Origin: Syntrophaceae bacterium
GTDB taxonomy: Bacteria; Desulfobacterota; Syntrophia; Syntrophales; Smithellaceae
Direction: 5' to 3'
Length of the DNA stretch: 64,000 nucleotides
NCBI GenBank assembly: GCA_016927935.1
Contig: JAFGLS010000195.1
Coordinates: 1-64,000, forward strand
Shown here one piece after another: positions 1 through 64,000 of this stretch. The position numbers were made by a program, and so were the translations under genes. The notes under the pieces were generated by a model. That model saw only the letters and a list, made by a program, of their open reading frames with translations. It did no database searches and was not told the origin of the DNA. Positions within the stretch are counted from its first letter, which is position 1, and every line of letters starts with the position of its first letter.

Positions 1-90
1 TCCGAGATCCAAGCTGTCTCTCCGCTTCCGAAAAACAATAAAGACTTGAGGTGCATTCTTCACTTGAAGAACTTTTTCATAGATGACTAA
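1..90 (+). CDS. C-terminal fragment of an unidentified upstream gene
   Basis: Frame 1 is open from the first base to a TAA at 88-90, while the other two forward frames contain stops. It would encode about 29 residues ending in HLKNFFIDD. The stop lies 2 nt before the ahbD start codon, which suggests translational coupling and a shared operon. The fragment is too short to assign a family. A heme-pathway partner would be logical by context only. Confidence 0.4.
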   Translation, partial: SEIQAVSPLPKNNKDLRCILHLKNFFIDD

Positions 91-92
91 AT

Positions 93-1154
93 ATGAAAGT
101 AGCGATCGACAATAAACCTCGCCTGATCGCGTGGGAAGTGACACGCAGCTGCAATTTAAACTGCGCGCATTGCCGCGCTGCGGCTAGCCGCGGCCCCTAT
201 ACGGGAGAACTTTCCACCAATAAGTGTTTCCATCTCATTGATGAAATTGCCGCAGTCTCTTCACCGGTAATTATTCTGACCGGAGGCGAGCCGCTTTTAA
301 GACCGGATATTTTTGAAATTTCCTCTTACGGGACAAACAAGGGTCTGCGCATGGTCATGGCAACCAACGGAACTTTGGTTACACCGTCCGTCGCCAGAAA
401 GATGATAAAAAGCGGCATAAAAAGAGTAAGCATCAGCATTGACGGCAAGGACGCGCAAAGCCACGACACTTTTCGTCAGGAAAAAGGCGCGTTTGATAAA
501 GCTATGGCCGGAATAGCTGTGCTTAAGGATGCAGGAATGGAATTCCAAATTAATACTACAATTACTTCAGCTAATCTTGACCAGATTAAAGACATTCTGA
601 AACTGGCTAAAAATAGGGGTGCGGTGGCGCACCACATTTTTCTTTTGGTGCCGACCGGACGCGGCAAAGAACTTGCCGGTCAGTCAATTACCGCCGCCGA
701 TTACGAAGAAACTCTGATATGGTTTCATAAGGAAAGTTTAAAATGCAAAATTCAACTCAAGGCGACCTGCGCGCCACATTACTTCCGCATCATGCATCAA
801 AACAAAAGCAATACAGTAAAACCCAGGAAAAAAGTCAGTGGCCAATTTAATGAATCAACTCGTGGTTGCCTGGGTGGAATAACATTTTGCTTTATTTCCC
901 ATACCGGACAGATTCAGCCCTGCGGTTACCTAGAGCTGGATTGCGGGAATATAAAGAAAAAGAGTTTTTCTTCTATTTGGGAAAAATCGGAGGTGTTTTT
1001 AAACTTGCGCGATTACAGCAGGTACGGCGGCAAGTGTGGTCGTTGCGAATTTATCAAGGTTTGCGGCGGCTGCCGGGCGCGTGCGTATGAATTGACAGGC
1101 GATTATCTGGCGGATGAGCCGTTGTGTTTGTATGAACCCAAAAAATTAAAATGA
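93..1154 (+). CDS. ahbD: AhbD, Fe-coproporphyrin III decarboxylase (heme b synthase), radical SAM
   Basis: A 353-residue radical SAM/SPASM enzyme. In the siroheme-dependent heme pathway AhbD removes the two propionate carboxyls of Fe-coproporphyrin III to give heme b. The SAM cluster motif CNLNCAHC (C20, C24, C27) lies near the N-terminus, followed by the glycine-rich TGGEPLLRP segment. The C-terminal half carries further cysteines (CGYLELDCG, CGRC, VCGGCRARAYE) for an auxiliary SPASM cluster. The stretch AVAHHIFLLVPTGRGKE is typical of AhbD as I remember the family; AhbC is the main alternative. The start is 2 nt after an upstream stop, and a siroheme decarboxylase gene follows, which supports the pathway assignment. 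The pathway is known from sulfate reducers, related anaerobes and archaea. Confidence 0.85.
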   Translation: MKVAIDNKPRLIAWEVTRSCNLNCAHCRAAASRGPYTGELSTNKCFHLIDEIAAVSSPVIILTGGEPLLRPDIFEISSYGTNKGLRMVMATNGTLVTPSVARKMIKSGIKRVSISIDGKDAQSHDTFRQEKGAFDKAMAGIAVLKDAGMEFQINTTITSANLDQIKDILKLAKNRGAVAHHIFLLVPTGRGKELAGQSITAADYEETLIWFHKESLKCKIQLKATCAPHYFRIMHQNKSNTVKPRKKVSGQFNESTRGCLGGITFCFISHTGQIQPCGYLELDCGNIKKKSFSSIWEKSEVFLNLRDYSRYGGKCGRCEFIKVCGGCRARAYELTGDYLADEPLCLYEPKKLK

Positions 1155-1159
1155 AATTT

Positions 1160-1276
1160 TGTCATTCCGCGAAGAGCCCTTCAGGGTAAACCCGCCGCAG
1201 GCGTGTGAGGAATCTTGAACTTATGCAAATAAAGATTTCTCATCATCCCGATAAATCGGGACTCTTCGAAATGACA
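1160..1276. repeat. Palindromic intergenic element with terminal inverted repeats
   Basis: The left end TGTCATTCCGCGAAGAG is nearly the reverse complement of the right end CTCTTCGAAATGACA. An inner pair GAGGAATCTT / AAGATTTCTC is also complementary apart from one position. The element therefore folds into one long imperfect hairpin, the layout of a REP- or MITE-like repeat. It fills nearly the whole gap between ahbD and the siroheme decarboxylase gene, and its last base is the first base of an ATG in the longest downstream ORF. Confidence 0.7.
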
Positions 1277-1344
1277 TGAACATGGATACCGACCTACGTA
1301 ACATGAATAACCTAAAGGTCACTATAGGGTTATCAGCGACCGGT

Positions 1345-1806
1345 ATGACGAAGCAGATTATGGATGAGATAGATAAAAAAATACTGAATATTTTACAGAA
1401 GGAATTTCCTTTGGTGGAGCAACCTTATCTGATTGTCGGCGAATTTTGTGGCATTAGCGAAGATGAGACAATTCGCCGTGTCCAGAAAATGAAGGAAACT
1501 GGAATCATTCGCCGGATCGGCGCTGTATTTGACGGAGCAAAGCTCGGGAGGGTTAGCACACTTTGCGCCGCGCGTGTCCCGGAGGAGAAAACAAACAGCT
1601 TTGTTAAAATTGTTAATGCCAATAAAAATGTTACACATAATTACCAGCGCGGCCATGAATATAACATCTGGTTTACGGTCAGCGCCGCAAATGATGAAGA
1701 GCTGGAGAATTTTATAAAAGACGTAAAGGAAAGAACAGGAGTGACGGATATTCTGGATATGCGGGCGGTAAGGACTTTCAAGATTAATGCTTCCTTCGAT
1801 TTATAA
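1345..1806 (+). CDS. Siroheme decarboxylase subunit (AhbA/AhbB family, Lrp/AsnC-like fold)
   Basis: AhbA and AhbB together decarboxylate siroheme to 12,18-didecarboxysiroheme, the first committed step toward heme in this pathway. The protein has an N-terminal winged helix (MDEIDKKILNILQKEFP..., DETIRRVQKMKETGIIRRIGAVFD) and a C-terminal ferredoxin-like RAM domain with THNYQRGHEYNIWFTV, which resembles AhbA/B. The open frame reaches back to 1276, but that ATG is made by the edge of the palindromic element. Homologues normally begin near MDxxDKxIL, so I place the start at 1345; 1360 is equally possible, and neither has a strong ribosome binding site. Whether this is the A or B subunit cannot be told here, and the partner is not in the window. 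A plain Lrp-type regulator is the alternative. Confidence 0.78.
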   Translation: MTKQIMDEIDKKILNILQKEFPLVEQPYLIVGEFCGISEDETIRRVQKMKETGIIRRIGAVFDGAKLGRVSTLCAARVPEEKTNSFVKIVNANKNVTHNYQRGHEYNIWFTVSAANDEELENFIKDVKERTGVTDILDMRAVRTFKINASFDL

Positions 1807-1810
1807 AAAG

Positions 1811-1877
1811 GCCGACTCGTATTTTTTTGCCTACCTTTGTTGGCATCGTCGCGGTATGCTGCCAAATACGAATCGGC
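1811..1877. repeat. 67-bp inverted-repeat element
   Basis: GCCGACTCGTATTT at 1811-1824 pairs with AAATACGAATCGGC at 1864-1877 with a single mismatch. Inside, TGCC/GGCA segments can form a smaller hairpin. It lies 4 nt after the decarboxylase stop codon and lacks a T-run after the stem, so it is more like a mobile palindrome or processing hairpin than a canonical terminator. Confidence 0.6.
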
Positions 1878-1984
1878 ATATGGTTTAATATAAAAACAAG
1901 ATATTGACCTAAAAGATACAACTGTGAGAAAAAGCATCATGATAATTTTATATTTTCATCAATTTAACAAAGGAGGAGTAAAAG

Positions 1985-2674
1985 ATGGACTCGAAGGAAA
2001 TTAATTTTGCAGCTATACCAAAAACAGCTTTAAACGTTGTCACAAAGCCTTCAGAATTTTTTCAGTCAATGCCGAAGGCAGGAGGCTTTCTGGAGCCGCT
2101 GGTTTTTGCGGTCATTATGGGATTGATTGGCGGATGCATTCAAGTCGTAATAAATATCTTGGGCTTTGGTCCATATGCCACCTATGGCGGATCAATTAGT
2201 TTCCGATTAGGTTCTATCGTCTTTATGCCGATTGCTTTTGCCATCGGCAGTTTCATCGGCGCAGCCATTCTTTTTGTAATCTGGAAACTTATGGGTTCAC
2301 AGGAAAATTATGAAACAGCATATCGCTGCGGAGCTTATCTAACTGCTCTGGTTCCGATTACAGCAGTTATTGGTGTAGTACCTTATGCCGGTGGCATTAC
2401 TAATATGGTTATCTATACATTTTATTTGGTTACGGCCAGTGTTCGTGTCCATAATCTGCCTTCACCAAAGGCCTGGCTTGTATTTGGTATCATTGGTGCG
2501 ATTATTGCGATCATAGGCGTTTCCGGAGAATATAGAATAAGGCATGCGGCACCGGAGATAAATAAGTGGCTCAAGATGAGTGAAGAAATGCGCAAAGAAT
2601 ATCAGGACAAGGCAAAAGACATGCAAAAATCCGCCGATGAAATGCGCGAGCAGGCTCAAGAAGAAAATGAATAA
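1985..2674 (+). CDS. YIP1-family integral membrane protein
   Basis: A 229-residue protein with a short soluble N-terminus (VVTKPSEFFQSMP, typical of bacterial YIP1-domain proteins), about five hydrophobic helices between residues 35 and 180, and a charged, coiled-coil-like tail rich in Glu, Lys and Met (MSEEMRKEYQDKAKDMQK...). The start has a strong ribosome binding site, AAAGGAGGAG. It lies 23 nt before polA. Bacterial YIP1 proteins have no settled function, and nothing here adds a specific role. Confidence 0.7.
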   Translation: MDSKEINFAAIPKTALNVVTKPSEFFQSMPKAGGFLEPLVFAVIMGLIGGCIQVVINILGFGPYATYGGSISFRLGSIVFMPIAFAIGSFIGAAILFVIWKLMGSQENYETAYRCGAYLTALVPITAVIGVVPYAGGITNMVIYTFYLVTASVRVHNLPSPKAWLVFGIIGAIIAIIGVSGEYRIRHAAPEINKWLKMSEEMRKEYQDKAKDMQKSADEMREQAQEENE

Positions 2675-2697
2675 ACGATAGTAGCGGGAAAATTTTT

Positions 2698-5355
2698 ATG
2701 ACGGAAAAGAATAAAACACCACTGGTGGCTCTTGTTGACGGCAGTAATTATATCTACCGCGCGTTCTTTGGGCTGCCGCCTTTGACAAATTCCAAAGGTT
2801 TTCCCACCAATGCCATCTACGGTTTTACCAACATGCTTCTGAAGCTCAAGCGTGATATTGCGCCGGACTATATCGTGGTTACATTTGATTTAAAAGGACC
2901 GACCACGCGCCACGAAGAGTTTGAAGATTACAAGGCGACGCGCAAGCCAATGCCCGATGATCTTACCCCCCAGATACCTTTTATTAAGGATATTGTCCGC
3001 GGTTTTTCCATTTGCATTCTGGAAAAGCAGGGGACGGAAGCCGATGATATTATAGGGACGCTCACTGTCCGGGCAAACAAAAAAGGCTGGCGCACCGTCA
3101 TTATTTCCGGCGACAAGGATTTGATGCAGCTTGTTGATGAAAATGTTTCTATGGTTGATACGATGAAGGACAAAACCTATGACGCGGCGGCAGTGAAAGA
3201 AAAATTCGGAGTCGGACCGGATAAAGTGGTGGAAATTCTGGGATTGATGGGCGATACATCCGATAATATTCCCGGTGTACCCGGCGTTGGCCCCAAAACG
3301 GCACAAAAATTAATCGAAGAATACGGAACACTTGAGAAAGTTATCAGAAACGCGGAAAATTTAAAAAACGTCAAGCTGCGCGAGAGTCTTATCAAGTATG
3401 CCGAGCAGGCCCGCATGAGCCGACATCTTGCCAATATCAGAAAAGATATTGAAATTGATTTTGATTTTCAGGACGCGGCAGTCAAAGAGCCGGACAAAGA
3501 AATTCTTACCAAGCTTTTCAGTGAATTTGAATTTTCCTCCCTTTTACGGGAGATAAAGCAAGAAAATGTAAGGCGGGACAAAGAATACAAACAGATTCCG
3601 GACAAAAAAACTCTGAATGAACTTATTGCTCATCTAAAAAAAGGTCATGAAATTTCCCTGGAAGTGATCTGGGAAAAAAGTCCAGCGGCGGATTTAATCG
3701 GTATTGCCATAAGCGCGGGCAAAGAATCTTTCTATATTCCGGTTGGACACACCAAAGTCCAGACACAGTTATCACTTAAGGAAGTGTTGGCCGCCCTGTC
3801 TGATATTTTAAACAGCTCCAGGATAAAAAAATATGTCTATGATTTGAAAACAGCGCTTATTTCTATAGATGATTTTGAAGTCCAGTCCGGCGAGGATCTG
3901 CAATTGGTCGCTTATCTGCTTAATCCGGCAAGATATTCCTATGAACTTGATGAAATTGTCTGGGAATATCTCCACGAACGCATTCCCACACTCAAAGATC
4001 TTGCCGGCGAAAAAGAAAAGACACTTTCATTGGCGTTAGTGCCTCTGGAGAAAATGACGGCGTATGCGGGACAACGCGCGGATGCTATTCTTGAACTGGC
4101 GCCGGAGATAATCGCCCAGTTAAAGAAAATAGATGCCCTTGAGCTTTACATCAAAGTGGAGATGCCGCTACTGCATGTTCTTGCCGATATGGAAAAGAAA
4201 GGCGTGCTGATAGACACAAAAATTTTAAAACAAATGTCCACGGATTTGGGACAGTTGATGTCCATTTCTGAAGAAAAAATCCATCGCCTGGCCGGAGAAA
4301 AATTCAATATCAATTCGCCCAAACAGTTGCAGAGTATTTTATTTGAAAAGCTAAAACTGCCTGCAGGAAAAAAAACAAAAGAAGGTTATTCCACCGACGT
4401 GGATGTACTCACCGATCTTGCCCGCAGCCATGAACTGCCCGCGGAAATTCTTGCTTACCGCTCTCTGGCTAAGCTCAAGTCAACTTATGTTGACGCCCTT
4501 CCCGCCTTGATTAATCCGCAGACGGGAAGGATTCATACTTCTTATAATCAAACGGTGACAGCCACCGGAAGGCTCTCCAGCTCCAATCCCAACCTGCAGA
4601 ATATTCCCATCCGAACGCTGGAAGGCAAAAGAATCCGTCAGGCTTTTATCGCCGATCCGGATTGTCTTTTGATTTCCGCCGACTATTCCCAAATCGAGCT
4701 GCGGGTTCTGGCGCATTTGTCGAAGGACAAAGCGCTGATTGACGCCTTTGCTTCCGACGAGGACATTCACACCCACACGGCAACAGATGTTTTTGGAGTT
4801 TTTCCGCAAATGGTTAATGCCGATATGCGCCGTCAGGCCAAGGTTATCAACTTCGGCATTCTTTATGGAATGAGCGCTTTCGGCCTGGCTAAGGAACTGG
4901 GCGTATCCGTGAAGACCGCCCAGGAATACATTGAAGGATATTTTCAGCGTTACAAGAAGGTGCGTATATATCTTGACGGGATTCTGGAAGACGCACGCCG
5001 TAACGGTTATGTCTGCACGCTTTTAAACCGCCGCCGCTACCTACCGGAATTAAAAAGCAAGATTCCTTCCGTGCGCCAGTTTGCCGAACGTATGGCGATA
5101 AATACCCCTATTCAGGGAACCGCCGCCGATTTGATAAAAGTGGCGATGGTGAATATTGCTGATTTGCTAAAGAAGAAAAAGCTTTCCACCCGGCTTATTA
5201 TGCAGGTGCATGACGAGCTTGTTCTGGAAGCTCCTGTAAAGGAAAAAGAAGAGGTAATGGTACTTGTCAAAAAAGAAATGGAGGAAGTGGTAAAACTTAA
5301 TGTCCCGTTAAAAGTTGAAATTGCCTCCGGCAAAAACTGGGACGAAGCCCACTGA
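2698..5355 (+). CDS. polA: DNA polymerase I with inactive 3'-5' exonuclease domain
   Basis: An 885-residue family A polymerase for Okazaki fragment processing and excision repair. The N-terminal 5' nuclease domain (about 1-290) has ALVDGSNYIYRAFFG, an acidic GTEADDIIG segment, SGDKDLMQLV and the helix-hairpin-helix region GVPGVGPKTA. Polymerase motifs are intact: SADYSQIELRVLAH (A), RRQAKVINFGILYG (B) and QVHDELVLE (C). The middle domain aligns with the proofreading exonuclease, but its catalytic acids look lost: ISLEVIWE (319-326) replaces the DxE motif, YDLKTA replaces NLKYD, and YAGQRAD replaces YxxxD. Proofreading is therefore predicted to be absent, as in several bacterial Pol I enzymes. 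The start is supported by its distance to the upstream stop and by the alignment. Confidence 0.95.
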   Translation: MTEKNKTPLVALVDGSNYIYRAFFGLPPLTNSKGFPTNAIYGFTNMLLKLKRDIAPDYIVVTFDLKGPTTRHEEFEDYKATRKPMPDDLTPQIPFIKDIVRGFSICILEKQGTEADDIIGTLTVRANKKGWRTVIISGDKDLMQLVDENVSMVDTMKDKTYDAAAVKEKFGVGPDKVVEILGLMGDTSDNIPGVPGVGPKTAQKLIEEYGTLEKVIRNAENLKNVKLRESLIKYAEQARMSRHLANIRKDIEIDFDFQDAAVKEPDKEILTKLFSEFEFSSLLREIKQENVRRDKEYKQIPDKKTLNELIAHLKKGHEISLEVIWEKSPAADLIGIAISAGKESFYIPVGHTKVQTQLSLKEVLAALSDILNSSRIKKYVYDLKTALISIDDFEVQSGEDLQLVAYLLNPARYSYELDEIVWEYLHERIPTLKDLAGEKEKTLSLALVPLEKMTAYAGQRADAILELAPEIIAQLKKIDALELYIKVEMPLLHVLADMEKKGVLIDTKILKQMSTDLGQLMSISEEKIHRLAGEKFNINSPKQLQSILFEKLKLPAGKKTKEGYSTDVDVLTDLARSHELPAEILAYRSLAKLKSTYVDALPALINPQTGRIHTSYNQTVTATGRLSSSNPNLQNIPIRTLEGKRIRQAFIADPDCLLISADYSQIELRVLAHLSKDKALIDAFASDEDIHTHTATDVFGVFPQMVNADMRRQAKVINFGILYGMSAFGLAKELGVSVKTAQEYIEGYFQRYKKVRIYLDGILEDARRNGYVCTLLNRRRYLPELKSKIPSVRQFAERMAINTPIQGTAADLIKVAMVNIADLLKKKKLSTRLIMQVHDELVLEAPVKEKEEVMVLVKKEMEEVVKLNVPLKVEIASGKNWDEAH

Positions 5356-5406
5356 CAGTTTAACAGCAAACCTTTCTTCTTTTAATCCTCAATTTTCAAA
5401 GTCATA

Positions 5407-5427
5407 ATTTTATGTTAAATTGCAACA
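5407..5427 (+). promoter_or_regulatory. Shared upstream element, copy 1
   Basis: ATTTTATGTTAAATTGCAACA, 79 nt before the cytidylate-kinase-like gene. Closely similar strings precede the next two genes. A preceding TCCTCAATTTTCAA is also shared with copy 2. TATGTT could serve as a -10 box; no clear -35 box is seen. Confidence 0.4.
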
Positions 5428-5505
5428 TGAAGTCGTTTGACAATTTAATTTAAGTTTTAAATAAAAATAAACGTTAAATTAATCCATGTAAGAAAGGAGA
5501 CAACC

Positions 5506-6204
5506 ATGGAAAAATATTCACCCAAAACACTTGATAAGCTTGTCGAAGAACAAATAAAAAAATGGCAATCCAACAGGAAAAAGAAATATAAAAAACCGAT
5601 ACGACCGGTAATAACAATTTCAAGGATCCCAGGATGCAATGCCTGGAATATAGCTAAAAAAATTTCTGAAGAGCTGGAAATTGATTTCTTCGATAAGGAA
5701 ATTGTTGATGACATTTCCCAAAATGCGGACGTTAATCGCCGTGTGGTAGAAACAGTGGATGAACAGGACAATTCCATTGTTCTGGACTGGTTGTCCACTC
5801 TAACCATGGAGCGTCATCTTTGGCCGGATGAATATCTAAATCATCTGACAAGAATAATCGGGACAATCGGTGCTCATGGACATGCTGTTATCCTGGGCAG
5901 AGGAGCCAGTTACATCCTTCCGAAAAAGGTTTGTCTTCGTGTTCTAATTGTTGCACCTCTGGAATTAAGGATCAATAACGTAAGGAATACTTATGACGTA
6001 TCTGAAAAGGTAGCAAGAAAAAATGTCATAGGTGTAGAATCCGAAAGAATTGCCTTTATAAGAAGGTACTTTCATGCAAGTATGCTTGATCCTATGAATT
6101 ATGACTTTGTTTTCAACATGGAAATGTGCGAGCCGGACACGGTTGTAGAGATGGTAAAAACAGCATATAATACTCGCAAATGGTATAAATACAACACTGA
6201 TTGA
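5506..6204 (+). CDS. Cytidylate kinase-like family protein
   Basis: A 232-residue protein resembling the cytidylate-kinase-like NMP-kinase family. After a basic N-terminus (about 1-30, many Lys) comes RPVITISRIPGCNAWNIAKKI, where the glycine-rich P-loop is altered (SRIPGCNAW instead of GPxGSGKS). Then follow FFDKEIVDDI and a lid-like GRGASYIL...RVLIVAP segment. Family members are often found in signalling or stress contexts, and their substrates are largely unknown. The ribosome binding site AGAAAGGAG is strong. With the next two genes it forms an AT-rich block sharing an upstream motif. Kinase activity is uncertain because of the altered P-loop. Confidence 0.7.
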   Translation: MEKYSPKTLDKLVEEQIKKWQSNRKKKYKKPIRPVITISRIPGCNAWNIAKKISEELEIDFFDKEIVDDISQNADVNRRVVETVDEQDNSIVLDWLSTLTMERHLWPDEYLNHLTRIIGTIGAHGHAVILGRGASYILPKKVCLRVLIVAPLELRINNVRNTYDVSEKVARKNVIGVESERIAFIRRYFHASMLDPMNYDFVFNMEMCEPDTVVEMVKTAYNTRKWYKYNTD

Positions 6205-6291
6205 ATACGATAAAAAGTTAAAGGCGTGATTGGCCATGTAATTAAGATTGATTTGCACCTTCTTCCTCAATCTTCAATTTTTATTTTTGTT

Positions 6292-6312
6292 GTTTTATGC
6301 TAAGTTACAACC
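6292..6312 (+). promoter_or_regulatory. Shared upstream element, copy 2
   Basis: GTTTTATGCTAAGTTACAACC, 25 nt before the Lys-rich ORF, preceded by TTCCTCAATCTTCAA. It matches copy 1 (5407) and copy 3 (6726) over about 20 nt. Confidence 0.4.
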
Positions 6313-6336
6313 CAAAATTGCTAAAAGGGGTCGATT

Positions 6337-6618
6337 ATGGTAAGTGAAAAGCAGAAAACGAGCAAGAAAAAAATATTGGACAAAGTATTAATGCGGAGAA
6401 AAAAATGGATTAAGCAATACATGCGTATTTTAAAAACCATGTCATCTTCTCCAAAACGATCAAAAAAAACAAAAGTCCCTTCCCCAAAAAGAACAAAAAA
6501 AACAATAGTAATACCACCAAAAAGAATTGAAGAACCAAAAGTTATATTCCAAAAACGAGCTCAAAAGACTCTGGAAAACGAAATCAATAAAAGCTTGAAG
6601 AAATTACTAGATTGGTAA
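6337..6618 (+). CDS. Lys/Pro-rich protein with four 11-residue repeats, unknown function
   Basis: A 93-residue, very basic protein. Residues about 45-88 are four imperfect 11-residue repeats: SPKRSKKTKVP, SPKRTKKTIVI, PPKRIEEPKVI and FQKRAQKTLEN. The composition recalls histone-H1-like or nucleic-acid-binding tails, but no domain is recognised. AAAGGGG just upstream is a fair ribosome binding site, and the shared upstream element argues that it is a real gene. It sits between the kinase-like gene and the WG-repeat lipoprotein on the same strand. A binding role for DNA or RNA is inference from charge only. Confidence 0.55.
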   Translation: MVSEKQKTSKKKILDKVLMRRKKWIKQYMRILKTMSSSPKRSKKTKVPSPKRTKKTIVIPPKRIEEPKVIFQKRAQKTLENEINKSLKKLLDW

Positions 6619-6725
6619 GTCGCGTCTTTCAACTGATTATCTGTAATTCAAACGACTGTCCAATAATGGATTTTTATAGATTTAATATTCCTTTCTTACT
6701 GAAAATCTTAATTTTGTTATTTTAA

Positions 6726-6747
6726 TTTTTATGCTAAGCTAACAACC
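6726..6747 (+). promoter_or_regulatory. Shared upstream element, copy 3
   Basis: TTTTTATGCTAAGCTAACAACC, 101 nt before the WG-repeat gene. It differs from copy 2 mainly by small insertions. The preceding CTTAATTTTGTTATTTTAA also resembles the AT-rich stretch before copy 2. Confidence 0.4.
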
Positions 6748-6847
6748 ACTTGGAAAATGTTAAATTATAGTTTAATATATGTACATGTTAAGGGAGAAGT
6801 CCTGTTGTCCATATTTAAATAGAAACTCTATATGAGGAGGATTTGCA

Positions 6848-7816
6848 ATGGTACGTCTCAAGAATTTATTCATTGTAATATTTAGTTTATTTTTTATTTT
6901 TATTATCTCCGCATGTGAAAATAATACCTTTTCCAAGATAAAAAAAAAGATATCTTCAATTTTCGGTGAAGACATCATATCTTTTCCTGTCGAACAAGGA
7001 GGTGGATGGGGCTTCATCGACAAGACCGGCAAATATGTAATCCAGCCGCAGTTTGAAGGTGCGGGAAGATTCTCCGATGGCTTTGCCGCTGTTAAAATTG
7101 GTGATAGATGGGGTTTCATCGACAAGACCGGAGATTATGTAATCAACCCGCAGTTTGATGTGGCGTTTTTATTCCATGACGGTCTTGCTTCTGTCGGACT
7201 TGGAGGCGATAAAATCAAAGTTGGTTTTATCAATAAAGCCGGCAAATATGTAATCCAACCGCAGTTTGATGATGCAGGATGGTTCTCCGATGGTCTTACA
7301 GCTGTTGGAAATAAAGGCAACAAACGGAAAGTCGGTTTCATCGACAAGACCGGCAAGTATGTAATCCAGCCGCAGTTTGATGATGCCGGATGGTTCTCCG
7401 AAGGTCTTGCTGCCGTTAAAGTTGGAAACAAATATGGTTATATCGACAAGACCGGCAAGTATGTAATCCAGCCGCAGTTTGAATTTGCCTTTTGGTTTTC
7501 CGAAGGTCTTGCGGCTGTCAAAAGCGGGGAAAAGTACGGTTTTATCGACAAGACCGGTAAGTATGTAATCGAGCCGCAGTTTGATTTTGAATTTTGGTTT
7601 TCCGAAGGCCTTGCGGCTGTTAAAAGTGGCGGCAAGTATGGTTTTATCGATAAGACCGGCAAATTCGTAATTGATCCACAGTTTGACATTGCGTTTTGGT
7701 ATGAAAATGGACTGGCCCCTGTTGGAGTCGGGCGTGATAAAGCTAAGATTGGTTTTATCAACAAGGCCGGCAAGTATGTAATCAATCCGCAGTTTGATGA
7801 TATTAAAGTTTTTTAA
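6848..7816 (+). CDS. WG-repeat lipoprotein
   Basis: A 322-residue protein with an N-terminal hydrophobic signal ending in the lipobox-like IISAC (Cys at about 23), so it is probably lipidated and exported. The rest is eight tandem WG (KWG) repeats of 30-37 residues, each on the plan GFIDKTGKYVIQPQFDDAGWFSEGLAAVK. The DNA of the repeats is also highly alike, so copy number may vary by recombination. AGGAGG lies just upstream of the start. WG-repeat proteins are common surface or periplasmic proteins of unknown binding target. Three long antisense ORFs in the track are products of this repetitive sequence. Confidence 0.85.
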   Translation: MVRLKNLFIVIFSLFFIFIISACENNTFSKIKKKISSIFGEDIISFPVEQGGGWGFIDKTGKYVIQPQFEGAGRFSDGFAAVKIGDRWGFIDKTGDYVINPQFDVAFLFHDGLASVGLGGDKIKVGFINKAGKYVIQPQFDDAGWFSDGLTAVGNKGNKRKVGFIDKTGKYVIQPQFDDAGWFSEGLAAVKVGNKYGYIDKTGKYVIQPQFEFAFWFSEGLAAVKSGEKYGFIDKTGKYVIEPQFDFEFWFSEGLAAVKSGGKYGFIDKTGKFVIDPQFDIAFWYENGLAPVGVGRDKAKIGFINKAGKYVINPQFDDIKVF

Positions 7817-7879
7817 AAAACATCAGCGGGATATAAAAACATAATAATCAAAGCGGTTTGTCCCGCAAAGCGGAGGGCG

Positions 7880-9175
7880 TCACTCTCGTACCTTGCTGCG
7901 CACAAGAATAGAATTGACGTGAGCGTAAAGTCCTTCCATCCGGGCAAAGTGGGCAGCATGTTTGCTCAATTTTTTAAAGGCTTCCCAGGAAAAAGAAAGA
8001 ACGCTCATACGTTTATAGAAATCATAAACCCCCAAAGGAGATGAAAAACGAGCCGTACCTCCCGTGGGCAAAATGTGATTTGTACCGGCCAGATAATCTC
8101 CCAATACCTCCGGCGTATAAGAGCCGAGGAAAACGGCTCCGGCGTTCCTGACCCTGTCCAAAATTTTCTTCGGATTCCTCACTATTAATTCTAGATGCTC
8201 AGGCGCGAAGAGATTGGCAATATCAACGGCCTCATTAACATTTTTTGTAATAATTATAGCGCAATACCTGGCGAGAGATTTTTCTATTATTTTTTTTCTA
8301 GGTGAAGTTTTAATTTGCCGGTAAATTTCCTTCAATACATCATTGGCCCGACTTTCCGATGGCGTTAAAAAAATCGCCGCTGCCATTTCATCGTGCTCAG
8401 CCTGCGCCAGCATATCCGCCGCCACAAAACGAGCGTCTGCCGTATTATCGGCAATTACCACTACTTCACTCGGTCCTGCAATCATATCAATATCAACCTG
8501 ACCGAAAACAAGTTTCTTCGATGCGGTAACGTAAGCATTACCAGGCCCTACTATCTTATCTACGCGGGGAATGGTCTTTGTTCCGTAAGCAAGTGCTGCT
8601 ATTGCCTGGGCGCCGCCGATTTTGAATATGCGTTTTACCCCACCTACCTCGGCAGCCGAGGCAACCAGAGGATTCAACTTGCCTTCCTTTGCCGGACTGA
8701 CGAGAATAATTTCTTTCACCCCGGCAATGCGCGCCGGAATCGCCGCCATTAGTATTGTCGAGGGATAGGACGCCTTCCCCCCGGGAGCGTAAATACCTAC
8801 TCTACGAAGGGGCAATAAACGCTGTCCCAATTCCACGCCTTTTCCCTCTTTCATTCTATAGCCATGAGCGATTTGACGGCGATGGTAATCTTCAATGCGC
8901 CGCGCTGCCAATTGGATAACTTTCAGATCCTCCGGTTTGATCTGTTCCAGAGCCTTCTTTTTTTCCGAGGACGTTACTTCCGCAGAGGATGCAGTTAATT
9001 TATATCCGTCAAACATCTTCGTGTATTTAAACAAAGCCTTGTCGCCTTCCGCAGCGACACCACTCACAATCGTCGCCACAGATGACCAAATTGAGGAAGA
9101 ATAGGAGCTGCCTCTCTGACGCAATTCCCGGAAAAATTTTTCAAATTCGTCCGCGTTAGATTTTATTATCTTCAT
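7880..9175 (-). CDS. hisD: Histidinol dehydrogenase
   Basis: A 431-residue enzyme that performs the last two oxidations of histidine synthesis (L-histidinol to L-histidine, NAD- and Zn-dependent). The core is complete: RVGIYAPGGKASYPSTILM, KIVGPGNAYVTASKK, IAGPSEVVVIAD, the catalytic/zinc QAEHDE segment and FAPEHLEL. Its ATG overlaps the murA stop codon by one base (TAATG), so the two are translationally coupled. No other his gene lies in the window, and the gene ends the minus-strand rho-rpmE-prfA-prmC-murA-hisD run. Confidence 0.95.
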   Translation of the reverse strand: MKIIKSNADEFEKFFRELRQRGSSYSSSIWSSVATIVSGVAAEGDKALFKYTKMFDGYKLTASSAEVTSSEKKKALEQIKPEDLKVIQLAARRIEDYHRRQIAHGYRMKEGKGVELGQRLLPLRRVGIYAPGGKASYPSTILMAAIPARIAGVKEIILVSPAKEGKLNPLVASAAEVGGVKRIFKIGGAQAIAALAYGTKTIPRVDKIVGPGNAYVTASKKLVFGQVDIDMIAGPSEVVVIADNTADARFVAADMLAQAEHDEMAAAIFLTPSESRANDVLKEIYRQIKTSPRKKIIEKSLARYCAIIITKNVNEAVDIANLFAPEHLELIVRNPKKILDRVRNAGAVFLGSYTPEVLGDYLAGTNHILPTGGTARFSSPLGVYDFYKRMSVLSFSWEAFKKLSKHAAHFARMEGLYAHVNSILVRSKVRE

Positions 9176-10422
9176 TATTTTATCCTCTTTATATCCGCTC
9201 CGAGGGCGGAAATTTTCTTTTCTATCGTCTGATAACCACGATCAATATGATAAACTCGGGAAATTTCGGTTGTGCCTGCAGCAACCAGAGCAGCTAAAAC
9301 CAAGGAAGCCGACGCCCGCAAATCAGTAGCCATTGTCTGCGCCCCGCGCAGTTTGGGCACGCCACGGACAACCGCGTTGCTGCCCTGAATGACAATATCG
9401 GCTCCCATGCGCAATAACTCGCTGACATGCATAAATCTGTTTTCAAAAACTGTTTCGGAAATCACACTCAAGCCGCTGCCGATACTCATGTAAGCCATCA
9501 TCTGCGCCTGCAAGTCAGTGGGAAATCCCGGGTAAGGCATAGTCTTTATGTCAACACTGTTAATCTTTTTGCCGGAAGACACCTTCAGACCGTTTTTAAT
9601 CGGCTGAATCTTCATACCTGTATCCCGCAGTTTATTAATCAGGGCTTCCAGATGATGAGGATTACAGCCCATAATATTTATTTCTCCTTGCGTCATGCCC
9701 ACGGCAATCATAAAGGTTCCTGCTTCGATGCGGTCGGGAATAATGGAAGCTTCCACCGGCTTTAGAGAAGTGACTCCTTCAATCGTTATCACGTCTGTTC
9801 CAGCTCCCCTGATTTTCGCGCCCATACCCTTTAAAACATTCGCCAGGTTGACAACTTCCGGCTCTCGAGCGGCATTATTCAGAACTGTAGTGCCGTGTGC
9901 CAGAGTCGCCGCCATCATTATATTTTCCGTGCCGGTGACGGTGGGCAAATCAAAATAAATTTCCGCCCCTTTTAATTTTTTGGCTTTAGCCTCAATATAG
10001 CCGCTTTTAAGTTCAATATGTGCGCCCATATCTTCCAACGCCTTAAGATGAAGATTAACCGGTCGCGCGCCGATGGCGCAGCCTCCGGGAAGAGACACGC
10101 GCGCCCTTCCTGCACGGGCAACTAACGGCCCCAAAACCAAGATTGATGCCCTCATTGTTTTTACGAGATCATAGTAAGCAGTATAATTTACTATTTTATC
10201 AACACTTATTTTGACTGTTTCTTCCCCCTCAATATGAGCTCCCATGCTTTTCAGAATTTTTTTTATGGTTTTAATATCAATCAAATCTGGAATATTATGA
10301 AACGTGTTGGTGCCTGCCGTTAACAATGCCGATGTCAGAACCGGTAACGCCGCGTTCTTCGCACCGCTTATCTGAACATTGCCGTGAAGAGGCCTACCCC
10401 CATTAATAACAATCTTATCCAA
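9175..10422 (-). CDS. murA: UDP-N-acetylglucosamine 1-carboxyvinyltransferase
   Basis: A 415-residue MurA that transfers enolpyruvate from PEP to UDP-GlcNAc, the first committed step of peptidoglycan synthesis in the cytosol. The N-terminal [22 protein letters not shown] and the active-site loop [14 protein letters not shown] are present. The Cys in this loop is the residue attacked by fosfomycin, so a sensitive-type enzyme is expected. It begins directly after the prmC stop and overlaps hisD at its end. The prfA-prmC-murA-his neighbourhood is seen in several bacterial lineages. Confidence 0.96.
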
Positions 10423-11277
10423 TTACTTTCTCCTTGCTTTCATTACGCGCGGCAGTCCGGAATAATCCCTGCGCATTTTCATACTGTCATAAAATCCGGA
10501 TTCTTCCATAAGTCGGCGAACTGTTTTTTCCTGTTTAGCGCCAATTTCCAACAAAAGCCAACCATTTTTTTTCAAATAACCGGGCGCCTGATATATTAAT
10601 TTTTCACAAAATTCAGTGCCATTTTTGCCGGATAAAAGAGCAACCGCCGGCTCATAATCCTTCACTCCGGCAGGTAATTTTTTATATTCGTTCTCCGACA
10701 TATATGGCGGATTACAGGCAATCACATCAAAAATACCTTCTACCGGTTCAAATAAATCACCACGTCGAAAATCAATCACATTCTCCAATTTCAATGCACG
10801 AACATTTTTTTTCGCCAGGGTAAGAGCGGCGGCGGAAATATCCGTTGCCACAATCCGGGCAAGAGCAATTTCTCTAGCCAGGGCTATAGCTATCGCTCCG
10901 CTGCCCGTGCCTACATCTAAAATTTTTTTTATCTCCGCTGAATTTGTTTTACTGCAAACGTCCAAAGCTTCTTCAACAATAATCTCCGTATCCGGACGGG
11001 GAATCAAAACATCTTTGTTTACTTCCAGCGTCATTGTCCAGAAATCTTTGCGACCTGTAAGATAAGCCACCGGTTCCCAACGTAATCTCCGGTTAATAAG
11101 AGCTCTAAATTGGGCAAGCTGTCTTTTACTTATAGTCATATCTGTATTTTTAAAAAATTCTAGGCGCTCACATTTCAGGCAAAAAGCCAATAAAACTTCC
11201 GCATCGAGCCGGGCGGAAGGAATTCCGGCAGTTTCAAAAGAGTTGGCCGCATTATGAAGAATATCGTGAACAATCAT
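10423..11277 (-). CDS. prmC: Peptide chain release factor N5-glutamine methyltransferase
   Basis: PrmC methylates the Gln of the GGQ motif in release factors, using SAM. The SAM-binding LDVGTGSGAIAIALARE, the substrate-binding NPPY (ACNPPYMSENEYKKL) and an N-terminal helical domain are visible. The ORF track opens at 11388, but homologues start near MIVHDILHNAANSFE. I therefore choose the ATG at 11277, giving 284 residues. Its usual partner prfA lies upstream on the same strand, separated here by a plus-strand gene. Confidence 0.93.
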   Translation of the reverse strand: MIVHDILHNAANSFETAGIPSARLDAEVLLAFCLKCERLEFFKNTDMTISKRQLAQFRALINRRLRWEPVAYLTGRKDFWTMTLEVNKDVLIPRPDTEIIVEEALDVCSKTNSAEIKKILDVGTGSGAIAIALAREIALARIVATDISAAALTLAKKNVRALKLENVIDFRRGDLFEPVEGIFDVIACNPPYMSENEYKKLPAGVKDYEPAVALLSGKNGTEFCEKLIYQAPGYLKKNGWLLLEIGAKQEKTVRRLMEESGFYDSMKMRRDYSGLPRVMKARRK

Positions 11278-11430
11278 GATTTTCCAAGCTACGATCTTTA
11301 TCGGCAGCGCCGTCCGGCGGATGCTGGGCACAATAGAATTTTGATATAAGGGTTGTTGAAAAATAAAGTGTTGCAAAAAAAATGTCAAGTGTTTATAAAG
11401 CCAAAGCGTTAATATTTTAAAAGAATTGAC

Positions 11431-11943
11431 TTGGCGGAGGAAACTGTGAGACCAGGGGCGAGTCTTGAAGAACGGTTCGATGGCTGGTTTGTTAGGCCGA
11501 TTGAAAAACTAAAGGAACTGCCGGAAGGAGACGGAGGTTTTCTGGCTCTTTCCGCCGCTCTCTTCCTCTGTGAAAGATATTATCGTGCGTTGACAGACAC
11601 TCTCGACGGAAAAAAAGACGATGAAACATTTAAAACAGCGGCGGCAAAAGATTTAGGACTTAACCTAGAAGATTTTAATTGTTTCTGGATTGTTTATCGC
11701 AACGGGATACAGCATCAGGGAACGCCAATAAAGAAATATATCGATAAAAAAAATCAAGTAAAGTACTTCTTTCACATTGACGATGAATTCAGCGGAATCC
11801 CTGAAATACACAAAATAAACGCTTACAAACGCGAAATCAGACTAAGCGTCTGGAAGTTCGCCGACCTTATCATCAGCAAGTTTAGAACGAACCCTGAGGT
11901 TTTTAAAAAGGCAATTTCCAACACTTTCCCTGAAGTAAAATAA
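11431..11943 (+). CDS. Unknown protein with a HEPN-like RX4H motif
   Basis: A 170-residue ORF with a TTG start (GTG at 11446 is an alternative), on the opposite strand between prfA and prmC. It is predicted mostly helical. FLALSAALFLCERYYRALT and FNCFWIVYRNGIQHQGTP are the distinctive segments. R90-N-G-I-Q-H95 fits the RX4-6H motif of HEPN ribonucleases and the helix-turn context looks right, but the match is short. No nucleotidyltransferase antitoxin partner lies next to it. It breaks an otherwise co-directional operon, which suggests insertion. Function unknown; HEPN membership is a hypothesis. Confidence 0.6.
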   Translation: MAEETVRPGASLEERFDGWFVRPIEKLKELPEGDGGFLALSAALFLCERYYRALTDTLDGKKDDETFKTAAAKDLGLNLEDFNCFWIVYRNGIQHQGTPIKKYIDKKNQVKYFFHIDDEFSGIPEIHKINAYKREIRLSVWKFADLIISKFRTNPEVFKKAISNTFPEVK

Positions 11944-11975
11944 AACTAAAAATTTACTTTACATACTTAGAATCT

Positions 11976-13043
11976 TTATTTTAAAGACTCGGCCTGATAA
12001 TGAGCCGCCAAGGCGTCAACCACAGCGCCGATATTGCCGTTTAAAAAATTGTCCAGATCATAACGGGTAAGATTGATGCGATGATCCGTTATTCTTCCCT
12101 GGGGGAAATTATAGGTACGGATGCGCTCGGAACGGTCTCCACTGCCCACCTGATTTTTGCGCGACTGCGCCTGCTCGGCATTTTGCCTTTGCACCTCGGC
12201 ATCCAGCAGCCTGGCGCGTAATACTTTCATTGCCTTGTTCTTATTCTTAAGCTGCGATTTTTCATCCTGACAGGTTACAACCAAGCCTGTCGGCAAATGA
12301 GTTATCCGGACGGCTGAATCAGTCGTATTGACGCTCTGTCCGCCGTGACCGGTGGACCGATATACATCAATCCGCAAATCATTCGGATCAATATTTACCT
12401 CGACCTCTTCCGCCTCCGGCATAATGGCCACGGTGACCGCCGAAGTATGAATGCGTCCCTGTGCTTCCGTAACCGGAACGCGCTGAACACGGTGCACGCC
12501 GCTTTCATATTTCAGGCGGCTGTATATCCCGCTGCCTTCAATTTGAGCGATTATTTCCTTGAATCCGCCGACACCGCCGGCAGGCGAACTGCTGACAACC
12601 TCCACATGCCAGCCCTGAGATTCCGCGTAGCGCGCGTACATGCGAAATAACTCCCCGGCAAAAAGTCCCGCTTCATCTCCCCCTGTACCTGCTCTAATTT
12701 CCAGAAAAACGTTTTTGTCATCGTTCGGATCTTTCGGCAAAAGCAATATTTTTAACTTATCTTCCTGCTTGGTTTGCTTTTGCTTTAGTTGCGGCATTTC
12801 ATCTTTAACAATTACTTTCAGTTCCTCATCGCCATCCGCCAAAACACCCTTATACTCTTCTATCTGATTTCTGACTTTATTATACTCACGGATATTTTCC
12901 ACCAGCTCTCTTAAATCGGCATGTTCCTTGGCGAATTTCTGATACATGCCCTGTTTGGAAATAACTTTAGGGTCACTGAGTTTCTCTTCCAGTTCCCGAT
13001 ACCGGATTTCAATATCGCGAAGTTTATCAAGTATAATATCCAT
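11976..13043 (-). CDS. prfA: Peptide chain release factor 1
   Basis: A 355-residue class I release factor recognising UAA and UAG stop codons. It has the catalytic GGQ ([25 protein letters not shown]), the N-terminal coiled-coil domain, [18 protein letters not shown], and the C-terminal [18 protein letters not shown]. Length matches the family. The start at 13043 gives the usual beginning [22 protein letters not shown]. It is followed on the minus strand by the plus-strand HEPN-like gene and then prmC. Confidence 0.96.
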
Positions 13044-13313
13044 AATTATCTCGTTTAATTAAATACTGTAATGTTTTAGTAATTTTAAAGACACTTTTTA
13101 TAAGTTTACTTCTTCAGAGGAAGAACACCTATAAATGGTGACGCCGGGCGGCATTGAAAAATATTTCTGACTGTGAAAGGAAATTACGGACAAAAAGACT
13201 TGTTAGGGTTTTTGAAAAACAAAAGCAATTGAATATATTGTGTTTTACATAAAAAAAATAATTTTTCTTCATTAAAATATCTTTCAATGTAATGTTTTTA
13301 TTGAAATTATTTA

Positions 13314-13565
13314 TTATTTTTTAGTTGTCTTCTTGGCCACTGTTTTTTTGACAGGTGCGGCTTTCGCTTGGGCTTCGTACTTTCTCTTGAATCTTTCAAC
13401 GCGGCCCGCTGTGTCAATGATTTTTTGCTTACCCGTCATAAAGGGATGGCAACTGGAACAAATTTCCGTCTTAATATCTTTTTTTGTCGATCTCGTATGA
13501 ATAACATTGCCACAAACGCAGGTAATTGTTGTTTCCCTGTATTCCGGATGAATTCCTTCTTTCAT
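13314..13565 (-). CDS. rpmE: 50S ribosomal protein L31
   Basis: L31 of the zinc-binding type: [48 protein letters not shown], with a CxC...CxxC cysteine set. The ORF track opens at 13640, but the GGAGGAAGAAAGAAGAA stretch and family alignment put the start at 13565 (83 residues). A basic, Ala/Lys-rich tail ([13 protein letters not shown]) extends beyond the usual end. It lies between rho and prfA on the same strand. Confidence 0.93.
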
Positions 13566-13697
13566 TTCTTCTTTCTTCCTCCCTGAAATATATACACGGT
13601 TAATTATTAATGTTTTTTGCTTTTTAAAAAGTGTCCGCACCCTTTACAATATATGCGGCAAAAACTCAAGCAAAAACAAAAAGTGACTTTTTTATGC

Positions 13698-14945
13698 TTA
13701 GGTGTTCATTGAATCTAAAAATTCCTGATTAGTTTCCGTTTTTTTGATTTTGCCAACGATAAATTCCATGGCGTCAACCGGATTCATTTCCTGCAGCAAT
13801 CTGCGCAGTATCCAGACCCGATTGAGGTTGTTTTTAGGAATCAGCAGTTCTTCCTTTCTGGTACCGGAACGGATTAAATCAAAAGCGGGGAAGATTCTGC
13901 GATCAGCGATACGGCGGTCCAGATGCAGTTCCATATTACCCGTTCCCTTGAATTCTTCAAAAATTACTTCATCCATGCGGCTCCCCGTGTCAATCAAAGC
14001 AGTGGAAATAATCGTCAAGCTACCGCCGTTTTCTATATTCCTAGCCGCTCCGAAGAAACGCTTCGGTTTATGCAAAGCATTGGAATCAACCCCACCGGAA
14101 AGAACCTTACCGCTGGGCGGAACAACGGTATTATAAGCCCTTGCCAGACGAGTGATACTGTCGAGTAGAATAACAACATCCTTTTTGTGTTCGACAAGGC
14201 GTTTCGCCTTTTCAATTACCATTTCCGCTACCTGAACATGGCATGTTGCCGGTTCATCAAATGTTGACGAGATAACTTCACCGGAAACACTGCGCTGCAT
14301 ATCAGTGACTTCCTCCGGACGTTCATCAATCAAAAGCACCATTAAAACAACCTCGGGATGATTGGCAGAAATGCTGTGGGCAATATCCTGCAGAAGAACC
14401 GTTTTACCGGCTCGCGGCGGAGAAACAATCAGCGCGCGCTGCCCCTTGCCGATAGGAGCAAATAAGTCCAGTGTCCTGGTGGAGTAATTTTTGGGATCAT
14501 GTTCCAAATTTAACTTTTCCAAAGGATAAAGAGGTGTCAGGTTGTCAAACAGGATTTTGTCTCGTGCCTGCTCGGGGCTTTCCGTATTTACGTTATCAAC
14601 TTTTAAAAGAGCAAAATATTTTTCCCCTTCCTTCGGTGGTCGGACTTCACCGGAAACGGTATCTCCGGTTTTTAAATTAAATCTCCTGATTTGCGAAGGA
14701 GAAATATAAATATCATCCGGACTGGGCAGGTAGTTATAATCAACTGCCCGTAAAAAACCAAATCCGTCGGGCAGAATTTCCAGCACTCCCGAACCGGAAA
14801 TAACGCCGTTTTGTTCTGCCTGTGTCTGTAAGATAGCAAAAATTAACTCCTGACGGCGCATTCCAGCGGCTCCGGGAACATCCAGTTTTTTGCCCAAATC
14901 ATTTAATTCACTGATGGGCAATCGTTTAATGTCTTCAATGTTCAT
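13698..14945 (-). CDS. rho: Transcription termination factor Rho
   Basis: A 415-residue hexameric RNA helicase that ends transcription of untranslated RNA. It has an N-terminal Rho-N domain ([21 protein letters not shown]...), the cold-shock-like RNA-binding domain ([17 protein letters not shown]), and the ATPase core with Walker [15 protein letters not shown] and [18 protein letters not shown]. It heads the rho-rpmE-prfA run. The leader upstream is about 200 nt and contains a perfect 8-bp hairpin, possibly regulatory. Confidence 0.97.
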
Positions 14946-15118
14946 ACTATATTTCCTTGCATTAAATTATAATCAGATAACGTGAAATTATCCTGATATT
15001 AAATATTTTTCTTTATTTTAACCGCATTATTTTTGAAGAAACAAAATAAGATAGTTAAGATTTTTTAGTAATTACGGATTAAGTCTCGGCTTGTGTATTT
15101 GAATATTTGAATCGCTCC

Positions 15119-15144
15119 AAAGGGCAGGACCTAACTTGCCCTTT
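15119..15144. promoter_or_regulatory. Perfect 8-bp hairpin in the rho leader
   Basis: AAAGGGCA and TGCCCTTT pair perfectly around a 10-nt loop. On the minus strand it would fall at the 5' end of the predicted rho transcript. There is no T-run on the minus strand, so it is not a plain terminator of the LPS cluster. On the plus strand it is followed by CTTGTTGT. The rest of 14946-15251 is AT-rich and holds no ORF that I can support. Confidence 0.45.
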
Positions 15145-15157
15145 CTTGTTGTACATT

Positions 15158-15184
15158 TTTATATCATTATAATTTAGCTGTCAA
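15158..15184 (-). promoter_or_regulatory. Candidate sigma-70 promoter of rho
   Basis: On the minus strand TTGACA (15184-15179) is followed after 15 nt by TATAAA (15163-15158). The spacing is short but the hexamers are good. A start near 15150 would leave a leader of about 205 nt before rho. Confidence 0.4.
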
Positions 15185-15251
15185 GAAAATTTATTTTATC
15201 GGTAAAAACACCTACCCTGCCGGATATAAATGCCGAATTTAGCTTCTCTTG

Positions 15252-15422
15252 TCAGGAAATTTTCTTGGCTTCATCCACAAGCATTACTGGAACATTATTT
15301 TTTACTTCATAGAATAGTTTACACCGATCGCAAATGATACCATTTAACTTTTCATCATAGCGAATCTTCCCGCGACACTGGGGACAGATAAGAATTTCCA
15401 AAAGGTTTTTATTTAAAGTCAT
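15252..15422 (-). CDS. Trm112/YcaR-family small zinc-ribbon protein
   Basis: Too short for the ORF track: 56 residues, MTLNKNLLEILICPQCRGKIRY..., then CDRCKLFYEVKNNVPVMLVDEAKKIS. CPxC and CxxC form a zinc-ribbon pattern, and the IxNxxPVML ending is characteristic of the Trm112p/UPF0434 (YcaR) family. Its ATG directly follows the TAA of the heptosyltransferase gene (TAAATG), so it is the last gene of the LPS cluster and translationally coupled. In E. coli ycaR likewise sits next to lpxK and kdsB. The molecular role of the bacterial protein is not settled. Confidence 0.85.
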   Translation of the reverse strand: MTLNKNLLEILICPQCRGKIRYDEKLNGIICDRCKLFYEVKNNVPVMLVDEAKKIS

Positions 15423-16448
15423 TTACCCTTCCTCTATTTTCTTGACTTTGGTAAAAACCTGCTCGCACGAAATATCTTCCATACATTTTTTTGTCGGACA
15501 ACTCTTTAAAAAGCAGGGACTACAGTCAATTTTAGTCCTGATTATTTCATGACCGGAACCGTAGGGGCCTGTTCTTGCCGGATCCGTTGGTCCGAAAAGA
15601 GCAATAACCGGAGTCCCTACGGCTGCGGCTAAATGCATTGGACCGGAATCTGTGGTTATTACCAATCGCGCCTTTTTGTAAATGCAAGCGAGATTAAGCA
15701 ATGTTGTCATCCCACCCAAATTTATTCCTTCGGTCGTCATTAGTGAAGTTATGCTTTCAATTGGTTTTTTCTCGCTACCGGTAAAAATGACCTTCATCCT
15801 CATTTCATTGTTAATTAAGTCGGCTAAACAGGCAAATTTTTTATTATCCCATAGTTTTGTTTCCCATAAAGCAATAGGACTTATGGCGATAAACTTTTTT
15901 TCTTCTAAATTATATTTATGTATTAAATTTTTCGCCTCTTCCTCATCTTTCTTGTCAGGAGGAAGAACAAATTGTGCATTTTCTGTTTTTGCTCCCAGAT
16001 AACGCGGGAAATCCAGATACCGCTCAACCGCGTGTTTGTTCATATTTTCGGCAATTTTTTCATTTAAAAACAAGCCGCTTAATTCCTGCAACGAATCATA
16101 TCCCAGTTTCCTTTTTCCACCGGAAAAAAATACAATAACTGAACTTTTAAAGAGACCGTGAAAATCAATCACCAGGTCATAGCGGCGCTGTCGCAAGGTT
16201 CTTATAAAAGAAATTATCTCTCTGAGGGGTTGTTTTATTCTGCCGTTTCGGAAATCTCTGATCCAGCTCTTGCGTCGCGAAACTAAAACGGCATCCAGAA
16301 AAGGATGATTATTAACCAAATCCGCGGCATCTTCCTCCACAACCCATGTTATATGAGCGTCAGGATAAAGCCGGCGGAGTTCCGCAAGGGACGGCAGAGT
16401 ATGAATCACATCTCCTATCGCGCTCAATTTTACGATTAAAATATTCAT
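15423..16448 (-). CDS. waaC: Lipopolysaccharide heptosyltransferase I-like
   Basis: A 341-residue GT9-family glycosyltransferase, probably adding the first heptose to Kdo of the LPS inner core at the cytoplasmic face. It shows MNILIVKLSAIGDVIHTLPSLAELRR at the N-terminus and VITTDSGPMHLAAAVGTPVIALFGPTDPARTGPYG for ADP-heptose binding. It ends with the CSPCFLKSCP cysteine motif frequent in this family. The ATG overlaps the gmhB stop by 4 nt. Assignment as type I rather than II rests on KLSAIGDVIHTLP. Confidence 0.85.
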   Translation of the reverse strand: MNILIVKLSAIGDVIHTLPSLAELRRLYPDAHITWVVEEDAADLVNNHPFLDAVLVSRRKSWIRDFRNGRIKQPLREIISFIRTLRQRRYDLVIDFHGLFKSSVIVFFSGGKRKLGYDSLQELSGLFLNEKIAENMNKHAVERYLDFPRYLGAKTENAQFVLPPDKKDEEEAKNLIHKYNLEEKKFIAISPIALWETKLWDNKKFACLADLINNEMRMKVIFTGSEKKPIESITSLMTTEGINLGGMTTLLNLACIYKKARLVITTDSGPMHLAAAVGTPVIALFGPTDPARTGPYGSGHEIIRTKIDCSPCFLKSCPTKKCMEDISCEQVFTKVKKIEEG

Positions 16449-17032
16449 TTTCTACCTTTCAAAATCCATCTAACTGCTTCCAGGATATCAGCAGCAATAA
16501 AATCAGGTTTACTCTCCGCTGTTGCCATATCAGGGCCATCATCTTGCAGTAATTTGCTGCCATATCCTGTTTTTACCAAAATTCCCTTAACGCCTGCTTT
16601 TTTCGCCGCTTCCATATCGCGAAATCTGTCACCCACAAAGTAAGATTTTTTTAAGTTAATATTTAAATCCTGCGCTGCCTGAAGCAACATCCCCGGCGCC
16701 GGCTTGCGGCAGTCGCAAATCTGCCGATAAGGTTCTGCTCCTTCCGTCGGGTGATGCGGACAGTAGTAGAAACCATCTATATACGCTCCCTCCTGACTTA
16801 AGATTATCTTTAAACAATCATTTACTTTTTTCACAAATTCTTCCGTGAACAATCCTTTAGCCACACCGGCCTGATTGGAAATAACGACAGCCTTCATCCC
16901 GCTTTTATTTATCAATCTGATGGCCTGATAAGCAACGGGTATTACCGCCAGTTTCTCAAGGCTATCCACATAGCCGACTTCTTCATTAATCACTCCGTCT
17001 CTGTCCAGAAAAACTGCCGTATTTTTCTTCAT
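16445..17032 (-). CDS. gmhB: D-glycero-D-manno-heptose 1,7-bisphosphate 7-phosphatase
   Basis: A 195-residue HAD-superfamily phosphatase in the ADP-heptose pathway. It has the HAD nucleophile motif FLDRDGVINEE, VISNQAGVAKG (motif II), the GmhB zinc loop CPHHPTEGAEPYRQICDCRKP and the acidic motif FVGDRFRDMEAAKKAG. It lies between the two heptosyltransferase genes and overlaps both by 4 nt, so supply of the heptose donor and its transfer are made together. Other ADP-heptose genes (gmhA, hldE) are not in this window. Confidence 0.92.
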   Translation of the reverse strand: MKKNTAVFLDRDGVINEEVGYVDSLEKLAVIPVAYQAIRLINKSGMKAVVISNQAGVAKGLFTEEFVKKVNDCLKIILSQEGAYIDGFYYCPHHPTEGAEPYRQICDCRKPAPGMLLQAAQDLNINLKKSYFVGDRFRDMEAAKKAGVKGILVKTGYGSKLLQDDGPDMATAESKPDFIAADILEAVRWILKGRK

Positions 17033-18096
17033 AGATTTTTATTCTGGTTATCTTGAAATAAATGTTGAGCTGCATTGAAAACATCATCCACAGAAATCAG
17101 GTTCATGCAACGGAAATCTGTCGGACATGTTTTTTTCAGGCAGGGACTGCAGGATACTTCCTTGCGGACAATAACCGATTTGCTTCCCATGGGCGATGTT
17201 GTAATCGGATTTGTGGAACCGAATATAGCAACAGTCGGAATGTTCAAGGCACAGGCGATATGCATTAATCCGGAGTCATTACTTATAAAAAGGTCACATT
17301 GGGAAATCAAGTAAATGGCTTCCCGCAAATCTGTTTTCCCTGCAAGATTAATCAGTTTAACGCGTGATAGGCTCTGGACTTCCACTGCTGTTTTTTCATC
17401 AGCCTTGCCTCCCAGAATGATGCCCTGAACGGAAAATCTTTCACCAAGCATGTCGGCAACCTTGGCAAATCTTTCCGGAAACCATTTTTTTGCCGCTCCG
17501 TAAGTGGCTCCAGGCGCGAAACCGATAATAGGCTTCTTATAGTCCCTTATAAATTTACGCAAAACATCCCCGGCGTCTGAAGAATTAATTTTTGTTTTCA
17601 GTTTCATTTGACGATTAAAAGAAACACACCCCAATGCCTTGACCATCTCCAGATAGTAATCAACCTGATGAATCTTTTGTAATTCCTTTGTTCGTTTCAC
17701 GCTATTGGTCAGAAGAAAACCACGAGCATCAGAATCATAACCGGCACGCAACGGTATTCCTGCGGCAACCGCAATTATCGCGGCTTCTATGGCGTTTTGT
17801 AAAAGTATCGCCAAGTCAAATTTTTCTTTTTTGAGACTGCGGGCAAGCCGAAAAATTCCCGCCGGGGTACCATATTTTTTTTCATAAATGATTATTTCAT
17901 TTACATCGGAGAAAAGCCTGTAGACCTCAGCGACCCATGGCTTTACCAGTATGGCAATATGAGATTTGGGAAAAGTTCTGCAAATGGACGCCACCGCCGG
18001 CAAGGTTAAAACGGCATCGCCAACCCAGTTGGTACCACGGATTAAAATTTTATTCACACCTTCCCGCGGTAATTTTTTTGTTTTTTCCAACTTCAA
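17029..18096 (-). CDS. waaF: Lipopolysaccharide heptosyltransferase II-like
   Basis: A 355-residue GT9 enzyme, expected to add the second heptose of the inner core. The N-terminal segment KILIRGTNWVGDAVLTLPAVASI is typical of WaaF. The donor-binding region is FISNDSGLMHIACALNIPTVAIFGSTNPITTSPMG, followed by CSPCLKKTCP. The first residues (MKLEKTKKLPREGVN) extend a little beyond the usual start. It follows lpxK by 11 nt and overlaps gmhB by 4 nt. Confidence 0.88.
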   Translation of the reverse strand: MKLEKTKKLPREGVNKILIRGTNWVGDAVLTLPAVASICRTFPKSHIAILVKPWVAEVYRLFSDVNEIIIYEKKYGTPAGIFRLARSLKKEKFDLAILLQNAIEAAIIAVAAGIPLRAGYDSDARGFLLTNSVKRTKELQKIHQVDYYLEMVKALGCVSFNRQMKLKTKINSSDAGDVLRKFIRDYKKPIIGFAPGATYGAAKKWFPERFAKVADMLGERFSVQGIILGGKADEKTAVEVQSLSRVKLINLAGKTDLREAIYLISQCDLFISNDSGLMHIACALNIPTVAIFGSTNPITTSPMGSKSVIVRKEVSCSPCLKKTCPTDFRCMNLISVDDVFNAAQHLFQDNQNKNL

Positions 18097-18107
18097 GCAA
18101 ATAATCC

Positions 18108-19229
18108 TTATTTTTTATGACGGGGTTTTATCTTGTCCATTATAAATTTTTCAAATAACCGCGCAGAAGGTTCTATTTCCATTTTAACACGCAAGATAGA
18201 AAGTAATTTTAGAAATCCCGAATTATCTTGGAGACGAACGGCATCCTTTCCCGTAGTCACCAAATAATCAGCTTCACTTTTTCTAAATACATCCATCAAT
18301 TTTTTAATTTCTTTTCCGCTATAGCGATGATGATCCGGGAAAACATCTAAAGAAAGTATTTTCGATCCGGAAGACATTACAGTTTTTTTAAATGAATCCG
18401 AATTGGCTATTCCACAAAACACGTTAACTTTTTTCCCTTTGAGTTTGGCAATCGGCTTGCGAACGCTCCCGTCGCCGCTGATAATATCCTCCGGTTTATG
18501 AATACTCTGGAAAACCGGAATATTTTTTTTTCTAATCAACTCCTCTACTTTCTCATCGGCACTTACCCCTTCATCCGCATGCGTGTACAAAACGGCGTCG
18601 GCACGCCTGAGTTCTCCTATAGGTTCCCTTAATTTTCCCCGGGGAAGAACGTGATAATTACCTCTGAATCCCTTGCTGTCCAACAACACCAAATTAACAT
18701 CTCTGAAAATTTGCCGATGCTGCATGGCATCATCACAAATCAGAACATCCGCACCGAACTTATCTATGGCGATCTGTCCTGTAATTTTTCTTTCGGGCCC
18801 GATAATTACAGGCACACCTTTAAGCGCATGGGCAATCAAAGAAGGCTCATCTCCTGCGATTTCACTATTGAGTAAAATCTTCTTTCCATCCGATACTATA
18901 TTGTAAGGAATTTTACTGCTGCCGCCATAACCGCGGCTGATAACCGCCGGATGGAAACCGTTTTTCTTCAGTATTTGAGCAAGCATTATTACACAGGGAG
19001 TCTTACCCGTGCCTCCAACAGAAATATTTCCGACGCTGATTACCGGACAGGAAAGCTTTATTTCTTTAAATATTTTGTGATTATAGAGCCAGTTACGAAA
19101 TTTTATAATAAAGAGATAAAAAAAAGACAGAATACCCGCAATGATTTTCACAGGAGTGAAGAAGCTTATTTTTCCGTCATCATCCCATATCCTTTGCCAA
19201 TTGATTATTTTTTTCATCATTTCCTTCAT
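18108..19229 (-). CDS. lpxK: Tetraacyldisaccharide 4'-kinase
   Basis: LpxK phosphorylates the 4' position of the lipid A disaccharide precursor at the inner membrane. The P-loop ISVGNISVGGTGKTPCVI, RGYGG, GDEPSLIA and DVLICDDAMQHRQIFRD are family landmarks, and a membrane-binding hydrophobic helix lies near the N-terminus (IIAGILSFFYLFIIK). At 373 residues it is of normal length or slightly longer. The start at 19229, or Met4/Met5, overlaps the end of msbA by 36-50 nt, an unusually long overlap that implies coupled translation. Confidence 0.93.
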   Translation of the reverse strand: MKEMMKKIINWQRIWDDDGKISFFTPVKIIAGILSFFYLFIIKFRNWLYNHKIFKEIKLSCPVISVGNISVGGTGKTPCVIMLAQILKKNGFHPAVISRGYGGSSKIPYNIVSDGKKILLNSEIAGDEPSLIAHALKGVPVIIGPERKITGQIAIDKFGADVLICDDAMQHRQIFRDVNLVLLDSKGFRGNYHVLPRGKLREPIGELRRADAVLYTHADEGVSADEKVEELIRKKNIPVFQSIHKPEDIISGDGSVRKPIAKLKGKKVNVFCGIANSDSFKKTVMSSGSKILSLDVFPDHHRYSGKEIKKLMDVFRKSEADYLVTTGKDAVRLQDNSGFLKLLSILRVKMEIEPSARLFEKFIMDKIKPRHKK

Positions 19230-20943
19230 CCTTAAACTGCAAATTATATAGACGGAAATATTCGCCTTGCTTTTGCATCAACATTTCATGATTGCCTTGC
19301 TCAACGATTTCTCCATTGACTAAAACAATGATTCTATCGGCATTCCGAACTGTGGAAAGCCGATGCGCTATAACCAGAGTAGTGCGGCCTTTCATCAGAT
19401 TATCCAGCGCCTCCTGCACTTCCAGTTCCGCTTCTGTATCCAAAGATGAAGTTGCCTCGTCAAGAATTAAAATAGGAGCGTTTTTCAATATAGCCCGGGC
19501 GATACAAAGACGCTGTTTTTCACCGCCGGAAATTTTAGTGCCCAATTCTCCAATATTTGTGTCATACCCCTTGGGCATTTTCATGATGAATTCATGGGCA
19601 TTAGCGGCTTTGGCCGCCTGAATAATATCATCCTCGCTTTTTTCAAAACTGCCATAAGCTATATTATTTCTTACTGTATCATTAAAAAGAATTGTCTGCT
19701 GAGTGACTATGGCAATCTGCCTGCGCAGTGATTGCAGAGACACATCCCTTATGTCATGACCATCAATTAGAATACGGCCTTCACTGACATCATAGAATCT
19801 TGGTATCAGATTAACGAGCGATGTCTTTCCTCCTCCGCTCATACCAACAAAAGCGATAACTTCTCCTGCTTTTACGGAAAGTTGTATCTTTTTCAACACA
19901 GGCAGTTTTTCATAGCAGAAGGTAACATTCTCAATATTTATGCCTTTATTGACAGGAGAAAGTTCCAATGCGCCGGGTTTATTTTTAATATCGGGAGCGA
20001 GATCGATGATGCTGAAAACTCTCTCCGCACTGGCAATCCCCTGATTAATTGTATTATTGACTTGTGTAAGCCTTTTAATCGGTTCATAAAGCATCAACAC
20101 TGCTGTAAGGAAAGAAAAAAACGTACCGGGAGTGGATTTCCCCTCTAAAACATTGTAGCCGCCGTAAAAAATCACGGCAGCGATTCCCACGCCGCCTAAG
20201 AATTCCATCAATGGGTGAGAAAGGGCTTTAACAGTAACTGCCTTCATGTTTAGTTTAAAGAAGCGTTCATTTTCACCCGCAAACCTTTTGTTTTCATATT
20301 TTTCCATTCCAAAGGCTTTGACGATGCGGGTTCCGGAAATTGTTTCCTGCAAAAGAGAACTAAGATTAGCCATTGTTACCTGTGTTGAAGTGGTTACCTT
20401 GCGTATCTTCTTTCCGAATTCGGAAATAGGGTAAATTGTAAGAGGGAAAATAATCATGGCAATAAGGGCCAGTTTCCAATCCGTGTAAAAAATTACACAG
20501 ATTAAAGAAAAAATCGTGAAAGAATCCTTGATCATACTGGTCACGACGTCTGATACTGAGTTTTGAAGATAGGCAACATCATTGGTAATCCGCGACATGA
20601 GCAGGCCTGTCGGGTGCTGGGCAAAAAAAGACAAGGATTGTTTCTGAATTTGCTCGTAGAGTTTATTGCGCAGATCAGTAACGATACGCAATCCTATAAA
20701 GTTCATTAAGACAGACTGAATGTAGGTGCACACGCCTTTGACTAAAAAAATCATCACGACAACAATGGGAAGCCATTTCAGCGCGGTGGGATTCTTTGCC
20801 AGGAAAATATCATCCAGCACCGGTTTAACCAATAAAGCCTGGGATGAGGTTAACGCTCCGGCTATTACCATGCAGACTACGGAAAAGAAAAAACGCGTAA
20901 CGTAAGGGCGACCAAGACCAAGGAGACGTTTAAATGTATTCAT
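19180..20943 (-). CDS. msbA: Lipid A export ABC transporter, ATP-binding/permease
   Basis: A 587-residue half-transporter with six membrane helices (about 1-310) and a nucleotide-binding domain, flipping lipid A-core across the inner membrane as a homodimer. Walker A is GMSGGGKTSLVN, the signature KISGGEKQRLCIARAIL, Walker B ILILDEATSSLD. It sits between lpxB and lpxK, which strongly supports MsbA rather than a drug exporter. Its 3' end overlaps the lpxK start region. Confidence 0.93.
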   Translation of the reverse strand: MNTFKRLLGLGRPYVTRFFFSVVCMVIAGALTSSQALLVKPVLDDIFLAKNPTALKWLPIVVVMIFLVKGVCTYIQSVLMNFIGLRIVTDLRNKLYEQIQKQSLSFFAQHPTGLLMSRITNDVAYLQNSVSDVVTSMIKDSFTIFSLICVIFYTDWKLALIAMIIFPLTIYPISEFGKKIRKVTTSTQVTMANLSSLLQETISGTRIVKAFGMEKYENKRFAGENERFFKLNMKAVTVKALSHPLMEFLGGVGIAAVIFYGGYNVLEGKSTPGTFFSFLTAVLMLYEPIKRLTQVNNTINQGIASAERVFSIIDLAPDIKNKPGALELSPVNKGINIENVTFCYEKLPVLKKIQLSVKAGEVIAFVGMSGGGKTSLVNLIPRFYDVSEGRILIDGHDIRDVSLQSLRRQIAIVTQQTILFNDTVRNNIAYGSFEKSEDDIIQAAKAANAHEFIMKMPKGYDTNIGELGTKISGGEKQRLCIARAILKNAPILILDEATSSLDTEAELEVQEALDNLMKGRTTLVIAHRLSTVRNADRIIVLVNGEIVEQGNHEMLMQKQGEYFRLYNLQFKDEGNDEKNNQLAKDMG

Positions 20944-20959
20944 ATTTTTTTTGTTTCCT

Positions 20960-22105
20960 TTATAACATATCCAATGCCATTTGAGCAGTTCTTACCGCTG
21001 CTCCGGGCTCACCCAGCATGGTTTGGATAGCCTTTAACTCTTTTATCATTTCCTGTCTTCTTTCTCCATTTTTTAAAATAGACAGTGTTTCTTCGGCAAT
21101 ACCTACGCCACTGGCATCACTTTGAATAAGTTCCGGAACAATCATTTTCCCGGCAATGATGTTGACCAAACCAATGTGTTGCTGCCTGATGATCATCCTG
21201 CCGATCAGCGCTGAAAAAGGGGACACCTTATATACGATAATCATGGGTACACCCAACAATCCGGTTTCCAGCGTTGCCGTTCCTGATGTAACAATTGCCA
21301 GATCACAGCAGGCGATGACATCATAGGTCTGCCCGGAAACAATTTCTACATTTAACCCGAAAGAATCAATGATCTCTTTGACGTTTTTTTCTTCCATAGT
21401 ATCCGCCAAGGGGAGAATGCATTGTACATCAGAAATTTTTGGGGAAATGATTTGAATGGCACGCAACATCTCCGGCAACAGTCTGGATATTTCCGCGGTC
21501 CGGCTGCCGGGAACAAGCCCGATGGTCGTTTTATTTTCAGACAAACCAAAATGAATTCTTGCCTGCGATTGAGTAAAAGCAGTTTTGACCATATCTCTCA
21601 GGGGATGGCCGACATAGTTGACGGTAAACCCGTGCGCAGCGTAAAAATCCACTTCAAAAGGCAAAATAACGGCCATTTTGCTGACAAGCTTTTTTATTTT
21701 TTCGACTCTTCCGCTACGCCACGCCCAGACCTGAGGGCTTATGTAATACAAAATCTTTATACCTCTTTTACCGGCGGCTTTGGCTATCGACAAATTAAAA
21801 TCAGGATAGTCAATCAAAATGACCAGATCAGGCTGGCGCTCATCCAATGACTTTTTCATCATGGCCATAATTTTTAATATATTTCTTAATTTAGAAACAA
21901 CCTCAGTCAGACCGACGACTGCCATTTCTGAAGCATCTGCCAGAACTTCCACTCCTTCTTCACGCAGTTTTTTTCCGCCGATGCCGTAAAAAATCAGATC
22001 CGAATTGATTTTTAACATCTCCCGGACAAGATTTGCTCCATGCAAATCGCCGGATGCTTCACCGGCAATAATCATTACGGTTTTATTTTTATTTTCAGTT
22101 TTCAT
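20960..22105 (-). CDS. lpxB: Lipid-A-disaccharide synthase
   Basis: A 381-residue GT19 enzyme that joins UDP-2,3-diacyl-sugar and lipid X to make the lipid A disaccharide at the membrane surface. Landmarks are IIAGEASGDLHGANLVR, FYGIGGKKLREEGVE, PQVWAWRSGRVEKIKK, LGLVPGSRTAEI-type sequence and the C-terminal VTSGTATLETGLLGVPMIIVYK. No LpxH or LpxI that would make lipid X is in the window. It lies 15 nt after gnnB and 16 nt before msbA. Confidence 0.95.
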   Translation of the reverse strand: MKTENKNKTVMIIAGEASGDLHGANLVREMLKINSDLIFYGIGGKKLREEGVEVLADASEMAVVGLTEVVSKLRNILKIMAMMKKSLDERQPDLVILIDYPDFNLSIAKAAGKRGIKILYYISPQVWAWRSGRVEKIKKLVSKMAVILPFEVDFYAAHGFTVNYVGHPLRDMVKTAFTQSQARIHFGLSENKTTIGLVPGSRTAEISRLLPEMLRAIQIISPKISDVQCILPLADTMEEKNVKEIIDSFGLNVEIVSGQTYDVIACCDLAIVTSGTATLETGLLGVPMIIVYKVSPFSALIGRMIIRQQHIGLVNIIAGKMIVPELIQSDASGVGIAEETLSILKNGERRQEMIKELKAIQTMLGEPGAAVRTAQMALDML

Positions 22106-22120
22106 CGCCCGGATTTGTTT

Positions 22121-23215
22121 TTAAAAGACACTATTAATAACGTCGGCAATAAGCCTTATTTCTTCCAGTTTTAACTCCGGAAACATTGGCAGAGAAAGGA
22201 CTTCCCGAGAACACTTTTCGCTTTGCGGAAGTTTGTCTGAATAATTATATAACTTCAGAAAAACCTCCTGCTGGTGAAGGGGAACGGGATAATAAACGGC
22301 GGATGATATGTCTTTCTTTTGAAGTGCGTCAGCCAGAAAATCGCGATTTTTCGCTCGAATGGTAAATTGATGGTAAACATGTTCACAACCGGATGCTCCC
22401 ACCGGTAATATTGTATTTTTACTTTTGATTGCGTCACAATACGCCGCCGCGTTAAGACGACGCGCTTTGTTGAACTGATCTATCTTTTTCAGTTTAACGC
22501 GAATTATGGCAGCCTGAATTTCATCAAGGCGGCTGTTGTGACCGACCTGATGATGGTGGTAGCGTTTGGAACTGCCATGATTGCGCAACATTTTTACCTG
22601 TTCTGCAGTCTCTTTGTTTTTTGTGATAACCATGCCCCCGTCGCCATAGCCCGCCAGATTCTTGCTGGGGAAAAAACTAAAACACCCAATATCGCCAATA
22701 GATCCTACCTTCTTGCCTTTATATTTGGCGCCGAAAGCCTGCGCGCAATCTTCAATAACCTTGAGATTATGCTTTTTAGCTGTTTCCATAATGGGATCCA
22801 TATCAGCGGGATGACCAAACAGATGAACCGGAATAATTGCCTTCGTTCTAGAGGTTATTTTACCGGCTATCTGACTGGTGTCAATATTGTAAGTATCGGA
22901 GCAAATATCCACAAAAACAGGCTTTGCTTTTAAAAGCGCAATTACTTCCGCGGTAGCAATAAAAGTAAAAGGAGTCGTAATCACCTCGTCTCCTTCTTTG
23001 ATATCGCAGGCACGCAAAGCCAAAAGCAACGCGTCCGTGCCATTGGCAACACCCACAGCATAAGACAGATCGTGATAAGCGGCAATTTCTCCTTCCAGTG
23101 CGTTGACGTTGGGACCCAAAATAAAACGTGTTTCTTCCAAAACATTACTTATTGCAGCGTCAATCTCCTCTTTCAGATCTTGATACTGCCTTTTTAAATC
23201 AACCATGGGAATCAT
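22121..23215 (-). CDS. gnnB: DegT/DnrJ/EryC1 aminotransferase, probable GnnB
   Basis: A 364-residue PLP-dependent sugar aminotransferase. The Schiff-base lysine is in GCFSFFPSKNLAGYGDGG, with VIEDCAQAFGAKYKGKKVG and RNHGSSKRYHHHQVGHNSRLDEIQAA as family motifs. It overlaps the oxidoreductase gene by 4 nt, and both lie between lpxA and lpxB. In Acidithiobacillus ferrooxidans the analogous pair GnnA/GnnB converts UDP-GlcNAc to its 3-amino derivative, so LpxA adds an amide-linked chain. The family fold is certain; the GnnB role is inferred from location. An O-antigen amino-sugar role is the alternative. Confidence 0.82.
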   Translation of the reverse strand: MIPMVDLKRQYQDLKEEIDAAISNVLEETRFILGPNVNALEGEIAAYHDLSYAVGVANGTDALLLALRACDIKEGDEVITTPFTFIATAEVIALLKAKPVFVDICSDTYNIDTSQIAGKITSRTKAIIPVHLFGHPADMDPIMETAKKHNLKVIEDCAQAFGAKYKGKKVGSIGDIGCFSFFPSKNLAGYGDGGMVITKNKETAEQVKMLRNHGSSKRYHHHQVGHNSRLDEIQAAIIRVKLKKIDQFNKARRLNAAAYCDAIKSKNTILPVGASGCEHVYHQFTIRAKNRDFLADALQKKDISSAVYYPVPLHQQEVFLKLYNYSDKLPQSEKCSREVLSLPMFPELKLEEIRLIADVINSVF

Positions 23216-24165
23216 TTCAACATATCCTCGGCTATTTTTATTTTTCTTAATATTTCAACGGCCAATGCCAGAGATTTTCGCGCTTCCTCACCGGAAACAA
23301 CCGGTTTAGAACGACTAAAGACGGCATTGACAAAGGAACTAATTTCTTCTTCCAGTGGATCGTGAATGCCCACCTCTAGATTATTTTGCATTATCTGCAA
23401 CTGCCCGGCTTCGTTTCTTCCCTTGACCAGGGAAATAACTTCCCGCTTCTGACAATCAACCGAATGATATCCCTCAGGACTGAAAAAACGTATTTTTTGC
23501 ATCGTCTTGGCACTGATGCGGCTGGCTGTGATATTGGCTGTACAGCCGCAGGCAAAAGAAATCCTCGCGTTGGCAATATCAATTTTATCGCAAAGGACCG
23601 GCACACCCACGGCATCCACTGCGATAACAGGAGAGTTGACAAATTTTACAATTATATCCAGATCGTGAATCATCAAATCCAGAATTACATCAACATCAGT
23701 GCCGCGTTCAAAGAACGGATGTAATCTGTGTGATTCAATAAACAGAGGTTTTTGGATAACTTTTTCCAAAGCCATGATGGCTGGATTGAATCTTTCGACA
23801 AAGCCGACTTGCAGAACAAGTTTCTTTTTTTCAGCAATTTTAATTAATTCATCGGCTTCCTTCAATGTCAGACAAATTGGCTTTTCTATAAGGACATCCA
23901 CGCCTGCCTGTAGAAATTCTTTGGCGATTTTGTAATGATCGCTCGTCGGGACGGCAATGCTCACCGCGTCAACTTTGCCGATCATGCCGCAACAATCCGC
24001 AAAGGCGGAGCATTTATAAGTTTCCGCTGCTTTCTGCGCACGATCCGGGAAGTTATCCGCTACGGCAACAATTTCGCAAGATTCTAATTTTTGATATTTC
24101 TGCAAATGATAGTTGCCTAAATGGCCGATTCCGACAACACCAACTTTTATTTTCTTTTTTTTCAT
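23212..24165 (-). CDS. gnnA: Gfo/Idh/MocA oxidoreductase, probable GnnA
   Basis: A 317-residue NAD(P)-dependent sugar oxidoreductase. The Rossmann motif is KVGVVGIGHLGNYHLQKY, the substrate-site lysine lies in DVLIEKPICLTLKEADEL, and LDLMIHDLDIIV carries the catalytic-type histidine. Between lpxA and gnnB it fits GnnA, which oxidises the 3-OH of UDP-GlcNAc before transamination. Some related bacteria have this dehydrogenase in the lpx cluster; here the aminotransferase is present too, so the two-step route looks complete. Confidence 0.82.
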   Translation of the reverse strand: MKKKKIKVGVVGIGHLGNYHLQKYQKLESCEIVAVADNFPDRAQKAAETYKCSAFADCCGMIGKVDAVSIAVPTSDHYKIAKEFLQAGVDVLIEKPICLTLKEADELIKIAEKKKLVLQVGFVERFNPAIMALEKVIQKPLFIESHRLHPFFERGTDVDVILDLMIHDLDIIVKFVNSPVIAVDAVGVPVLCDKIDIANARISFACGCTANITASRISAKTMQKIRFFSPEGYHSVDCQKREVISLVKGRNEAGQLQIMQNNLEVGIHDPLEEEISSFVNAVFSRSKPVVSGEEARKSLALAVEILRKIKIAEDMLK

Positions 24166-24175
24166 TTCCTGCGGA

Positions 24176-24949
24176 TTAGCGGCAAAAGCCCCTTTCTGAT
24201 TCCTTGATAAATTTTATAAAATGTTTCGTTTCCGGCAGATCTTCCACGTCTGATTCCGCTCTTTTTAACGCGTCCTTCAAGCGCAACTTGGAACGAAAAA
24301 TAATGCGGTAGGCTTCGCTAAGCGCTTTAATGGTCTTTTCGGGAAAATTCTTTCTTTTCAAACCGATCAAATTCAAACCGAAAAGTTTGGCATGGTTTCC
24401 CTGAGCAATGGTATAGGGAGGAACATCCTTGACCGCAGCGGAGCATCCTCCAATCATGCAGTGCGTACCAACACGGCAGAACTGATGCACTCCTGTTAAA
24501 CCGCTGATGTTTGCATAATCCTCAACAAGAACATGGCCGGCCAATGTCGCCGCATTGGCCATGATAACATTGCTGCCCAGTTGACAATTATGGGCAACAT
24601 GGGCATACGCCATAATCAGGTTGTGATCTCCCATAATAGTCGTGCCAATGTCTGCTGTTGTCGAGCGATGAATCGTCACAAATTCCCTGATAACGTTGAA
24701 ATTGCCGATAATCACCCGGGTCTTTTCTCCTTTATATTTCAAGTCCTGAGGAGGAGCGCCAATTGAACAAAACTGAAAGATATGGCAGTTTTCCCCAATT
24801 TGAGTAAAATCATCAATTACCGTATGCGGACCGATAACAGTGTTTTTTCCTATTTTAACATCAGAACCAATTACTGCATACGGACCGATTTCCACGCCTT
24901 CTTCCAATTTCACATCGGAAGAAATAATAGCCGTAGGATGAATTTTCAT
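24176..24949 (-). CDS. lpxA: Acyl-ACP-UDP-N-acetylglucosamine O-acyltransferase (LpxA)
   Basis: A 257-residue left-handed beta-helix trimer that transfers a 3-hydroxyacyl chain to the 3 position of UDP-GlcNAc, or of its 3-amino analogue. Hexapeptide repeats span about residues 5-190. The catalytic histidine is in [48 protein letters not shown] and the C-terminal helical domain match LpxA. Its start lies immediately after the lpxD stop; no fabZ separates them, unlike many lpx operons. Confidence 0.95.
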
Positions 24950-25990
24950 TTATTTAACCTTCTTCTGGAATTTTTTTTCAAGACTATCAACTTTTTTTAC
25001 AAGATCCCTAAATGTGGCTCTTATCTCGGGAAGTTTTGACCGGCAGGCTTCAAACTGCAGCCATTCTTTATAAGGCAGCTGCGGATTTCCGCCGACAATT
25101 TCACCGGGTTTGATATCTCTATGAATCCCTGAACCAGCGGCAATCATTACGTTGTCGCCGATACTGATATGACCGACCATACCGGCCTGTCCGCCGACCA
25201 ATACGCTTTTCCCCAGTTTAGTGCTTCCGGAAATGCCGACTTGGGCAGTGATAACCGAATTTTCTCCAATAACAACATTATGGGCAATTTGAACCAGATT
25301 ATCAATTTTTACATTGCGCTGAATCCAAGTTTTTCCCAGCGTAGCCCTGTCAATAGTCGTATTGGCGCCGATTTCCACATCATTATCAATCTGTACAAAA
25401 CCAACCTGGGGAATTTTTATATTTTGCCTGCCGGGAGAAGCAAAACCAAACCCGTCTGCACCGATTATAACTCCGGAATGCAAAATTACCCTATTGCCAA
25501 TAACGCATGAGTGATGGACGGTGACATTGGCATATATTATTGAATTTTCTCCTATGGAGACGTTTTTACCGATGAAAACACCGGGATAAACAACAGTTCC
25601 TTTGCCGATCTTTACTCCTTTGGAGATAAAAGCACGGGGAAAAATTGTGGCTTTGGAAGATACTTCCACACCATCTTCAATATAAGCATCAGAACTTATA
25701 CCGCTGCGGCCATGGTCTGCAGGATAAAAAAGATCCAGTAATTTCACCAATGCGACGTAAGGCTCAGAAACTACAATTAGGTTTTTCCCTTCTGCCGTTG
25801 TCTGCGGAGAAACAAGAATTGCCGATGCTTTTGTTGTTTTCAGATTTTTCAAATATTTCTTATTGGCAATAAAGGTAAGATCACCTTTATCTGCCTCTTC
25901 AATGGATCGTATATTGCTGATAATAATATCTTCCGACCCAATGATGGTGCCGCCAATAAACGCGGCTATCTCCATAAGCGTCATTTTCAT
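24950..25990 (-). CDS. lpxD: UDP-3-O-(3-hydroxyacyl)glucosamine N-acyltransferase
   Basis: A 346-residue acyltransferase adding the N-linked 3-hydroxyacyl chain in lipid A synthesis. The N-terminal uridine-binding domain ([24 protein letters not shown]) is followed by the left-handed beta-helix with the catalytic histidine in [27 protein letters not shown]. The C-terminal helix is [16 protein letters not shown]. It sits 18 nt after skp and abuts lpxA. Confidence 0.96.
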
Positions 25991-26008
25991 TTAGCCAATG
26001 TCTTCCTG

Positions 26009-26527
26009 TTATTTAATTTTATTGAATTCTTCGGTAACTTTCTTACTGAAGTCACTTTCCTTAGCATAATAAGGAATGGGCATGGTTGCCAAATCGATAA
26101 CCAGAGTATATTTTTCCTTTTCGGCAATGGAACGGACAACTTTAATTATTCCGGGCATCAGTTTCTGAGTCATTTCTTGATCCCGTTTTTTAAGCTCGTC
26201 ATTTGTGTCATTAACCAGTAGTTGATAGTCTCTCATTTTCTTTTGATAAGCTGCTTCCTTTTCATTTCGCGAACTCTGGGTCATAATTGAACTTTGTTTT
26301 TCCAGCTCTTCCTTCATTTTCTTCAGCTCTTTTTCTGCCGCCTTAATTTTCTGAGTTTCCTTTTCATAAAACTTCTTGAAATCTTCAGCAGCCTTTTTCC
26401 CAGCATTAGATTCCTGCATAATTTCCTGCAAGTTGATAAAGCCAATTTTATCAACAGCCAAAGCACTTATGCTCCATAGAAAAATAAATAATGTAATTAT
26501 TGTCATCAGGTAAATATTTCTTTTCAT
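26009..26527 (-). CDS. skp: Periplasmic chaperone Skp/OmpH family
   Basis: A 172-residue protein with a Sec signal peptide (LMTIITLFIFLWSISALA, cleaved before VDKIGFINLQEIMQES) and a long Lys/Glu coiled-coil hairpin (about 50-125), typical of the jellyfish-shaped trimer Skp. It shields unfolded outer-membrane proteins in the periplasm on their way to BamA. It lies between bamA and lpxD, the usual place. Confidence 0.92.
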   Translation of the reverse strand: MKRNIYLMTIITLFIFLWSISALAVDKIGFINLQEIMQESNAGKKAAEDFKKFYEKETQKIKAAEKELKKMKEELEKQSSIMTQSSRNEKEAAYQKKMRDYQLLVNDTNDELKKRDQEMTQKLMPGIIKVVRSIAEKEKYTLVIDLATMPIPYYAKESDFSKKVTEEFNKIK

Positions 26528-26575
26528 TTAAAGTCTCCTCTCTTAATTTATGTCAAAAATTTTTCCCAATTATAT

Positions 26576-29245
26576 TTACATCGGCATTCCAATAGTAAAT
26601 TCCCAACGTCCGGATGACGTATCGTTCAAGTCTCCACGATCAAGTATCCGGCCATATTCAAGCCTTAAAGGACCGATTGGCGAGTACCAGCGAATGCCGC
26701 CTCCAAATGACTTCCGTAAATCACCAACATCATATTTGCCGTCCCAGGAATTACCTGCGTCATAGAAAACGACAAGCTTCATTCCGGAATCTTTTATAAA
26801 GGGCAGTATTAATTCGAAATTAAATATCAACATATTCGTGCCGCCTATTACATCAGAAGTTCCTCCATTTGTAGGTCCGACATAACGAAATCCGCGCAGA
26901 GAATTGATGCCACCCAGAACATACCTGTTGGCAACGGGAATTAATTTCTCCATCTTACGTTCTATTTTTATTTCATCATAACCCTGAATATAACCGATTC
27001 GGCCTTTGGCAGCGAAAACGACATCAAAAAACAGAGGGAAATAGGTGAATAAACTTGCGCCATATTGCGTGTAATAAGCGTCGCCTCCCAATGGTCCGCC
27101 CGCATGTGTAACAGAAAGATTGGTCTTGGTTCCCATGGAGGGGAAAATATAGTCGTCTGTTGTATCACGAATAAAAGATAGTGTTGCGGCGCTGGTAACT
27201 GTTTTACCCTCTTGCTCTTTAACGTAGTCAGTAGCTAACGACGAAATATCTTTTATATCGTCTGTGTAATATTTATAACCTAAATAGCCGACAACCCTTT
27301 CAAAAAGAGGATAACCAAAAGTTAAACCTGTGCCCTGAGAATCCACTTTATAATAGTCATATTCTCTTAAATATTTCCAGATATCTACCTTGCACCAAAG
27401 CGGCAAATCAAAAAGCCATGGTTCCGTGAAGGACAGATCATAATTATTCATTTGAGAACCCAGTGACGCTCTCAGACTTAAAATCTGGCCATAGCCCAGA
27501 AAATTTTGCTGAATAATTTGAGCCATTCCTATGAACTTATCAGAGGCGCTATAGCCTGCACCGAGCATAAACATACCCGTACTTTTTTCCTTAACACGGA
27601 TATTGATATCAGTTGTATTTTCATCAGTACCCTTTTCTGTTTGAAAATCAACTTCTTCAAAATATCTTAATCTGTTTAGCTTGGCGTAACTGCTTTTTAA
27701 TTTGCTGCTGGAATAAAGATCGCCTTCGGCTACATTCAACTGACGCCGGATAACCTTATCACGGGTAATAGTATTGCCAAAAATATTGATATGACTTATA
27801 TAAATCGGTTCACCCTTGTTTATTTGAAAATCAACATCAACCAACTGCTCATTTTCCTTTCTATCAATTTTGGGGTTAACATTAGCATTGGCGTAACCTT
27901 CATCATTACAGGCTTGTGTAAGTTGATCCAAGTCTCTAATAATTGCTTCCCTGCTATAATCATCGCCCCTTTTAACTTTAAGGGACTTGGACAATTCTTC
28001 TCTTGATTTTTCCAGTAAATCACCGGAAATTTCCACCTTACCTACTTTAAATCTTTTTCCTTCCTGGATTTTTATTTTTACATAAACTCCTTTTTCATCG
28101 GTAGTTATTTCAGGATCGGCAACCTGAGCATCAATAAAACCATTGTTGAGATAATAAGCGTTTATTTTGCCGACGTCCTGTTTGAGCTGATCGCGTTTCA
28201 ACAAACCGGAATCGGTAATAAAAGAAAAAAATCCTTTTTCTGAAGTACTCATTATTTTTTTCAATTCTTTAGATCTATATGCTTCGTTGCCTTCAAAAGT
28301 GATCGTTCTAATATAGAGTCTGTCGTTTTCTTTTATATCAAGAATAACTCGAAAATCTTTTTCTCCATCCTGTTCGACTCTGTCTTTTATTTCTGCATTA
28401 TAATAGCCCTTGCTGTCATAAAGTGCCTTTATCTTTTCAATATCGGCTTTAATTTGTTCCTGATTAAGACTTTGTTTTGTCTTGATTGTCAAAATTTCCT
28501 GAATATCATCTTTGCTTAATGCCTTATTGCCAATTATGCTGATATCAGAAACAAGTCCTTTTTCCTGCACTGTAAATGTAATGACTTTTCCTTCGGGTGT
28601 TGAGGCAGTTTCTGCAGTTACGTCCAGAAAATAACCCATTTTAAAAATTGTTTTAATATCATCCGCTATATCAGCTTCGGAAAGAATACCACCTTTCTTA
28701 CTTTTGATTTTTGCAATGATTGCCGAATAATTTATCTTCCGGTTGCCCTGAATTTCAATGCTCGCTATTTTTTGAATCACTCCTACCCTATCAAGAATGT
28801 CCACCTTTAGCTGCCCAATAATAGCGCTAAGATTAACCACACCTCTGCCATAAGCAGAAACTGGGGATAAAGCGCTTTGCCTTTCTACATCGATTATTTT
28901 AACGTCAATGTTCAGGGATTTGCCAAACTGCGTAAGTGTTCCTGTAATCACAAAATCTGCTTCCTTTGATTTTCCGCAATCAATAGCTTTATTTTCGTCA
29001 ATACTGACGAAGCTTTCGAGGAATTCATCAGCAGGAATTATTTGAACAGATTTTTCTTTCTTTAATTCCTCTGATAAATTTTTATAAAAAGATTCACGAA
29101 TAGCCGCTTTATCCTGATTGCTGAATATTTCAAAAGGCATCACGACCATTTTCTTGACTTCTTCCGAATATACCCGTGGAACAAAAAGAATAATAAAAAA
29201 TGAAAAAATGAAAAATATTTTACATGCTGTTTTATTGGTATTCAT
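26576..29245 (-). CDS. bamA: Outer membrane protein assembly factor BamA with extra N-terminal domain
   Basis: The outer-membrane beta-barrel insertase. The ORF opens at 29341, but GGAGAAATTT before the ATG at 29245 and the signal peptide (KIFFIFSFFIILFVPRVYS) set the start, giving 889 residues and a 14-nt overlap with lolD. After the signal come about 145 residues (MVVMPFEIFSNQDK...FVITGTLTQFGKSLNIDVKIID) resembling the TolB N-terminal/FlgO-like fold. Then five POTRA domains (the first begins IASIEIQGNRKIN) and the C-terminal barrel with GGINSLRGFRYVGP, the conserved RGF loop. The protein ends in the aromatic-poor WEFTIGMPM. It is longer than the usual 790-810 residues because of the extra domain. 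Confidence 0.93.
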   Translation of the reverse strand: MNTNKTACKIFFIFSFFIILFVPRVYSEEVKKMVVMPFEIFSNQDKAAIRESFYKNLSEELKKEKSVQIIPADEFLESFVSIDENKAIDCGKSKEADFVITGTLTQFGKSLNIDVKIIDVERQSALSPVSAYGRGVVNLSAIIGQLKVDILDRVGVIQKIASIEIQGNRKINYSAIIAKIKSKKGGILSEADIADDIKTIFKMGYFLDVTAETASTPEGKVITFTVQEKGLVSDISIIGNKALSKDDIQEILTIKTKQSLNQEQIKADIEKIKALYDSKGYYNAEIKDRVEQDGEKDFRVILDIKENDRLYIRTITFEGNEAYRSKELKKIMSTSEKGFFSFITDSGLLKRDQLKQDVGKINAYYLNNGFIDAQVADPEITTDEKGVYVKIKIQEGKRFKVGKVEISGDLLEKSREELSKSLKVKRGDDYSREAIIRDLDQLTQACNDEGYANANVNPKIDRKENEQLVDVDFQINKGEPIYISHINIFGNTITRDKVIRRQLNVAEGDLYSSSKLKSSYAKLNRLRYFEEVDFQTEKGTDENTTDINIRVKEKSTGMFMLGAGYSASDKFIGMAQIIQQNFLGYGQILSLRASLGSQMNNYDLSFTEPWLFDLPLWCKVDIWKYLREYDYYKVDSQGTGLTFGYPLFERVVGYLGYKYYTDDIKDISSLATDYVKEQEGKTVTSAATLSFIRDTTDDYIFPSMGTKTNLSVTHAGGPLGGDAYYTQYGASLFTYFPLFFDVVFAAKGRIGYIQGYDEIKIERKMEKLIPVANRYVLGGINSLRGFRYVGPTNGGTSDVIGGTNMLIFNFELILPFIKDSGMKLVVFYDAGNSWDGKYDVGDLRKSFGGGIRWYSPIGPLRLEYGRILDRGDLNDTSSGRWEFTIGMPM

Positions 29246-29903
29246 AAATTTCTCCATCGCGCAGAAGAATCTTCTCAGACATTCTTTCTGCCAGTAATTT
29301 ATTATGGGTGACTGTGACAAGTGTAATTTTTTTCTCCACATTCAAGTTTATCAGAATGTCTTCTATCTTTTTTCCTGTTTCTGTGTCAAGATTTCCAGTA
29401 GGTTCATCAACAAGCAATATTTCCGGCTCCATAATTAAAGCACGGGCAATTGCCACCCTCTGTTGTTCGCCTCCGGAGAGTTCTCCCGGTTTGTGCCTGA
29501 TTCTGTTGTCTAATCCAACTTCTTTGAGCAATTTGCAAGCTTTTTCTCCTGCCTGTTTTTTCTTTAGGCCTCCTATTAAAGCCGGCATCATGGTATTTTC
29601 CAAAGCATTAAACTCCGGCAGAAGATTACTGAACTGAAAAACGAATCCTATATTCGAATTGCGGAAAGAAGCTCTCTTTTTTTCTTCCCATTCAAAAACA
29701 TTACTGCCATCAATAATAAGACATCCCTTAGTGGGGTGATCCAGCATTCCCAGAATATGAATTAGGGTGCTCTTGCCCGCGCCGGAAGCACCTAGAACAG
29801 CAAGAGAAGCGCCCTTTTCTATCTCCATGTTTAGATTTCGTAAAACCTCTATTTTGTTTTCTTCTTTAAAAAATGTCTTTGATAAATTTTCCAGTACAAT
29901 CAT
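29232..29903 (-). CDS. lolD: Lipoprotein-releasing system ATP-binding protein
   Basis: A 223-residue ABC ATPase. LolD powers LolC/E to extract lipoproteins from the inner membrane for transfer to LolA. Walker A is GASGAGKSTL, the signature LSGGEQQRVAIARAL, Walker B ILLVDEPTGNLD, and the H-loop VTVTHN. It lies 26 nt after the lolC-like permease and overlaps bamA, so lipoprotein sorting and BAM synthesis are coupled. Confidence 0.94.
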   Translation of the reverse strand: MIVLENLSKTFFKEENKIEVLRNLNMEIEKGASLAVLGASGAGKSTLIHILGMLDHPTKGCLIIDGSNVFEWEEKKRASFRNSNIGFVFQFSNLLPEFNALENTMMPALIGGLKKKQAGEKACKLLKEVGLDNRIRHKPGELSGGEQQRVAIARALIMEPEILLVDEPTGNLDTETGKKIEDILINLNVEKKITLVTVTHNKLLAERMSEKILLRDGEIYEYQ

Positions 29904-29929
29904 AATGACTTACATTAAGCATTTATTTG

Positions 29930-31213
29930 TTATTCATATCTTAAAGCTTCAGCGGGATCTATCTGGGAAGCCCTAAATGACGGATAAATTGTTGATAAAA
30001 AGCAAATAAGCAGAGTGCCGGCAACAATGATTAAAATGTCACCATAGTTCACTTTCGAAGGAAGCTCGCTTAAATAGTAAACATCCCCCGGCAAAAACTT
30101 AAAGTGAAAAATATTTTCCACGAAAAGCGACACCTGTTGTATATTTAAAGCCACTGCTATCCCTGCAATGCAACCCAATATAGTGCCGATAACACCGATA
30201 ATCATGCCCTGATAAATAAATATTTTCATCACGCTTAAAGAAGTCGCTCCCATTGATTTCAAAATAGCAATGTCTTTGTTCTTTTCCATTACAATCATGA
30301 TCAACGCGCTGATTATATTGAACGCGGCGACAAGAACAATTAAACTCAAAATAATAAACATGACGCGTTTTTCCAATTTTAAAGCGGAAAACAGGTTCTT
30401 ATTCATCTGCATCCAGTTTTGCGTCCAAAAAGGGAATCCCAGTTTACTTTGAATTTTTCTGGCAATAACATCAGCCTTGTAAATATCATCAACTTTTATA
30501 TCAATTCCTGTGACAGTATCGCCCGCTCGCAAAAATTTCTGACAGCTTTCCAAAGATAAATAAGCAAGAGTTGAATCGTATTCGTAGAATCCGGATTCAA
30601 ATATACCGACAACAACAAATTTTCCCATCAGGGGAACCATGCCCATGGGAGTTGGAATACTGACCGGAGAAATAATTGTCACGGTATCATATAGAAAAAT
30701 CCCCATGTTCCTGGCCATTTCTTTACCGATAATTATGCCTTCCGGTGGGGCGCCATCGTTTTTATAATTCAGAGAAATTTCCTGCGGAATTTTATTGAGA
30801 TAGTTAAGATGACCTTCTCTGATTTTTCCCAGATTTATAACTTTAAAAGCACTCTGGGTATCCAAAGCGCGGATGACTATACCGGTAACGCCATTGCCGT
30901 TGCGAATCATCGCCTGCGTGTAAATAAATGGTGTGGACGCAACAACTCCCTTTATGCCGGTAATTTTCTCGCGAACCTGCTGATAATTTTTCATGGGGCC
31001 GGTCATATCGGTTGTCACCTCCACATGAGCCTTGATCCCCAGAATTTTCGTGCGCAAATCATCCTCAAAACCGTTCATAACCGCCAACACGATAATCAAG
31101 GCCGCCACACCCAAAAAAATACCAAAGACCGATATGAAGGTAATCACGGAAACGAACATCTGTTTGCGTTTTGCTTTTAAATAGCGTCTGCTTATAAAAA
31201 GTTCGTAGGGCAT
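29930..31213 (-). CDS. lolC: Lipoprotein-releasing system permease (LolC/LolE)
   Basis: A 427-residue FtsX/MacB-type permease with one N-terminal and three C-terminal membrane helices and a large periplasmic domain between. PYELFISRRYLKAKRKQMFVSVITFISV is the classic LolC/E start. I use the ATG at 31213 with AGGAAATAG upstream rather than the ORF opening at 31303. Only one permease gene is present, so it probably works as a homodimer or LolF-like form. It follows lysS, as in many proteobacteria. Confidence 0.92.
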   Translation of the reverse strand: MPYELFISRRYLKAKRKQMFVSVITFISVFGIFLGVAALIIVLAVMNGFEDDLRTKILGIKAHVEVTTDMTGPMKNYQQVREKITGIKGVVASTPFIYTQAMIRNGNGVTGIVIRALDTQSAFKVINLGKIREGHLNYLNKIPQEISLNYKNDGAPPEGIIIGKEMARNMGIFLYDTVTIISPVSIPTPMGMVPLMGKFVVVGIFESGFYEYDSTLAYLSLESCQKFLRAGDTVTGIDIKVDDIYKADVIARKIQSKLGFPFWTQNWMQMNKNLFSALKLEKRVMFIILSLIVLVAAFNIISALIMIVMEKNKDIAILKSMGATSLSVMKIFIYQGMIIGVIGTILGCIAGIAVALNIQQVSLFVENIFHFKFLPGDVYYLSELPSKVNYGDILIIVAGTLLICFLSTIYPSFRASQIDPAEALRYE

Positions 31214-31262
31214 TAAAATACTATTTCCTGTTTTGTAAATAAAATTATGGGGAAATTTTATT

Positions 31263-32744
31263 TTATTCCTGCTTCGTTCTGAGCAGCGGGAATAAAATAA
31301 CATCTCTGATGGAAGCTGCGTCAGTAAAAAGCATTACCAGACGGTCAATTCCGATGCCTTCTCCGGCGGTCGGCGGCATGGCGTATTCCAAAGTCCGGAT
31401 ATAGTCCTCATCCATTTCATGAGCTTCTTCACTGCCTTCTTCTCTTTCCTTTAATTGCTGAAGGAATCTCTCTTTTTGATCGACAGGATCGTTTAATTCT
31501 GAAAATGCGTTGGCAATCTCTCTGCCGCAAATATACAATTCAAAACGATCAACGATATCTTCATCATTTTTTGATCTTCTGGAAAGTGGAGAGATAATTA
31601 CCGGATAATGAGTTACAAATGTCGGTTGAACAAGTTTCTTCTCCACTCCTTCATCGAAAACAGCCATTAAAATTTTCCCCAAATGATCCGTCGGCTTAAC
31701 ATTACATCCGGCCTTTCGGGCAAAAGCCAGAGCCTTTTTTTGATCTTTCAGACAGGCTGGTTCCATTCCGACTAATTGCACAAGCGCTTCTTTCACGGAA
31801 ATACGCCGCCAGGGCGGAGTTAAATCTATTGGTGTGTTCTGATAATTAAATTTCAATTTGCCGAATATATTCTTGGCCAGAAAAACAAATAAATCCTCGG
31901 TAAGAGACATCAAATCCTCATAAGTGCTGTATGCCTGGTAAAACTCCAACATGGTAAACTCGGGATTATGAAATGTGGAAATGCCTTCATTGCGGAAGTT
32001 CCTGTTGATTTCATAAACTCTCTCCAAGCCGCCGGTAACAAGCCTTTTCAAATAAAGCTCCGGAGCTATACGCAGATAAAAATCCATATTAAGGGCGTTG
32101 TGATGAGTTTTAAAAGGACGGGCTAAGGCACCACCGGCATGCGACTGCATCATCGGTGTTTCCACTTCCAGAAAATCCCGCTCATCCATAAACTGCCGGA
32201 TTAATTTTATAATACGGCTGCGCCGGTGGAAGATTTCCTTAACTTTGGGATTGGCAATCAAATCCAAATATCTCTGACGGTATCTTGTTTCGATATCGGT
32301 AAGACCATGCCACTTTTCCGGCAAAGGCCGTATTGATTTGGACAGTAGAATTAACTTCTGAGCTTCAATTGTCAATTCATTGGTTTTTGTGCGAAACAAT
32401 TTCCCGGAAATATAAATAATATCGCCTATATCCAGTTTCTTAAAAACAAAATAGTCCTCGGCGCTTAAAATATTTTTACCAATGTAACCCTGAATCTGCC
32501 CTTTATAATCCTGAATTTTTATAAACGCTGCTTTGCCGAAATTACGTACAGCCATTAAACGTCCGGCCACGGAAAAGGTACTTTTTAATTTGGCCAGAGT
32601 TTCGCTGTCAGATGAGCCAAAATCAGCCAATATTTCTTTCGTTGTATTTTGAGGTTTGATATCATTGGGATATAAATCAACTCCAGCCGATTTTAAATCA
32701 GATATTTTTTCCCGACGGATGTTCAAAAGTTCATTATCTTCCAT
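31263..32744 (-). CDS. lysS: Lysyl-tRNA synthetase, class II
   Basis: A 493-residue class II LysRS. The N-terminal OB-fold anticodon-binding domain (TFSVAGRLMAVRNFGKAAFIKIQD) is followed by motif 2-type FRNEGISTFHNPEFTMLEFYQAY and motif 3 PPTAGEGIGIDRLVMLFTDAASIRDVILFP. It heads the long minus-strand envelope cluster; lysS-lolC-lolD-bamA order is common in related bacteria. The divergent gap to the acyl-CoA synthetase holds its promoter. Confidence 0.96.
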   Translation of the reverse strand: MEDNELLNIRREKISDLKSAGVDLYPNDIKPQNTTKEILADFGSSDSETLAKLKSTFSVAGRLMAVRNFGKAAFIKIQDYKGQIQGYIGKNILSAEDYFVFKKLDIGDIIYISGKLFRTKTNELTIEAQKLILLSKSIRPLPEKWHGLTDIETRYRQRYLDLIANPKVKEIFHRRSRIIKLIRQFMDERDFLEVETPMMQSHAGGALARPFKTHHNALNMDFYLRIAPELYLKRLVTGGLERVYEINRNFRNEGISTFHNPEFTMLEFYQAYSTYEDLMSLTEDLFVFLAKNIFGKLKFNYQNTPIDLTPPWRRISVKEALVQLVGMEPACLKDQKKALAFARKAGCNVKPTDHLGKILMAVFDEGVEKKLVQPTFVTHYPVIISPLSRRSKNDEDIVDRFELYICGREIANAFSELNDPVDQKERFLQQLKEREEGSEEAHEMDEDYIRTLEYAMPPTAGEGIGIDRLVMLFTDAASIRDVILFPLLRTKQE

Positions 32745-32773
32745 AGTTTCCCCACTTTTGTGAAGTTTGTTTA

Positions 32774-32800
32774 ACTATATTCTTTTAGCCAAATAGTCAA
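32774..32800 (-). promoter_or_regulatory. Candidate promoter of the lysS/envelope cluster
   Basis: On the minus strand TTGACT (32800-32795) is followed after 15 nt by TATAGT (32779-32774), about 30 nt before lysS. The spacing is short but both hexamers are near consensus. Confidence 0.35.
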
Positions 32801-32965
32801 GTATAACAATATTATTTATGAAAATGGATTCCCTCCAAAAAGCAGTTTGATAAATGGATAAATGCTTATTAAGCCCAACATTACGCGATAATGCGTAAAC
32901 CTTCTAAATATGTTAAAAATGTTGTATGTATACACTCAAGTACATCTTATCAAAGGAAACCATCA

Positions 32966-35116
32966 ATGTTTGAAAATCCACTGCACTTACTCATGAATCC
33001 AAAATCCATCGCTGTGGTCGGGGCAAACAATATCCCGACGAAAATGGGCACCATCCAGGCCTTGAGTATTTTAAAGGACGGCTATCAGGGCAAGGTTTTT
33101 CCTATCCATCCCAAAGAGAAAAATGTCCTGGGATTAAAAACCTACACTTCCCCTGAAGACCTGCCGGAAGTTCCCGATTTGGCCGTGCTGATAGTTCCGA
33201 TAAAATCCGTCATTCCCCTTATTGAGAGCTTCGGCAAAATCGGCACAAAAAGAGCAATCATTATCACGGGTGGCTTCAGGGAAACAGGCGAAGCCGGTCA
33301 GAAGATGGAAAACGAGCTCAATGAAACGGCCAATCTTTACGGACTGCGTTTTGTCGGTCCCAATTGCCTGGGAATATTCAACTCTCAAATTTCCTTAAAC
33401 ACGACCGTTTTCACTATTTCCAGAGAACCGGGTTTCATGGGCTTTGCCTCACAGAGCGGCACCTACGTGACTCAGGCGGTTCCCGCTTTGAAAAAAAGAG
33501 GTTTCCGTTTCAGCAAAGCCTTGAGTCTGGGCAATGAAGCCAATATCAATATGGTTGACGCACTGGAATATCTTGGAGAGGATGAGCAGACCAAAGCCAT
33601 CATTCTTTACATAGAAGGAATCCGCGACGGAAAAAGATTCGTTGAAGTCGCCCGCAAAATTACACCGCGCAAACCGGTGATCGCGCAGTATGTGGGCGGA
33701 TCCGCCTCCGGCGCTCGTGCGGGAAAGAGCCACACGGGAGCCATGGCCGGGCCTGATTTCCTCTATAACGGGATTTTCAAGCAGGCCGGAATCATCAGAG
33801 TGGATTCGGTTGAAGATCTCTATGCCAACGGCTGGACCATGGCCACCCAGCCGCCGCTCAAAGGAAACCGCGTGGGCATCATGACCAACTCCGGCGGCCC
33901 GTCAACAACCATTTCTTATGTCTGCGATTCTCTCGGACTCACGGTGCCGCGTTTTTCCGATGACCTGCAGAAGGAAATCAGAAAACACATCGAGCCGCAC
34001 GCCTCGGCTGCCAATCCTGTTGATTTGACATTCGACGTGAGTATAAAGAAACTCGCCATAACGCTTCCGGAAATAATCGCGAAGAGTGGCGAAGTTGATG
34101 CTATTGTCATTCACGGGGTAATGATGACCGGTTATATGCGCGAAATTTATCCGCATATGAAGGAAATGGCCGGCAATATTTCCCTGGAGGAATTTTTAAA
34201 GTTCGCCAAACCGGTTGTCAACGAGGTTTTTGAACTGCCCCGTAAATACAACATGCCTTTTCTGATTTCTTCTTTTTTTGACGAAGAAGACTGCTACACC
34301 AAAGGCTATATGGACAACAACGTTCCCGTTTTTCGATTCCCGGAAAAAGCCGCCATCGCCTTGGGCTGTCTTTACCGTTACAAACAAATCAGGGAACGCA
34401 TGCCTCACCAAGAAGTTGTTCTACCAGAAATAAATAAGTCGGCGATGGAAATTATCAGGCATGCGCAAAAAAACAACCATAAGGCTCTGAATGAATATGA
34501 GGCCAAAAAGCTGCTTGCCTGCTATGGCGTGCCAATAACAAAAGAAGAACTGGCAGCGACGATTGAAGAAACTGTGGCAGCCGCTGCAAAAATTGGCTAT
34601 CCGGTGGCACTCAAAGCCTGCAGTTGGAAAATCATGCACAAAAGCGGCAAGGGACTTATCGCGCTTAATGTAGAAAACGAAACACAACTGAAAAAGGAAT
34701 TTGAAAATATTCAAAAAAACGCCGGAAAGGCAGTGCTGGTACTGGTGCAGGAAATGCTCAAAGGCAGCCGAGAATTCCTGGCCGGCATGACGCGCTTTGC
34801 CGGTTTTGGTCCCTGCGTTATTTTTGGACTGGGCGGAGTATTCACGGAAGTTTTCAAAGACACATCTTTGCGCCTTGCGCCCGTTGCCGATACAGACGTG
34901 CAAGAAATGTTTGCGGAAATCAAAGCCAATAAACTGCTTGATGAATTCCGGGGAATGCCGAAGGTTAAAACAGATAAACTCTCTCAGATAATTCAAGCAG
35001 TGGGAAATATAGCCCTTCTACATCCGGAAATTGCCGAGATCGATCTCAATCCGATTATCATCAACGGAACGGAGCCGGTTGTCGCCGACGCACTGATTGT
35101 GCTGGAAAGTAAATGA
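32966..35116 (+). CDS. Acyl/acetyl-CoA synthetase, ADP-forming (fused alpha and beta)
   Basis: A 716-residue NDP-forming acyl-CoA synthetase that couples acyl-CoA cleavage to ATP formation, or the reverse. The alpha part has a CoA-binding domain (KSIAVVGANNIPTKMGT) and a succinyl-CoA-ligase-like flavodoxin domain with the phosphohistidine segment AGKSHTGAMAGPD. The beta part, from about residue 485, is an ATP-grasp domain (KALNEYEAKKLLACYGVPI, EIDLNPIIINGTEPVVADALI). The track opens at 32891, but AAGGAAACC before 32966 and the family start MFENPLHLLMNPKSIAVVG favour the later ATG. The acyl substrate is not predictable. It stands alone, divergent from lysS. Confidence 0.88.
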   Translation: MFENPLHLLMNPKSIAVVGANNIPTKMGTIQALSILKDGYQGKVFPIHPKEKNVLGLKTYTSPEDLPEVPDLAVLIVPIKSVIPLIESFGKIGTKRAIIITGGFRETGEAGQKMENELNETANLYGLRFVGPNCLGIFNSQISLNTTVFTISREPGFMGFASQSGTYVTQAVPALKKRGFRFSKALSLGNEANINMVDALEYLGEDEQTKAIILYIEGIRDGKRFVEVARKITPRKPVIAQYVGGSASGARAGKSHTGAMAGPDFLYNGIFKQAGIIRVDSVEDLYANGWTMATQPPLKGNRVGIMTNSGGPSTTISYVCDSLGLTVPRFSDDLQKEIRKHIEPHASAANPVDLTFDVSIKKLAITLPEIIAKSGEVDAIVIHGVMMTGYMREIYPHMKEMAGNISLEEFLKFAKPVVNEVFELPRKYNMPFLISSFFDEEDCYTKGYMDNNVPVFRFPEKAAIALGCLYRYKQIRERMPHQEVVLPEINKSAMEIIRHAQKNNHKALNEYEAKKLLACYGVPITKEELAATIEETVAAAAKIGYPVALKACSWKIMHKSGKGLIALNVENETQLKKEFENIQKNAGKAVLVLVQEMLKGSREFLAGMTRFAGFGPCVIFGLGGVFTEVFKDTSLRLAPVADTDVQEMFAEIKANKLLDEFRGMPKVKTDKLSQIIQAVGNIALLHPEIAEIDLNPIIINGTEPVVADALIVLESK

Positions 35117-35170
35117 TAATTAACGTAGAGCTCTGTGCGGCGTATCATTTATGTCCGCACCAGTGCTTTT

Positions 35171-35704
35171 TTAGCGACGGTCAGCATTGAACCCGATGCG
35201 TCTTGTCTTCGGAGGCAGCGTTGGGTCCATCAGTTGCTTGATCGCTTCGACCAGGACCATTATCTGTTCGTCATGGTCGCCTAATTTTCTCTCCAACTCT
35301 GCAATCTTTCTCGCCAGTTCTTTATGTCCGGAGATCATCTCTCGAAGCCGGACAAAGGCTCTTACGACAAATACGCTGACATCGATCGCCTTGGACGAAT
35401 TCAGCACACTCGCTGCCATGATTGCACCGTGTTCCGTGAAGGCGCAAGGATTGAACGGTGAGAACTTCAGGTTCTGAAGGTGGTCACAGTTTGTTACCAC
35501 CTCCTGCTTCTCCTTTTTAGTGAGGCGGAACATGAAGTCAGGAGGGAAACGGTCAGCATTTCGGCGAATGGCTTGATTGAGGGCCTTGGTAGTAACACCA
35601 TAAGCTTCAGCAAGGTCGCTGTCTATGATTACCTTCTCGCCGCGAATCAGCAGTATTCGCTGCTGGATCTTGCCGATTTTAACCAACTCTTGCGACTTCA
35701 CCAT
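35171..35704 (-). CDS. ORF6N-domain protein
   Basis: A 177-residue protein. The N-terminal ORF6N DNA-binding domain (ILLIRGEKVIIDSDLAEAYGVTTKALNQAIRRNADRFP) is followed by FMFRLTKKEKQEVVTNCDHL and FTEHGAIMAASVLNSSKAIDVSVFVVRAFVRLRE, then a coiled coil (KIAELERKLGDHDEQIMVLVEAIKQLM). Such proteins are widespread in phages and bacterial accessory regions, and their function in bacteria is unclear. The VVTNCDHL codons form a palindrome that is nearly repeated upstream of the gene, suggesting autoregulation. It marks the start of an accessory region. Confidence 0.85.
   Translation of the reverse strand: MVKSQELVKIGKIQQRILLIRGEKVIIDSDLAEAYGVTTKALNQAIRRNADRFPPDFMFRLTKKEKQEVVTNCDHLQNLKFSPFNPCAFTEHGAIMAASVLNSSKAIDVSVFVVRAFVRLREMISGHKELARKIAELERKLGDHDEQIMVLVEAIKQLMDPTLPPKTRRIGFNADRR
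35478..35502. promoter_or_regulatory. Palindrome inside the ORF6N gene
   Basis: AGGTGGTCACAGTTTGTTACCACCT is an imperfect palindrome with GGTGGT/ACCACC arms within the codons for VVTNCDHL. It matches the palindrome upstream of the gene at 19 of 22 core positions. Confidence 0.5.
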
Positions 35705-35723
35705 CCCACCTCCCTATGCACCC

Positions 35724-35750
35724 AAAGTGGTCGCAGATTGTGACCACCTT
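35724..35750. promoter_or_regulatory. Palindromic candidate operator upstream of the ORF6N gene
   Basis: GTGGTCGCAGATTGTGACCAC has 6-bp perfect outer arms (GTGGTC/GACCAC) and two further inner pairs. It lies 20 nt upstream of the start codon, where it could overlap the promoter. It resembles the intragenic palindrome. Read on the minus strand it would encode VVTICDHF, so it could also be a gene remnant. The rest of 35705-36036 is AT-rich and shows no supportable gene. Confidence 0.5.
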
Positions 35751-36036
35751 TTCAATCCTACTTCGGCCCTGACAATGTTTATGCAGTCCGTATAATTCTG
35801 TAAACACAGACAGTTACTTCTGTATAAATCGTTTTTGAGTGTTTTCTTTATAACAATTATAGTTAAATAAAATCAAGCCATTAAATCCTAATTTATACTT
35901 TTTCGTTTCCGGTTTATCTCTTTAAGGTTTAAATGAAATTTTTAATTGACTTGAAAACTGCTGTCAGTTTAGGTTTTGCCTGAGATTACTTTCCTGATTT
36001 TTTTTAGATTGCTGGAATCTTATTTGTTACCTTACT

Positions 36037-37224
36037 TTAAATTCCAAACCAGCCTTTAAACTGTTGGATTTTTACGTCCTTCTCCAACTCCGAATCTAAT
36101 AATTCCTTATAGAATGGAGCTACACGTAGAGATATGGTTTTGCCGTTTTTCCATGGCCACCATGCACAATAAACAAAAGCATCTCTGTTCGTATCTGTTG
36201 TAAAAAGCAATTGACCCGGCCAGAGATCATTAAGATCAACATTGATGCGCTGTACGGTATCAGGTGCTTTTTTAATACTAGATCTGTTCCACATAGTGCT
36301 GAAATATTGTTTCAAAATTTCACAAATGTTGTCTATTTTTTCCACACCAAACTCGGCTAAAACAGTTTCAAACCGATTGTCCCATTTCCACGATAAAACA
36401 CCTTCAAATGCGTTCATTAATTCTTTGCAACTGTCTTCCATTTCTGTTTTATTAAGGTTGAAAGAAATTTTATCTTTATCAGGATTAAGCCATGTTTCTG
36501 CTTCTTCAACCGTTGAAAAAACAGACATGATCAAAGCACGATTGACAGCAACATCTTCGGCGAACTTCATAAGTTTTTTATCAGAATTTATGATAACAAG
36601 GGCAATAGCTTTGTAAAAAGCTGCTCCTATATTGCTTGCGCTGGAAACAATTTCATGTATATCCAGCACTTGTAAGCATTTTCCGCTTAGATGCGATTCA
36701 ATGAGAATCCTCCGGGAGTTGCGTTCTACGCACACTCTATGAATGTCTTTCAGACATTTTAATACATTTTCCTTCGTATTCTCACCTGTTACAATAAAGT
36801 GCAAATGTGTTGATTTTTGAACTATTGTTAAAAAAGGCTGAAGATCATTTCTCTTACTTTTACAAGATGAACACAGGCCATAGATATAAACATCTTCCGT
36901 TTGAAAATCTAAGCTCTGTTTTTGCTCTTCGGTAATACCGGACTGAAATGACAAATCTGCATCAATTATTTTACTGCATTTTTGACAGATAAGATGAGAA
37001 TGCGGAAGGACATTGGCATCATATCTCTTGCAATCCTGTTTGGGAATTACAAGTTCACGGATAATCCCTTCTTGTTTCAACAAGTAAAGTGTATTGTAAA
37101 CTGTGGTCAGTGAAATCGACGAAATTTCTTTAGAGACAGTCTGATAAATATCATTGACAGTTGGGTGAGACGTGTTTTCTTTAAGATAATTAATAATAGC
37201 GTTTCTTTGTACCGTTTTTCTCAT
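36037..37224 (-). CDS. Fur/PerR-type regulator fused to a SpoIIAA/STAS-like domain and an unknown C-terminal domain
   Basis: A 395-residue protein, about 2.7 times a normal Fur protein. Residues 1-125 are a Fur-family winged helix and dimer domain: VQRNAIINYLKENTSHPTVNDIYQTV, ISLTTVYNTLYLL, then HSHLICQKC (C80, C83) and CSSC (C118, C121) for structural zinc. Residues about 130-246 look like the SpoIIAA/STAS-like fold (HLHFIVTGENTKENVLKCLKDI, RRILIES, FAEDVAVNRALIMSVFSTVEEAETWL). The neighbour at 37887 has a similar module. Residues about 262-395 are not recognised and contain two Trp-rich stretches (LSWKWDNRF, CAWWPWKNGK). It is transcribed divergently from an XRE gene across a shared operator. 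The signal sensed is unknown. Confidence 0.75.
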   Translation of the reverse strand: MRKTVQRNAIINYLKENTSHPTVNDIYQTVSKEISSISLTTVYNTLYLLKQEGIIRELVIPKQDCKRYDANVLPHSHLICQKCSKIIDADLSFQSGITEEQKQSLDFQTEDVYIYGLCSSCKSKRNDLQPFLTIVQKSTHLHFIVTGENTKENVLKCLKDIHRVCVERNSRRILIESHLSGKCLQVLDIHEIVSSASNIGAAFYKAIALVIINSDKKLMKFAEDVAVNRALIMSVFSTVEEAETWLNPDKDKISFNLNKTEMEDSCKELMNAFEGVLSWKWDNRFETVLAEFGVEKIDNICEILKQYFSTMWNRSSIKKAPDTVQRINVDLNDLWPGQLLFTTDTNRDAFVYCAWWPWKNGKTISLRVAPFYKELLDSELEKDVKIQQFKGWFGI

Positions 37225-37315
37225 AATAAAATATTAAACTTTTATGTTGACTTCTCGTCGTTTTCCTTTTCAGGAAACTATATCTAAATATATGTAAATT
37301 GCAAGATTTTTCTTC

Positions 37316-37343
37316 AAAATATATCCGTTTTCGGATATATTTT
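37316..37343. promoter_or_regulatory. Perfect 12-bp palindrome, candidate XRE operator 1
   Basis: AAAATATATCCG TTTT CGGATATATTTT pairs perfectly over 12 bp in the divergent region between the Fur-fusion and XRE genes. It lies just before TATTATAAAG (candidate -10 for xre), so a bound repressor would block transcription. The core TATCCGTTTTCGGATA recurs at 37798. Confidence 0.7.
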
Positions 37344-37374
37344 TATGCTATTATAAAGTAAAAAGGATTTACCT

Positions 37375-37689
37375 ATGGATTATATAAGAAAACGAATTGA
37401 AAAAAGAATGGAAGAACTGAATATAGGACAGCTTGAAATTGCAAAAAGGGCTAAAGTTTCTCAATCTACCATAAACCGGGTTTTAAATACGCCAACTAAG
37501 AGTCGCATAGATACTCTTTATAAAATTGCCAAAGCTTTAAACATTCCTCTTGAATATCTGGTTATAAAGAACGAAATTAAGGCTTTATTATCCAGAACGA
37601 TAGGAGATATGAACGATCAGGAATTACAAGATACTATTCTGCATATTGAAAAAGAAAGAGCCTGGAAAAAAATAAAATCAAAAAAATAA
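37375..37689 (+). CDS. XRE-family helix-turn-helix repressor
   Basis: A 104-residue protein. The HTH (about 5-65) reads IEKRMEELNIGQLEIAKRAKVSQSTINRVLNTPTKSRIDTLYKIAKALNIPLEYL, a standard XRE/Cro-C1 fold. A C-terminal helix (MNDQELQDTILHIEKERAWKKI) may mediate dimerisation. AAAAGGATTT serves as ribosome binding site. Two palindromes with the same core lie 32 nt before the gene and about 110 nt after it, so negative autoregulation and control of neighbours are likely. No toxin, integrase or phage genes were recognised beside it. Confidence 0.85.
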   Translation: MDYIRKRIEKRMEELNIGQLEIAKRAKVSQSTINRVLNTPTKSRIDTLYKIAKALNIPLEYLVIKNEIKALLSRTIGDMNDQELQDTILHIEKERAWKKIKSKK

Positions 37690-37797
37690 TGCAATAATTC
37701 GAATTACAGAAATTCATATTCTATAAAATCACACAATAAATTAAGTCCTATTGGCACTGGAAAAATATTAATAATGGCAATAGAAGTTATAAAAAAT

Positions 37798-37813
37798 TAT
37801 CCGTTTACGGATA
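37798..37813. promoter_or_regulatory. Palindrome TATCCGTTTACGGATA, candidate XRE operator 2
   Basis: It differs from the core of operator 1 at one loop base. Only 6 bp pair perfectly, with partial extension. It lies between the xre stop and the convergent 3' end of the STAS-PilZ gene. Confidence 0.6.
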
Positions 37814-37886
37814 TTAATTATCGAGTATTAAAAAGACGTAAATACAATGCATCAATAAACGAAACCCAGCTGTTTAATTTTGATAT

Positions 37887-38672
37887 CTATTTGGATTTTG
37901 GTTCGTTAATTTTTGTAAGAATTAAAAATGGATTAAGATTTTTACTCTTTCGTTTCCAGGAGATGTAATTCTGAATTTTTTTGGTAGCTTTGTTGGGCGT
38001 ATCTACGAATTCAACTCCCGCCTCATAATATTTATCTTTATTAATGATTTTTATCCATTTTACCTTCCCCAGGGCGGTTATCTGTTTTTCAAGGGTTTTT
38101 AATTTGAAATCTATCCTGACAAGAGTATCAACAGGCAGAAAAAACTCACCGCGAATTTTAGTTCCTGACAAAGAGATATTCTCACTGTATTTATAAGAAA
38201 TTTTATTTTTAGGAGGGATGACGTACACGGTGACTTCGTTAAATTCTTTCAGTCTTTCCGCTTTTCTTCTTTCTTTAATGGCGTTTTGTTCCCCGCCTTT
38301 TTGTTTGCCTTTCAGCCACAATCTGGCTAAATCTATATCAGTAAACCATTTTAATGACAATCCGGCACCATAAGCCACCTTTTCCTGAAAATCCTGGAAA
38401 TCCGCATTCTCCGGAATGTCCACAATGGCAGTCTTGACATGACTGTAAGCAGAATAATTTCTTACACGGGAATATGCTTCAAGATATCCGACACGTCCCT
38501 TTACTTTGCGGACATCCAATAACAATTTCTCGATTTTCGTTGACGCCAGGATATCATTAAATTCATTCTCCATATTTTTATAATAATCTTTTGTCACTCT
38601 TCCGGTAATGACAATTTCCAGTATTTCGTTTTTTACAGATGACGTAATTTTATATTCTGCTTTTTTTTCCAT
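37887..38672 (-). CDS. STAS-like (SpoIIAA) plus PilZ domain protein
   Basis: A 261-residue protein. Residues about 5-125 have a SpoIIAA/STAS-like pattern: ILEIVITGRVTKDYYKNMENEFNDIL, IEKLLLDVRKVKGRVGYLEAY, VKTAIVDIPENADFQDFQEKVAYGAGLSLKWFTDIDLARLWL. Residues about 135-245 look like a PilZ domain: RRKAERLKEFN, then SENISLSGTKIRGEFFLPVDTLVRIDF and EAGVEF. PilZ domains often bind cyclic-di-GMP through RxxxR and (D/N)xSxxG; here KERRKAER and NISLSG are plausible but the second motif is not exact (S-L-S-G). It follows two small genes on the same strand. A role as a c-di-GMP-responsive switch is inference. Confidence 0.72.
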   Translation of the reverse strand: MEKKAEYKITSSVKNEILEIVITGRVTKDYYKNMENEFNDILASTKIEKLLLDVRKVKGRVGYLEAYSRVRNYSAYSHVKTAIVDIPENADFQDFQEKVAYGAGLSLKWFTDIDLARLWLKGKQKGGEQNAIKERRKAERLKEFNEVTVYVIPPKNKISYKYSENISLSGTKIRGEFFLPVDTLVRIDFKLKTLEKQITALGKVKWIKIINKDKYYEAGVEFVDTPNKATKKIQNYISWKRKSKNLNPFLILTKINEPKSK

Positions 38673-38705
38673 TTTAACTCTCTATTATTTCCTCTTTTTA
38701 AGAAC

Positions 38706-38945
38706 CTATAAATATTCTATCTCCATTTCGTTCCTTTTCTTTAGCTCTTCTCTTAACTGTATTTCATAATATTTCATCATACTTTTACTCTGTTTGACTT
38801 TTTCTTTATAATAGTCATCAGAAGGATATTTTTTAGTTAATTCGGTGTAGTATTTAATATCGGCCTGGTAGCTTTCTATGGTTTGTTCAAGGTAATCTAT
38901 TAACTCTTCCGATTTTTTTATTTCGTCATTTAAAAAATCTTTCAT
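38706..38945 (-). CDS. Small coiled-coil protein, unknown function
   Basis: A 79-residue, highly charged protein, almost entirely predicted helix (MKDFLNDEIKKSEELIDYLEQTIESYQADIKYYTE... EIQLREELKKRNEMEIEYL), probably an antiparallel coiled-coil hairpin around KKYPSDD. AAGAGGATTA gives a good ribosome binding site. It lies 14 nt after the 71-residue gene and 33 nt before the STAS-PilZ gene, in one transcription unit. Family not recognised. Confidence 0.6.
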   Translation of the reverse strand: MKDFLNDEIKKSEELIDYLEQTIESYQADIKYYTELTKKYPSDDYYKEKVKQSKSMMKYYEIQLREELKKRNEMEIEYL

Positions 38946-38959
38946 TAATCCTCTTAAAC

Positions 38960-39175
38960 TTAATCTCTTCTCACTATTGTACTTGCCAAAGGGATAATTA
39001 CTTCTCCCGTTTTGTGCTGATCTATAATCACATAATCATCTCCGACATGCTTGATAATGTCGTCTTTTTTACGGCTGGAAAATAAATGAATACAAAAGAA
39101 CGCGTCATAAGTTTCTCCGAGATGACATTTGTGCCCAACATACTTTTTAAGTATCTCCCTATATGAATTTTCCAT
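38960..39175 (-). CDS. Small hypothetical protein
   Basis: A 71-residue protein (MENSYREILKKYVGHKCHLGETYDAFFCIHL...VGDDYVIIDQHKTGEVIIPLASTIVRRD) that looks like a compact beta-rich fold. GGAGGGAAAAGT is a strong ribosome binding site. VGDDYVIID... followed by IPLASI-like sequence recalls small SH3- or Sm-like barrels, but no family can be named. It leads the small operon ending in the STAS-PilZ gene. Confidence 0.6.
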   Translation of the reverse strand: MENSYREILKKYVGHKCHLGETYDAFFCIHLFSSRKKDDIIKHVGDDYVIIDQHKTGEVIIPLASTIVRRD

Positions 39176-39354
39176 ACTTTTCCCTCCACCTTAAAAATAT
39201 GTATATTTTAGTACACCCTATCATAGAAAATATCAATCCCCCTGAAGCAAAATTTTTGATGATTACCATTTGAAAGGTTGAACGATTTTCAATTATAGGA
39301 AGTTATTAATTGATTTTGACGCTCACTATCGTGTGCAGTTCCGTTCAGAGCTGT

Positions 39355-40524
39355 TTAACATTTCTTTCCCGGTTTTTTTAGAAGCTCGCCCAGAGTACCC
39401 ATGGTTTTTGGCGATTTGCCGATGTAGTTACGAAAATCATCCTCATCGCCCGCAGCAGAAATATCTTTATCGCTTCCAGCTAGTTCCAGAGAGATTTTTC
39501 TGTTTTCACGGTCAATCTTTTCAATTCTAACGTCTATTTCTTCCCCTATCTTAACAACATCGCTTGCGTGTTTTATCTTTTTGCCGCGACCCAGTTTGGC
39601 AATATGCAAAAGCCCTTCTATTCCGTCCTCCATTGCAATGAAAGCACCGAAATTAGTTAGACCAGATACCTTGCCTTTAAGAAAACTGCCTTCAGTGTAT
39701 TTTCTCACAAAACCGTCCCACGGATGGGGAAGAGTTTCTCTGACGGACAAGGTAATTTTATTATTTTCCCAATCAATATTGATGATAACAGTTTGAAGCT
39801 TGTCTCCCGGAGAAAATAGAACTTTTGGATCGTCAACTTTTCCCCAGCCCATTTCCGAAACAGGCAAAAGCCCCTGAATGCCGCCTATATCTACAAATGC
39901 ACCGAACTTCTGAACGCTTACGACCACGCCGTCTATGATCATTCCTTTCTGAAGAGAATTTTTCAAAGCGGCAATTTTTTCCTTCTCTATTTTTTCCAGC
40001 AGGGGACGGCGAGAGAGAATTACATTGCGTCCCTTTTCCGAATATTCATTAACTACAAATTCAAATCTCTTGCCGATATAGGTGTCAACATCATCTATTT
40101 TCTTAGTATCCATCTGCGAATAAGGACAAAAACCGCTGATATTGGCGTTTATCTTTATGTAAAAACCACCTTTGATTTCCTTTTCTACCGTCCCTTCCAT
40201 AGGAATCTGATTTTTATAGGCGTCATAAAAAAAATCACTGATGCTTCTGCTGGTCAGTAATTTGGTGGTGAAGAGTTTTTCACCATGACGCGAGGAAAGA
40301 AAATAGGCGGTAATGGAATCTCCTTCTTTTACTTTGAGATTGCCTTTTTCGTCCAGAACTTCCTTTTTATCAAGGTAACCTTCACTCTTCGCTCCCAGGT
40401 CAAGGAAAACCCAATCAGCTGTAATTTTTACGATAACAGCATCAATTTTTTCTCCCGCGGAATAACGCCGGGGCTTGAAGTTTTTGTAATTAAGTAATTC
40501 TGAAAAACTTTTTGTTTCTTCCAT
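39355..40524 (-). CDS. Protein with four S1 RNA-binding domains (ribosomal S1-like)
   Basis: A 389-residue protein with four S1 (OB-fold) domains in tandem: IDAVIVKITADWVFLDLGAKSEGYL; GTVEKEIKGGFYIKINANISGFCPYSQM; IIDGVVVSVQKFGAFVDIGGIQGLLPVSEM; LKGKVSGLTNFGAFIAMEDGIEGLLHIAKL. The last two are the closest to consensus. The track opens at 40599; I use the ATG at 40524 (MEETKSFSELLNY) after AAAGAAAGATATC. With four rather than six domains it is a short S1-like protein, probably binding mRNA or structured RNA, not necessarily the main S1 of the ribosome. Confidence 0.85.
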   Translation of the reverse strand: MEETKSFSELLNYKNFKPRRYSAGEKIDAVIVKITADWVFLDLGAKSEGYLDKKEVLDEKGNLKVKEGDSITAYFLSSRHGEKLFTTKLLTSRSISDFFYDAYKNQIPMEGTVEKEIKGGFYIKINANISGFCPYSQMDTKKIDDVDTYIGKRFEFVVNEYSEKGRNVILSRRPLLEKIEKEKIAALKNSLQKGMIIDGVVVSVQKFGAFVDIGGIQGLLPVSEMGWGKVDDPKVLFSPGDKLQTVIINIDWENNKITLSVRETLPHPWDGFVRKYTEGSFLKGKVSGLTNFGAFIAMEDGIEGLLHIAKLGRGKKIKHASDVVKIGEEIDVRIEKIDRENRKISLELAGSDKDISAAGDEDDFRNYIGKSPKTMGTLGELLKKPGKKC

Positions 40525-40640
40525 TGATATCTTTCTTTTTATCTCTCTTAAAGGGAAACGATTTAGTGCCCCGATAACATAAAATGTAATGAAACTCAAA
40601 TATCACAAACAAAGTGCAGTAATATTTATTAGTTGAATTA

Positions 40641-40814
40641 TTCCGGGAGCGAATAACCTAAACACCCTAAAGGGTACTATAGGTTCACTATAAGCGACGT
40701 GGGATTTGAAACTTAATTTCAGCAGGACTCACTACCCTGCTTTGCTTTGCAAAGCGGGGTAGTGCCTCTTACGTTTCGAGCTTCGCATAGCTCGCTCTCA
40801 GCGAGTTTCACTAA
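40641..40814. repeat. Hairpin-plus-tail repeat region A
   Basis: It contains several short hairpins each followed by a tail like TTCACTA, GGACTCACTA, AGTGCCTCTTA and CGAGTTTCACTAA. The clearest is ACCCTGC (40734-40740) with GCGGGGT (40754-40760), loop 13 nt, tail AGTGCCTCTTA. The left part (TTCCGGGAGCGAATAACCT, and TCACTATAAGCGACG) recurs as an inverted copy at 42336-42390 on the other side of the aminotransferase gene. The remainder of the 40525-40883 gap shows no gene. Confidence 0.6.
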
Positions 40815-40883
40815 ATTCTTCTGGATATTTGCACAAATATATATTATGAAACAACCGACAATATGTAAGGGGTTAAAATAGTT

Positions 40884-42218
40884 ATGCGTTTTGAAATTTC
40901 CCGTGGCGGTAGCGGGCTGACTTACGAAATCCGCAATATCGTACTTATTGCCGACAAGCTCAAAGAATTGGGCGTTGACACTATCTGGGAAAACATCGGT
41001 GATCCGGTGAAAAAGGGAGAAAAAATCCCCTTTTGGATGAAGGAAGTTCTTATCGAAATAATACAGGACGATTCATCCTTCGCCTATTCACCGACAAAAG
41101 GCGTGGATTACACCAGACAATTTCTCGCCGATTGTCTCAACAAACGCGGCCACGTGCAGATTACGCCTGAGGATATTATCTTTTTCAACGGCCTGGGCGA
41201 TGCTATAGCGCGCGCTTACAGTTCCATTCAGGTTGACGCCCGTATGATTATGCCGGAGCCAACCTATTCCACACATTTTATGGCGGAGGTTCTGCACGCA
41301 TCGTTCCCTCCCAATACCTACCGTTTGAATCCTTACAACGGCTGGCATCCGGATATGCGGGAATTGGAACAGAAAGTAAGAAGCCATAAAGCGATTGTGG
41401 GTATTCTGGTTATCAATCCCGACAATCCCACAGGTTTTGTTTATCCGGAAGAAACATTGAGACATGTTGTGAAAATTGCCAAAGAAAATGATCTTTTCGT
41501 CGTTTTTGATGAAACCTACATTAATATTGTTTTTAACGGCAAAAAGACTTTGCCGCTTTCCGACATTATCGGTGATGTTCCGGCAATCAGCATGAAAGGA
41601 ATTTCCAAAGAACTGCCCTGGCCGGGCTCACGCTGCGGTTGGATGGAAATTTACAACGCCGGCAAAGATCCTATTTTTGACCGTTTCATTCACACAATTC
41701 TACATCAGAAAATGTCGGAAGTCTGTTCTACGACTCTGCCGCAGATGGCGATTCCCCGGATAATGAAGCATCCCGAATATCAGAATTATGTGGACAAACG
41801 TAGAAAGCATTACGAAAAGCTTTCGCATATAGCATACGATATTTTAAAAGATGTACCTTGTCTTATGGTCAACAAAACCGATGGCGCTTTCTATATGACA
41901 ATTGTTTTTAATGAATCTGCCCTCAACAACAGCCAGAAGCTGCATATTAAAAATAAAGGAGTGAAAGAATTCATAGAAAATCTGGTTAAAGAACCCATTG
42001 AGCATGACAAGAGATTCGTTTATTATCTTCTGGCGGCAACAGGCATTTGTGTTGTTCCGCTGACATCTTTTTTTACACCATTACTTGGCTTCCGCATGAC
42101 GCTACTGGATAAGGACGAAGCGGAATTCGAATATGTTGTAAAAACCATCGCTGAAAAAATTACCGAATATATAAATTCGTCAAATAAAAACATACAGATA
42201 GCAATTAATTTATCTTGA
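40884..42218 (+). CDS. PLP-dependent aminotransferase, class I/II (alanine/aspartate type)
   Basis: A 444-residue fold-type I aminotransferase. PLP-site features are FNGLGDAIARAYSSI, INPDNPTGFVYPEETLRHVV (substrate-binding Asn), VVFDETYINIVF (Asp) and the Schiff-base region SMKGISKELPWPGSRCGWMEI. The GDP near the N-terminus (WENIGDPVKKGEKIP) is like AlaA/AlaT. It is larger than the usual 390-410 residues, with an insertion near residues 340-375 (NNSQKLHIKNKGVKEFIENLV). Substrate cannot be fixed. It is flanked by inverted copies of an intergenic repeat, which may have moved or rearranged with it. Confidence 0.85.
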   Translation: MRFEISRGGSGLTYEIRNIVLIADKLKELGVDTIWENIGDPVKKGEKIPFWMKEVLIEIIQDDSSFAYSPTKGVDYTRQFLADCLNKRGHVQITPEDIIFFNGLGDAIARAYSSIQVDARMIMPEPTYSTHFMAEVLHASFPPNTYRLNPYNGWHPDMRELEQKVRSHKAIVGILVINPDNPTGFVYPEETLRHVVKIAKENDLFVVFDETYINIVFNGKKTLPLSDIIGDVPAISMKGISKELPWPGSRCGWMEIYNAGKDPIFDRFIHTILHQKMSEVCSTTLPQMAIPRIMKHPEYQNYVDKRRKHYEKLSHIAYDILKDVPCLMVNKTDGAFYMTIVFNESALNNSQKLHIKNKGVKEFIENLVKEPIEHDKRFVYYLLAATGICVVPLTSFFTPLLGFRMTLLDKDEAEFEYVVKTIAEKITEYINSSNKNIQIAINLS

Positions 42219-42270
42219 ACCTTATTCATTCAGATTCGTAAAACTCATTAAAAATGTGTGAAAAAAGAAA

Positions 42271-42302
42271 AAAGGGCAGAAGAGTTCAATCTTCTGCCCT
42301 TT
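42271..42302. terminator. Strong bidirectional terminator hairpin
   Basis: AAAGGGCAGAAGA and TCTTCTGCCCTTT form a perfect 13-bp stem with a 6-nt loop. On the minus strand it is followed by TTTTTTCTTTTTT, ideal for ending the RRM gene. On the plus strand it follows the aminotransferase gene by about 50 nt, with only a short T-run. Confidence 0.85.
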
Positions 42303-42330
42303 CTGTAATCAATTTTTAAAAAATTTTAGA

Positions 42331-42526
42331 ATTGCAATTCCGCGTCGCCTACAGTGACTCTTAGGTTATTCAGGTTATTCGCTCCTGGAATATCCCTATC
42401 GGCAATGGCGGAAGGGACATTTCAACTTACAGACATTATCACACTTCGTTTATAATGTTTGAGTTTCATTGATTCGACTAATAAGTTTTAGTTCACTATG
42501 TTCCTAAAACTTGAGTCTCATTAGAA
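42331..42526. repeat. Hairpin-plus-tail repeat region B
   Basis: Two well-formed units lie on the plus strand. ACATTAT (42433-42439)/ATAATGT (42452-42458) has a 12-nt loop and tail TTGAGTTTCATTGA. AAGTTTTAG (42483-42491)/CTAAAACTT (42504-42512) has a 12-nt loop and tail GAGTCTCATTA. The left part is an inverted copy of region A: 42372-42390 matches 40641-40659 at 18 of 19 bases, and 42336-42360 matches at 19 of 25. The last tail reaches into the stop codon of the RRM gene. Confidence 0.65.
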
Positions 42527-42871
42527 CTTGCCGCCACGGCTTCCACCGCCACTGCGTCCACCTTTGCGGAAGCCATCACTGCGATTGCCGCCACCTCTGC
42601 GACCACCACTTTCGCCGAACTCCTTTTTGGGTCTGGCTTCATTAACAACAATTGATTTGCCATCCAGAGTTCCGCCGTTGAATTTCTTAATTGCTTCCGC
42701 TGCACCATCTTCCGTTTTCATTTCGACAAAGCCGAAACCTTTGGATTGTCCTGTAAACTTGTCTTTGATGACTGTTGCGGATATAACTTCACCTGCTTCG
42801 GAAAAGTTTGTTTTAAGATCATCATCCGTAATCTTGTATGACAGGTTGCCGACATATAAATTTTTGTTCAT
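42521..42871 (-). CDS. RRM-domain RNA-binding protein with glycine-rich tail
   Basis: A 116-residue protein. The RRM spans about 1-82 with RNP2 NLYVGNLSYK and RNP1 KGFGFVEM, then a Gly/Arg/Ser-rich tail (GGRRGGGNRSDGFRKGGRSGGGSRGGKF). This is the architecture of bacterial glycine-rich RNA-binding proteins (Rbp type), often cold-induced. AAAGGGG is the ribosome binding site. A leader of more than 100 nt precedes it, and the stop codon overlaps repeat region B just before the bidirectional terminator. Confidence 0.92.
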   Translation of the reverse strand: MNKNLYVGNLSYKITDDDLKTNFSEAGEVISATVIKDKFTGQSKGFGFVEMKTEDGAAEAIKKFNGGTLDGKSIVVNEARPKKEFGESGGRRGGGNRSDGFRKGGRSGGGSRGGKF

Positions 42872-43007
42872 TTTAAACCCCTTTCTTTTCCAATTTTTAT
42901 TTTACCTTCATCCCTCGATGGGGCATCACAAAGCATCAATATCACCCCAATCCGTCTCCTAAGTTGAGAAGGAAGGAAAAAACAAGGGGCTTGTATGCCT
43001 CACATTC

Positions 43008-43047
43008 TAAAGAAAAAACCATCAGAAACATAAGGTTCTTGATGGTT
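43008..43047 (-). terminator. Rho-independent terminator after the ABC exporter operon
   Basis: On the minus strand AACCATCA/TGATGGTT pair around a loop with a further GAA/TTC pair, followed by TTTTTTCTTT. It lies about 100 nt after the permease stop and before the RRM gene, so it separates the two transcripts. Confidence 0.7.
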
Positions 43048-43153
43048 AAAGCCCGTTTATAAAAATATATCCGGTATTTTCTTCGGTTTCAACTGTTCAC
43101 ACTAAAGCTTTTTAGTCAAGAAATTTTTACCCTTATTCCTTTAGCCCTCAAAT

Positions 43154-43933
43154 TTATTTAATCAACCTTTTGCGCATTTTGAAAATAGCCAAAGGAAACA
43201 TTATTAAACAGAAAATAATCAAATAGCATAGACCAACCAGTACTTCTGTATTAAACAGTCCAAAACTCAACGCCCGCACCAGATTAACCAAATGTGTCAG
43301 CGGCAAAGCCATGGCAAAATACTGTGCCCAGACAGGCAAGCCCGTTATCGGAAAGAACGTACCGCTGAAAAGAAACATGGGAGTTATGAATAAAAAAATC
43401 GGCAGATTGAATAACTCAATTCTTGGCGTTATGCCGGTGAAGACCATGGCCACCGAACCAAAGGCAATGCCCCCCAAAAAGGCCACAAACACTATCAATA
43501 TCCCAGCCGGATAGTTGACCAATCCGAAGAAACTTATCACTGTCAACATTATAAGTGTTCCAACTACCGCTTTTGTCGCTCCCCATACTATCTCTCCGGT
43601 AATGATTTCTTCGGCATTGAGCGGAGTTGCCATCATGGCATCAAATGTTTTTTGGTAATACATCCGCACAAAAGAACCGTAAGTATTTTCAAAAAAAGCA
43701 TTGTTCATTATATTTATCGCCACAAGCGAAGGCGCAATAAAAAGAACATACGATACTTCTCTGGAAGCGTAGCTTATAGAACCGATTATACCGCTGAACC
43801 CGATTCCGAACGCCAGCAAATAAAAAAAAGGCTCCAGAAGCGGCGGCAGAAAATTGATTTTCCAGCTTTCTTTGTATACCGTAAGATTGCGCTGCCAGAT
43901 TCGAAAAAATCGGGCGGAAATATTGACATTCAT
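43154..43933 (-). CDS. ABC-2 type exporter permease (NodJ-like)
   Basis: A 259-residue membrane protein with about six helices. FRIWQRNLTVYKESWKINFLPPLLEPFFYLLAFGIG and the segment SFVRMYYQKTFDAMMATPLNAEEIITGEI are typical of the NodJ/ABC-2 family. The 4-nt overlap with the ATPase gene shows that they form one transporter. NodIJ proteins export lipo-oligosaccharides, but related pairs export many lipids, polysaccharides and drugs, so the substrate is unknown. Confidence 0.85.
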   Translation of the reverse strand: MNVNISARFFRIWQRNLTVYKESWKINFLPPLLEPFFYLLAFGIGFSGIIGSISYASREVSYVLFIAPSLVAINIMNNAFFENTYGSFVRMYYQKTFDAMMATPLNAEEIITGEIVWGATKAVVGTLIMLTVISFFGLVNYPAGILIVFVAFLGGIAFGSVAMVFTGITPRIELFNLPIFLFITPMFLFSGTFFPITGLPVWAQYFAMALPLTHLVNLVRALSFGLFNTEVLVGLCYLIIFCLIMFPLAIFKMRKRLIK

Positions 43934-44859
43934 TCCCGCAGCTCCCTTCCGGTTAATTTTAAGAAAACATCTTCCAGTGTGGCTGAACGCAATAGACAGC
44001 TCTTGTGGGTAAAACGGCCGCTGATTTCCCGGAACAGTTCATGTCCATTTTCGGCATAAATAATAAGGCGATGCCCCAAGTCTTCTTGTCTTTCTTTCTT
44101 ATTACGTAAAAAAGCGCGCAAATCATCTTCCGGTTCGGCGACTTCAATAATACTCTCTCCAGTATATTCGCTAATCAGAGATTGGGGTACCCCCTGCGCC
44201 AAAATACTTCCATGATCCATTATCACTAGGTTATCGCAAAGTCGCGCCGCCTCATCCATATAATGGGTTGTAAGTAAAATAGTCATGCCCTGCTTTTTCA
44301 AGCCCTCCAACCTATCCCAGACCTGATGACGCGACTGAGGATCAAGACCTATTGTCGGTTCATCAAGAATTAAAAGCTCTGGCTGATTGATTAAGGCACG
44401 GGCTATAACCAATCTGCGTACCAGTCCCCCGGAAAGTTCCGTAACATGGGCGTCACTACGCTGTTTCAGAGCGAAAAATTTTAATAAAGATGAGGCCCTT
44501 TCCAGCGCGGTTTTTTTATCAAGATCAAAATAGCGGGCGAAAACTTTAAAATTCTGCATGACGGTCAGATCAGGATCAAGTGTATTCTCCTGCTGACACA
44601 CACCGATACGTGCCTTGATTATTCTGTATTGTTTTTTTATATCCAGTCCAAAAACAAAAATATCACCGGAGGTAAGCGGCGAAAAGCCATAAATCATCCT
44701 TATGGTAGAAGTCTTGCCGGCGCCATTCGGGCCCAGAAAACCGAAACACAATCCTTTATCAACTCTGAAAGAAATATCATTTACCGCGTTAAACAAGCCA
44801 AAAGATTTTTTCAAATTACGTGCAGAGATCACCGGCTGATTTTCGTTAATATCGGACAT
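43930..44859 (-). CDS. ABC exporter ATP-binding protein (NodI-like)
   Basis: A 309-residue ATPase of the ABC-2/DrrA-NodI type. Walker A is GPNGAGKTSTIRM, the signature ELSGGLVRRLVIARAL, Walker B LLILDEPTIGLDP, H-loop LLTTHYMDEA. The C-terminal 80 residues (ESIIEVAEPEDDLRAFLRNK...) are the regulatory tail common in this group. It is the first gene of a two-gene operon with the permease. Confidence 0.88.
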   Translation of the reverse strand: MSDINENQPVISARNLKKSFGLFNAVNDISFRVDKGLCFGFLGPNGAGKTSTIRMIYGFSPLTSGDIFVFGLDIKKQYRIIKARIGVCQQENTLDPDLTVMQNFKVFARYFDLDKKTALERASSLLKFFALKQRSDAHVTELSGGLVRRLVIARALINQPELLILDEPTIGLDPQSRHQVWDRLEGLKKQGMTILLTTHYMDEAARLCDNLVIMDHGSILAQGVPQSLISEYTGESIIEVAEPEDDLRAFLRNKKERQEDLGHRLIIYAENGHELFREISGRFTHKSCLLRSATLEDVFLKLTGRELRE

Positions 44860-44887
44860 GATTTGCTCACATTACAATTTTTGTAAT

Positions 44888-44916
44888 TCTTATGTTAATC
44901 GCCGGAATATTGTCAA
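44888..44916 (-). promoter_or_regulatory. Candidate promoter of the NodIJ-like operon
   Basis: On the minus strand TTGACA (44916-44911) is followed after 17 nt by ATAAGA (44893-44888), about 30 nt before the ATPase start codon. The -35 box is perfect, the -10 box is weak. Confidence 0.35.
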
Positions 44917-45046
44917 CAGAAAGTAACTGTACATTTTTATGTTTGACGAAACATCTTCCTTCTACTATATTCTTCACTAATTTATGTTTATAGGCTAAAG
45001 ACGTTTTTAATAAATCTTAATTTATTCGAAAAGAGAGGGCTAAAAC

Positions 45047-45157
45047 ATGAGTAAATCGAAAGACGTAAAGAAAGACTCCAAGAAAAAACCTATGAGGACA
45101 GCAAAAGAAAAAAGAGAAGCCAAAAGATTAAAGAAAGCGGCTAAAGATTTAATATAA
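45047..45157 (+). CDS. 36-residue lysine-rich protein
   Basis: Too short for the ORF track: MSKSKDVKKDSKKKPMRTAKEKREAKRLKKAAKDLI, with 15 Lys among 36 residues. GAGAGGG lies 7 nt before the ATG, a good ribosome binding site, and the frame has no close alternative. It stands alone between the NodI-like gene (divergent) and the beta-CASP gene. The composition suggests nucleic acid binding or a disordered peptide. No family is recognised. Confidence 0.6.
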   Translation: MSKSKDVKKDSKKKPMRTAKEKREAKRLKKAAKDLI

Positions 45158-45297
45158 ACGGCAGGGAAGATAAGCAACGAGAATTTTTTCATTTACTGTC
45201 CAACTCAACAAGAATGAGTGTTAGTTTTTTTCAGTTTTAGGAAAGATCAGTTATTGCTTGTACTTCCGCAATATAATTCGTTAATAAAGGATTTTTA

Positions 45298-46908
45298 ATG
45301 AAAATTAAATTTCTCGGGGCGGCCAGAGAAGTTACTGGTTCCTGTTTTATCATCGAAACGGATAAAGTGAGATTTGCCATAGACTGCGGCATGCATCAGG
45401 GTAGCGCCGAAATCGAAAAACGCAACTGGGACACAGAAGCGTATGAACCGGCAAATATTAATTTCTTTATTATCACCCACGCTCATATTGATCACTCGGG
45501 ATTGCTTCCTCGCATGGCACAAAAAGGATTTAAAGGCTCTGTTTATGCAACCGAACCGACAGGAGATTTGATAAAGATACTGCTTCTGGACAGCGCTCAT
45601 ATTCAGGAAACAGAATCTACTTTAAAAACGAAAAGAATGCAGCGTAACGGCAAACAGGAAAAAATTGTGCCGCTCTATTCAACAAAAGATGCCCAAGATG
45701 TCTTTCCTTTAATTAAAACAAAACGCTACAATGAAGTTTTTTCTCCCACCAACGGTATAAAAGCCAACTTTCAGGATGCCGGCCATATTCTGGGTGCGGC
45801 CATACTGGAATTATTCATCGAAGAAAACGGTTCCTCTACAAAAGTGGTCTTTTCCGGCGATATCGGCCGCCGCCATCAACTGCTGATGAAGGATCCTGTA
45901 ACTATCTCTGAAGCCGATTATCTTTTTATGGAATCAACTTACGGTGACCGCAATCATAAAGGCGAAGAAGACAGCTTAAATGAAATGGCCGAAGCGATTC
46001 AATTCAGTTATTCCAGAGGAGAAAAGGTAATAATTCCAGCTTTTGCCGTTGAGCGAACCCAGGAAATGCTTTATTCGCTCTATCTTATCAACCGTGATGG
46101 AAAACTGCCTAAAGACATGCCTGTAATTATCGACAGTCCGTTGGCCATAAAGGCGACGGAAATATTCCGCCGGTACCGCTCCTATCTTGATAGTGAAACA
46201 CAAAGCCTTTTGAAAGATGGAGAAGATCCTCTAAATTTGCCACAGCTTCAGTTTTCATCGTCAACAGAGCAATCCATGAAAATCAATGAAATGAAAGGGT
46301 CGGCGGTTATTATTTCCGCAAGTGGAATGGCCAATGCCGGAAGAATCAGACATCATCTGCGGCATAATTTGTGGCGCCCGGGAGCCAGTATTGTTTTTGT
46401 CGGCTTTCAGGCGGAAGGAACGCCTGGCCGCAAAATTGTCGACGGAGCGAAAAAAATCCGCATCTTCAATGAAGATATTGCTATAAAAGCAAAGATATGG
46501 ACAATTGGCGGCTTTTCCGCCCACGCCGGACAGAGTCAGCTTATGGATTGGCTGGGAAAATTCCTGAACAAAAAAATGCCTGTTTTTTTGGTACATGGTG
46601 AAACAGCCGCACAGGAGATACTTTCTTCTTTAATCAAACAAAAACTTGGCTTTGAAGTAAAAATTCCCGAATATCTGGAAGAAATCAAAATCAAAACAGG
46701 CGTTCAATTAGAAGAATTTAAAAAGCCGCAGGCCGCCAAACGACAGATTAATCTGACACCGCTATTTGCTGATCTGAAGGAGAAATTCAATTACATCAGC
46801 AACCATATGGAAAAAATTCAATCCTTACCAAAATCAAAACAAGTTGAAATTCTTGATTTACTGAAGCAGGCTAATCTGAATATTGATGAAATAAAATCTG
46901 AGTTGTAA
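45298..46908 (+). CDS. Beta-CASP metallo-beta-lactamase-fold ribonuclease
   Basis: A 536-residue protein of the MBL/beta-CASP RNA-processing group. Metal motifs are HAHIDHSG, GHILGAA, SGDIGRR and GGFSAHAGQ, with SSTYGDRNHK-type sequence (ESTYGDRNHK). Beta-CASP motifs are SASGMANAGRIRHHL and FVGFQAEGTPGR, and motif C VHGE follows. The C-terminal 80 residues are helical and less conserved. Such enzymes act as endo- or 5' exonucleases on RNA, alone or with partners. It is convergent with the TonB-like gene. Confidence 0.88.
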   Translation: MKIKFLGAAREVTGSCFIIETDKVRFAIDCGMHQGSAEIEKRNWDTEAYEPANINFFIITHAHIDHSGLLPRMAQKGFKGSVYATEPTGDLIKILLLDSAHIQETESTLKTKRMQRNGKQEKIVPLYSTKDAQDVFPLIKTKRYNEVFSPTNGIKANFQDAGHILGAAILELFIEENGSSTKVVFSGDIGRRHQLLMKDPVTISEADYLFMESTYGDRNHKGEEDSLNEMAEAIQFSYSRGEKVIIPAFAVERTQEMLYSLYLINRDGKLPKDMPVIIDSPLAIKATEIFRRYRSYLDSETQSLLKDGEDPLNLPQLQFSSSTEQSMKINEMKGSAVIISASGMANAGRIRHHLRHNLWRPGASIVFVGFQAEGTPGRKIVDGAKKIRIFNEDIAIKAKIWTIGGFSAHAGQSQLMDWLGKFLNKKMPVFLVHGETAAQEILSSLIKQKLGFEVKIPEYLEEIKIKTGVQLEEFKKPQAAKRQINLTPLFADLKEKFNYISNHMEKIQSLPKSKQVEILDLLKQANLNIDEIKSEL

Positions 46909-46933
46909 TCGTAATATATCGTAGGAATAAAGT

Positions 46934-47512
46934 CTAATCCATAATCTTGTAGTTGAAGGAAGCTATTATATTCAGTCGCGAAAGATTGTAAATTTCCGGC
47001 AAAGGTTCATAAGGGGCAGCCTGTAGGACAACATCTAGAGCACCGTCATCAAGATCAACTGATCCCGAGGAGGACAGGAGAGTTGCACCGGCAAGACTGC
47101 CGTCGGCATCAATGGACATTTTTACGACGACATCTCCTTCCTCATTTTTTTCGAATGCCTTTTGTGGATATTTCCAGATACTGAGAATCCTTTTTTTGAT
47201 TTCGGTCAAATAAGTGGAATATTTTATATCAGTGCTGCCCAGATCAATAGTATCTTCGCGCCATTCGTCATCATTAATGGCGGTTTCTTTCTTTTTTGGG
47301 GCTTGCGGTGCTTTTGCTTTCTTTTTTGTTTTAATTTCTTTTTTAGGAAAATTTTTTTCTCCCAGATCCGGTTCCTTGATACTTACCGAAAGCACGTCCA
47401 TCGGTGTAATCTTGCCGGTCAAATCAATCATTCCGGCAACGGCAAGCAATGTTACATGAATTAAAATTGATACTATTACAGGCCATAATATGGCTTTTTT
47501 ATCCATGCCCAA
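46934..47512 (-). CDS. TonB-family energy transducer-like protein
   Basis: A 192-residue protein. One N-terminal membrane helix (ILWPVIVSILIHVTLLAVAGMIDL) is followed by a Lys/Pro-rich linker (KKEIKTKKKAKAPQAPKKKE). The TonB C-terminal domain is YLTEIKKRILSIWKYPQKAFEKNEEGDVVVKMSIDADGSL. It probably spans the periplasm. No ExbB/ExbD or TonB-dependent receptor lies in the window, so its partner is unknown; TolA-like roles remain possible. Confidence 0.8.
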   Translation of the reverse strand: MGMDKKAILWPVIVSILIHVTLLAVAGMIDLTGKITPMDVLSVSIKEPDLGEKNFPKKEIKTKKKAKAPQAPKKKETAINDDEWREDTIDLGSTDIKYSTYLTEIKKRILSIWKYPQKAFEKNEEGDVVVKMSIDADGSLAGATLLSSSGSVDLDDGALDVVLQAAPYEPLPEIYNLSRLNIIASFNYKIMD

Positions 47513-47631
47513 AGCTTCCCGATTTAGAATCTCTTTCCATAAATGGATTTACGGCATAACCATATACGGCATTTGTTACAAAAGCAATAATATGGATTTC
47601 AACCGGAAGGAAATTTTTCTCTCAAAAAAAC

Positions 47632-47674
47632 CGGCGTCAAAAACAAGACAGGCAGGTTTTATAACCTGCCTGTC
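47632..47674 (-). terminator. Terminator of the SWIB gene
   Basis: GACAGGCAGGTT and AACCTGCCTGTC form a perfect 12-bp stem with a 4-nt loop (47647-47674). On the minus strand it is followed by TTGTTTTTGACG. It lies 22 nt after the SWIB stop codon. Confidence 0.88.
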
Positions 47675-47696
47675 CTTAAGAATATGTACTTTTAAT

Positions 47697-48023
47697 TTAT
47701 TCGATATTAGCGCTGACAACAGAGGCAATCTGCATCATATCAATGGTCTGACCTTCTTTCAATTTCGTTAAATCAACAACCTTGCCGCTTGCTGTTTTAA
47801 TTTTAGTGTTGTTGACTATCTTGATTAATTTGGCATCAACAACAATGTTCTTCCCGGCGTTTTCCGGCTTACCGTTAACCTTTGTCGTCTGCAGTTTGCG
47901 GGACTTGATGTAATCCCATAGTTTTTTGGTTATCTCTGTGCGGGGCAGCGATCTTGCACCTAACAAATCTGCCAGGTCCGCCTTCAATTTTACCGGTTTA
48001 CTTAATCCTTTTTTTTCTGCCAT
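47697..48023 (-). CDS. SWIB/MDM2-domain protein
   Basis: A 108-residue protein. Residues about 5-60 hold a SWIB domain: GLSKPVKLKADLADLLGARSLPRTEITKKLWDYIKSRKLQ. The rest (KTASGKVVDLTKLKEGQTIDMMQIASVVSANIE) also fits the family. SWIB domains are best known from eukaryotic chromatin remodellers and Chlamydia DNA topology proteins. Small stand-alone versions occur in other bacteria, presumably in chromosome structure or regulation. It has its own promoter and terminator. Confidence 0.88.
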   Translation of the reverse strand: MAEKKGLSKPVKLKADLADLLGARSLPRTEITKKLWDYIKSRKLQTTKVNGKPENAGKNIVVDAKLIKIVNNTKIKTASGKVVDLTKLKEGQTIDMMQIASVVSANIE

Positions 48024-48085
48024 AATAATAGCCTCCGTTCTTTAAATTTTTTTGGTATTTTTCGTTATGATATTACGATGGGGAA

Positions 48086-48114
48086 GTATAAGAACTTTCT
48101 GTTTTGTATGTCAA
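48086..48114 (-). promoter_or_regulatory. Sigma-70 promoter of the SWIB gene
   Basis: On the minus strand TTGACA (48114-48109) and TTATAC (48091-48086) are separated by exactly 17 nt. A transcript would start about 55 nt before the SWIB start codon. The rest of the 48024-48380 gap is AT-rich with no supportable gene. Confidence 0.65.
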
Positions 48115-48380
48115 GAAAATATTATCTGCCAAAGAATTTGTCATAATCTACCAATAGATACAAACATTTTACCCCTCATAATTTCACTTGGTTTACAAAA
48201 ATGATTACCTCAGGATTACTTTTTAACAAAATAACAAAACAAGAGCTTGATGGTTTTTTTAATTTGTGTTTTGTTATATCAAAGGACAGGTAGACAATTA
48301 AAACAGGCCGTGTAATTTGCGATCTTAAATTCGTGTAATTGTCGGACTGTAATAAATAATATATTGAGGAGACAGATAAA

Positions 48381-49313
48381 ATGAATTTAAAAGTCACCGT
48401 TGTTGGCGCGGGCAATGTAGGAGCAACTGTAGCGCAAAGACTTGCTGAAAAAGAACTGGCTGACGTCGTACTTATTGATATTATTGAAGGAATTCCCCAG
48501 GGAAAATCTTTAGACTTGGCCGAGGCCGCACCGATTGAAAAACATGACTCCTTGCTTGTGGGTGCAAATACCTACGAGGCTTCCCTTAATTCCGATCTAG
48601 TTATTATTACTGCCGGAATCCCCAGAAAACCGGGCATGAGCCGCGATGATCTTTTGGCAACCAACCGAGGCATAATGAGAGATGTGACAAGGCAAACGGC
48701 AAAGTATTCACCCAATGCCATTCTTATAATTGTCAGCAATCCTCTCGATGCAATGTGCCATGTGGCCATGGAAGAAAGCGGTTTTACCAAAAACAGAGTT
48801 ATGGGCATGGCCGGTGTTCTGGATTCCGCCCGGTTACGTGCTTTCATTGCAGCAGAACTGAAGGTTTCCGTAGAGAATGTACAGGCATTGGTTTTAGGCG
48901 GACATGGAGATACCATGGTTCCCCTGCCGCGTTTTTCAACTGTCGCCGGCGTGCCTGTTACGGAGCTTATGACGCCGGAACGCATTGATGCGCTGGTAAA
49001 TCGCACGCGCAACGGCGGCGCGGAAATAGTAAGCCTTTTAAAAACAGGCAGCGCTTATTATGCGCCGGCTTCCGGGGCAGTGGAAATGGCGGAAGCCATT
49101 TTGAAAGACAAAAAGAAAATTTTACCCTGTGCCGCATATCTGGAAGGTGAATACGGTATTTCCGGGCTTTTTGTGGGAGTGCCGGTAAAACTGGGCAAAA
49201 ACGGTGTCGAACAAATTATACAGTTGAAGCTCCTGCCTGAAGAAGCAAAGGCATTAAATAAATCCGCAGCCGCTGTCCGGGAACTGGTAGATGCGATGAG
49301 GAAAATGAACTAA
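48381..49313 (+). CDS. mdh: Malate dehydrogenase (LDH-like type)
   Basis: A 310-residue NAD-dependent malate dehydrogenase interconverting malate and oxaloacetate. The Rossmann motif is [17 protein letters not shown]. Arg residues in [16 protein letters not shown] mark malate rather than lactate specificity. [10 protein letters not shown] and the catalytic His in [10 protein letters not shown] are present. GAGGAGAC serves as ribosome binding site. It precedes the DUF1846 gene by 24 nt on the same strand and probably shares its transcript. Confidence 0.95.
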
Positions 49314-49337
49314 GAACTTTCCGAGAGGTAAGATTAA

Positions 49338-50867
49338 ATGATCCGGCAGCCTGGCTTTGACAACGAAAAATACATTCAGGAACAGACGACTGAAATCCTC
49401 AAAAGAGTTGATCGTTTCAACAACAAATTGTATCTCGAATTCGGCGGCAAGCTTTTATATGACTACCATGCCGCCCGTGTATTACCCGGTTATGACCCTA
49501 ATGTAAAGATGCGTCTTATCAGAGAATTGAAAGACAAAGCGGATATTATCCTCTGTATCTATGCGGGAGACATTGAAAGAAAAAAAATCCGCGCGGATTT
49601 CGGAATCACATACGATGCCGACGCTTTAAAACTCATAGATAATCTCAGAACATGGGGAATCAATGTGTTGGCTGTAATAATAACACGGTTTGACCAACAG
49701 CCCGCCGCTATAATTTTTAAAAACAAACTGGAAAGAAGAGACATCCCTGTTTATACGCACCAGTTTACTAAAGGCTATCCTACAGACGTGGAAACTATAG
49801 TCAGCGACGATGGCTATGGAGCAAATACCTACATAAAAACGACAAAGCCTCTGGTTATCGTCACAGGTCCCGGACCGGGAAGCGGGAAAATGGCCACCTG
49901 CCTTTCCCAATTGTATCATGACTACAGGCATGGGATAAACTCCGGTTACGCAAAATTTGAAACTTTCCCTATCTGGAATATTCCCCTTAAACACCCGGTG
50001 AATGTTGCTTATGAAGCGGCAACGGCCGATATCCGGGATTTTAATCTCATAGACCCTTTTCATCTTGACACCTATGGGGAAAAGTCTGTCAATTACAATC
50101 GCGATGTTGAGGTATTTCCTGTTCTGAAAAGAATTTTGGAAAAAATTACCGGGAAAAAATCTTTTTATCAGTCGCCCACTGATATGGGTGTTAACCGTGC
50201 CGGTTTCGCCATTATAAACGATGAAGTCACACAACAAGCAGCCAAAATGGAAATAATTCGCCGTTATTTCCGTTACCGCTGTGAATACGCGATGGGCTTT
50301 ACCGACAGGGAAACAGTGCAAAGAGTCGAACTTTTTATGAAGGACTTTAATCTTCTACCTGAAGAGCGTTCAGTCGTAACGCCGGCAAGAGAAGCCGCCG
50401 GGAAAGCACCCGCCGAAGAAAGAGATTATGAAAGAGGCAACGAAGGCATTTTTTGCGGCGCCGCTCTGGAACTTAGAGACGGCACAATAATAACAGGAAG
50501 CAATTCATCCCTGATGCACGCTGCCACCAGCATGGTTTTGCACGCCATAAAACATCTGTCGGAAATTCCCGACAAGATTAAGCTGCTCTCACCGCACATC
50601 ACCGATTCTGTAAAAAATCTCAAGACTGAAATCCTTGACGAAAAATCGGTAAGTCTCGACTTGGAAGAAGCTCTTATCGCCATCAGTATCAGCGCAGCAA
50701 CCAATCCGGCTGCCCAACTGGCGCTGGAAAAGCTCAGAGACTTAAGAGACTGTGAAGCCCATATGACGCATATTCCTACGCCGGGGGATGAAGCGGGACT
50801 GCGCAGACTGGGTATTAATCTGACCACAGACCCGAATTTTTCAACTAACGATTTATTCATATCATAA
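49338..50867 (+). CDS. DUF1846-family protein
   Basis: A 509-residue protein of the DUF1846 family: GFDNEKYIQEQTTEILKRVDRFNNKLYLEFGGKL at the N-terminus, then KPLVIVTGPGPGSGKMATCLSQLYHDYRHG, a P-loop-like nucleotide-binding segment, and SPTDMGVNRAGFAI. Length matches the family. Published structures exist, but the physiological role is unsettled as far as I know. TCCGAGAGG precedes the start. Coupling to mdh hints at a metabolic role, which is only inference. Confidence 0.88.
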   Translation: MIRQPGFDNEKYIQEQTTEILKRVDRFNNKLYLEFGGKLLYDYHAARVLPGYDPNVKMRLIRELKDKADIILCIYAGDIERKKIRADFGITYDADALKLIDNLRTWGINVLAVIITRFDQQPAAIIFKNKLERRDIPVYTHQFTKGYPTDVETIVSDDGYGANTYIKTTKPLVIVTGPGPGSGKMATCLSQLYHDYRHGINSGYAKFETFPIWNIPLKHPVNVAYEAATADIRDFNLIDPFHLDTYGEKSVNYNRDVEVFPVLKRILEKITGKKSFYQSPTDMGVNRAGFAIINDEVTQQAAKMEIIRRYFRYRCEYAMGFTDRETVQRVELFMKDFNLLPEERSVVTPAREAAGKAPAEERDYERGNEGIFCGAALELRDGTIITGSNSSLMHAATSMVLHAIKHLSEIPDKIKLLSPHITDSVKNLKTEILDEKSVSLDLEEALIAISISAATNPAAQLALEKLRDLRDCEAHMTHIPTPGDEAGLRRLGINLTTDPNFSTNDLFIS

Positions 50868-50977
50868 AAAACAAATCATTGCCGCAATAAAATCTAAAAA
50901 TCGGCTGACAAATCCTTATATTGTAATGTCACAAAAGGCATGTTATTTGATTTAAACAAGAAGGTAATAGCTATGCT

Positions 50978-52240
50978 ATGACTATAATAAAATGGATTAA
51001 ACAAGCAGTATTAATACTAATTATCACCATCGGAATTATTGCGGTTCCTGAGATAACATTACGAATGTCTGGTTTTCAAGGGAACCAATACCGTTCTTTA
51101 CTTTTTGGCGATGACCCTAATTCTGCACATCTTTTCGAAGAAACTCCAAAGCTGTGGTGGCAGCTACGTAAAGATAATCATATAAATTTTTTGTCAACAG
51201 AAGTTCAAACTGATAAGAAAGGTTTTCGAATTTTTCCAGCATCAAAGTCAAGTTTTCGATCAAAAAAATGGCGCGTACTTTGTATAGGAGATTCATCCAC
51301 TTTTGGATGGAAACTGGATATCAGGCAAACATTTCCTTTTATATTGCAAAAACGCCTTTCGCAAATACCAGGTGGGGTAGAAGTTATAAATGCAGGCGTG
51401 CCTGGGTATTCATCATGGCAATCCCGGCTTTTTTTAGAGGATATCATTAAAAGCATACATCCACACATTGTCATCATTTATTCAGGAAATAATGATCCTT
51501 CTCTTTCCCGGTATTCTGACCATGATAGATACCTTCTTAATTCAAAAAGCCTAGTTATTCAAAACATGGCAAACAAACTTTTTTTGTTTCAATATCTTAA
51601 GGGTCGTTTTACCTCAATCAAGCCATTTAAACTGTATGGAACTATTGATGTTAAAGTAATTCTAAAAATGAAACCGAGAGTCAATCTGGCAGAATATACA
51701 AATAACATAAATGCCATGATAGATGAAACATTGCACTACGATTCCCAGCCAATATTAGTCTCCAGTCCTTCTAACCTTGCCCAGCCATACTTTTTTACTG
51801 TCATATCTGTATTTCCACAAGTAAATGAGCTTCTTAATAAATGTCGTTTAAGTATTAAAAATCAAAAATATAAGGAAGCAGAAACGCTTCTTAAAAAAGC
51901 CGAAAAAATAGATCCACAATATTACGATATTCACTTTCTTAAAGGCTCTCTTTTAAAAATTACCGGTAAGCAAGGAGCTTTCTCGGAATGGGAAAAAGCA
52001 TTAGAACTCCACCCCTTTCCCGAAAGACTCAAACCGTCATATATAAAAGTATTGCGCCAATTAGCAAATAGCCGTAATATTCAGATTATTGATTTATACC
52101 AAAAATTTCTGGAACTCCCCAACTATCCCGAACAATGGTTTTTGGACGCTTGTCACCCCAATGAGAAAGGACAGGAATTTATCGCTAAGCAGATAGAATT
52201 TGTAATTATAAAAATTCTTAATCAGCGTATCAAAAGATAA
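50978..52240 (+). CDS. SGNH/GDSL hydrolase-like protein with TPR-like insert
   Basis: A 420-residue protein. The N-terminal signal-anchor is KQAVLILIITIGIIAVPEITLRM. SGNH blocks are LCIGDSSTFGW (GDS at 104-106), NAGVPGYSS (block II Gly), YSGNNDP (block III Asn) and the C-terminal D390-A-C-H393 dyad (LDACHPNEKGQEF). Between blocks III and V, residues about 280-355 look like two TPR-type helical hairpins (KEAETLLKKAEKIDPQYYDIHFLKGSLLKITGKQG). It probably acts on an acyl or acetyl ester of an envelope glycan. The gene is more AT-rich than its neighbours mdh and gap, suggesting transfer. No clear ribosome binding site was found for the chosen ATG. Confidence 0.78.
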   Translation: MTIIKWIKQAVLILIITIGIIAVPEITLRMSGFQGNQYRSLLFGDDPNSAHLFEETPKLWWQLRKDNHINFLSTEVQTDKKGFRIFPASKSSFRSKKWRVLCIGDSSTFGWKLDIRQTFPFILQKRLSQIPGGVEVINAGVPGYSSWQSRLFLEDIIKSIHPHIVIIYSGNNDPSLSRYSDHDRYLLNSKSLVIQNMANKLFLFQYLKGRFTSIKPFKLYGTIDVKVILKMKPRVNLAEYTNNINAMIDETLHYDSQPILVSSPSNLAQPYFFTVISVFPQVNELLNKCRLSIKNQKYKEAETLLKKAEKIDPQYYDIHFLKGSLLKITGKQGAFSEWEKALELHPFPERLKPSYIKVLRQLANSRNIQIIDLYQKFLELPNYPEQWFLDACHPNEKGQEFIAKQIEFVIIKILNQRIKR

Positions 52241-52314
52241 ATGTTCCGTGTGAAAAATGAACGATCAGTTATATTTCATGATAAATAAATCTTGCTAAAA
52301 TCCGGCGAAACAGG

Positions 52315-52342
52315 TTGACAAAATCTCTTTTTAGTTGATAAT
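52315..52342 (+). promoter_or_regulatory. Sigma-70 promoter of gap-pgk-tpiA
   Basis: TTGACA (52315-52320) and GATAAT (52337-52342) with a 16-nt spacer, 24 nt before the gap start codon. The -35 box is perfect and the -10 box differs from consensus at one base. Confidence 0.65.
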
Positions 52343-52365
52343 TTCTCACAACAAAGGAGGTCTAT

Positions 52366-53364
52366 ATGCCAGTAAAAATAGCCATTAATGGCTTTGGAAG
52401 AATAGGCCGGCTTGTTTTTCGGGCCGGATATAACAATAAAGATGTGGAATTCGTCGCGATAAATGATCTGGCCGATGTCAAAACAATGTCCCATTTGCTC
52501 AAATATGATTCAACTCATGGAACGCTGGACGCTGAAGTTAAGGTCGGGAATAATTCGATAAGTGTTGAAGGCAAGATAATTAAAACGTTTTCTGTCAGAG
52601 AACCGGAATCATTGCCATGGAAAGATCTGGGTATCGATGTCGTGCTGGAAAGCACGGGAAAATTTACAGATAAGACAGGAGCCGAAAAACATATTGAGGC
52701 CGGAGCAAAAAAGGTTGTCATTTCCGCTCCGGCTAAAAATCCGGATGTCACCTTTGTCCTCGGTGTCAACCAGGAAATTTACGATAAAACCAAGCACAAT
52801 ATTATCTCTATGGGATCATGCACCACAAATTGCCTCGCGCCCATTGTCAAGATATTGCATGAAGAATTCGGTATTGAATACGGTCTGATGACGACAATTC
52901 ATTCTTTCACAAATGATCAAGTTGTTCTGGATGAACCGCATAAGGATTTAAGAAGAGCGCGGGCAGCCGCTCTTTCCATGATACCCACGACCACCGGCGC
53001 TGCCCGAGCTATAGCGGAAGTTATACCGGAAATGAAAGGCAAACTGGACGGACTGGCTATTCGCGTGCCTACACCCAATGTTTCCCTTGTTGATTTTGTG
53101 GTAATCTTGTCTAAAAAAACCGGCCGCAATGAAATCAATGATAAGTTCAGAGAATATGCCAAAGGCGCGATGAAAGGAATCCTTATGTGTTCGGAAGAGG
53201 AACTGGTTTCCTGCGATTTCAACGGGAATAAACATTCTTCCATCGTGGATATGCTCAACACCACCGTCATCGGCGGTAATATGGCAAAAATTCTCTCCTG
53301 GTATGACAATGAATGGGGCTTCTCCAACAGAATGCTGGAACTGATCTCTTTCATAATGAAATAA
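52366..53364 (+). CDS. gap: Glyceraldehyde-3-phosphate dehydrogenase
   Basis: A 332-residue phosphorylating GAPDH. INGFGRIGRLVFRAG is the NAD-binding start, the active-site cysteine lies in SMGSCTTNCLAPIVKIL, and SMIPTTTGAARAIAEVIPEMKGKLDG and WYDNEWGFSNRML are the family landmarks. AAAGGAGG is the ribosome binding site. It opens a glycolytic operon with pgk and tpiA, preceded by a good promoter. Confidence 0.97.
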   Translation: MPVKIAINGFGRIGRLVFRAGYNNKDVEFVAINDLADVKTMSHLLKYDSTHGTLDAEVKVGNNSISVEGKIIKTFSVREPESLPWKDLGIDVVLESTGKFTDKTGAEKHIEAGAKKVVISAPAKNPDVTFVLGVNQEIYDKTKHNIISMGSCTTNCLAPIVKILHEEFGIEYGLMTTIHSFTNDQVVLDEPHKDLRRARAAALSMIPTTTGAARAIAEVIPEMKGKLDGLAIRVPTPNVSLVDFVVILSKKTGRNEINDKFREYAKGAMKGILMCSEEELVSCDFNGNKHSSIVDMLNTTVIGGNMAKILSWYDNEWGFSNRMLELISFIMK

Positions 53365-53378
53365 GAAAGGGAAAAAAG

Positions 53379-54557
53379 ATGAAATATATAGACCAAATAG
53401 AAATGAAAGGTAAAAGAGTCTTTTTACGTGTGGATTTTAATGTTCCGATGGATAAAGAGGGTAACGTCACCGGCGATAAGCGTATAAGGGCCAGCATTCC
53501 GACGATAAAATACGCGCTGGAAAAAGGAGCAAAATTAATTGTCGCCTCCCACCTGGGCAGACCGAGAGGCAAAAGAGTTGCGGAAATGTCGCTTAAGCCG
53601 GTGACAAAAATACTTTCCGAACTTCTGCACAAGCAGGTCATTTTTTACGATGATTGCGTCGGAGAAGCCATCCAGAAGGCTGCGGGTAATATGAAAGAAG
53701 GAGATATCATACTTCTGGAAAATCTCCGGTTTCACCCAGGTGAAGATAAAAATGACGCGGAGTTCGCCAGACAACTAGCCACGCTCTGCGATATTTATAT
53801 TGATGATGCCTTCGCCGTATCGCACCGGGCAGCGGCTTCCAATTCGGCGATTACCGAATTTGTTCAAACCTGCGCTGCCGGCTTTCTTTTGAAAAACGAA
53901 GTTGAATATTTCAAAAAAGCAATGATTAATCCAGCCAAACCTCTGGCCGCTATTATCGGCGGAGCCAAGGTTTCCGATAAAATCGGTCTTCTGGGAAATC
54001 TTATTGAAAAAGTAGATAAAATTATAATCGGCGGCGGCATGGCCTTCACATTCTTGCGAGCGGCCGGCTACGAAACAGGCAAGTCACTTTGCGAAGAAGA
54101 CATGCTGGATACGGCGCGCAAGATTGCGGAAAAAGCCAAACAGAAAAACGTGCAGTTTTTACTGCCGGTTGATGCCGTGATTGCTCCAAGCGCGACGGCG
54201 GAAGCCGAAATAAAAACCTGTAGTGTAAAAGAAATCCCTAAGGAATGGATAGGTCTGGATATCGGTCCGGCTACAATTTCTCTTTTCAGTGACGCGTTGA
54301 AAGGAGTCAAGACAATTATCTGGAATGGACCTCTGGGTATGTTCGAGCTTGCCCCTTTCAGCAAGGGAACCTTCGACCTGGCCGCCGCTGTCGCAAATTC
54401 AGGAGCACTTTCCATCATCGGTGGCGGGGACACGGATACGGCAATTAAAAATTCAGGGTTCAGCGCGAAAATGTCTTATATCTCCACCGGCGGTGGTGCT
54501 TTTCTGGAGTGGCTGGAAGGGAAAACTCTGCCGGGAATCGCCGCGCTGGGAAAATAG
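53379..54557 (+). CDS. pgk: Phosphoglycerate kinase
   Basis: A 392-residue enzyme transferring phosphate from 1,3-bisphosphoglycerate to ADP. RVFLRVDFNVPMDKEGN, ASHLGRPRGKR, GGAKVSDKIGLL, GGGMAFTFL and the C-terminal GGGDTDTAIKN are the classic motifs. The track begins at 53313 inside gap; the ATG at 53379 follows AGAAAGGG and starts the normal sequence MKYIDQIEMKGKRV. It lies 14 nt after gap and 34 nt before tpiA. Confidence 0.96.
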   Translation: MKYIDQIEMKGKRVFLRVDFNVPMDKEGNVTGDKRIRASIPTIKYALEKGAKLIVASHLGRPRGKRVAEMSLKPVTKILSELLHKQVIFYDDCVGEAIQKAAGNMKEGDIILLENLRFHPGEDKNDAEFARQLATLCDIYIDDAFAVSHRAAASNSAITEFVQTCAAGFLLKNEVEYFKKAMINPAKPLAAIIGGAKVSDKIGLLGNLIEKVDKIIIGGGMAFTFLRAAGYETGKSLCEEDMLDTARKIAEKAKQKNVQFLLPVDAVIAPSATAEAEIKTCSVKEIPKEWIGLDIGPATISLFSDALKGVKTIIWNGPLGMFELAPFSKGTFDLAAAVANSGALSIIGGGDTDTAIKNSGFSAKMSYISTGGGAFLEWLEGKTLPGIAALGK

Positions 54558-54591
54558 AAGTAATGAACTTTTTAAGAAAAAGGAAATAACA

Positions 54592-55350
54592 ATGAGAAAA
54601 TGGATTGTCGCCGGAAACTGGAAAATGCACAATACTGTCGCCGAATCAATCGCGTTGGCCGAAGCAATTAAAAATGGAGCGGCCAAATTCCAAGGCGGGA
54701 AAATCGTTTTAGCTCCACCTTTTACAGCGCTCTTCCATGTCAGTGAAGTAATTAAAGGAACAAACTTATTGTTGGGCGCACAAAACGTGCACAATGAAGA
54801 AAAGGGAGCTTTCACCGGTGAGATATCGCCCGTGATGCTCAAAGATATCGGCTGTACTTACGTGATCATCGGCCACTCCGAGCGCCGAAAATATTTTCAC
54901 GAACAGGATAATAATGTTAACCTGAAAGTTAAAAAAGCGCTGACGACCGGATTGATTCCCATCATGTGTGTGGGAGAAACTGACGAAGAACGCCTAAAAG
55001 GAATTACAAACGACGTTGTCGGCAGACAAGTAAAGCAGGGATTGAAAGAGGTGGAAAAAATTGACAGTGTTGTTATAGCCTACGAGCCTGTATGGGCGAT
55101 AGGAACCGGAAAAGTTGCGACAGCCGCGCAGGCACAGGAAGTACACGCTTTTATCCGCGGCATCTTAAAAAATATTTTAGGTTCCAATGCCGCCGATGAT
55201 GTCTGCATACTCTACGGTGGAAGCGTAACTAAAAACAATATTGGTGATTTAATTTCGATGGCGGATATTGACGGCGCGCTTGTCGGCGGTGCTTCCCTAA
55301 AAGCGGATGAATTCATAGGCATAATCAAAGAAATTGCCGGCAAAAAATAA
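54592..55350 (+). CDS. tpiA: Triosephosphate isomerase
   Basis: A 252-residue TIM barrel. Catalytic residues appear in AGNWKMHNT (Lys), IIGHSERRKYF (His) and AYEPVWAIGTGK (Glu), with LYGGSVTKNN at the phosphate site. The track's opening at 54325 is an out-of-frame run through pgk. The true start at 54592 has AAAAAGGAAATAAC upstream. It completes the gap-pgk-tpiA operon and converges with tatA. Confidence 0.96.
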   Translation: MRKWIVAGNWKMHNTVAESIALAEAIKNGAAKFQGGKIVLAPPFTALFHVSEVIKGTNLLLGAQNVHNEEKGAFTGEISPVMLKDIGCTYVIIGHSERRKYFHEQDNNVNLKVKKALTTGLIPIMCVGETDEERLKGITNDVVGRQVKQGLKEVEKIDSVVIAYEPVWAIGTGKVATAAQAQEVHAFIRGILKNILGSNAADDVCILYGGSVTKNNIGDLISMADIDGALVGGASLKADEFIGIIKEIAGKK

Positions 55351-55374
55351 TTTAAAATAAATTTCTAAAAAAAA

Positions 55375-55560
55375 TTATTTTTTATCCTCTTCCTTTTTTG
55401 ACGAATTATCGGTAATCTCGTTTGACTCATTCATTGACTTTTTGAAGTTTTTAATCCCTCTGCCTAGGGCTGAACCAATTTCCGGCAATTTCCCTACGCC
55501 AAAAATAATTACTACAATTATCAAAACTATTATAAGTTCCTGCCATCCCATTCCAAACAT
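55375..55560 (-). CDS. tatA: Twin-arginine translocase subunit TatA/E
   Basis: A 61-residue TatA-type protein: [45 protein letters not shown], that is, one membrane helix, the FG hinge and an amphipathic helix, then an acidic and basic tail ([13 protein letters not shown]). TatA oligomers form the export pore for folded proteins. tatB and tatC are not in the window. It follows the RodZ-like gene by 30 nt on the same strand. Confidence 0.93.
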
Positions 55561-55590
55561 AATATTACCTCTTAATTTTTCATTATTAAA

Positions 55591-56514
55591 TTATGGTAAT
55601 CGTAAATGGACTACCTCTCCCGGTTTCCCCAAATTTTCAACATCCTTATTTTTATATTTTATCCTAATTCCCCCGGCATTGCCAATGTCCAGATTAAAAG
55701 TTTCCGCGTTGCTTTCAAATTTTTCTCCCGGCTTTAATAAAATTTGAACTGGTGTACTTTCTCCGCCTTTTACACGAATCCATGTTTCCTGACTTGCTAT
55801 AATAAGCAAATTACTTTTTTGCGAGCCAACAGAAGCGACATGTTTTGTCTCCAACGACAATGGCAATGACGCATTTTTTTTAACTGAATTATCCATATTG
55901 GCTGTTTGTTTCAATACATTGCCGGATGTTCCTTTTTCAAATTCGCTTAATTGGAGTATGGGATCAGTTATCATTTGCTGGGGGTCTTTGAATGTCACAT
56001 TGGGTGAAGAATTTACAACTGATGTCGTATTGGATGAAGAACTTACATTTTGTTCCATGATTTCCTTAGCAGGTATATCGATTCTTTTGGAAGAGTTAAT
56101 TCCCTCAGATACCGGAGGGTTTTGCTTTAAAATCAGCCAAACCACAAAAACGGTTATGAATACAAAGAAAATCCCCCAATAATTTTTGTTGCTGACAACC
56201 GACGCAAAAAACGATTTCTCCTCCTGAGATGTCTTTCGCGGCGGTATCAATTCTTCTTTCTGTGCGTTAAGGTACGCCTCGTAATCTTTCAGGATAGGTA
56301 CTTCATCAACACCTAAAAATCTCGCATAGATCTTAATAAAATTCTTTGTATAAACGGGGTCCGGCAGCAAATGAAATTCGCTGTTTTCTATATTTTTAAG
56401 ATAGCCGGCCTTTATGCGTATTTTTTTAAATACATCGTTCAGAGAAAGACCCATCGATTCTCTTTTGGCCGTTAATTTTTGCAAACCATCAGTCGGCGTT
56501 TTTTCTACAAACAT
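55591..56514 (-). CDS. RodZ-like helix-turn-helix membrane protein
   Basis: A 307-residue protein. A cytosolic XRE-type HTH (about 15-85: ESMGLSLNDVFKKIRIKAGYLKNIENSEFHLLPDPVYTKNFIKIYARFLGVD) is followed by one membrane helix (NYWGIFFVFITVFVVWLIL). A Ser/Asn-rich linker leads to a C-terminal DUF4115 beta domain (LLIIASQETWIRVKGGESTPVQILLKPGEKF). This is the layout of RodZ, which links MreB to the cell wall machinery. Many delta-proteobacterial versions are generic HTH-DUF4115 proteins with unproven role. Confidence 0.82.
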   Translation of the reverse strand: MFVEKTPTDGLQKLTAKRESMGLSLNDVFKKIRIKAGYLKNIENSEFHLLPDPVYTKNFIKIYARFLGVDEVPILKDYEAYLNAQKEELIPPRKTSQEEKSFFASVVSNKNYWGIFFVFITVFVVWLILKQNPPVSEGINSSKRIDIPAKEIMEQNVSSSSNTTSVVNSSPNVTFKDPQQMITDPILQLSEFEKGTSGNVLKQTANMDNSVKKNASLPLSLETKHVASVGSQKSNLLIIASQETWIRVKGGESTPVQILLKPGEKFESNAETFNLDIGNAGGIRIKYKNKDVENLGKPGEVVHLRLP

Positions 56515-56639
56515 ATAAATTCACAATTGAAAATATTTTGATATGCACTTTTATCACTAATTTGATTGTAATACAACTATTTAAAATCACGGGTATAAAA
56601 CCCTGGACACGAATTCCGCCACAAGAAGTGGTGTATTCT

Positions 56640-56797
56640 ATCCATGCTTATGCAGGATAATTCGATATTCAAGTTTCAGAGTTCTCTGTTCCTGAAACTT
56701 GGATCTCATTACCCTCAGCTTTGCGGGATAATTCGGCTTACCCATTCCGATACGCTTCACTTTCGGAATTGGAGCCTCATTAAATTTGAGTCTCACA
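56640..56797. repeat. Hairpin-plus-tail repeat region C
   Basis: Two tandem units. Unit 1: GCTTATGCAGGATAATTCG, then stem AAGTTTCAG (56671-56679)/CTGAAACTT (56692-56700), 12-nt loop, tail GGATCTCATTA. Unit 2: GCTTTGCGGGATAATTCG, then stem ATTCCGA (56744-56750)/TCGGAAT (56763-56769), 12-nt loop, tail TGGAGCCTCATTA. A lone tail AATTTGAGTCTCAC follows. Leader and tail are conserved while the stems differ but remain paired. The remaining 56515-56639 and 56798-56876 show no gene. Confidence 0.7.
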
Positions 56798-56876
56798 ATA
56801 AAACCAATTATCGCTTTAACATTTTTTAATTTTATTGTTACTATTGTCTCAAAAAACAGGGCAGGAGTTTTTTTAT

Positions 56877-57644
56877 ATGTTGAAAATGAAGTCATTCGCC
56901 GTTGATTTGGCGCTTCGGGCAGGCGCTTTATTGAAAAAGAAATTCAATCAAACGCATAAAATCCATTATAAAGGGAAAATCAATATTGTCACTGAAGCGG
57001 ACGAAATGTCCGAAAATTTGATTATCGAATCAATAAGCCAAAAATTCCCCGATCATGGGATTTTATCGGAAGAATCACCGGCAATCACCGGCTCCGGAAA
57101 ACTACGTTGGATAATTGACCCTCTGGATGGAACAACAAATTACGCTCACGGCTTTCCCGTATTTTGCGTTTCCATAGCGCTGCAAAATGAAGGTGTTGTC
57201 GTTTTGGGTGTGATTTATGACCCCATGAGAAATGAATTGTTTTCTGCAATAAAAGGTAAAGGAGCTTATTTGAATGGCAAGAAAATAAAGGTCTCTTCAA
57301 TAAAAGACATTTCCCGCAGTCTGCTAGCGACGGGATTTCCTTATGATATCAGAGAAAGCAGGGTAAACAATCTTGATTACTTTAATTTGATGGCTGTAAA
57401 TGTTCAGGCAATCCGCCGCGCGGGCGCGGCAGCCCTGGATCTGGCGTATCTTGCTGCGGGCAGGTTTGACGGTTTCTGGGAATTAAAACTCAAACCATGG
57501 GATACAGCGGCAGGCTGTCTGTTGGTGGAAGAATCAGGCGGAGTTGTTTCCGACCTTTTTGGCGGCAAATGGAATATATACTCGCCGAATGTTCTTGCCT
57601 CCAATGGCCTGATTCATAAAAAGATGATGAAAGTTTTAAGTTAG
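56877..57644 (+). CDS. suhB: Inositol-1-monophosphatase family protein
   Basis: A 255-residue Mg-dependent phosphatase of the inositol monophosphatase family. The metal-site motifs are EADEMSENLI, LSEESPAITG, IDPLDGTTNYAHGFP and the C-terminal ELKLKPWDTAAGCLLVEESGG. AGGAG lies 9 nt upstream of the ATG at 56877; the track's start at 56835 has no such site. The substrate may be inositol phosphate or another sugar phosphate. E. coli SuhB also works in transcription antitermination, which cannot be judged here. Confidence 0.9.
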   Translation: MLKMKSFAVDLALRAGALLKKKFNQTHKIHYKGKINIVTEADEMSENLIIESISQKFPDHGILSEESPAITGSGKLRWIIDPLDGTTNYAHGFPVFCVSIALQNEGVVVLGVIYDPMRNELFSAIKGKGAYLNGKKIKVSSIKDISRSLLATGFPYDIRESRVNNLDYFNLMAVNVQAIRRAGAAALDLAYLAAGRFDGFWELKLKPWDTAAGCLLVEESGGVVSDLFGGKWNIYSPNVLASNGLIHKKMMKVLS

Positions 57645-57749
57645 AAGTATTAAGCGTTAAGTATTAACTGTCTGTTATCCACACTATCCTTTATCTAGAC
57701 ATCGAGACGAAGGGCGAGATTATCCCGTATGACCGACTAGTCTAATCGC

Positions 57750-58307
57750 TCATTGAATTTTTTTCTTCAGGGCGAGGGCGGCGAAATAAAAAAGCACCGG
57801 TGCGGCCAGCCAGATGAGTTGAGGCGCCAGGGTTATGTGCCGCCCGTTAAAGAGAAAGAGCGAAGGATTCCACCATGCCGGATTGTATCCCCATCCGCCT
57901 AACCCGGTGCTCAGCAGTTCCACACCTAATTCCTGAGCCTGGCCCCATATTATCAGCACCGAAAGTTCTTGCGCGCTGAATGACGCGAAGCGCGGCTCAC
58001 GGCAGAAGATGTTAACCAGCCAAACCCCTATTAGGAAAAGGCCGCCGTCCCAGAAGGTGTGACTGATTATAATAAAAATGAAGTGGGCTGGCGGTGTTCT
58101 CAGGAAGGTGAAAATATCCACAATACCAAGTCCGTCGAGTGTGGAAAGCGGTACTTCCCAGGTGAAGCCTATCGCCGTTCCGATCCAGAACAGTTTCCAT
58201 GTGAAAGGGGAAATTTTTTTCGCCGCGTATAGGACGACGACTATGAGCGGCACCGCGGCACCGATTGCAAAATCAATATAGAAAAAATACTGCTCGAGTA
58301 ATTTCAC
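57750..58307 (-). CDS. Integral membrane protein, unknown function
   Basis: A 185-residue protein with about five membrane helices: FAIGAAVPLIVVVLYAA, KLFWIGTAIGFTWEVP, FIFIIISHTFWDGGLFLIGVWLV, ELSVLIIWGQAQELGVELL, and LAPQLIWLAAPVLFYFAALA. It is unusually rich in Trp, with conserved-looking polar residues inside helices (SHTFWDG, GQAQELGVE). No family is recognised. It is co-directional with the YjbQ and Mla genes but separated by 177 nt. Confidence 0.6.
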   Translation of the reverse strand: MKLLEQYFFYIDFAIGAAVPLIVVVLYAAKKISPFTWKLFWIGTAIGFTWEVPLSTLDGLGIVDIFTFLRTPPAHFIFIIISHTFWDGGLFLIGVWLVNIFCREPRFASFSAQELSVLIIWGQAQELGVELLSTGLGGWGYNPAWWNPSLFLFNGRHITLAPQLIWLAAPVLFYFAALALKKKIQ

Positions 58308-58484
58308 TTATCACCCCCCACGGGTAAATTAATTAGAGCATTATGAAGAAATGGATCGGTTTTGCTTTTGCAATCTTTAACGATTTCGGGTTGAAATTTA
58401 GCACAAAATGATTGGTTTGAATATTGAAGATTACCAGTTGAAAGATATTTTTCTGAACATCAAGTTTCTCGGTAAAAGTTAATA

Positions 58485-58880
58485 TCAACTGGCAATAATT
58501 GATACTAAAAATTTTCTTGAACGTGGGCCGTCGAATTCGCAGAAAAAGATGGATTGCCATGTTCCCAGAACCAGGCGGCCGTTTTCAATGATTACTATTT
58601 CGGATGCTCCGACAAGAGATGATTTTACATGCGCGGCGGAATTCCCTTCCGCATGCCGGTAATTTGCTGAAAGAGGGACTGCCTTATCCAGCGCCGCAAG
58701 AATATCTCGCGGCACATCCGGATCGGCATTTTCATTAATAGTTACCGCCGCCGTGGTATGCGGAGTGTAAACAACGCAAATACCTGTTTTGATGCCTTCG
58801 TCACGAACAGCTTTTTGCACAGCCGCGGTAATGTCAATCATTTCGACACGGGAATTGGTTTCCAGAGATAATTCTTTCAT
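58485..58880 (-). CDS. yjbQ: YjbQ family (UPF0047) protein
   Basis: A 131-residue YjbQ-type protein. The family is compact and trimeric, with reported thiamin phosphate synthase side activity. VVYTPHTTAAVTINENADPDVPRDIL, HAEGNSAAHVKSSLVGASEIV and GTWQSIFFCEFDGPRSRKF are family signatures. The track opens at 58982 within the lipoprotein gene; I use the ATG at 58880, which overlaps that gene's stop by 4 nt (ATGA). Its coupling to a lipid transport operon has no obvious functional explanation. Confidence 0.9.
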   Translation of the reverse strand: MKELSLETNSRVEMIDITAAVQKAVRDEGIKTGICVVYTPHTTAAVTINENADPDVPRDILAALDKAVPLSANYRHAEGNSAAHVKSSLVGASEIVIIENGRLVLGTWQSIFFCEFDGPRSRKFLVSIIAS

Positions 58881-59554
58881 GGATGATCTACCGCTGACGG
58901 AGAAGTTGTTTTGATTGCCGCGTAAACATCGTCGGTTATCTGTTGGGAAATCACCCGCATGGCCTGGCTTGCGGCCTGGCAATAACCCCGGGGTGACGAA
59001 TCATGCAATGGTTCTTTCCTGAAATATTTTTTCTGAAAAATCAGCTTTTTAGCGGTTTCTTTTTCCCGTGTGTCTTGCAAAGAAATGACTATACTAATAA
59101 CTGCTGTTTTATTGCTTTTGTCCGCAAACAAGTAAAATTCCTCAATGCCGCCGAAAATGAGAAAAATTCCTTCATCTGTTTCGTAGCGGGAAAACACCGC
59201 CCGGAAAAGACCGCTCTCCCTCATATCGCGCAAAAGGCTGTCGGCAACCATATCCGCCGGATTTACCGCCCAGCGGGAATAATTGAAAGAATCAATGCTG
59301 TAAAGATCATTGCGAAACATCATATTTGCGGAATTATAAGCGGCGGCGATGGAAAACCGGTTAAACTTCAAAGACACATCAAACTTATCGGCTTTATCCC
59401 ATGAGGGCACTGCGTAGTTCAATAGATAATTTTCCACTTCATCTTTCGGCTTTCCGCTCCCGGCGCATCCAATTACCAGCGATAAGGCAATTACCATAAA
59501 ACAAAGACTTATTATTTTCTTGTGGCACTTTACATGTGTTAATAACTGTCTCAT
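58877..59554 (-). CDS. ABC-type transport auxiliary lipoprotein (PqiC-like)
   Basis: A 225-residue lipoprotein. The signal peptide IISLCFMVIALSLVIGC ends in a lipobox with the acceptor Cys near residue 30. The mature part (NYLLNYAVPSWDKADKFDVSLKFNRFSIAAAYNSANMMFR...) has the pattern of the ABC_trans_aux/PqiC group associated with MCE transporters. It lies 16 nt after the MlaD-like gene, so it is probably the outer or periplasmic partner of the same lipid transporter. Confidence 0.8.
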   Translation of the reverse strand: MRQLLTHVKCHKKIISLCFMVIALSLVIGCAGSGKPKDEVENYLLNYAVPSWDKADKFDVSLKFNRFSIAAAYNSANMMFRNDLYSIDSFNYSRWAVNPADMVADSLLRDMRESGLFRAVFSRYETDEGIFLIFGGIEEFYLFADKSNKTAVISIVISLQDTREKETAKKLIFQKKYFRKEPLHDSSPRGYCQAASQAMRVISQQITDDVYAAIKTTSPSAVDHP

Positions 59555-59570
59555 TGATTAATTCCTCTCA

Positions 59571-60503
59571 TTATTCCATAGCTTTTCTAGGCGGCGCCGG
59601 TTTCGAGAAAATGAGCTCCGACGGGTCTTTTTTCAAACTTTCGGAAAACTTTTGCAGATTTTCCGAAGTGACCCGCAAATTCTCTGATGTATCCTGCAAC
59701 TCGGCCGCTATTGATTTCGTTTTTTTATCTATATCATCAAGAAGAATATCCGTTCGGGATGATTTTTCTTTCAAATTAAAAGCATCGATTTCATTTTTTG
59801 CGTGTCCGATGAGATTTCGGGCATCAGATAAAATTCCCATCATCTCATTGACCGCTTCCTCTACCTTGCCTTCAGCAACTGTTTTATTGAGTTGGGCAAT
59901 TGTCCTGTCTAGGTTAATGGAAGCTGATTCCAGATTAGTCACGATATTGTCCACCTGCTTTCCTTCCATGAAATCTTCTATGGCACGGGTGGTGTTTTTA
60001 AGCTGATTGGAAATGCCCTTGAAGTCAATTTCCTTTATGTTCTGTATAATAATACCCGTGTCGGCAATAAAGCGGCCGATCCCCGACCGGCGTGACGGAA
60101 TGACCGGATAGCCGGACTTAAAAGTTATTTTCGGCGAATCATATAACTCGCCCGGTTTAATCGGAGCCAACTCAACATAGACAATTCCGGTAATGCCGGT
60201 TGTAGTCAACGCAGCGACTGTCTGCTTCTGCAAATCGTCTGACAAACTTATTTTCATTACCACTTCAATCAGACGGTGATCCGGCGCCACTGCTATGCTC
60301 TGAACCTTGCCTATTTCCACACCCCGGTATTTAACCGCTGAATCAACCTGCAATCCTTGAACGGACTCGTCAAAATAAGCTGCGTACAGGGAGCCCTTCG
60401 TGAAAAGTCCGGAAGCGCCCGCCCATATTATTAATATCGCGCAAATCAGCAAACCTGTAACAACAAAAAGACCAATAAAAAATTTTGAGTTTTTAGCTGC
60501 CAT
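59571..60503 (-). CDS. mlaD: MCE-domain lipid-binding protein (MlaD-like)
   Basis: A 310-residue protein with an N-terminal membrane anchor (FFIGLFVVTGLLICAILIIWAG), one MCE domain (about 35-120: LYAAYFDESVQGLQVDSAVKYRGVEIGKVQSI..., TGITGIVYVEL) and a long C-terminal coiled coil (about 150-300). MlaD hexamers in the periplasm carry phospholipids to or from the MlaFE pump. It overlaps the ATPase gene by 11 nt. The coiled coil is longer than in E. coli MlaD and could form a tube spanning the periplasm. Confidence 0.9.
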   Translation of the reverse strand: MAAKNSKFFIGLFVVTGLLICAILIIWAGASGLFTKGSLYAAYFDESVQGLQVDSAVKYRGVEIGKVQSIAVAPDHRLIEVVMKISLSDDLQKQTVAALTTTGITGIVYVELAPIKPGELYDSPKITFKSGYPVIPSRRSGIGRFIADTGIIIQNIKEIDFKGISNQLKNTTRAIEDFMEGKQVDNIVTNLESASINLDRTIAQLNKTVAEGKVEEAVNEMMGILSDARNLIGHAKNEIDAFNLKEKSSRTDILLDDIDKKTKSIAAELQDTSENLRVTSENLQKFSESLKKDPSELIFSKPAPPRKAME

Positions 60504-61287
60504 AAAACCTCTGTTCGTTAGAAGTGGCAGGCCTCTGGCGCAAAAAGAAACTTCTTACTCTCGGATCTGTGGTCCGTTCTTTTAATTCCCTGGGCCTGCC
60601 TTCGGCAATTATGCCTTTTGCCTCTTTGTCTAACATTAACACTCTATCGGCTATTTTGTAAATAGATTCCAGCTCGTGAGTCACTATAACCATTGTTGCC
60701 CCTAAAGCTTCATTTGTTTTAATTATCAATTCGTCGAGCTCGGCGGCGGTGACAGGATCAAGGCCGGCGGACAATTCATCAAAGAAAAGCACGCGAGGAT
60801 CCAATGCCATAGCCCGCGCAATGCCGGCTCTTTTTTTCATGCCGCCGGAAAGTTCGGACGGATAATAATTTTCAAAGCCAGCTAAATTGACCATGCCCAG
60901 TTTCATTTTGATAATATCTGTAATCATGACAGAATCAAGGTTGGTATATTCCTGCAAGGGCAGTTCGATGTTCTCCTTAAGCGTCATCGAGCTGAACAAG
61001 GCGCTGGATTGAAACAGAACTCCAATTTTCTGTCTGTACCGGTTGAGTTCTTTTTCCTCCGCACGAGTAATATCGGTTTCCTGATACAAAACCTGACCTT
61101 TATATGGTTTTTGCAGACCAATCATAATTCTAAGAAGGGTCGATTTGCCGCAACCGCTGGCGCCGACAATGACTAGTATTTCCCCTTTATACACTTCAAA
61201 ATTTACGTCTTCAAAAACAACATTTTCACCGAAGCGTGCTGCCAGATTTTTTACCATAATAACGGGGGTTGTTTTTTCAGTGTCCAA
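60493..61287 (-). CDS. mlaF: Phospholipid transport ATP-binding protein (MlaF-like)
   Basis: A 264-residue ABC ATPase. Walker A is VGASGCGKSTLLR, the signature ELSGGMKKRAGIARAMA, and Walker B ends in FFDELSAGLDP, where the Pro usual after DE is missing as in MlaF proteins. The H-loop is VIVTHE. It lies 18 nt after the permease gene and overlaps mlaD. Confidence 0.93.
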   Translation of the reverse strand: MDTEKTTPVIMVKNLAARFGENVVFEDVNFEVYKGEILVIVGASGCGKSTLLRIMIGLQKPYKGQVLYQETDITRAEEKELNRYRQKIGVLFQSSALFSSMTLKENIELPLQEYTNLDSVMITDIIKMKLGMVNLAGFENYYPSELSGGMKKRAGIARAMALDPRVLFFDELSAGLDPVTAAELDELIIKTNEALGATMVIVTHELESIYKIADRVLMLDKEAKGIIAEGRPRELKERTTDPRVRSFFLRQRPATSNEQRFYGS

Positions 61288-61305
61288 AATTCGCTCCTTA
61301 ACTCA

Positions 61306-62538
61306 TCATTTTATATAATAGAACATAATGGCAAAGATTGAGTCGGCCACAACAATCATAAAAATAGCCGTAACAACTGCGGAAGTGGTAAATTTACCAA
61401 CGTCCTGTGCACCTGAACGTACTTGAAATCCTTTTTGACAGCCGATTGCCGCAATTAATGCGGCAAAAACCCCAGCCTTAATCAAACTGGTAACAATGTC
61501 AAATACCTTTATGATTTTAACGGATTGGGTGATATATGTTTTTATTGTCAGGTCAAGGCTGGTAACACCTATAGCCATGCCGCCAAGAATACCGAAAAAA
61601 TCCGCGTAAATGGTCAAGATGGGAACAACTATAACGGTTGCGATGATTTTCGGCACAACCAAAAAATGAATCGGGTTAAAGCCCATTGTATTAAGCGCAT
61701 CCACTTCTTCATTAACCATCATCGTGCCGATTTCTGCCGCAAAAGCAGATCCGGAACGTCCCGCGACCAGAATTGCTGTCATGATAGGTCCCAGTTCCTT
61801 GATCATCGCAAAACTGACCAGAGCCGGAACGTAAATATTAGCGCCAATGGATTTTAATTGCAGAAATGACATAAAGGCAATGATTAAGCCTATCAGGAAT
61901 CCGATAAGAGCCACAATGGGCAGACCTTCCACACCAGCCCTCTGTACATAAAAAAGAACGTCTTTTCCCCGAATTGTTTTAGGATGTTTGATAGTATAAA
62001 GAAAAGCAATCAGCAACTCGCCTATAAACGTGATGAATTGGACAAAATCGCGGGCAATATGCAATGAATTTTTCCCAACCTGCGTAATAAAATCCTCATA
62101 ATATTTCTCCGCTTTAAAAGACAACCCGCGTCGTTCTCTCCGCTGGCATATAAAACTTTCTAAAGAACTTCCCGCTTCGGAAAGTGAATGATTCTGTGTA
62201 GCTTCTTGAATGACACTGAAAATACCTTTGGATTCATCGTTTAAATTAATTAACCGGCTTTCGATTTTTTGGCAAGCGGCTTCTTTTTCTATTTGAACAA
62301 AAGCCAGAGCTGCCGCACTGTCCAAATAATGGACTTCTGAAAAGTCTATAGTTACTGATTTTAATTTTTGTTTGGAAATTTCCTGCCTGATATCACCGTC
62401 GAAAGATGTCAAATTTTTCAGACCGAATTCACCGGTAAGATGAATAAAAAGATTAGAGTCTTCCCGTTTGTAAGAAATGCTGTATGGTTCCGGACTATTT
62501 TTTTGAGCTGGTCTTGTCATTTTTTGTTTCGCAGACAA
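61306..62538 (-). CDS. mlaE: MlaE permease with fused N-terminal STAS (MlaB-like) domain
   Basis: A 410-residue protein. Residues about 17-115 form a STAS domain (LFIHLTGEFGLKNLTSFDGDI, LKSVTIDFSEVHYLDSAAALAFVQIEKEA), equivalent to the separate MlaB of E. coli. From about 170 comes the MlaE permease with five helices and the family motifs VALIGFLIGLIIAFMSFLQLK, IMTAILVAGRSGSAFAAEIGTM and VNEEVDALNTMGFNP. The fusion supplies the ATPase-stimulating STAS partner in cis. It is first in the operon, with a good -35 box upstream. Confidence 0.92.
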   Translation of the reverse strand: MSAKQKMTRPAQKNSPEPYSISYKREDSNLFIHLTGEFGLKNLTSFDGDIRQEISKQKLKSVTIDFSEVHYLDSAAALAFVQIEKEAACQKIESRLINLNDESKGIFSVIQEATQNHSLSEAGSSLESFICQRRERRGLSFKAEKYYEDFITQVGKNSLHIARDFVQFITFIGELLIAFLYTIKHPKTIRGKDVLFYVQRAGVEGLPIVALIGFLIGLIIAFMSFLQLKSIGANIYVPALVSFAMIKELGPIMTAILVAGRSGSAFAAEIGTMMVNEEVDALNTMGFNPIHFLVVPKIIATVIVVPILTIYADFFGILGGMAIGVTSLDLTIKTYITQSVKIIKVFDIVTSLIKAGVFAALIAAIGCQKGFQVRSGAQDVGKFTTSAVVTAIFMIVVADSIFAIMFYYIK

Positions 62539-62572
62539 ATATCTAATAGGTAAATATTGAATTTGAAAAAGT

Positions 62573-62601
62573 ACTTAATCCCGTTACCTTATACTTGTCA
62601 A
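62573..62601 (-). promoter_or_regulatory. Candidate promoter of the mlaEFD operon
   Basis: On the minus strand TTGACA (62601-62596) is followed after 17 nt by TTAAGT (62578-62573), about 35 nt before mlaE. The -35 box is perfect, the -10 box is weak. Confidence 0.4.
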
Positions 62602-62833
62602 CGAAATTTCCAAAAGCATAATGCTCGAATTTTTTTTACGTTTCGTTTAATTGTTTTGAACATTTCATTGAAAAAACCCTCATAGAGCTTTTCTAAAATA
62701 ATTTTATAAATCCGGCATCTTCATTTAATTTCTTTATTTTTCAAATACTTACGATAACATATGTAAATTTTTTCAAAATTTGGCACGGTCTTTTCATTAA
62801 ATAAAGACAAATACCTTAAGGAGGTAACAGATC

Positions 62834-63109
62834 ATGAAAAAGACATGGACAACAACATTAGTAACAGTGGCGATTATTCTTTTAACGGCAACTTTTAGTT
62901 TCGCTGAATACGCTGCCGCAGGAGCGGCCAATTTCCCGTTTTTCCAGCTCGGTTGTTTAATCATCGGCGGATTGATTCTGGTTTCTTTAAAGCGCAAATA
63001 TGAAAAGATGTATGTCGGTGAAGTGGTGGGAATCTTTGCTCTCTATACAATTCTGATGGCGCTTTTCACCAATCCCGTGATTGAAACTGTAAAGACCCTT
63101 GTCAGCTAA
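62834..63109 (+). CDS. Small membrane protein with signal peptide, unknown
   Basis: A 91-residue protein: signal peptide or first helix (TTLVTVAIILLTATFSFAEYA), a second helix (FFQLGCLIIGGLILVSL), a basic loop (KRKYEKMYVGE) and a third helix (VVGIFALYTILMALF). TAAGGAGGT is a near-perfect ribosome binding site, and a strong terminator follows, so it is very probably an independently expressed gene. No family is recognised. Confidence 0.7.
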   Translation: MKKTWTTTLVTVAIILLTATFSFAEYAAAGAANFPFFQLGCLIIGGLILVSLKRKYEKMYVGEVVGIFALYTILMALFTNPVIETVKTLVS

Positions 63110-63189
63110 GAAGACAACAGTATCATTAATAAATGATGTTTGGGTACTTGTCAGTAACATCAAAAACATGATCTGTTAAAATAATACGA

Positions 63190-63219
63190 CCCCCTTAAAA
63201 ACTTTTGAGGGGGTTTTTT
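63190..63219 (+). terminator. Rho-independent terminator
   Basis: CCCCCTTAAAA and TTTTGAGGGGG pair over 11 bp with one G-T pair, then TTTTTT. It lies about 80 nt after the small membrane protein gene. Confidence 0.92.
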
Positions 63220-63362
63220 ATGCGTTGAAGAATGGACTTGACCCGACAATGAATGTGAAGATAACTCATTGCACTATCAGAAAGTCTCTATCCCGGGTGC
63301 AAAATGATTGCCTGCCTCGATGTAAATTATAGCGACACTGTGGCGTATGCCACCGCGAAGAG

Positions 63363-64000
63363 CTATTTCCGGTATACTTCTATATGTTTGGCAATTTTTT
63401 CCTGTTTTATCCAATCACCATACGATAAGCCTTTTTTGTTTAATTCATTTATCACTTTCTTCAAGTTTGGAGCGACTTTTCCGGCAGGCGCCGCGGAGAA
63501 GCTTGTCTGCGGCAGGGGCATGAATGTATGGGCATGAATTCTAGCACCTTTTCTTGCCAAATCCCGTATGACCATAATTGTAAGCTCTGTATCTTTTTTA
63601 GTTTCACCGGGCAGCCCGAAAATAAAATCCACATTGGCTTGCAATCCGGCTTTAATAGTCAATTCAACAGATTCATAGATATCCGTGATCGAGTGAGATC
63701 TGTTGCAATGCTCCAGCATATGTTGACTGCCGGATTGAGCGCCTATTATTAAATTGTCGCTATTTGCATATCTGACAATGAGCTCAATTGTCTCCGGTGT
63801 GACATGTTCTGGTCTGACTTCTGAAGGGAATGACCCCCAAAATAATTTTCCATCGGGTGAAATTATTTCCCTGATGCTCTTGAGTAATTCTTCAAGACTT
63901 TTCAAATTCAAAGTTTTTCCATCCGCAGAGCCGTATGATAAAGCATTCGGTGTGATTACACGTATGTCTTTTATATTTTTGCTTTTCATTGTTTCGACAT
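63363..64000 (-). CDS. Radical SAM protein, C-terminal part (cut by window edge)
   Basis: The frame stays open past the Met at 63989 to the window end (codons ...VETMKSKN), so the gene is 5'-incomplete. The visible 212 residues are the C-terminal half of a radical SAM barrel: IRVITPNALSYGS, LFWGSFPSEVRPEHVTPETIELI, NLIIGAQSGSQHMLEHCNRSHS, VDFIFGLPGETKKDTELT and AHTFMPLPQTSF. The pattern resembles B12-binding-domain radical SAM proteins and methylthiotransferase-like enzymes (QSGSQxML, FGLPGET). The CxxxCxxC motif lies beyond the window, so the exact family is not settled. Confidence 0.8.
   Translation of the reverse strand, partial: VETMKSKNIKDIRVITPNALSYGSADGKTLNLKSLEELLKSIREIISPDGKLFWGSFPSEVRPEHVTPETIELIVRYANSDNLIIGAQSGSQHMLEHCNRSHSITDIYESVELTIKAGLQANVDFIFGLPGETKKDTELTIMVIRDLARKGARIHAHTFMPLPQTSFSAAPAGKVAPNLKKVINELNKKGLSYGDWIKQEKIAKHIEVYRK

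Follow-up and report, generated by a model that had tools for sequence, protein, structure and literature searches.

Several hundred short folding DNA repeats inserted between genes within one family of Syntrophales-type bacteria

What are the hairpins that recur at positions 56640–56797, and elsewhere, in the 64,000-nt stretch of a Syntrophaceae draft genome analysed here (the window)? A preliminary description had listed four main hairpins, each with a 12-nt loop and a conserved tail, and had proposed a structured RNA or a mobile single-strand DNA element of no named family. All four lie where it placed them, loop and tail included, both in the sequence and as matches to a covariance model. 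We conclude that they belong to several hundred short folding DNA repeats, inserted between genes, within one family of Syntrophales-type bacteria.

The repeated unit is larger than a hairpin and its tail. Read from genomic copies, it has a fixed length of 58 nt and runs, on the plus strand, GGGA, TAAT, TC, four variable bases, a 2-nt bulge, C plus a 9-base arm, the 12-nt loop, a 9-base arm plus G, four variable bases, TC and ATTA. The hairpin is thus a 10-bp stem with a 12-nt loop, joined through the bulge to a second 4-bp stem, an invariant 2 × 2 internal loop (TC/TC on the plus strand, GA/GA on the minus strand) and an outer TAAT/ATTA stem, and the unit ends read TAATTC ... TCATTA. Hairpin and tail, the extent first proposed, are genuine parts of the unit, but the linker 5' of the hairpin (GACC, GTCC, GGCT, AACT, CACT) also pairs with the tail (GGTC, GGAC, AGCC, AGTT, AGTG), as does TAAT with ATTA. 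Two pairs form within the 12-nt loop, so that any mini-stem there has no more than 2 bp. Most units are immediately preceded, on the 5' side, by a second hairpin, TCCC...GGGA, which we call alpha, and the units are arranged in tandem and nested arrays.

Scored with a calibrated covariance model (cmsearch, model R1), the window contains six copies (E = 1.3e-17, 5.5e-16, 2.2e-15, 6.1e-14, 2.4e-11 and 9.5e-7), and the next match has an E-value of 0.69. The listed hairpins are among these copies, but one on the minus strand at 40587–40644 had been overlooked, and the supposed fifth unit at 40734–40771 is a neighbouring alpha hairpin; the true unit there occupies 40756–40813. The units and alpha hairpins of the window are as follows.

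40587–40644, minus strand: 58-nt hairpin unit, absent from the first list (R1 69.6 bits, E 5e-16)
40641–40706, minus strand: alpha hairpin whose loop holds a nested module, CTTATAGTGAACC..TTTAGGTTATTCG (sequence reading; comparison with ATCCCACGTCGCTTTGCTCCTGGGATAATTC of L013)
40730–40764, plus strand: alpha hairpin CACTACCC...GGGGTAGTG, formerly the fifth unit (alpha-stem listing)
40756–40813, plus strand: diverged 58-nt hairpin unit (R1 34.8 bits, E 9.5e-7)
42339–42413, plus strand: alpha-type hairpin arms with a nested CAGTGA..AGGTTATTCGC module, 5' of the units (sequence reading; comparison with solo copies)
42414–42471, plus strand: 58-nt hairpin unit, stem ACATTAT/ATAATGT (R1 67.4 bits, E 2e-15)
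42472–42521, plus strand: hairpin unit abutting the 42414–42471 unit, AAGTTTTAG/CTAAAACTT (R1 52.1 bits, E 2e-11, model positions 7–56)
56645–56658, plus strand: weak alpha-type hairpin 5' of the 56654 unit, around ATGCTTATGCAGGA (sequence reading; listed alpha stems)
56654–56711, plus strand: 58-nt hairpin unit, stem AAGTTTCAG/CTGAAACTT, 12-nt loop (R1 61.9 bits, E 6e-14)
56711–56728, plus strand: alpha hairpin between two units, ACCCTCAGCTTTGCGGGA (sequence reading)
56725–56782, plus strand: 58-nt hairpin unit, stem ATTCCGA/TCGGAAT (R1 75.7 bits, E 1e-17)

A second palindromic module, CTATAGTGACC...TTTAGGTTATTCG, is nested in alpha-hairpin loops and once in the 12-nt loop of a unit; it is found at 40641–40706 and 42347–42390 of the window, in L091 (minus strand), in L117 near 14770–14800 and at L261:1180–1205. 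These nested modules look as if hairpin loops were insertion targets. Elsewhere in the window, an open reading frame at 6848–7816 has tandem repeats of ~102 and ~111 nt at 7010–7801 and probably encodes a repeat protein.

By themselves the hairpins are a weak signal: the window has 11 perfect 7-bp stems that enclose a 12-nt loop, where ~6 would be expected. Hairpin and flanks together are far beyond chance. In an alignment of 41 copies, from which the structure was read, 19 of 20 pairs have compensatory changes and 92.8% of cells are paired, against 72.2% in shuffles. The excess of compensatory changes over shuffles, which the preliminary description had proposed to look for, is large: 166 double-changed cells, a number reached by none of 500 shuffles, compared with 41.4 ± 6.4. 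Slid versions of the structure score far below the actual one for double changes. Together with E-values in the window down to 1.3e-17, these counts bear out the claim of covarying hairpins with a conserved tail.

Several unpaired letters are invariant or nearly so. Among 66 distinct 58-nt copies, the two sides of the internal loop read TC in 65 and 66, T37 is present in all 66 and C29 in 61, and the pairs surrounding these invariant letters vary, with compensation. The bulge is 2 nt in every 58-nt copy, and its letters vary. Read on the minus strand, 37 of the 66 copies have a GNA triloop at the loop tip; on the plus strand none does (0/66). Single copies folded with DNA parameters form the expected stem on both strands, with modest energies.

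How widespread are the units? A BLAST search with 56640–56797 found 45 places in the window's own draft genome (3.38 Mb, 239 contigs). The further copies that the preliminary description had suggested seeking proved numerous, at least 161 by the covariance model, and 114 copies in a 754-kb sample extrapolate to ~500 per genome, a figure that may be slightly high because contigs with matches were in part chosen. The copies are intergenic: only 10 of the 114 lie inside crude ORFs, several of which resemble start-codon over-extensions. There are 28 copies between divergent genes and 12 between convergent genes. Counting the window's genome, 33 of the 60 genomes in a search of relatives carry the family. 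It is present in all 16 same-genus relatives and is patchy across the bacterial family, with one weak match elsewhere in the order; in a phylum sample of 395 genomes the six carriers all come from that same bacterial family. An exact consensus match among genome contigs was found once, in a Syntrophaceae MAG, which helps to locate the repeat family in or near Syntrophales. Viral contigs held no exact consensus match.

Strong covariation, invariant letters in the internal loop and loop, and many copies sitting tens of bases from genes are what one would expect of a structured regulatory or small RNA, or a transcript-end hairpin, present in many copies. Against this, the units have no orientation to genes: between co-directional neighbours, 29 copies lie on the same strand and 28 on the opposite one. 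Moreover, G.T and A.C mismatches are equally common (45 versus 42, p 0.83), whereas RNA should favour G.T on one strand, so that no strand is favoured as RNA would require. Rfam gave no match at gathering score over the window and none at E 1 over 56500–56900. Recent changes, too, are almost all uncompensated: of the stem changes between copies 1–3 bases apart, 25 are single and 1 is a compensatory pair, and copies more than 20 differences apart show 8535 compensatory against 2639 single. Entire elements are also missing from orthologous sites (see below). We therefore consider an RNA very unlikely; of the two possibilities first offered, the mobile one fits better.

Perfect stems of very unlike sequence and strand-symmetric mismatches could also arise by mutation alone, if template switching in quasi-palindromes perfected stems with neither selection nor recognition. 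The 25 uncompensated stem changes against one compensated among close copies speak against such a process, as do the TC/TC internal loop and the 2-nt bulge, which persist unrepaired although template switching would tend to erase both. We regard it as highly improbable. Most simply, a unit must keep its structure to be copied, and copies decay once they have inserted. Weak constraint on each copy is possible, because per-site change in the closest copies is somewhat lower at paired than at unpaired positions. A covariance-based search would report this family as a strong new structured RNA, which would be misleading; covariation that is paired between sub-lineages and unpaired in the youngest copies offers a way to separate selection acting on the lineage that is copied from a function of the individual site.

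Mobility is demonstrated by orthologous places that lack the element. The stretch 56640–56797 that raised the question is real, but it covers the interior of a ~209-bp composite insertion rather than the whole.

56585–56587, plus strand: AAT left of the composite, its target and possibly a 2–3 bp duplication (empty sites read TTTAAAATAAAA)
56588–56796, plus strand: composite mobile element CACGGGTATAAAACCC...GAGTCTCAC, between AAAAT and AAT AAAACC (12 congeners lack it at the orthologous place)
56797–56799, plus strand: AAT right of the composite, either the element's 3' end CACAAT or duplicated target (empty-site and right-end comparisons)

In these 12 congeners the genes that flank 56588–56796 are joined without the element, and in several of them the HSP ends adjoin at query positions 3588/3798. 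The filled allele reads TTTAAAAT, CACGGG...GTCTCAC, AATAAAACC, and the empty allele TTTAAAATAAAA. Seven further composites were checked by aligning their joined flanks with relatives. Empty alleles were found for L030, L012, L011, L014 and L016 in at least one of five relatives, at (A)AT|AAA; joined-flank alignments for the L022 composite were less clean. Because precise empty sites occur in congeners, we are confident that the composites are mobile DNA.

The left flank ends in AT in nearly all composites, the right end is CAAT, and the empty sites are AAT|AAA. A 3-bp AAT duplication is not the rule, because composites with CAT, GAT or TAT as their left target still have CAAT, or something close to it, at the right end; the observations agree both with a 2-bp duplication of AT and with an element whose last bases are CAAT. 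The composite ends (CACGGGTATG and GAGTYTCAC) are not inverted repeats, and hairpins lie near both. At the L014 site, G002 has an element with the same ends and a differing interior, meaning that interiors turn over inside old insertions. The smaller alpha-hairpin units were also compared at orthologous places: one copy is in G013 and others are rearranged.

Relics of 19–29 bp at L115:19911 and in L094 (minus strand, 11752) retain both composite ends (CACGGGT...TTTGAGTCTCAC) with the interior deleted. In L193 (G016), a truncated CCCGACTCTCGGGTTTCATTA stands upstream of a CAGCCAGCGC junction where G000 has a complete unit; it is possibly a deletion relic. Left ends without a nearby right end were inspected as candidates for an autonomous version; the examined cases were truncated or contained another nested module, and none bore an ORF.

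Units that are identical, or differ at 1 of 58 positions, are found at differing places in G000 and also between G000 and G007, and near-identical copies are shared by species with gene identity of only about 75–80%. The family spreads faster than its host genomes diverge, because units of G000 and G007 can differ at 1 of 58 positions while their flanking genes are 74–77% identical. The composite had no blastn match among plasmids and phages.

Which enzyme, then, mobilises the units? Neither Y1 transposase nor integron integrase tracks them in the examined genomes. One reading is that they are REP/BIME-type repeats moved by TnpAREP (RAYT) of these genomes, with the enzyme lost or missed in some assemblies. 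The overall kind matches, with imperfect palindromes that lie between genes in their hundreds and form mosaic arrays, and there are 8 Y1 genes in the window's genome and Y1 genes in most relatives. However, the count of Y1_Tnp and the count of units give a Spearman coefficient of 0.13 (p 0.43; 37 genomes, with the highest unit counts being at least ~93), and Y1_Tnp is zero in four unit-rich genomes (G007, G011, G012 and G026, each with at least 88–93 units). G007 is 98% complete in about 10 contigs, and several of the Y1-free unit-rich genomes are near-complete. Around 52 Y1 loci, 149 kb of sequence contained 10 units, which is below background. The units also lack GTAG/GTGG 5' of the stem, and their loop is 12 nt rather than 2–5. 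The idea that a RAYT in contig C35 is flanked by units was rejected, for this gene bears its own unrelated AAGGGGGTCAAGTCTTTGC inverted repeats. Taken together, this makes a RAYT of these genomes an unlikely mover. The enzyme's absence would also be explained if it had been lost once the units had spread, or if another organism provided it.

An IS200-type TnpA in G009 was likewise discarded: its ends form an ordinary IS hairpin, with no unit. In L122, 29-nt inverted repeats AAGGGGGTCAAGTCTTTGCTTGGCTCTTG at 3460–3488 and 4508–4536 bound a Y1 gene (RAYT-like, 320 aa), and gene and repeats appear to constitute a separate transposon family. A lagging-strand single-stranded DNA mechanism predicts a replication-strand orientation bias; GC-skew orientation on the draft contigs showed no significant bias (40 versus 51 clusters, p 0.29).

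Integron integrases recognise folded single-stranded hairpins, and the units could in principle be attC-like sites spread by such an enzyme. The preference for structure over sequence is alike, and integrases are common in this bacterial family, where full-length ones (TIGR02249) exceed the cut-off in 15 of 24 genomes. Yet the unit has no RYYYAAC/GTTRRRY boxes, full integrase is missing from unit-rich G007, G009, G010, G011, G014, G022 and G026, and integrase is present in unit-free G017, G024 and G032, leaving this reading barely credible. One integrase lies at G000:C233:4134–5078 (L259), and two of four inspected integrase loci have hairpin units within about 1 kb.

We think it probable that these hairpin units make up a non-autonomous family of short mosaic palindromes, mobile and served by an enzyme in trans. 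Recognition as a single-strand hairpin is marginally favoured, and from the structure we infer a single-strand intermediate. The hairpin would be recognised as folded single-stranded DNA, probably of the minus strand, on which the internal loop reads as a tandem GA/GA and a GNA triloop often forms the loop tip. Pairing of the outer bases, TAAT/ATTA or ATTGT/ACAAT, may set the 3' cleavage site of the element, like IS200/IS605 guide sequences. If only folding lineages are copied, covariation would arise without function at each site. The enzyme would act in trans, would not be encoded by the elements and would not detectably be the Y1 transposase of these genomes; that the mover is a Y1/HUH enzyme is possible but doubtful. 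More tentatively still, the units might be substrates of a single-strand DNA recombinase or transposase that acts in trans and belongs to a new class, distinct from both Y1 and integron integrase. Such an enzyme would recognise the tandem GA internal loop, the 2-nt bulge and a loop base, and base pairing with the hairpin's 5' foot would set its cleavage site; we consider this rather unlikely. How REP-like palindromes spread without a dedicated transposase is an open question, raised for CGTC REPs (PMC3733652). The present family offers hundreds of copies, empty sites that are clean, and congeners that are rich or poor in units and have or lack Y1, so that the enzyme can be searched for by comparison.

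How does the family compare with known systems? REP/BIME-like palindromes are well known as a general kind, and the units share with REP/BIME repeats linked to TnpAREP (RAYT) their small imperfect palindromes, hundreds of intergenic copies, tandem and nested mosaic arrays and conserved unpaired stem features; CGTC REPs likewise have no known transposase (PMC3733652, PMC6006769, PMC8266576). What defines REP families is a GTAG/GTGG or CGTC tag together with a short loop (PMC3733652, PMC6006769). In GTAG/GTGG REPs the tag lies 0–2 nt 5' of a fully paired basal stem (7–20), which carries a loop of 2–5 nt or a second stem (PMC6006769). Here, by contrast, the unit is 58 nt with a 10-bp stem, a 12-nt loop, a 2 × 2 TC/TC internal loop and a 2-nt bulge. 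The complement CTAC stands at positions 14–17 in 2 of 66 copies (TTAC in 19, TTGC in 9, others in the rest), the conserved unpaired letters are TC/TC, C29 and T37 rather than CGTC, and neither a preference for convergent positions nor an association with Y1 genes is seen. The absence of a named family, as first stated, thus holds for Rfam and for the GTAG-tagged definition of REPs but not for the general kind. A literature search found no published description of this family, which is weak evidence given that most subscription-journal papers and preprints lay outside its reach. REPINs, too, are miniature non-autonomous palindromic mobile DNA with decaying copies and arrays; our units differ in that they are not two inverted REP 16-mers, covary through all stems and have no linked RAYT (PMC3116915).

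IS200/IS605 elements rely on guide sequences, located 5' of the hairpin, to select where cleavage occurs (PMC8266576). Like derivatives of these elements, the composites have subterminal hairpins, no terminal inverted repeats and a fixed short target immediately 5' that resembles their 3' end, and the outer pairing, which joins 5' foot and 3' end, could serve as a guide. They differ in carrying no TnpA or TnpB, in not needing Y1 to be present (Y1 TnpA is absent from the four genomes named above) and in their composite mosaic interior. As to the lagging-strand orientation of such elements, the draft contigs gave 40 versus 51 clusters (p 0.29). MITEs of DDE transposases fit poorly: there are no inverted repeats and a 3-bp AAT duplication fails at CAT, GAT and TAT left flanks, although a 2-bp AT duplication fits. 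Integron attC sites are likewise single-strand hairpins conserved in structure, variable in sequence and furnished with unpaired conserved bases, but the units lie outside cassette arrays, lack the R/L box consensus and the GTT cleavage site, and do not co-vary with integrase. Because the tag and the short loop of REPs are both missing, we do not class the family as REP, though it behaves like a BIME-type mobile palindrome.
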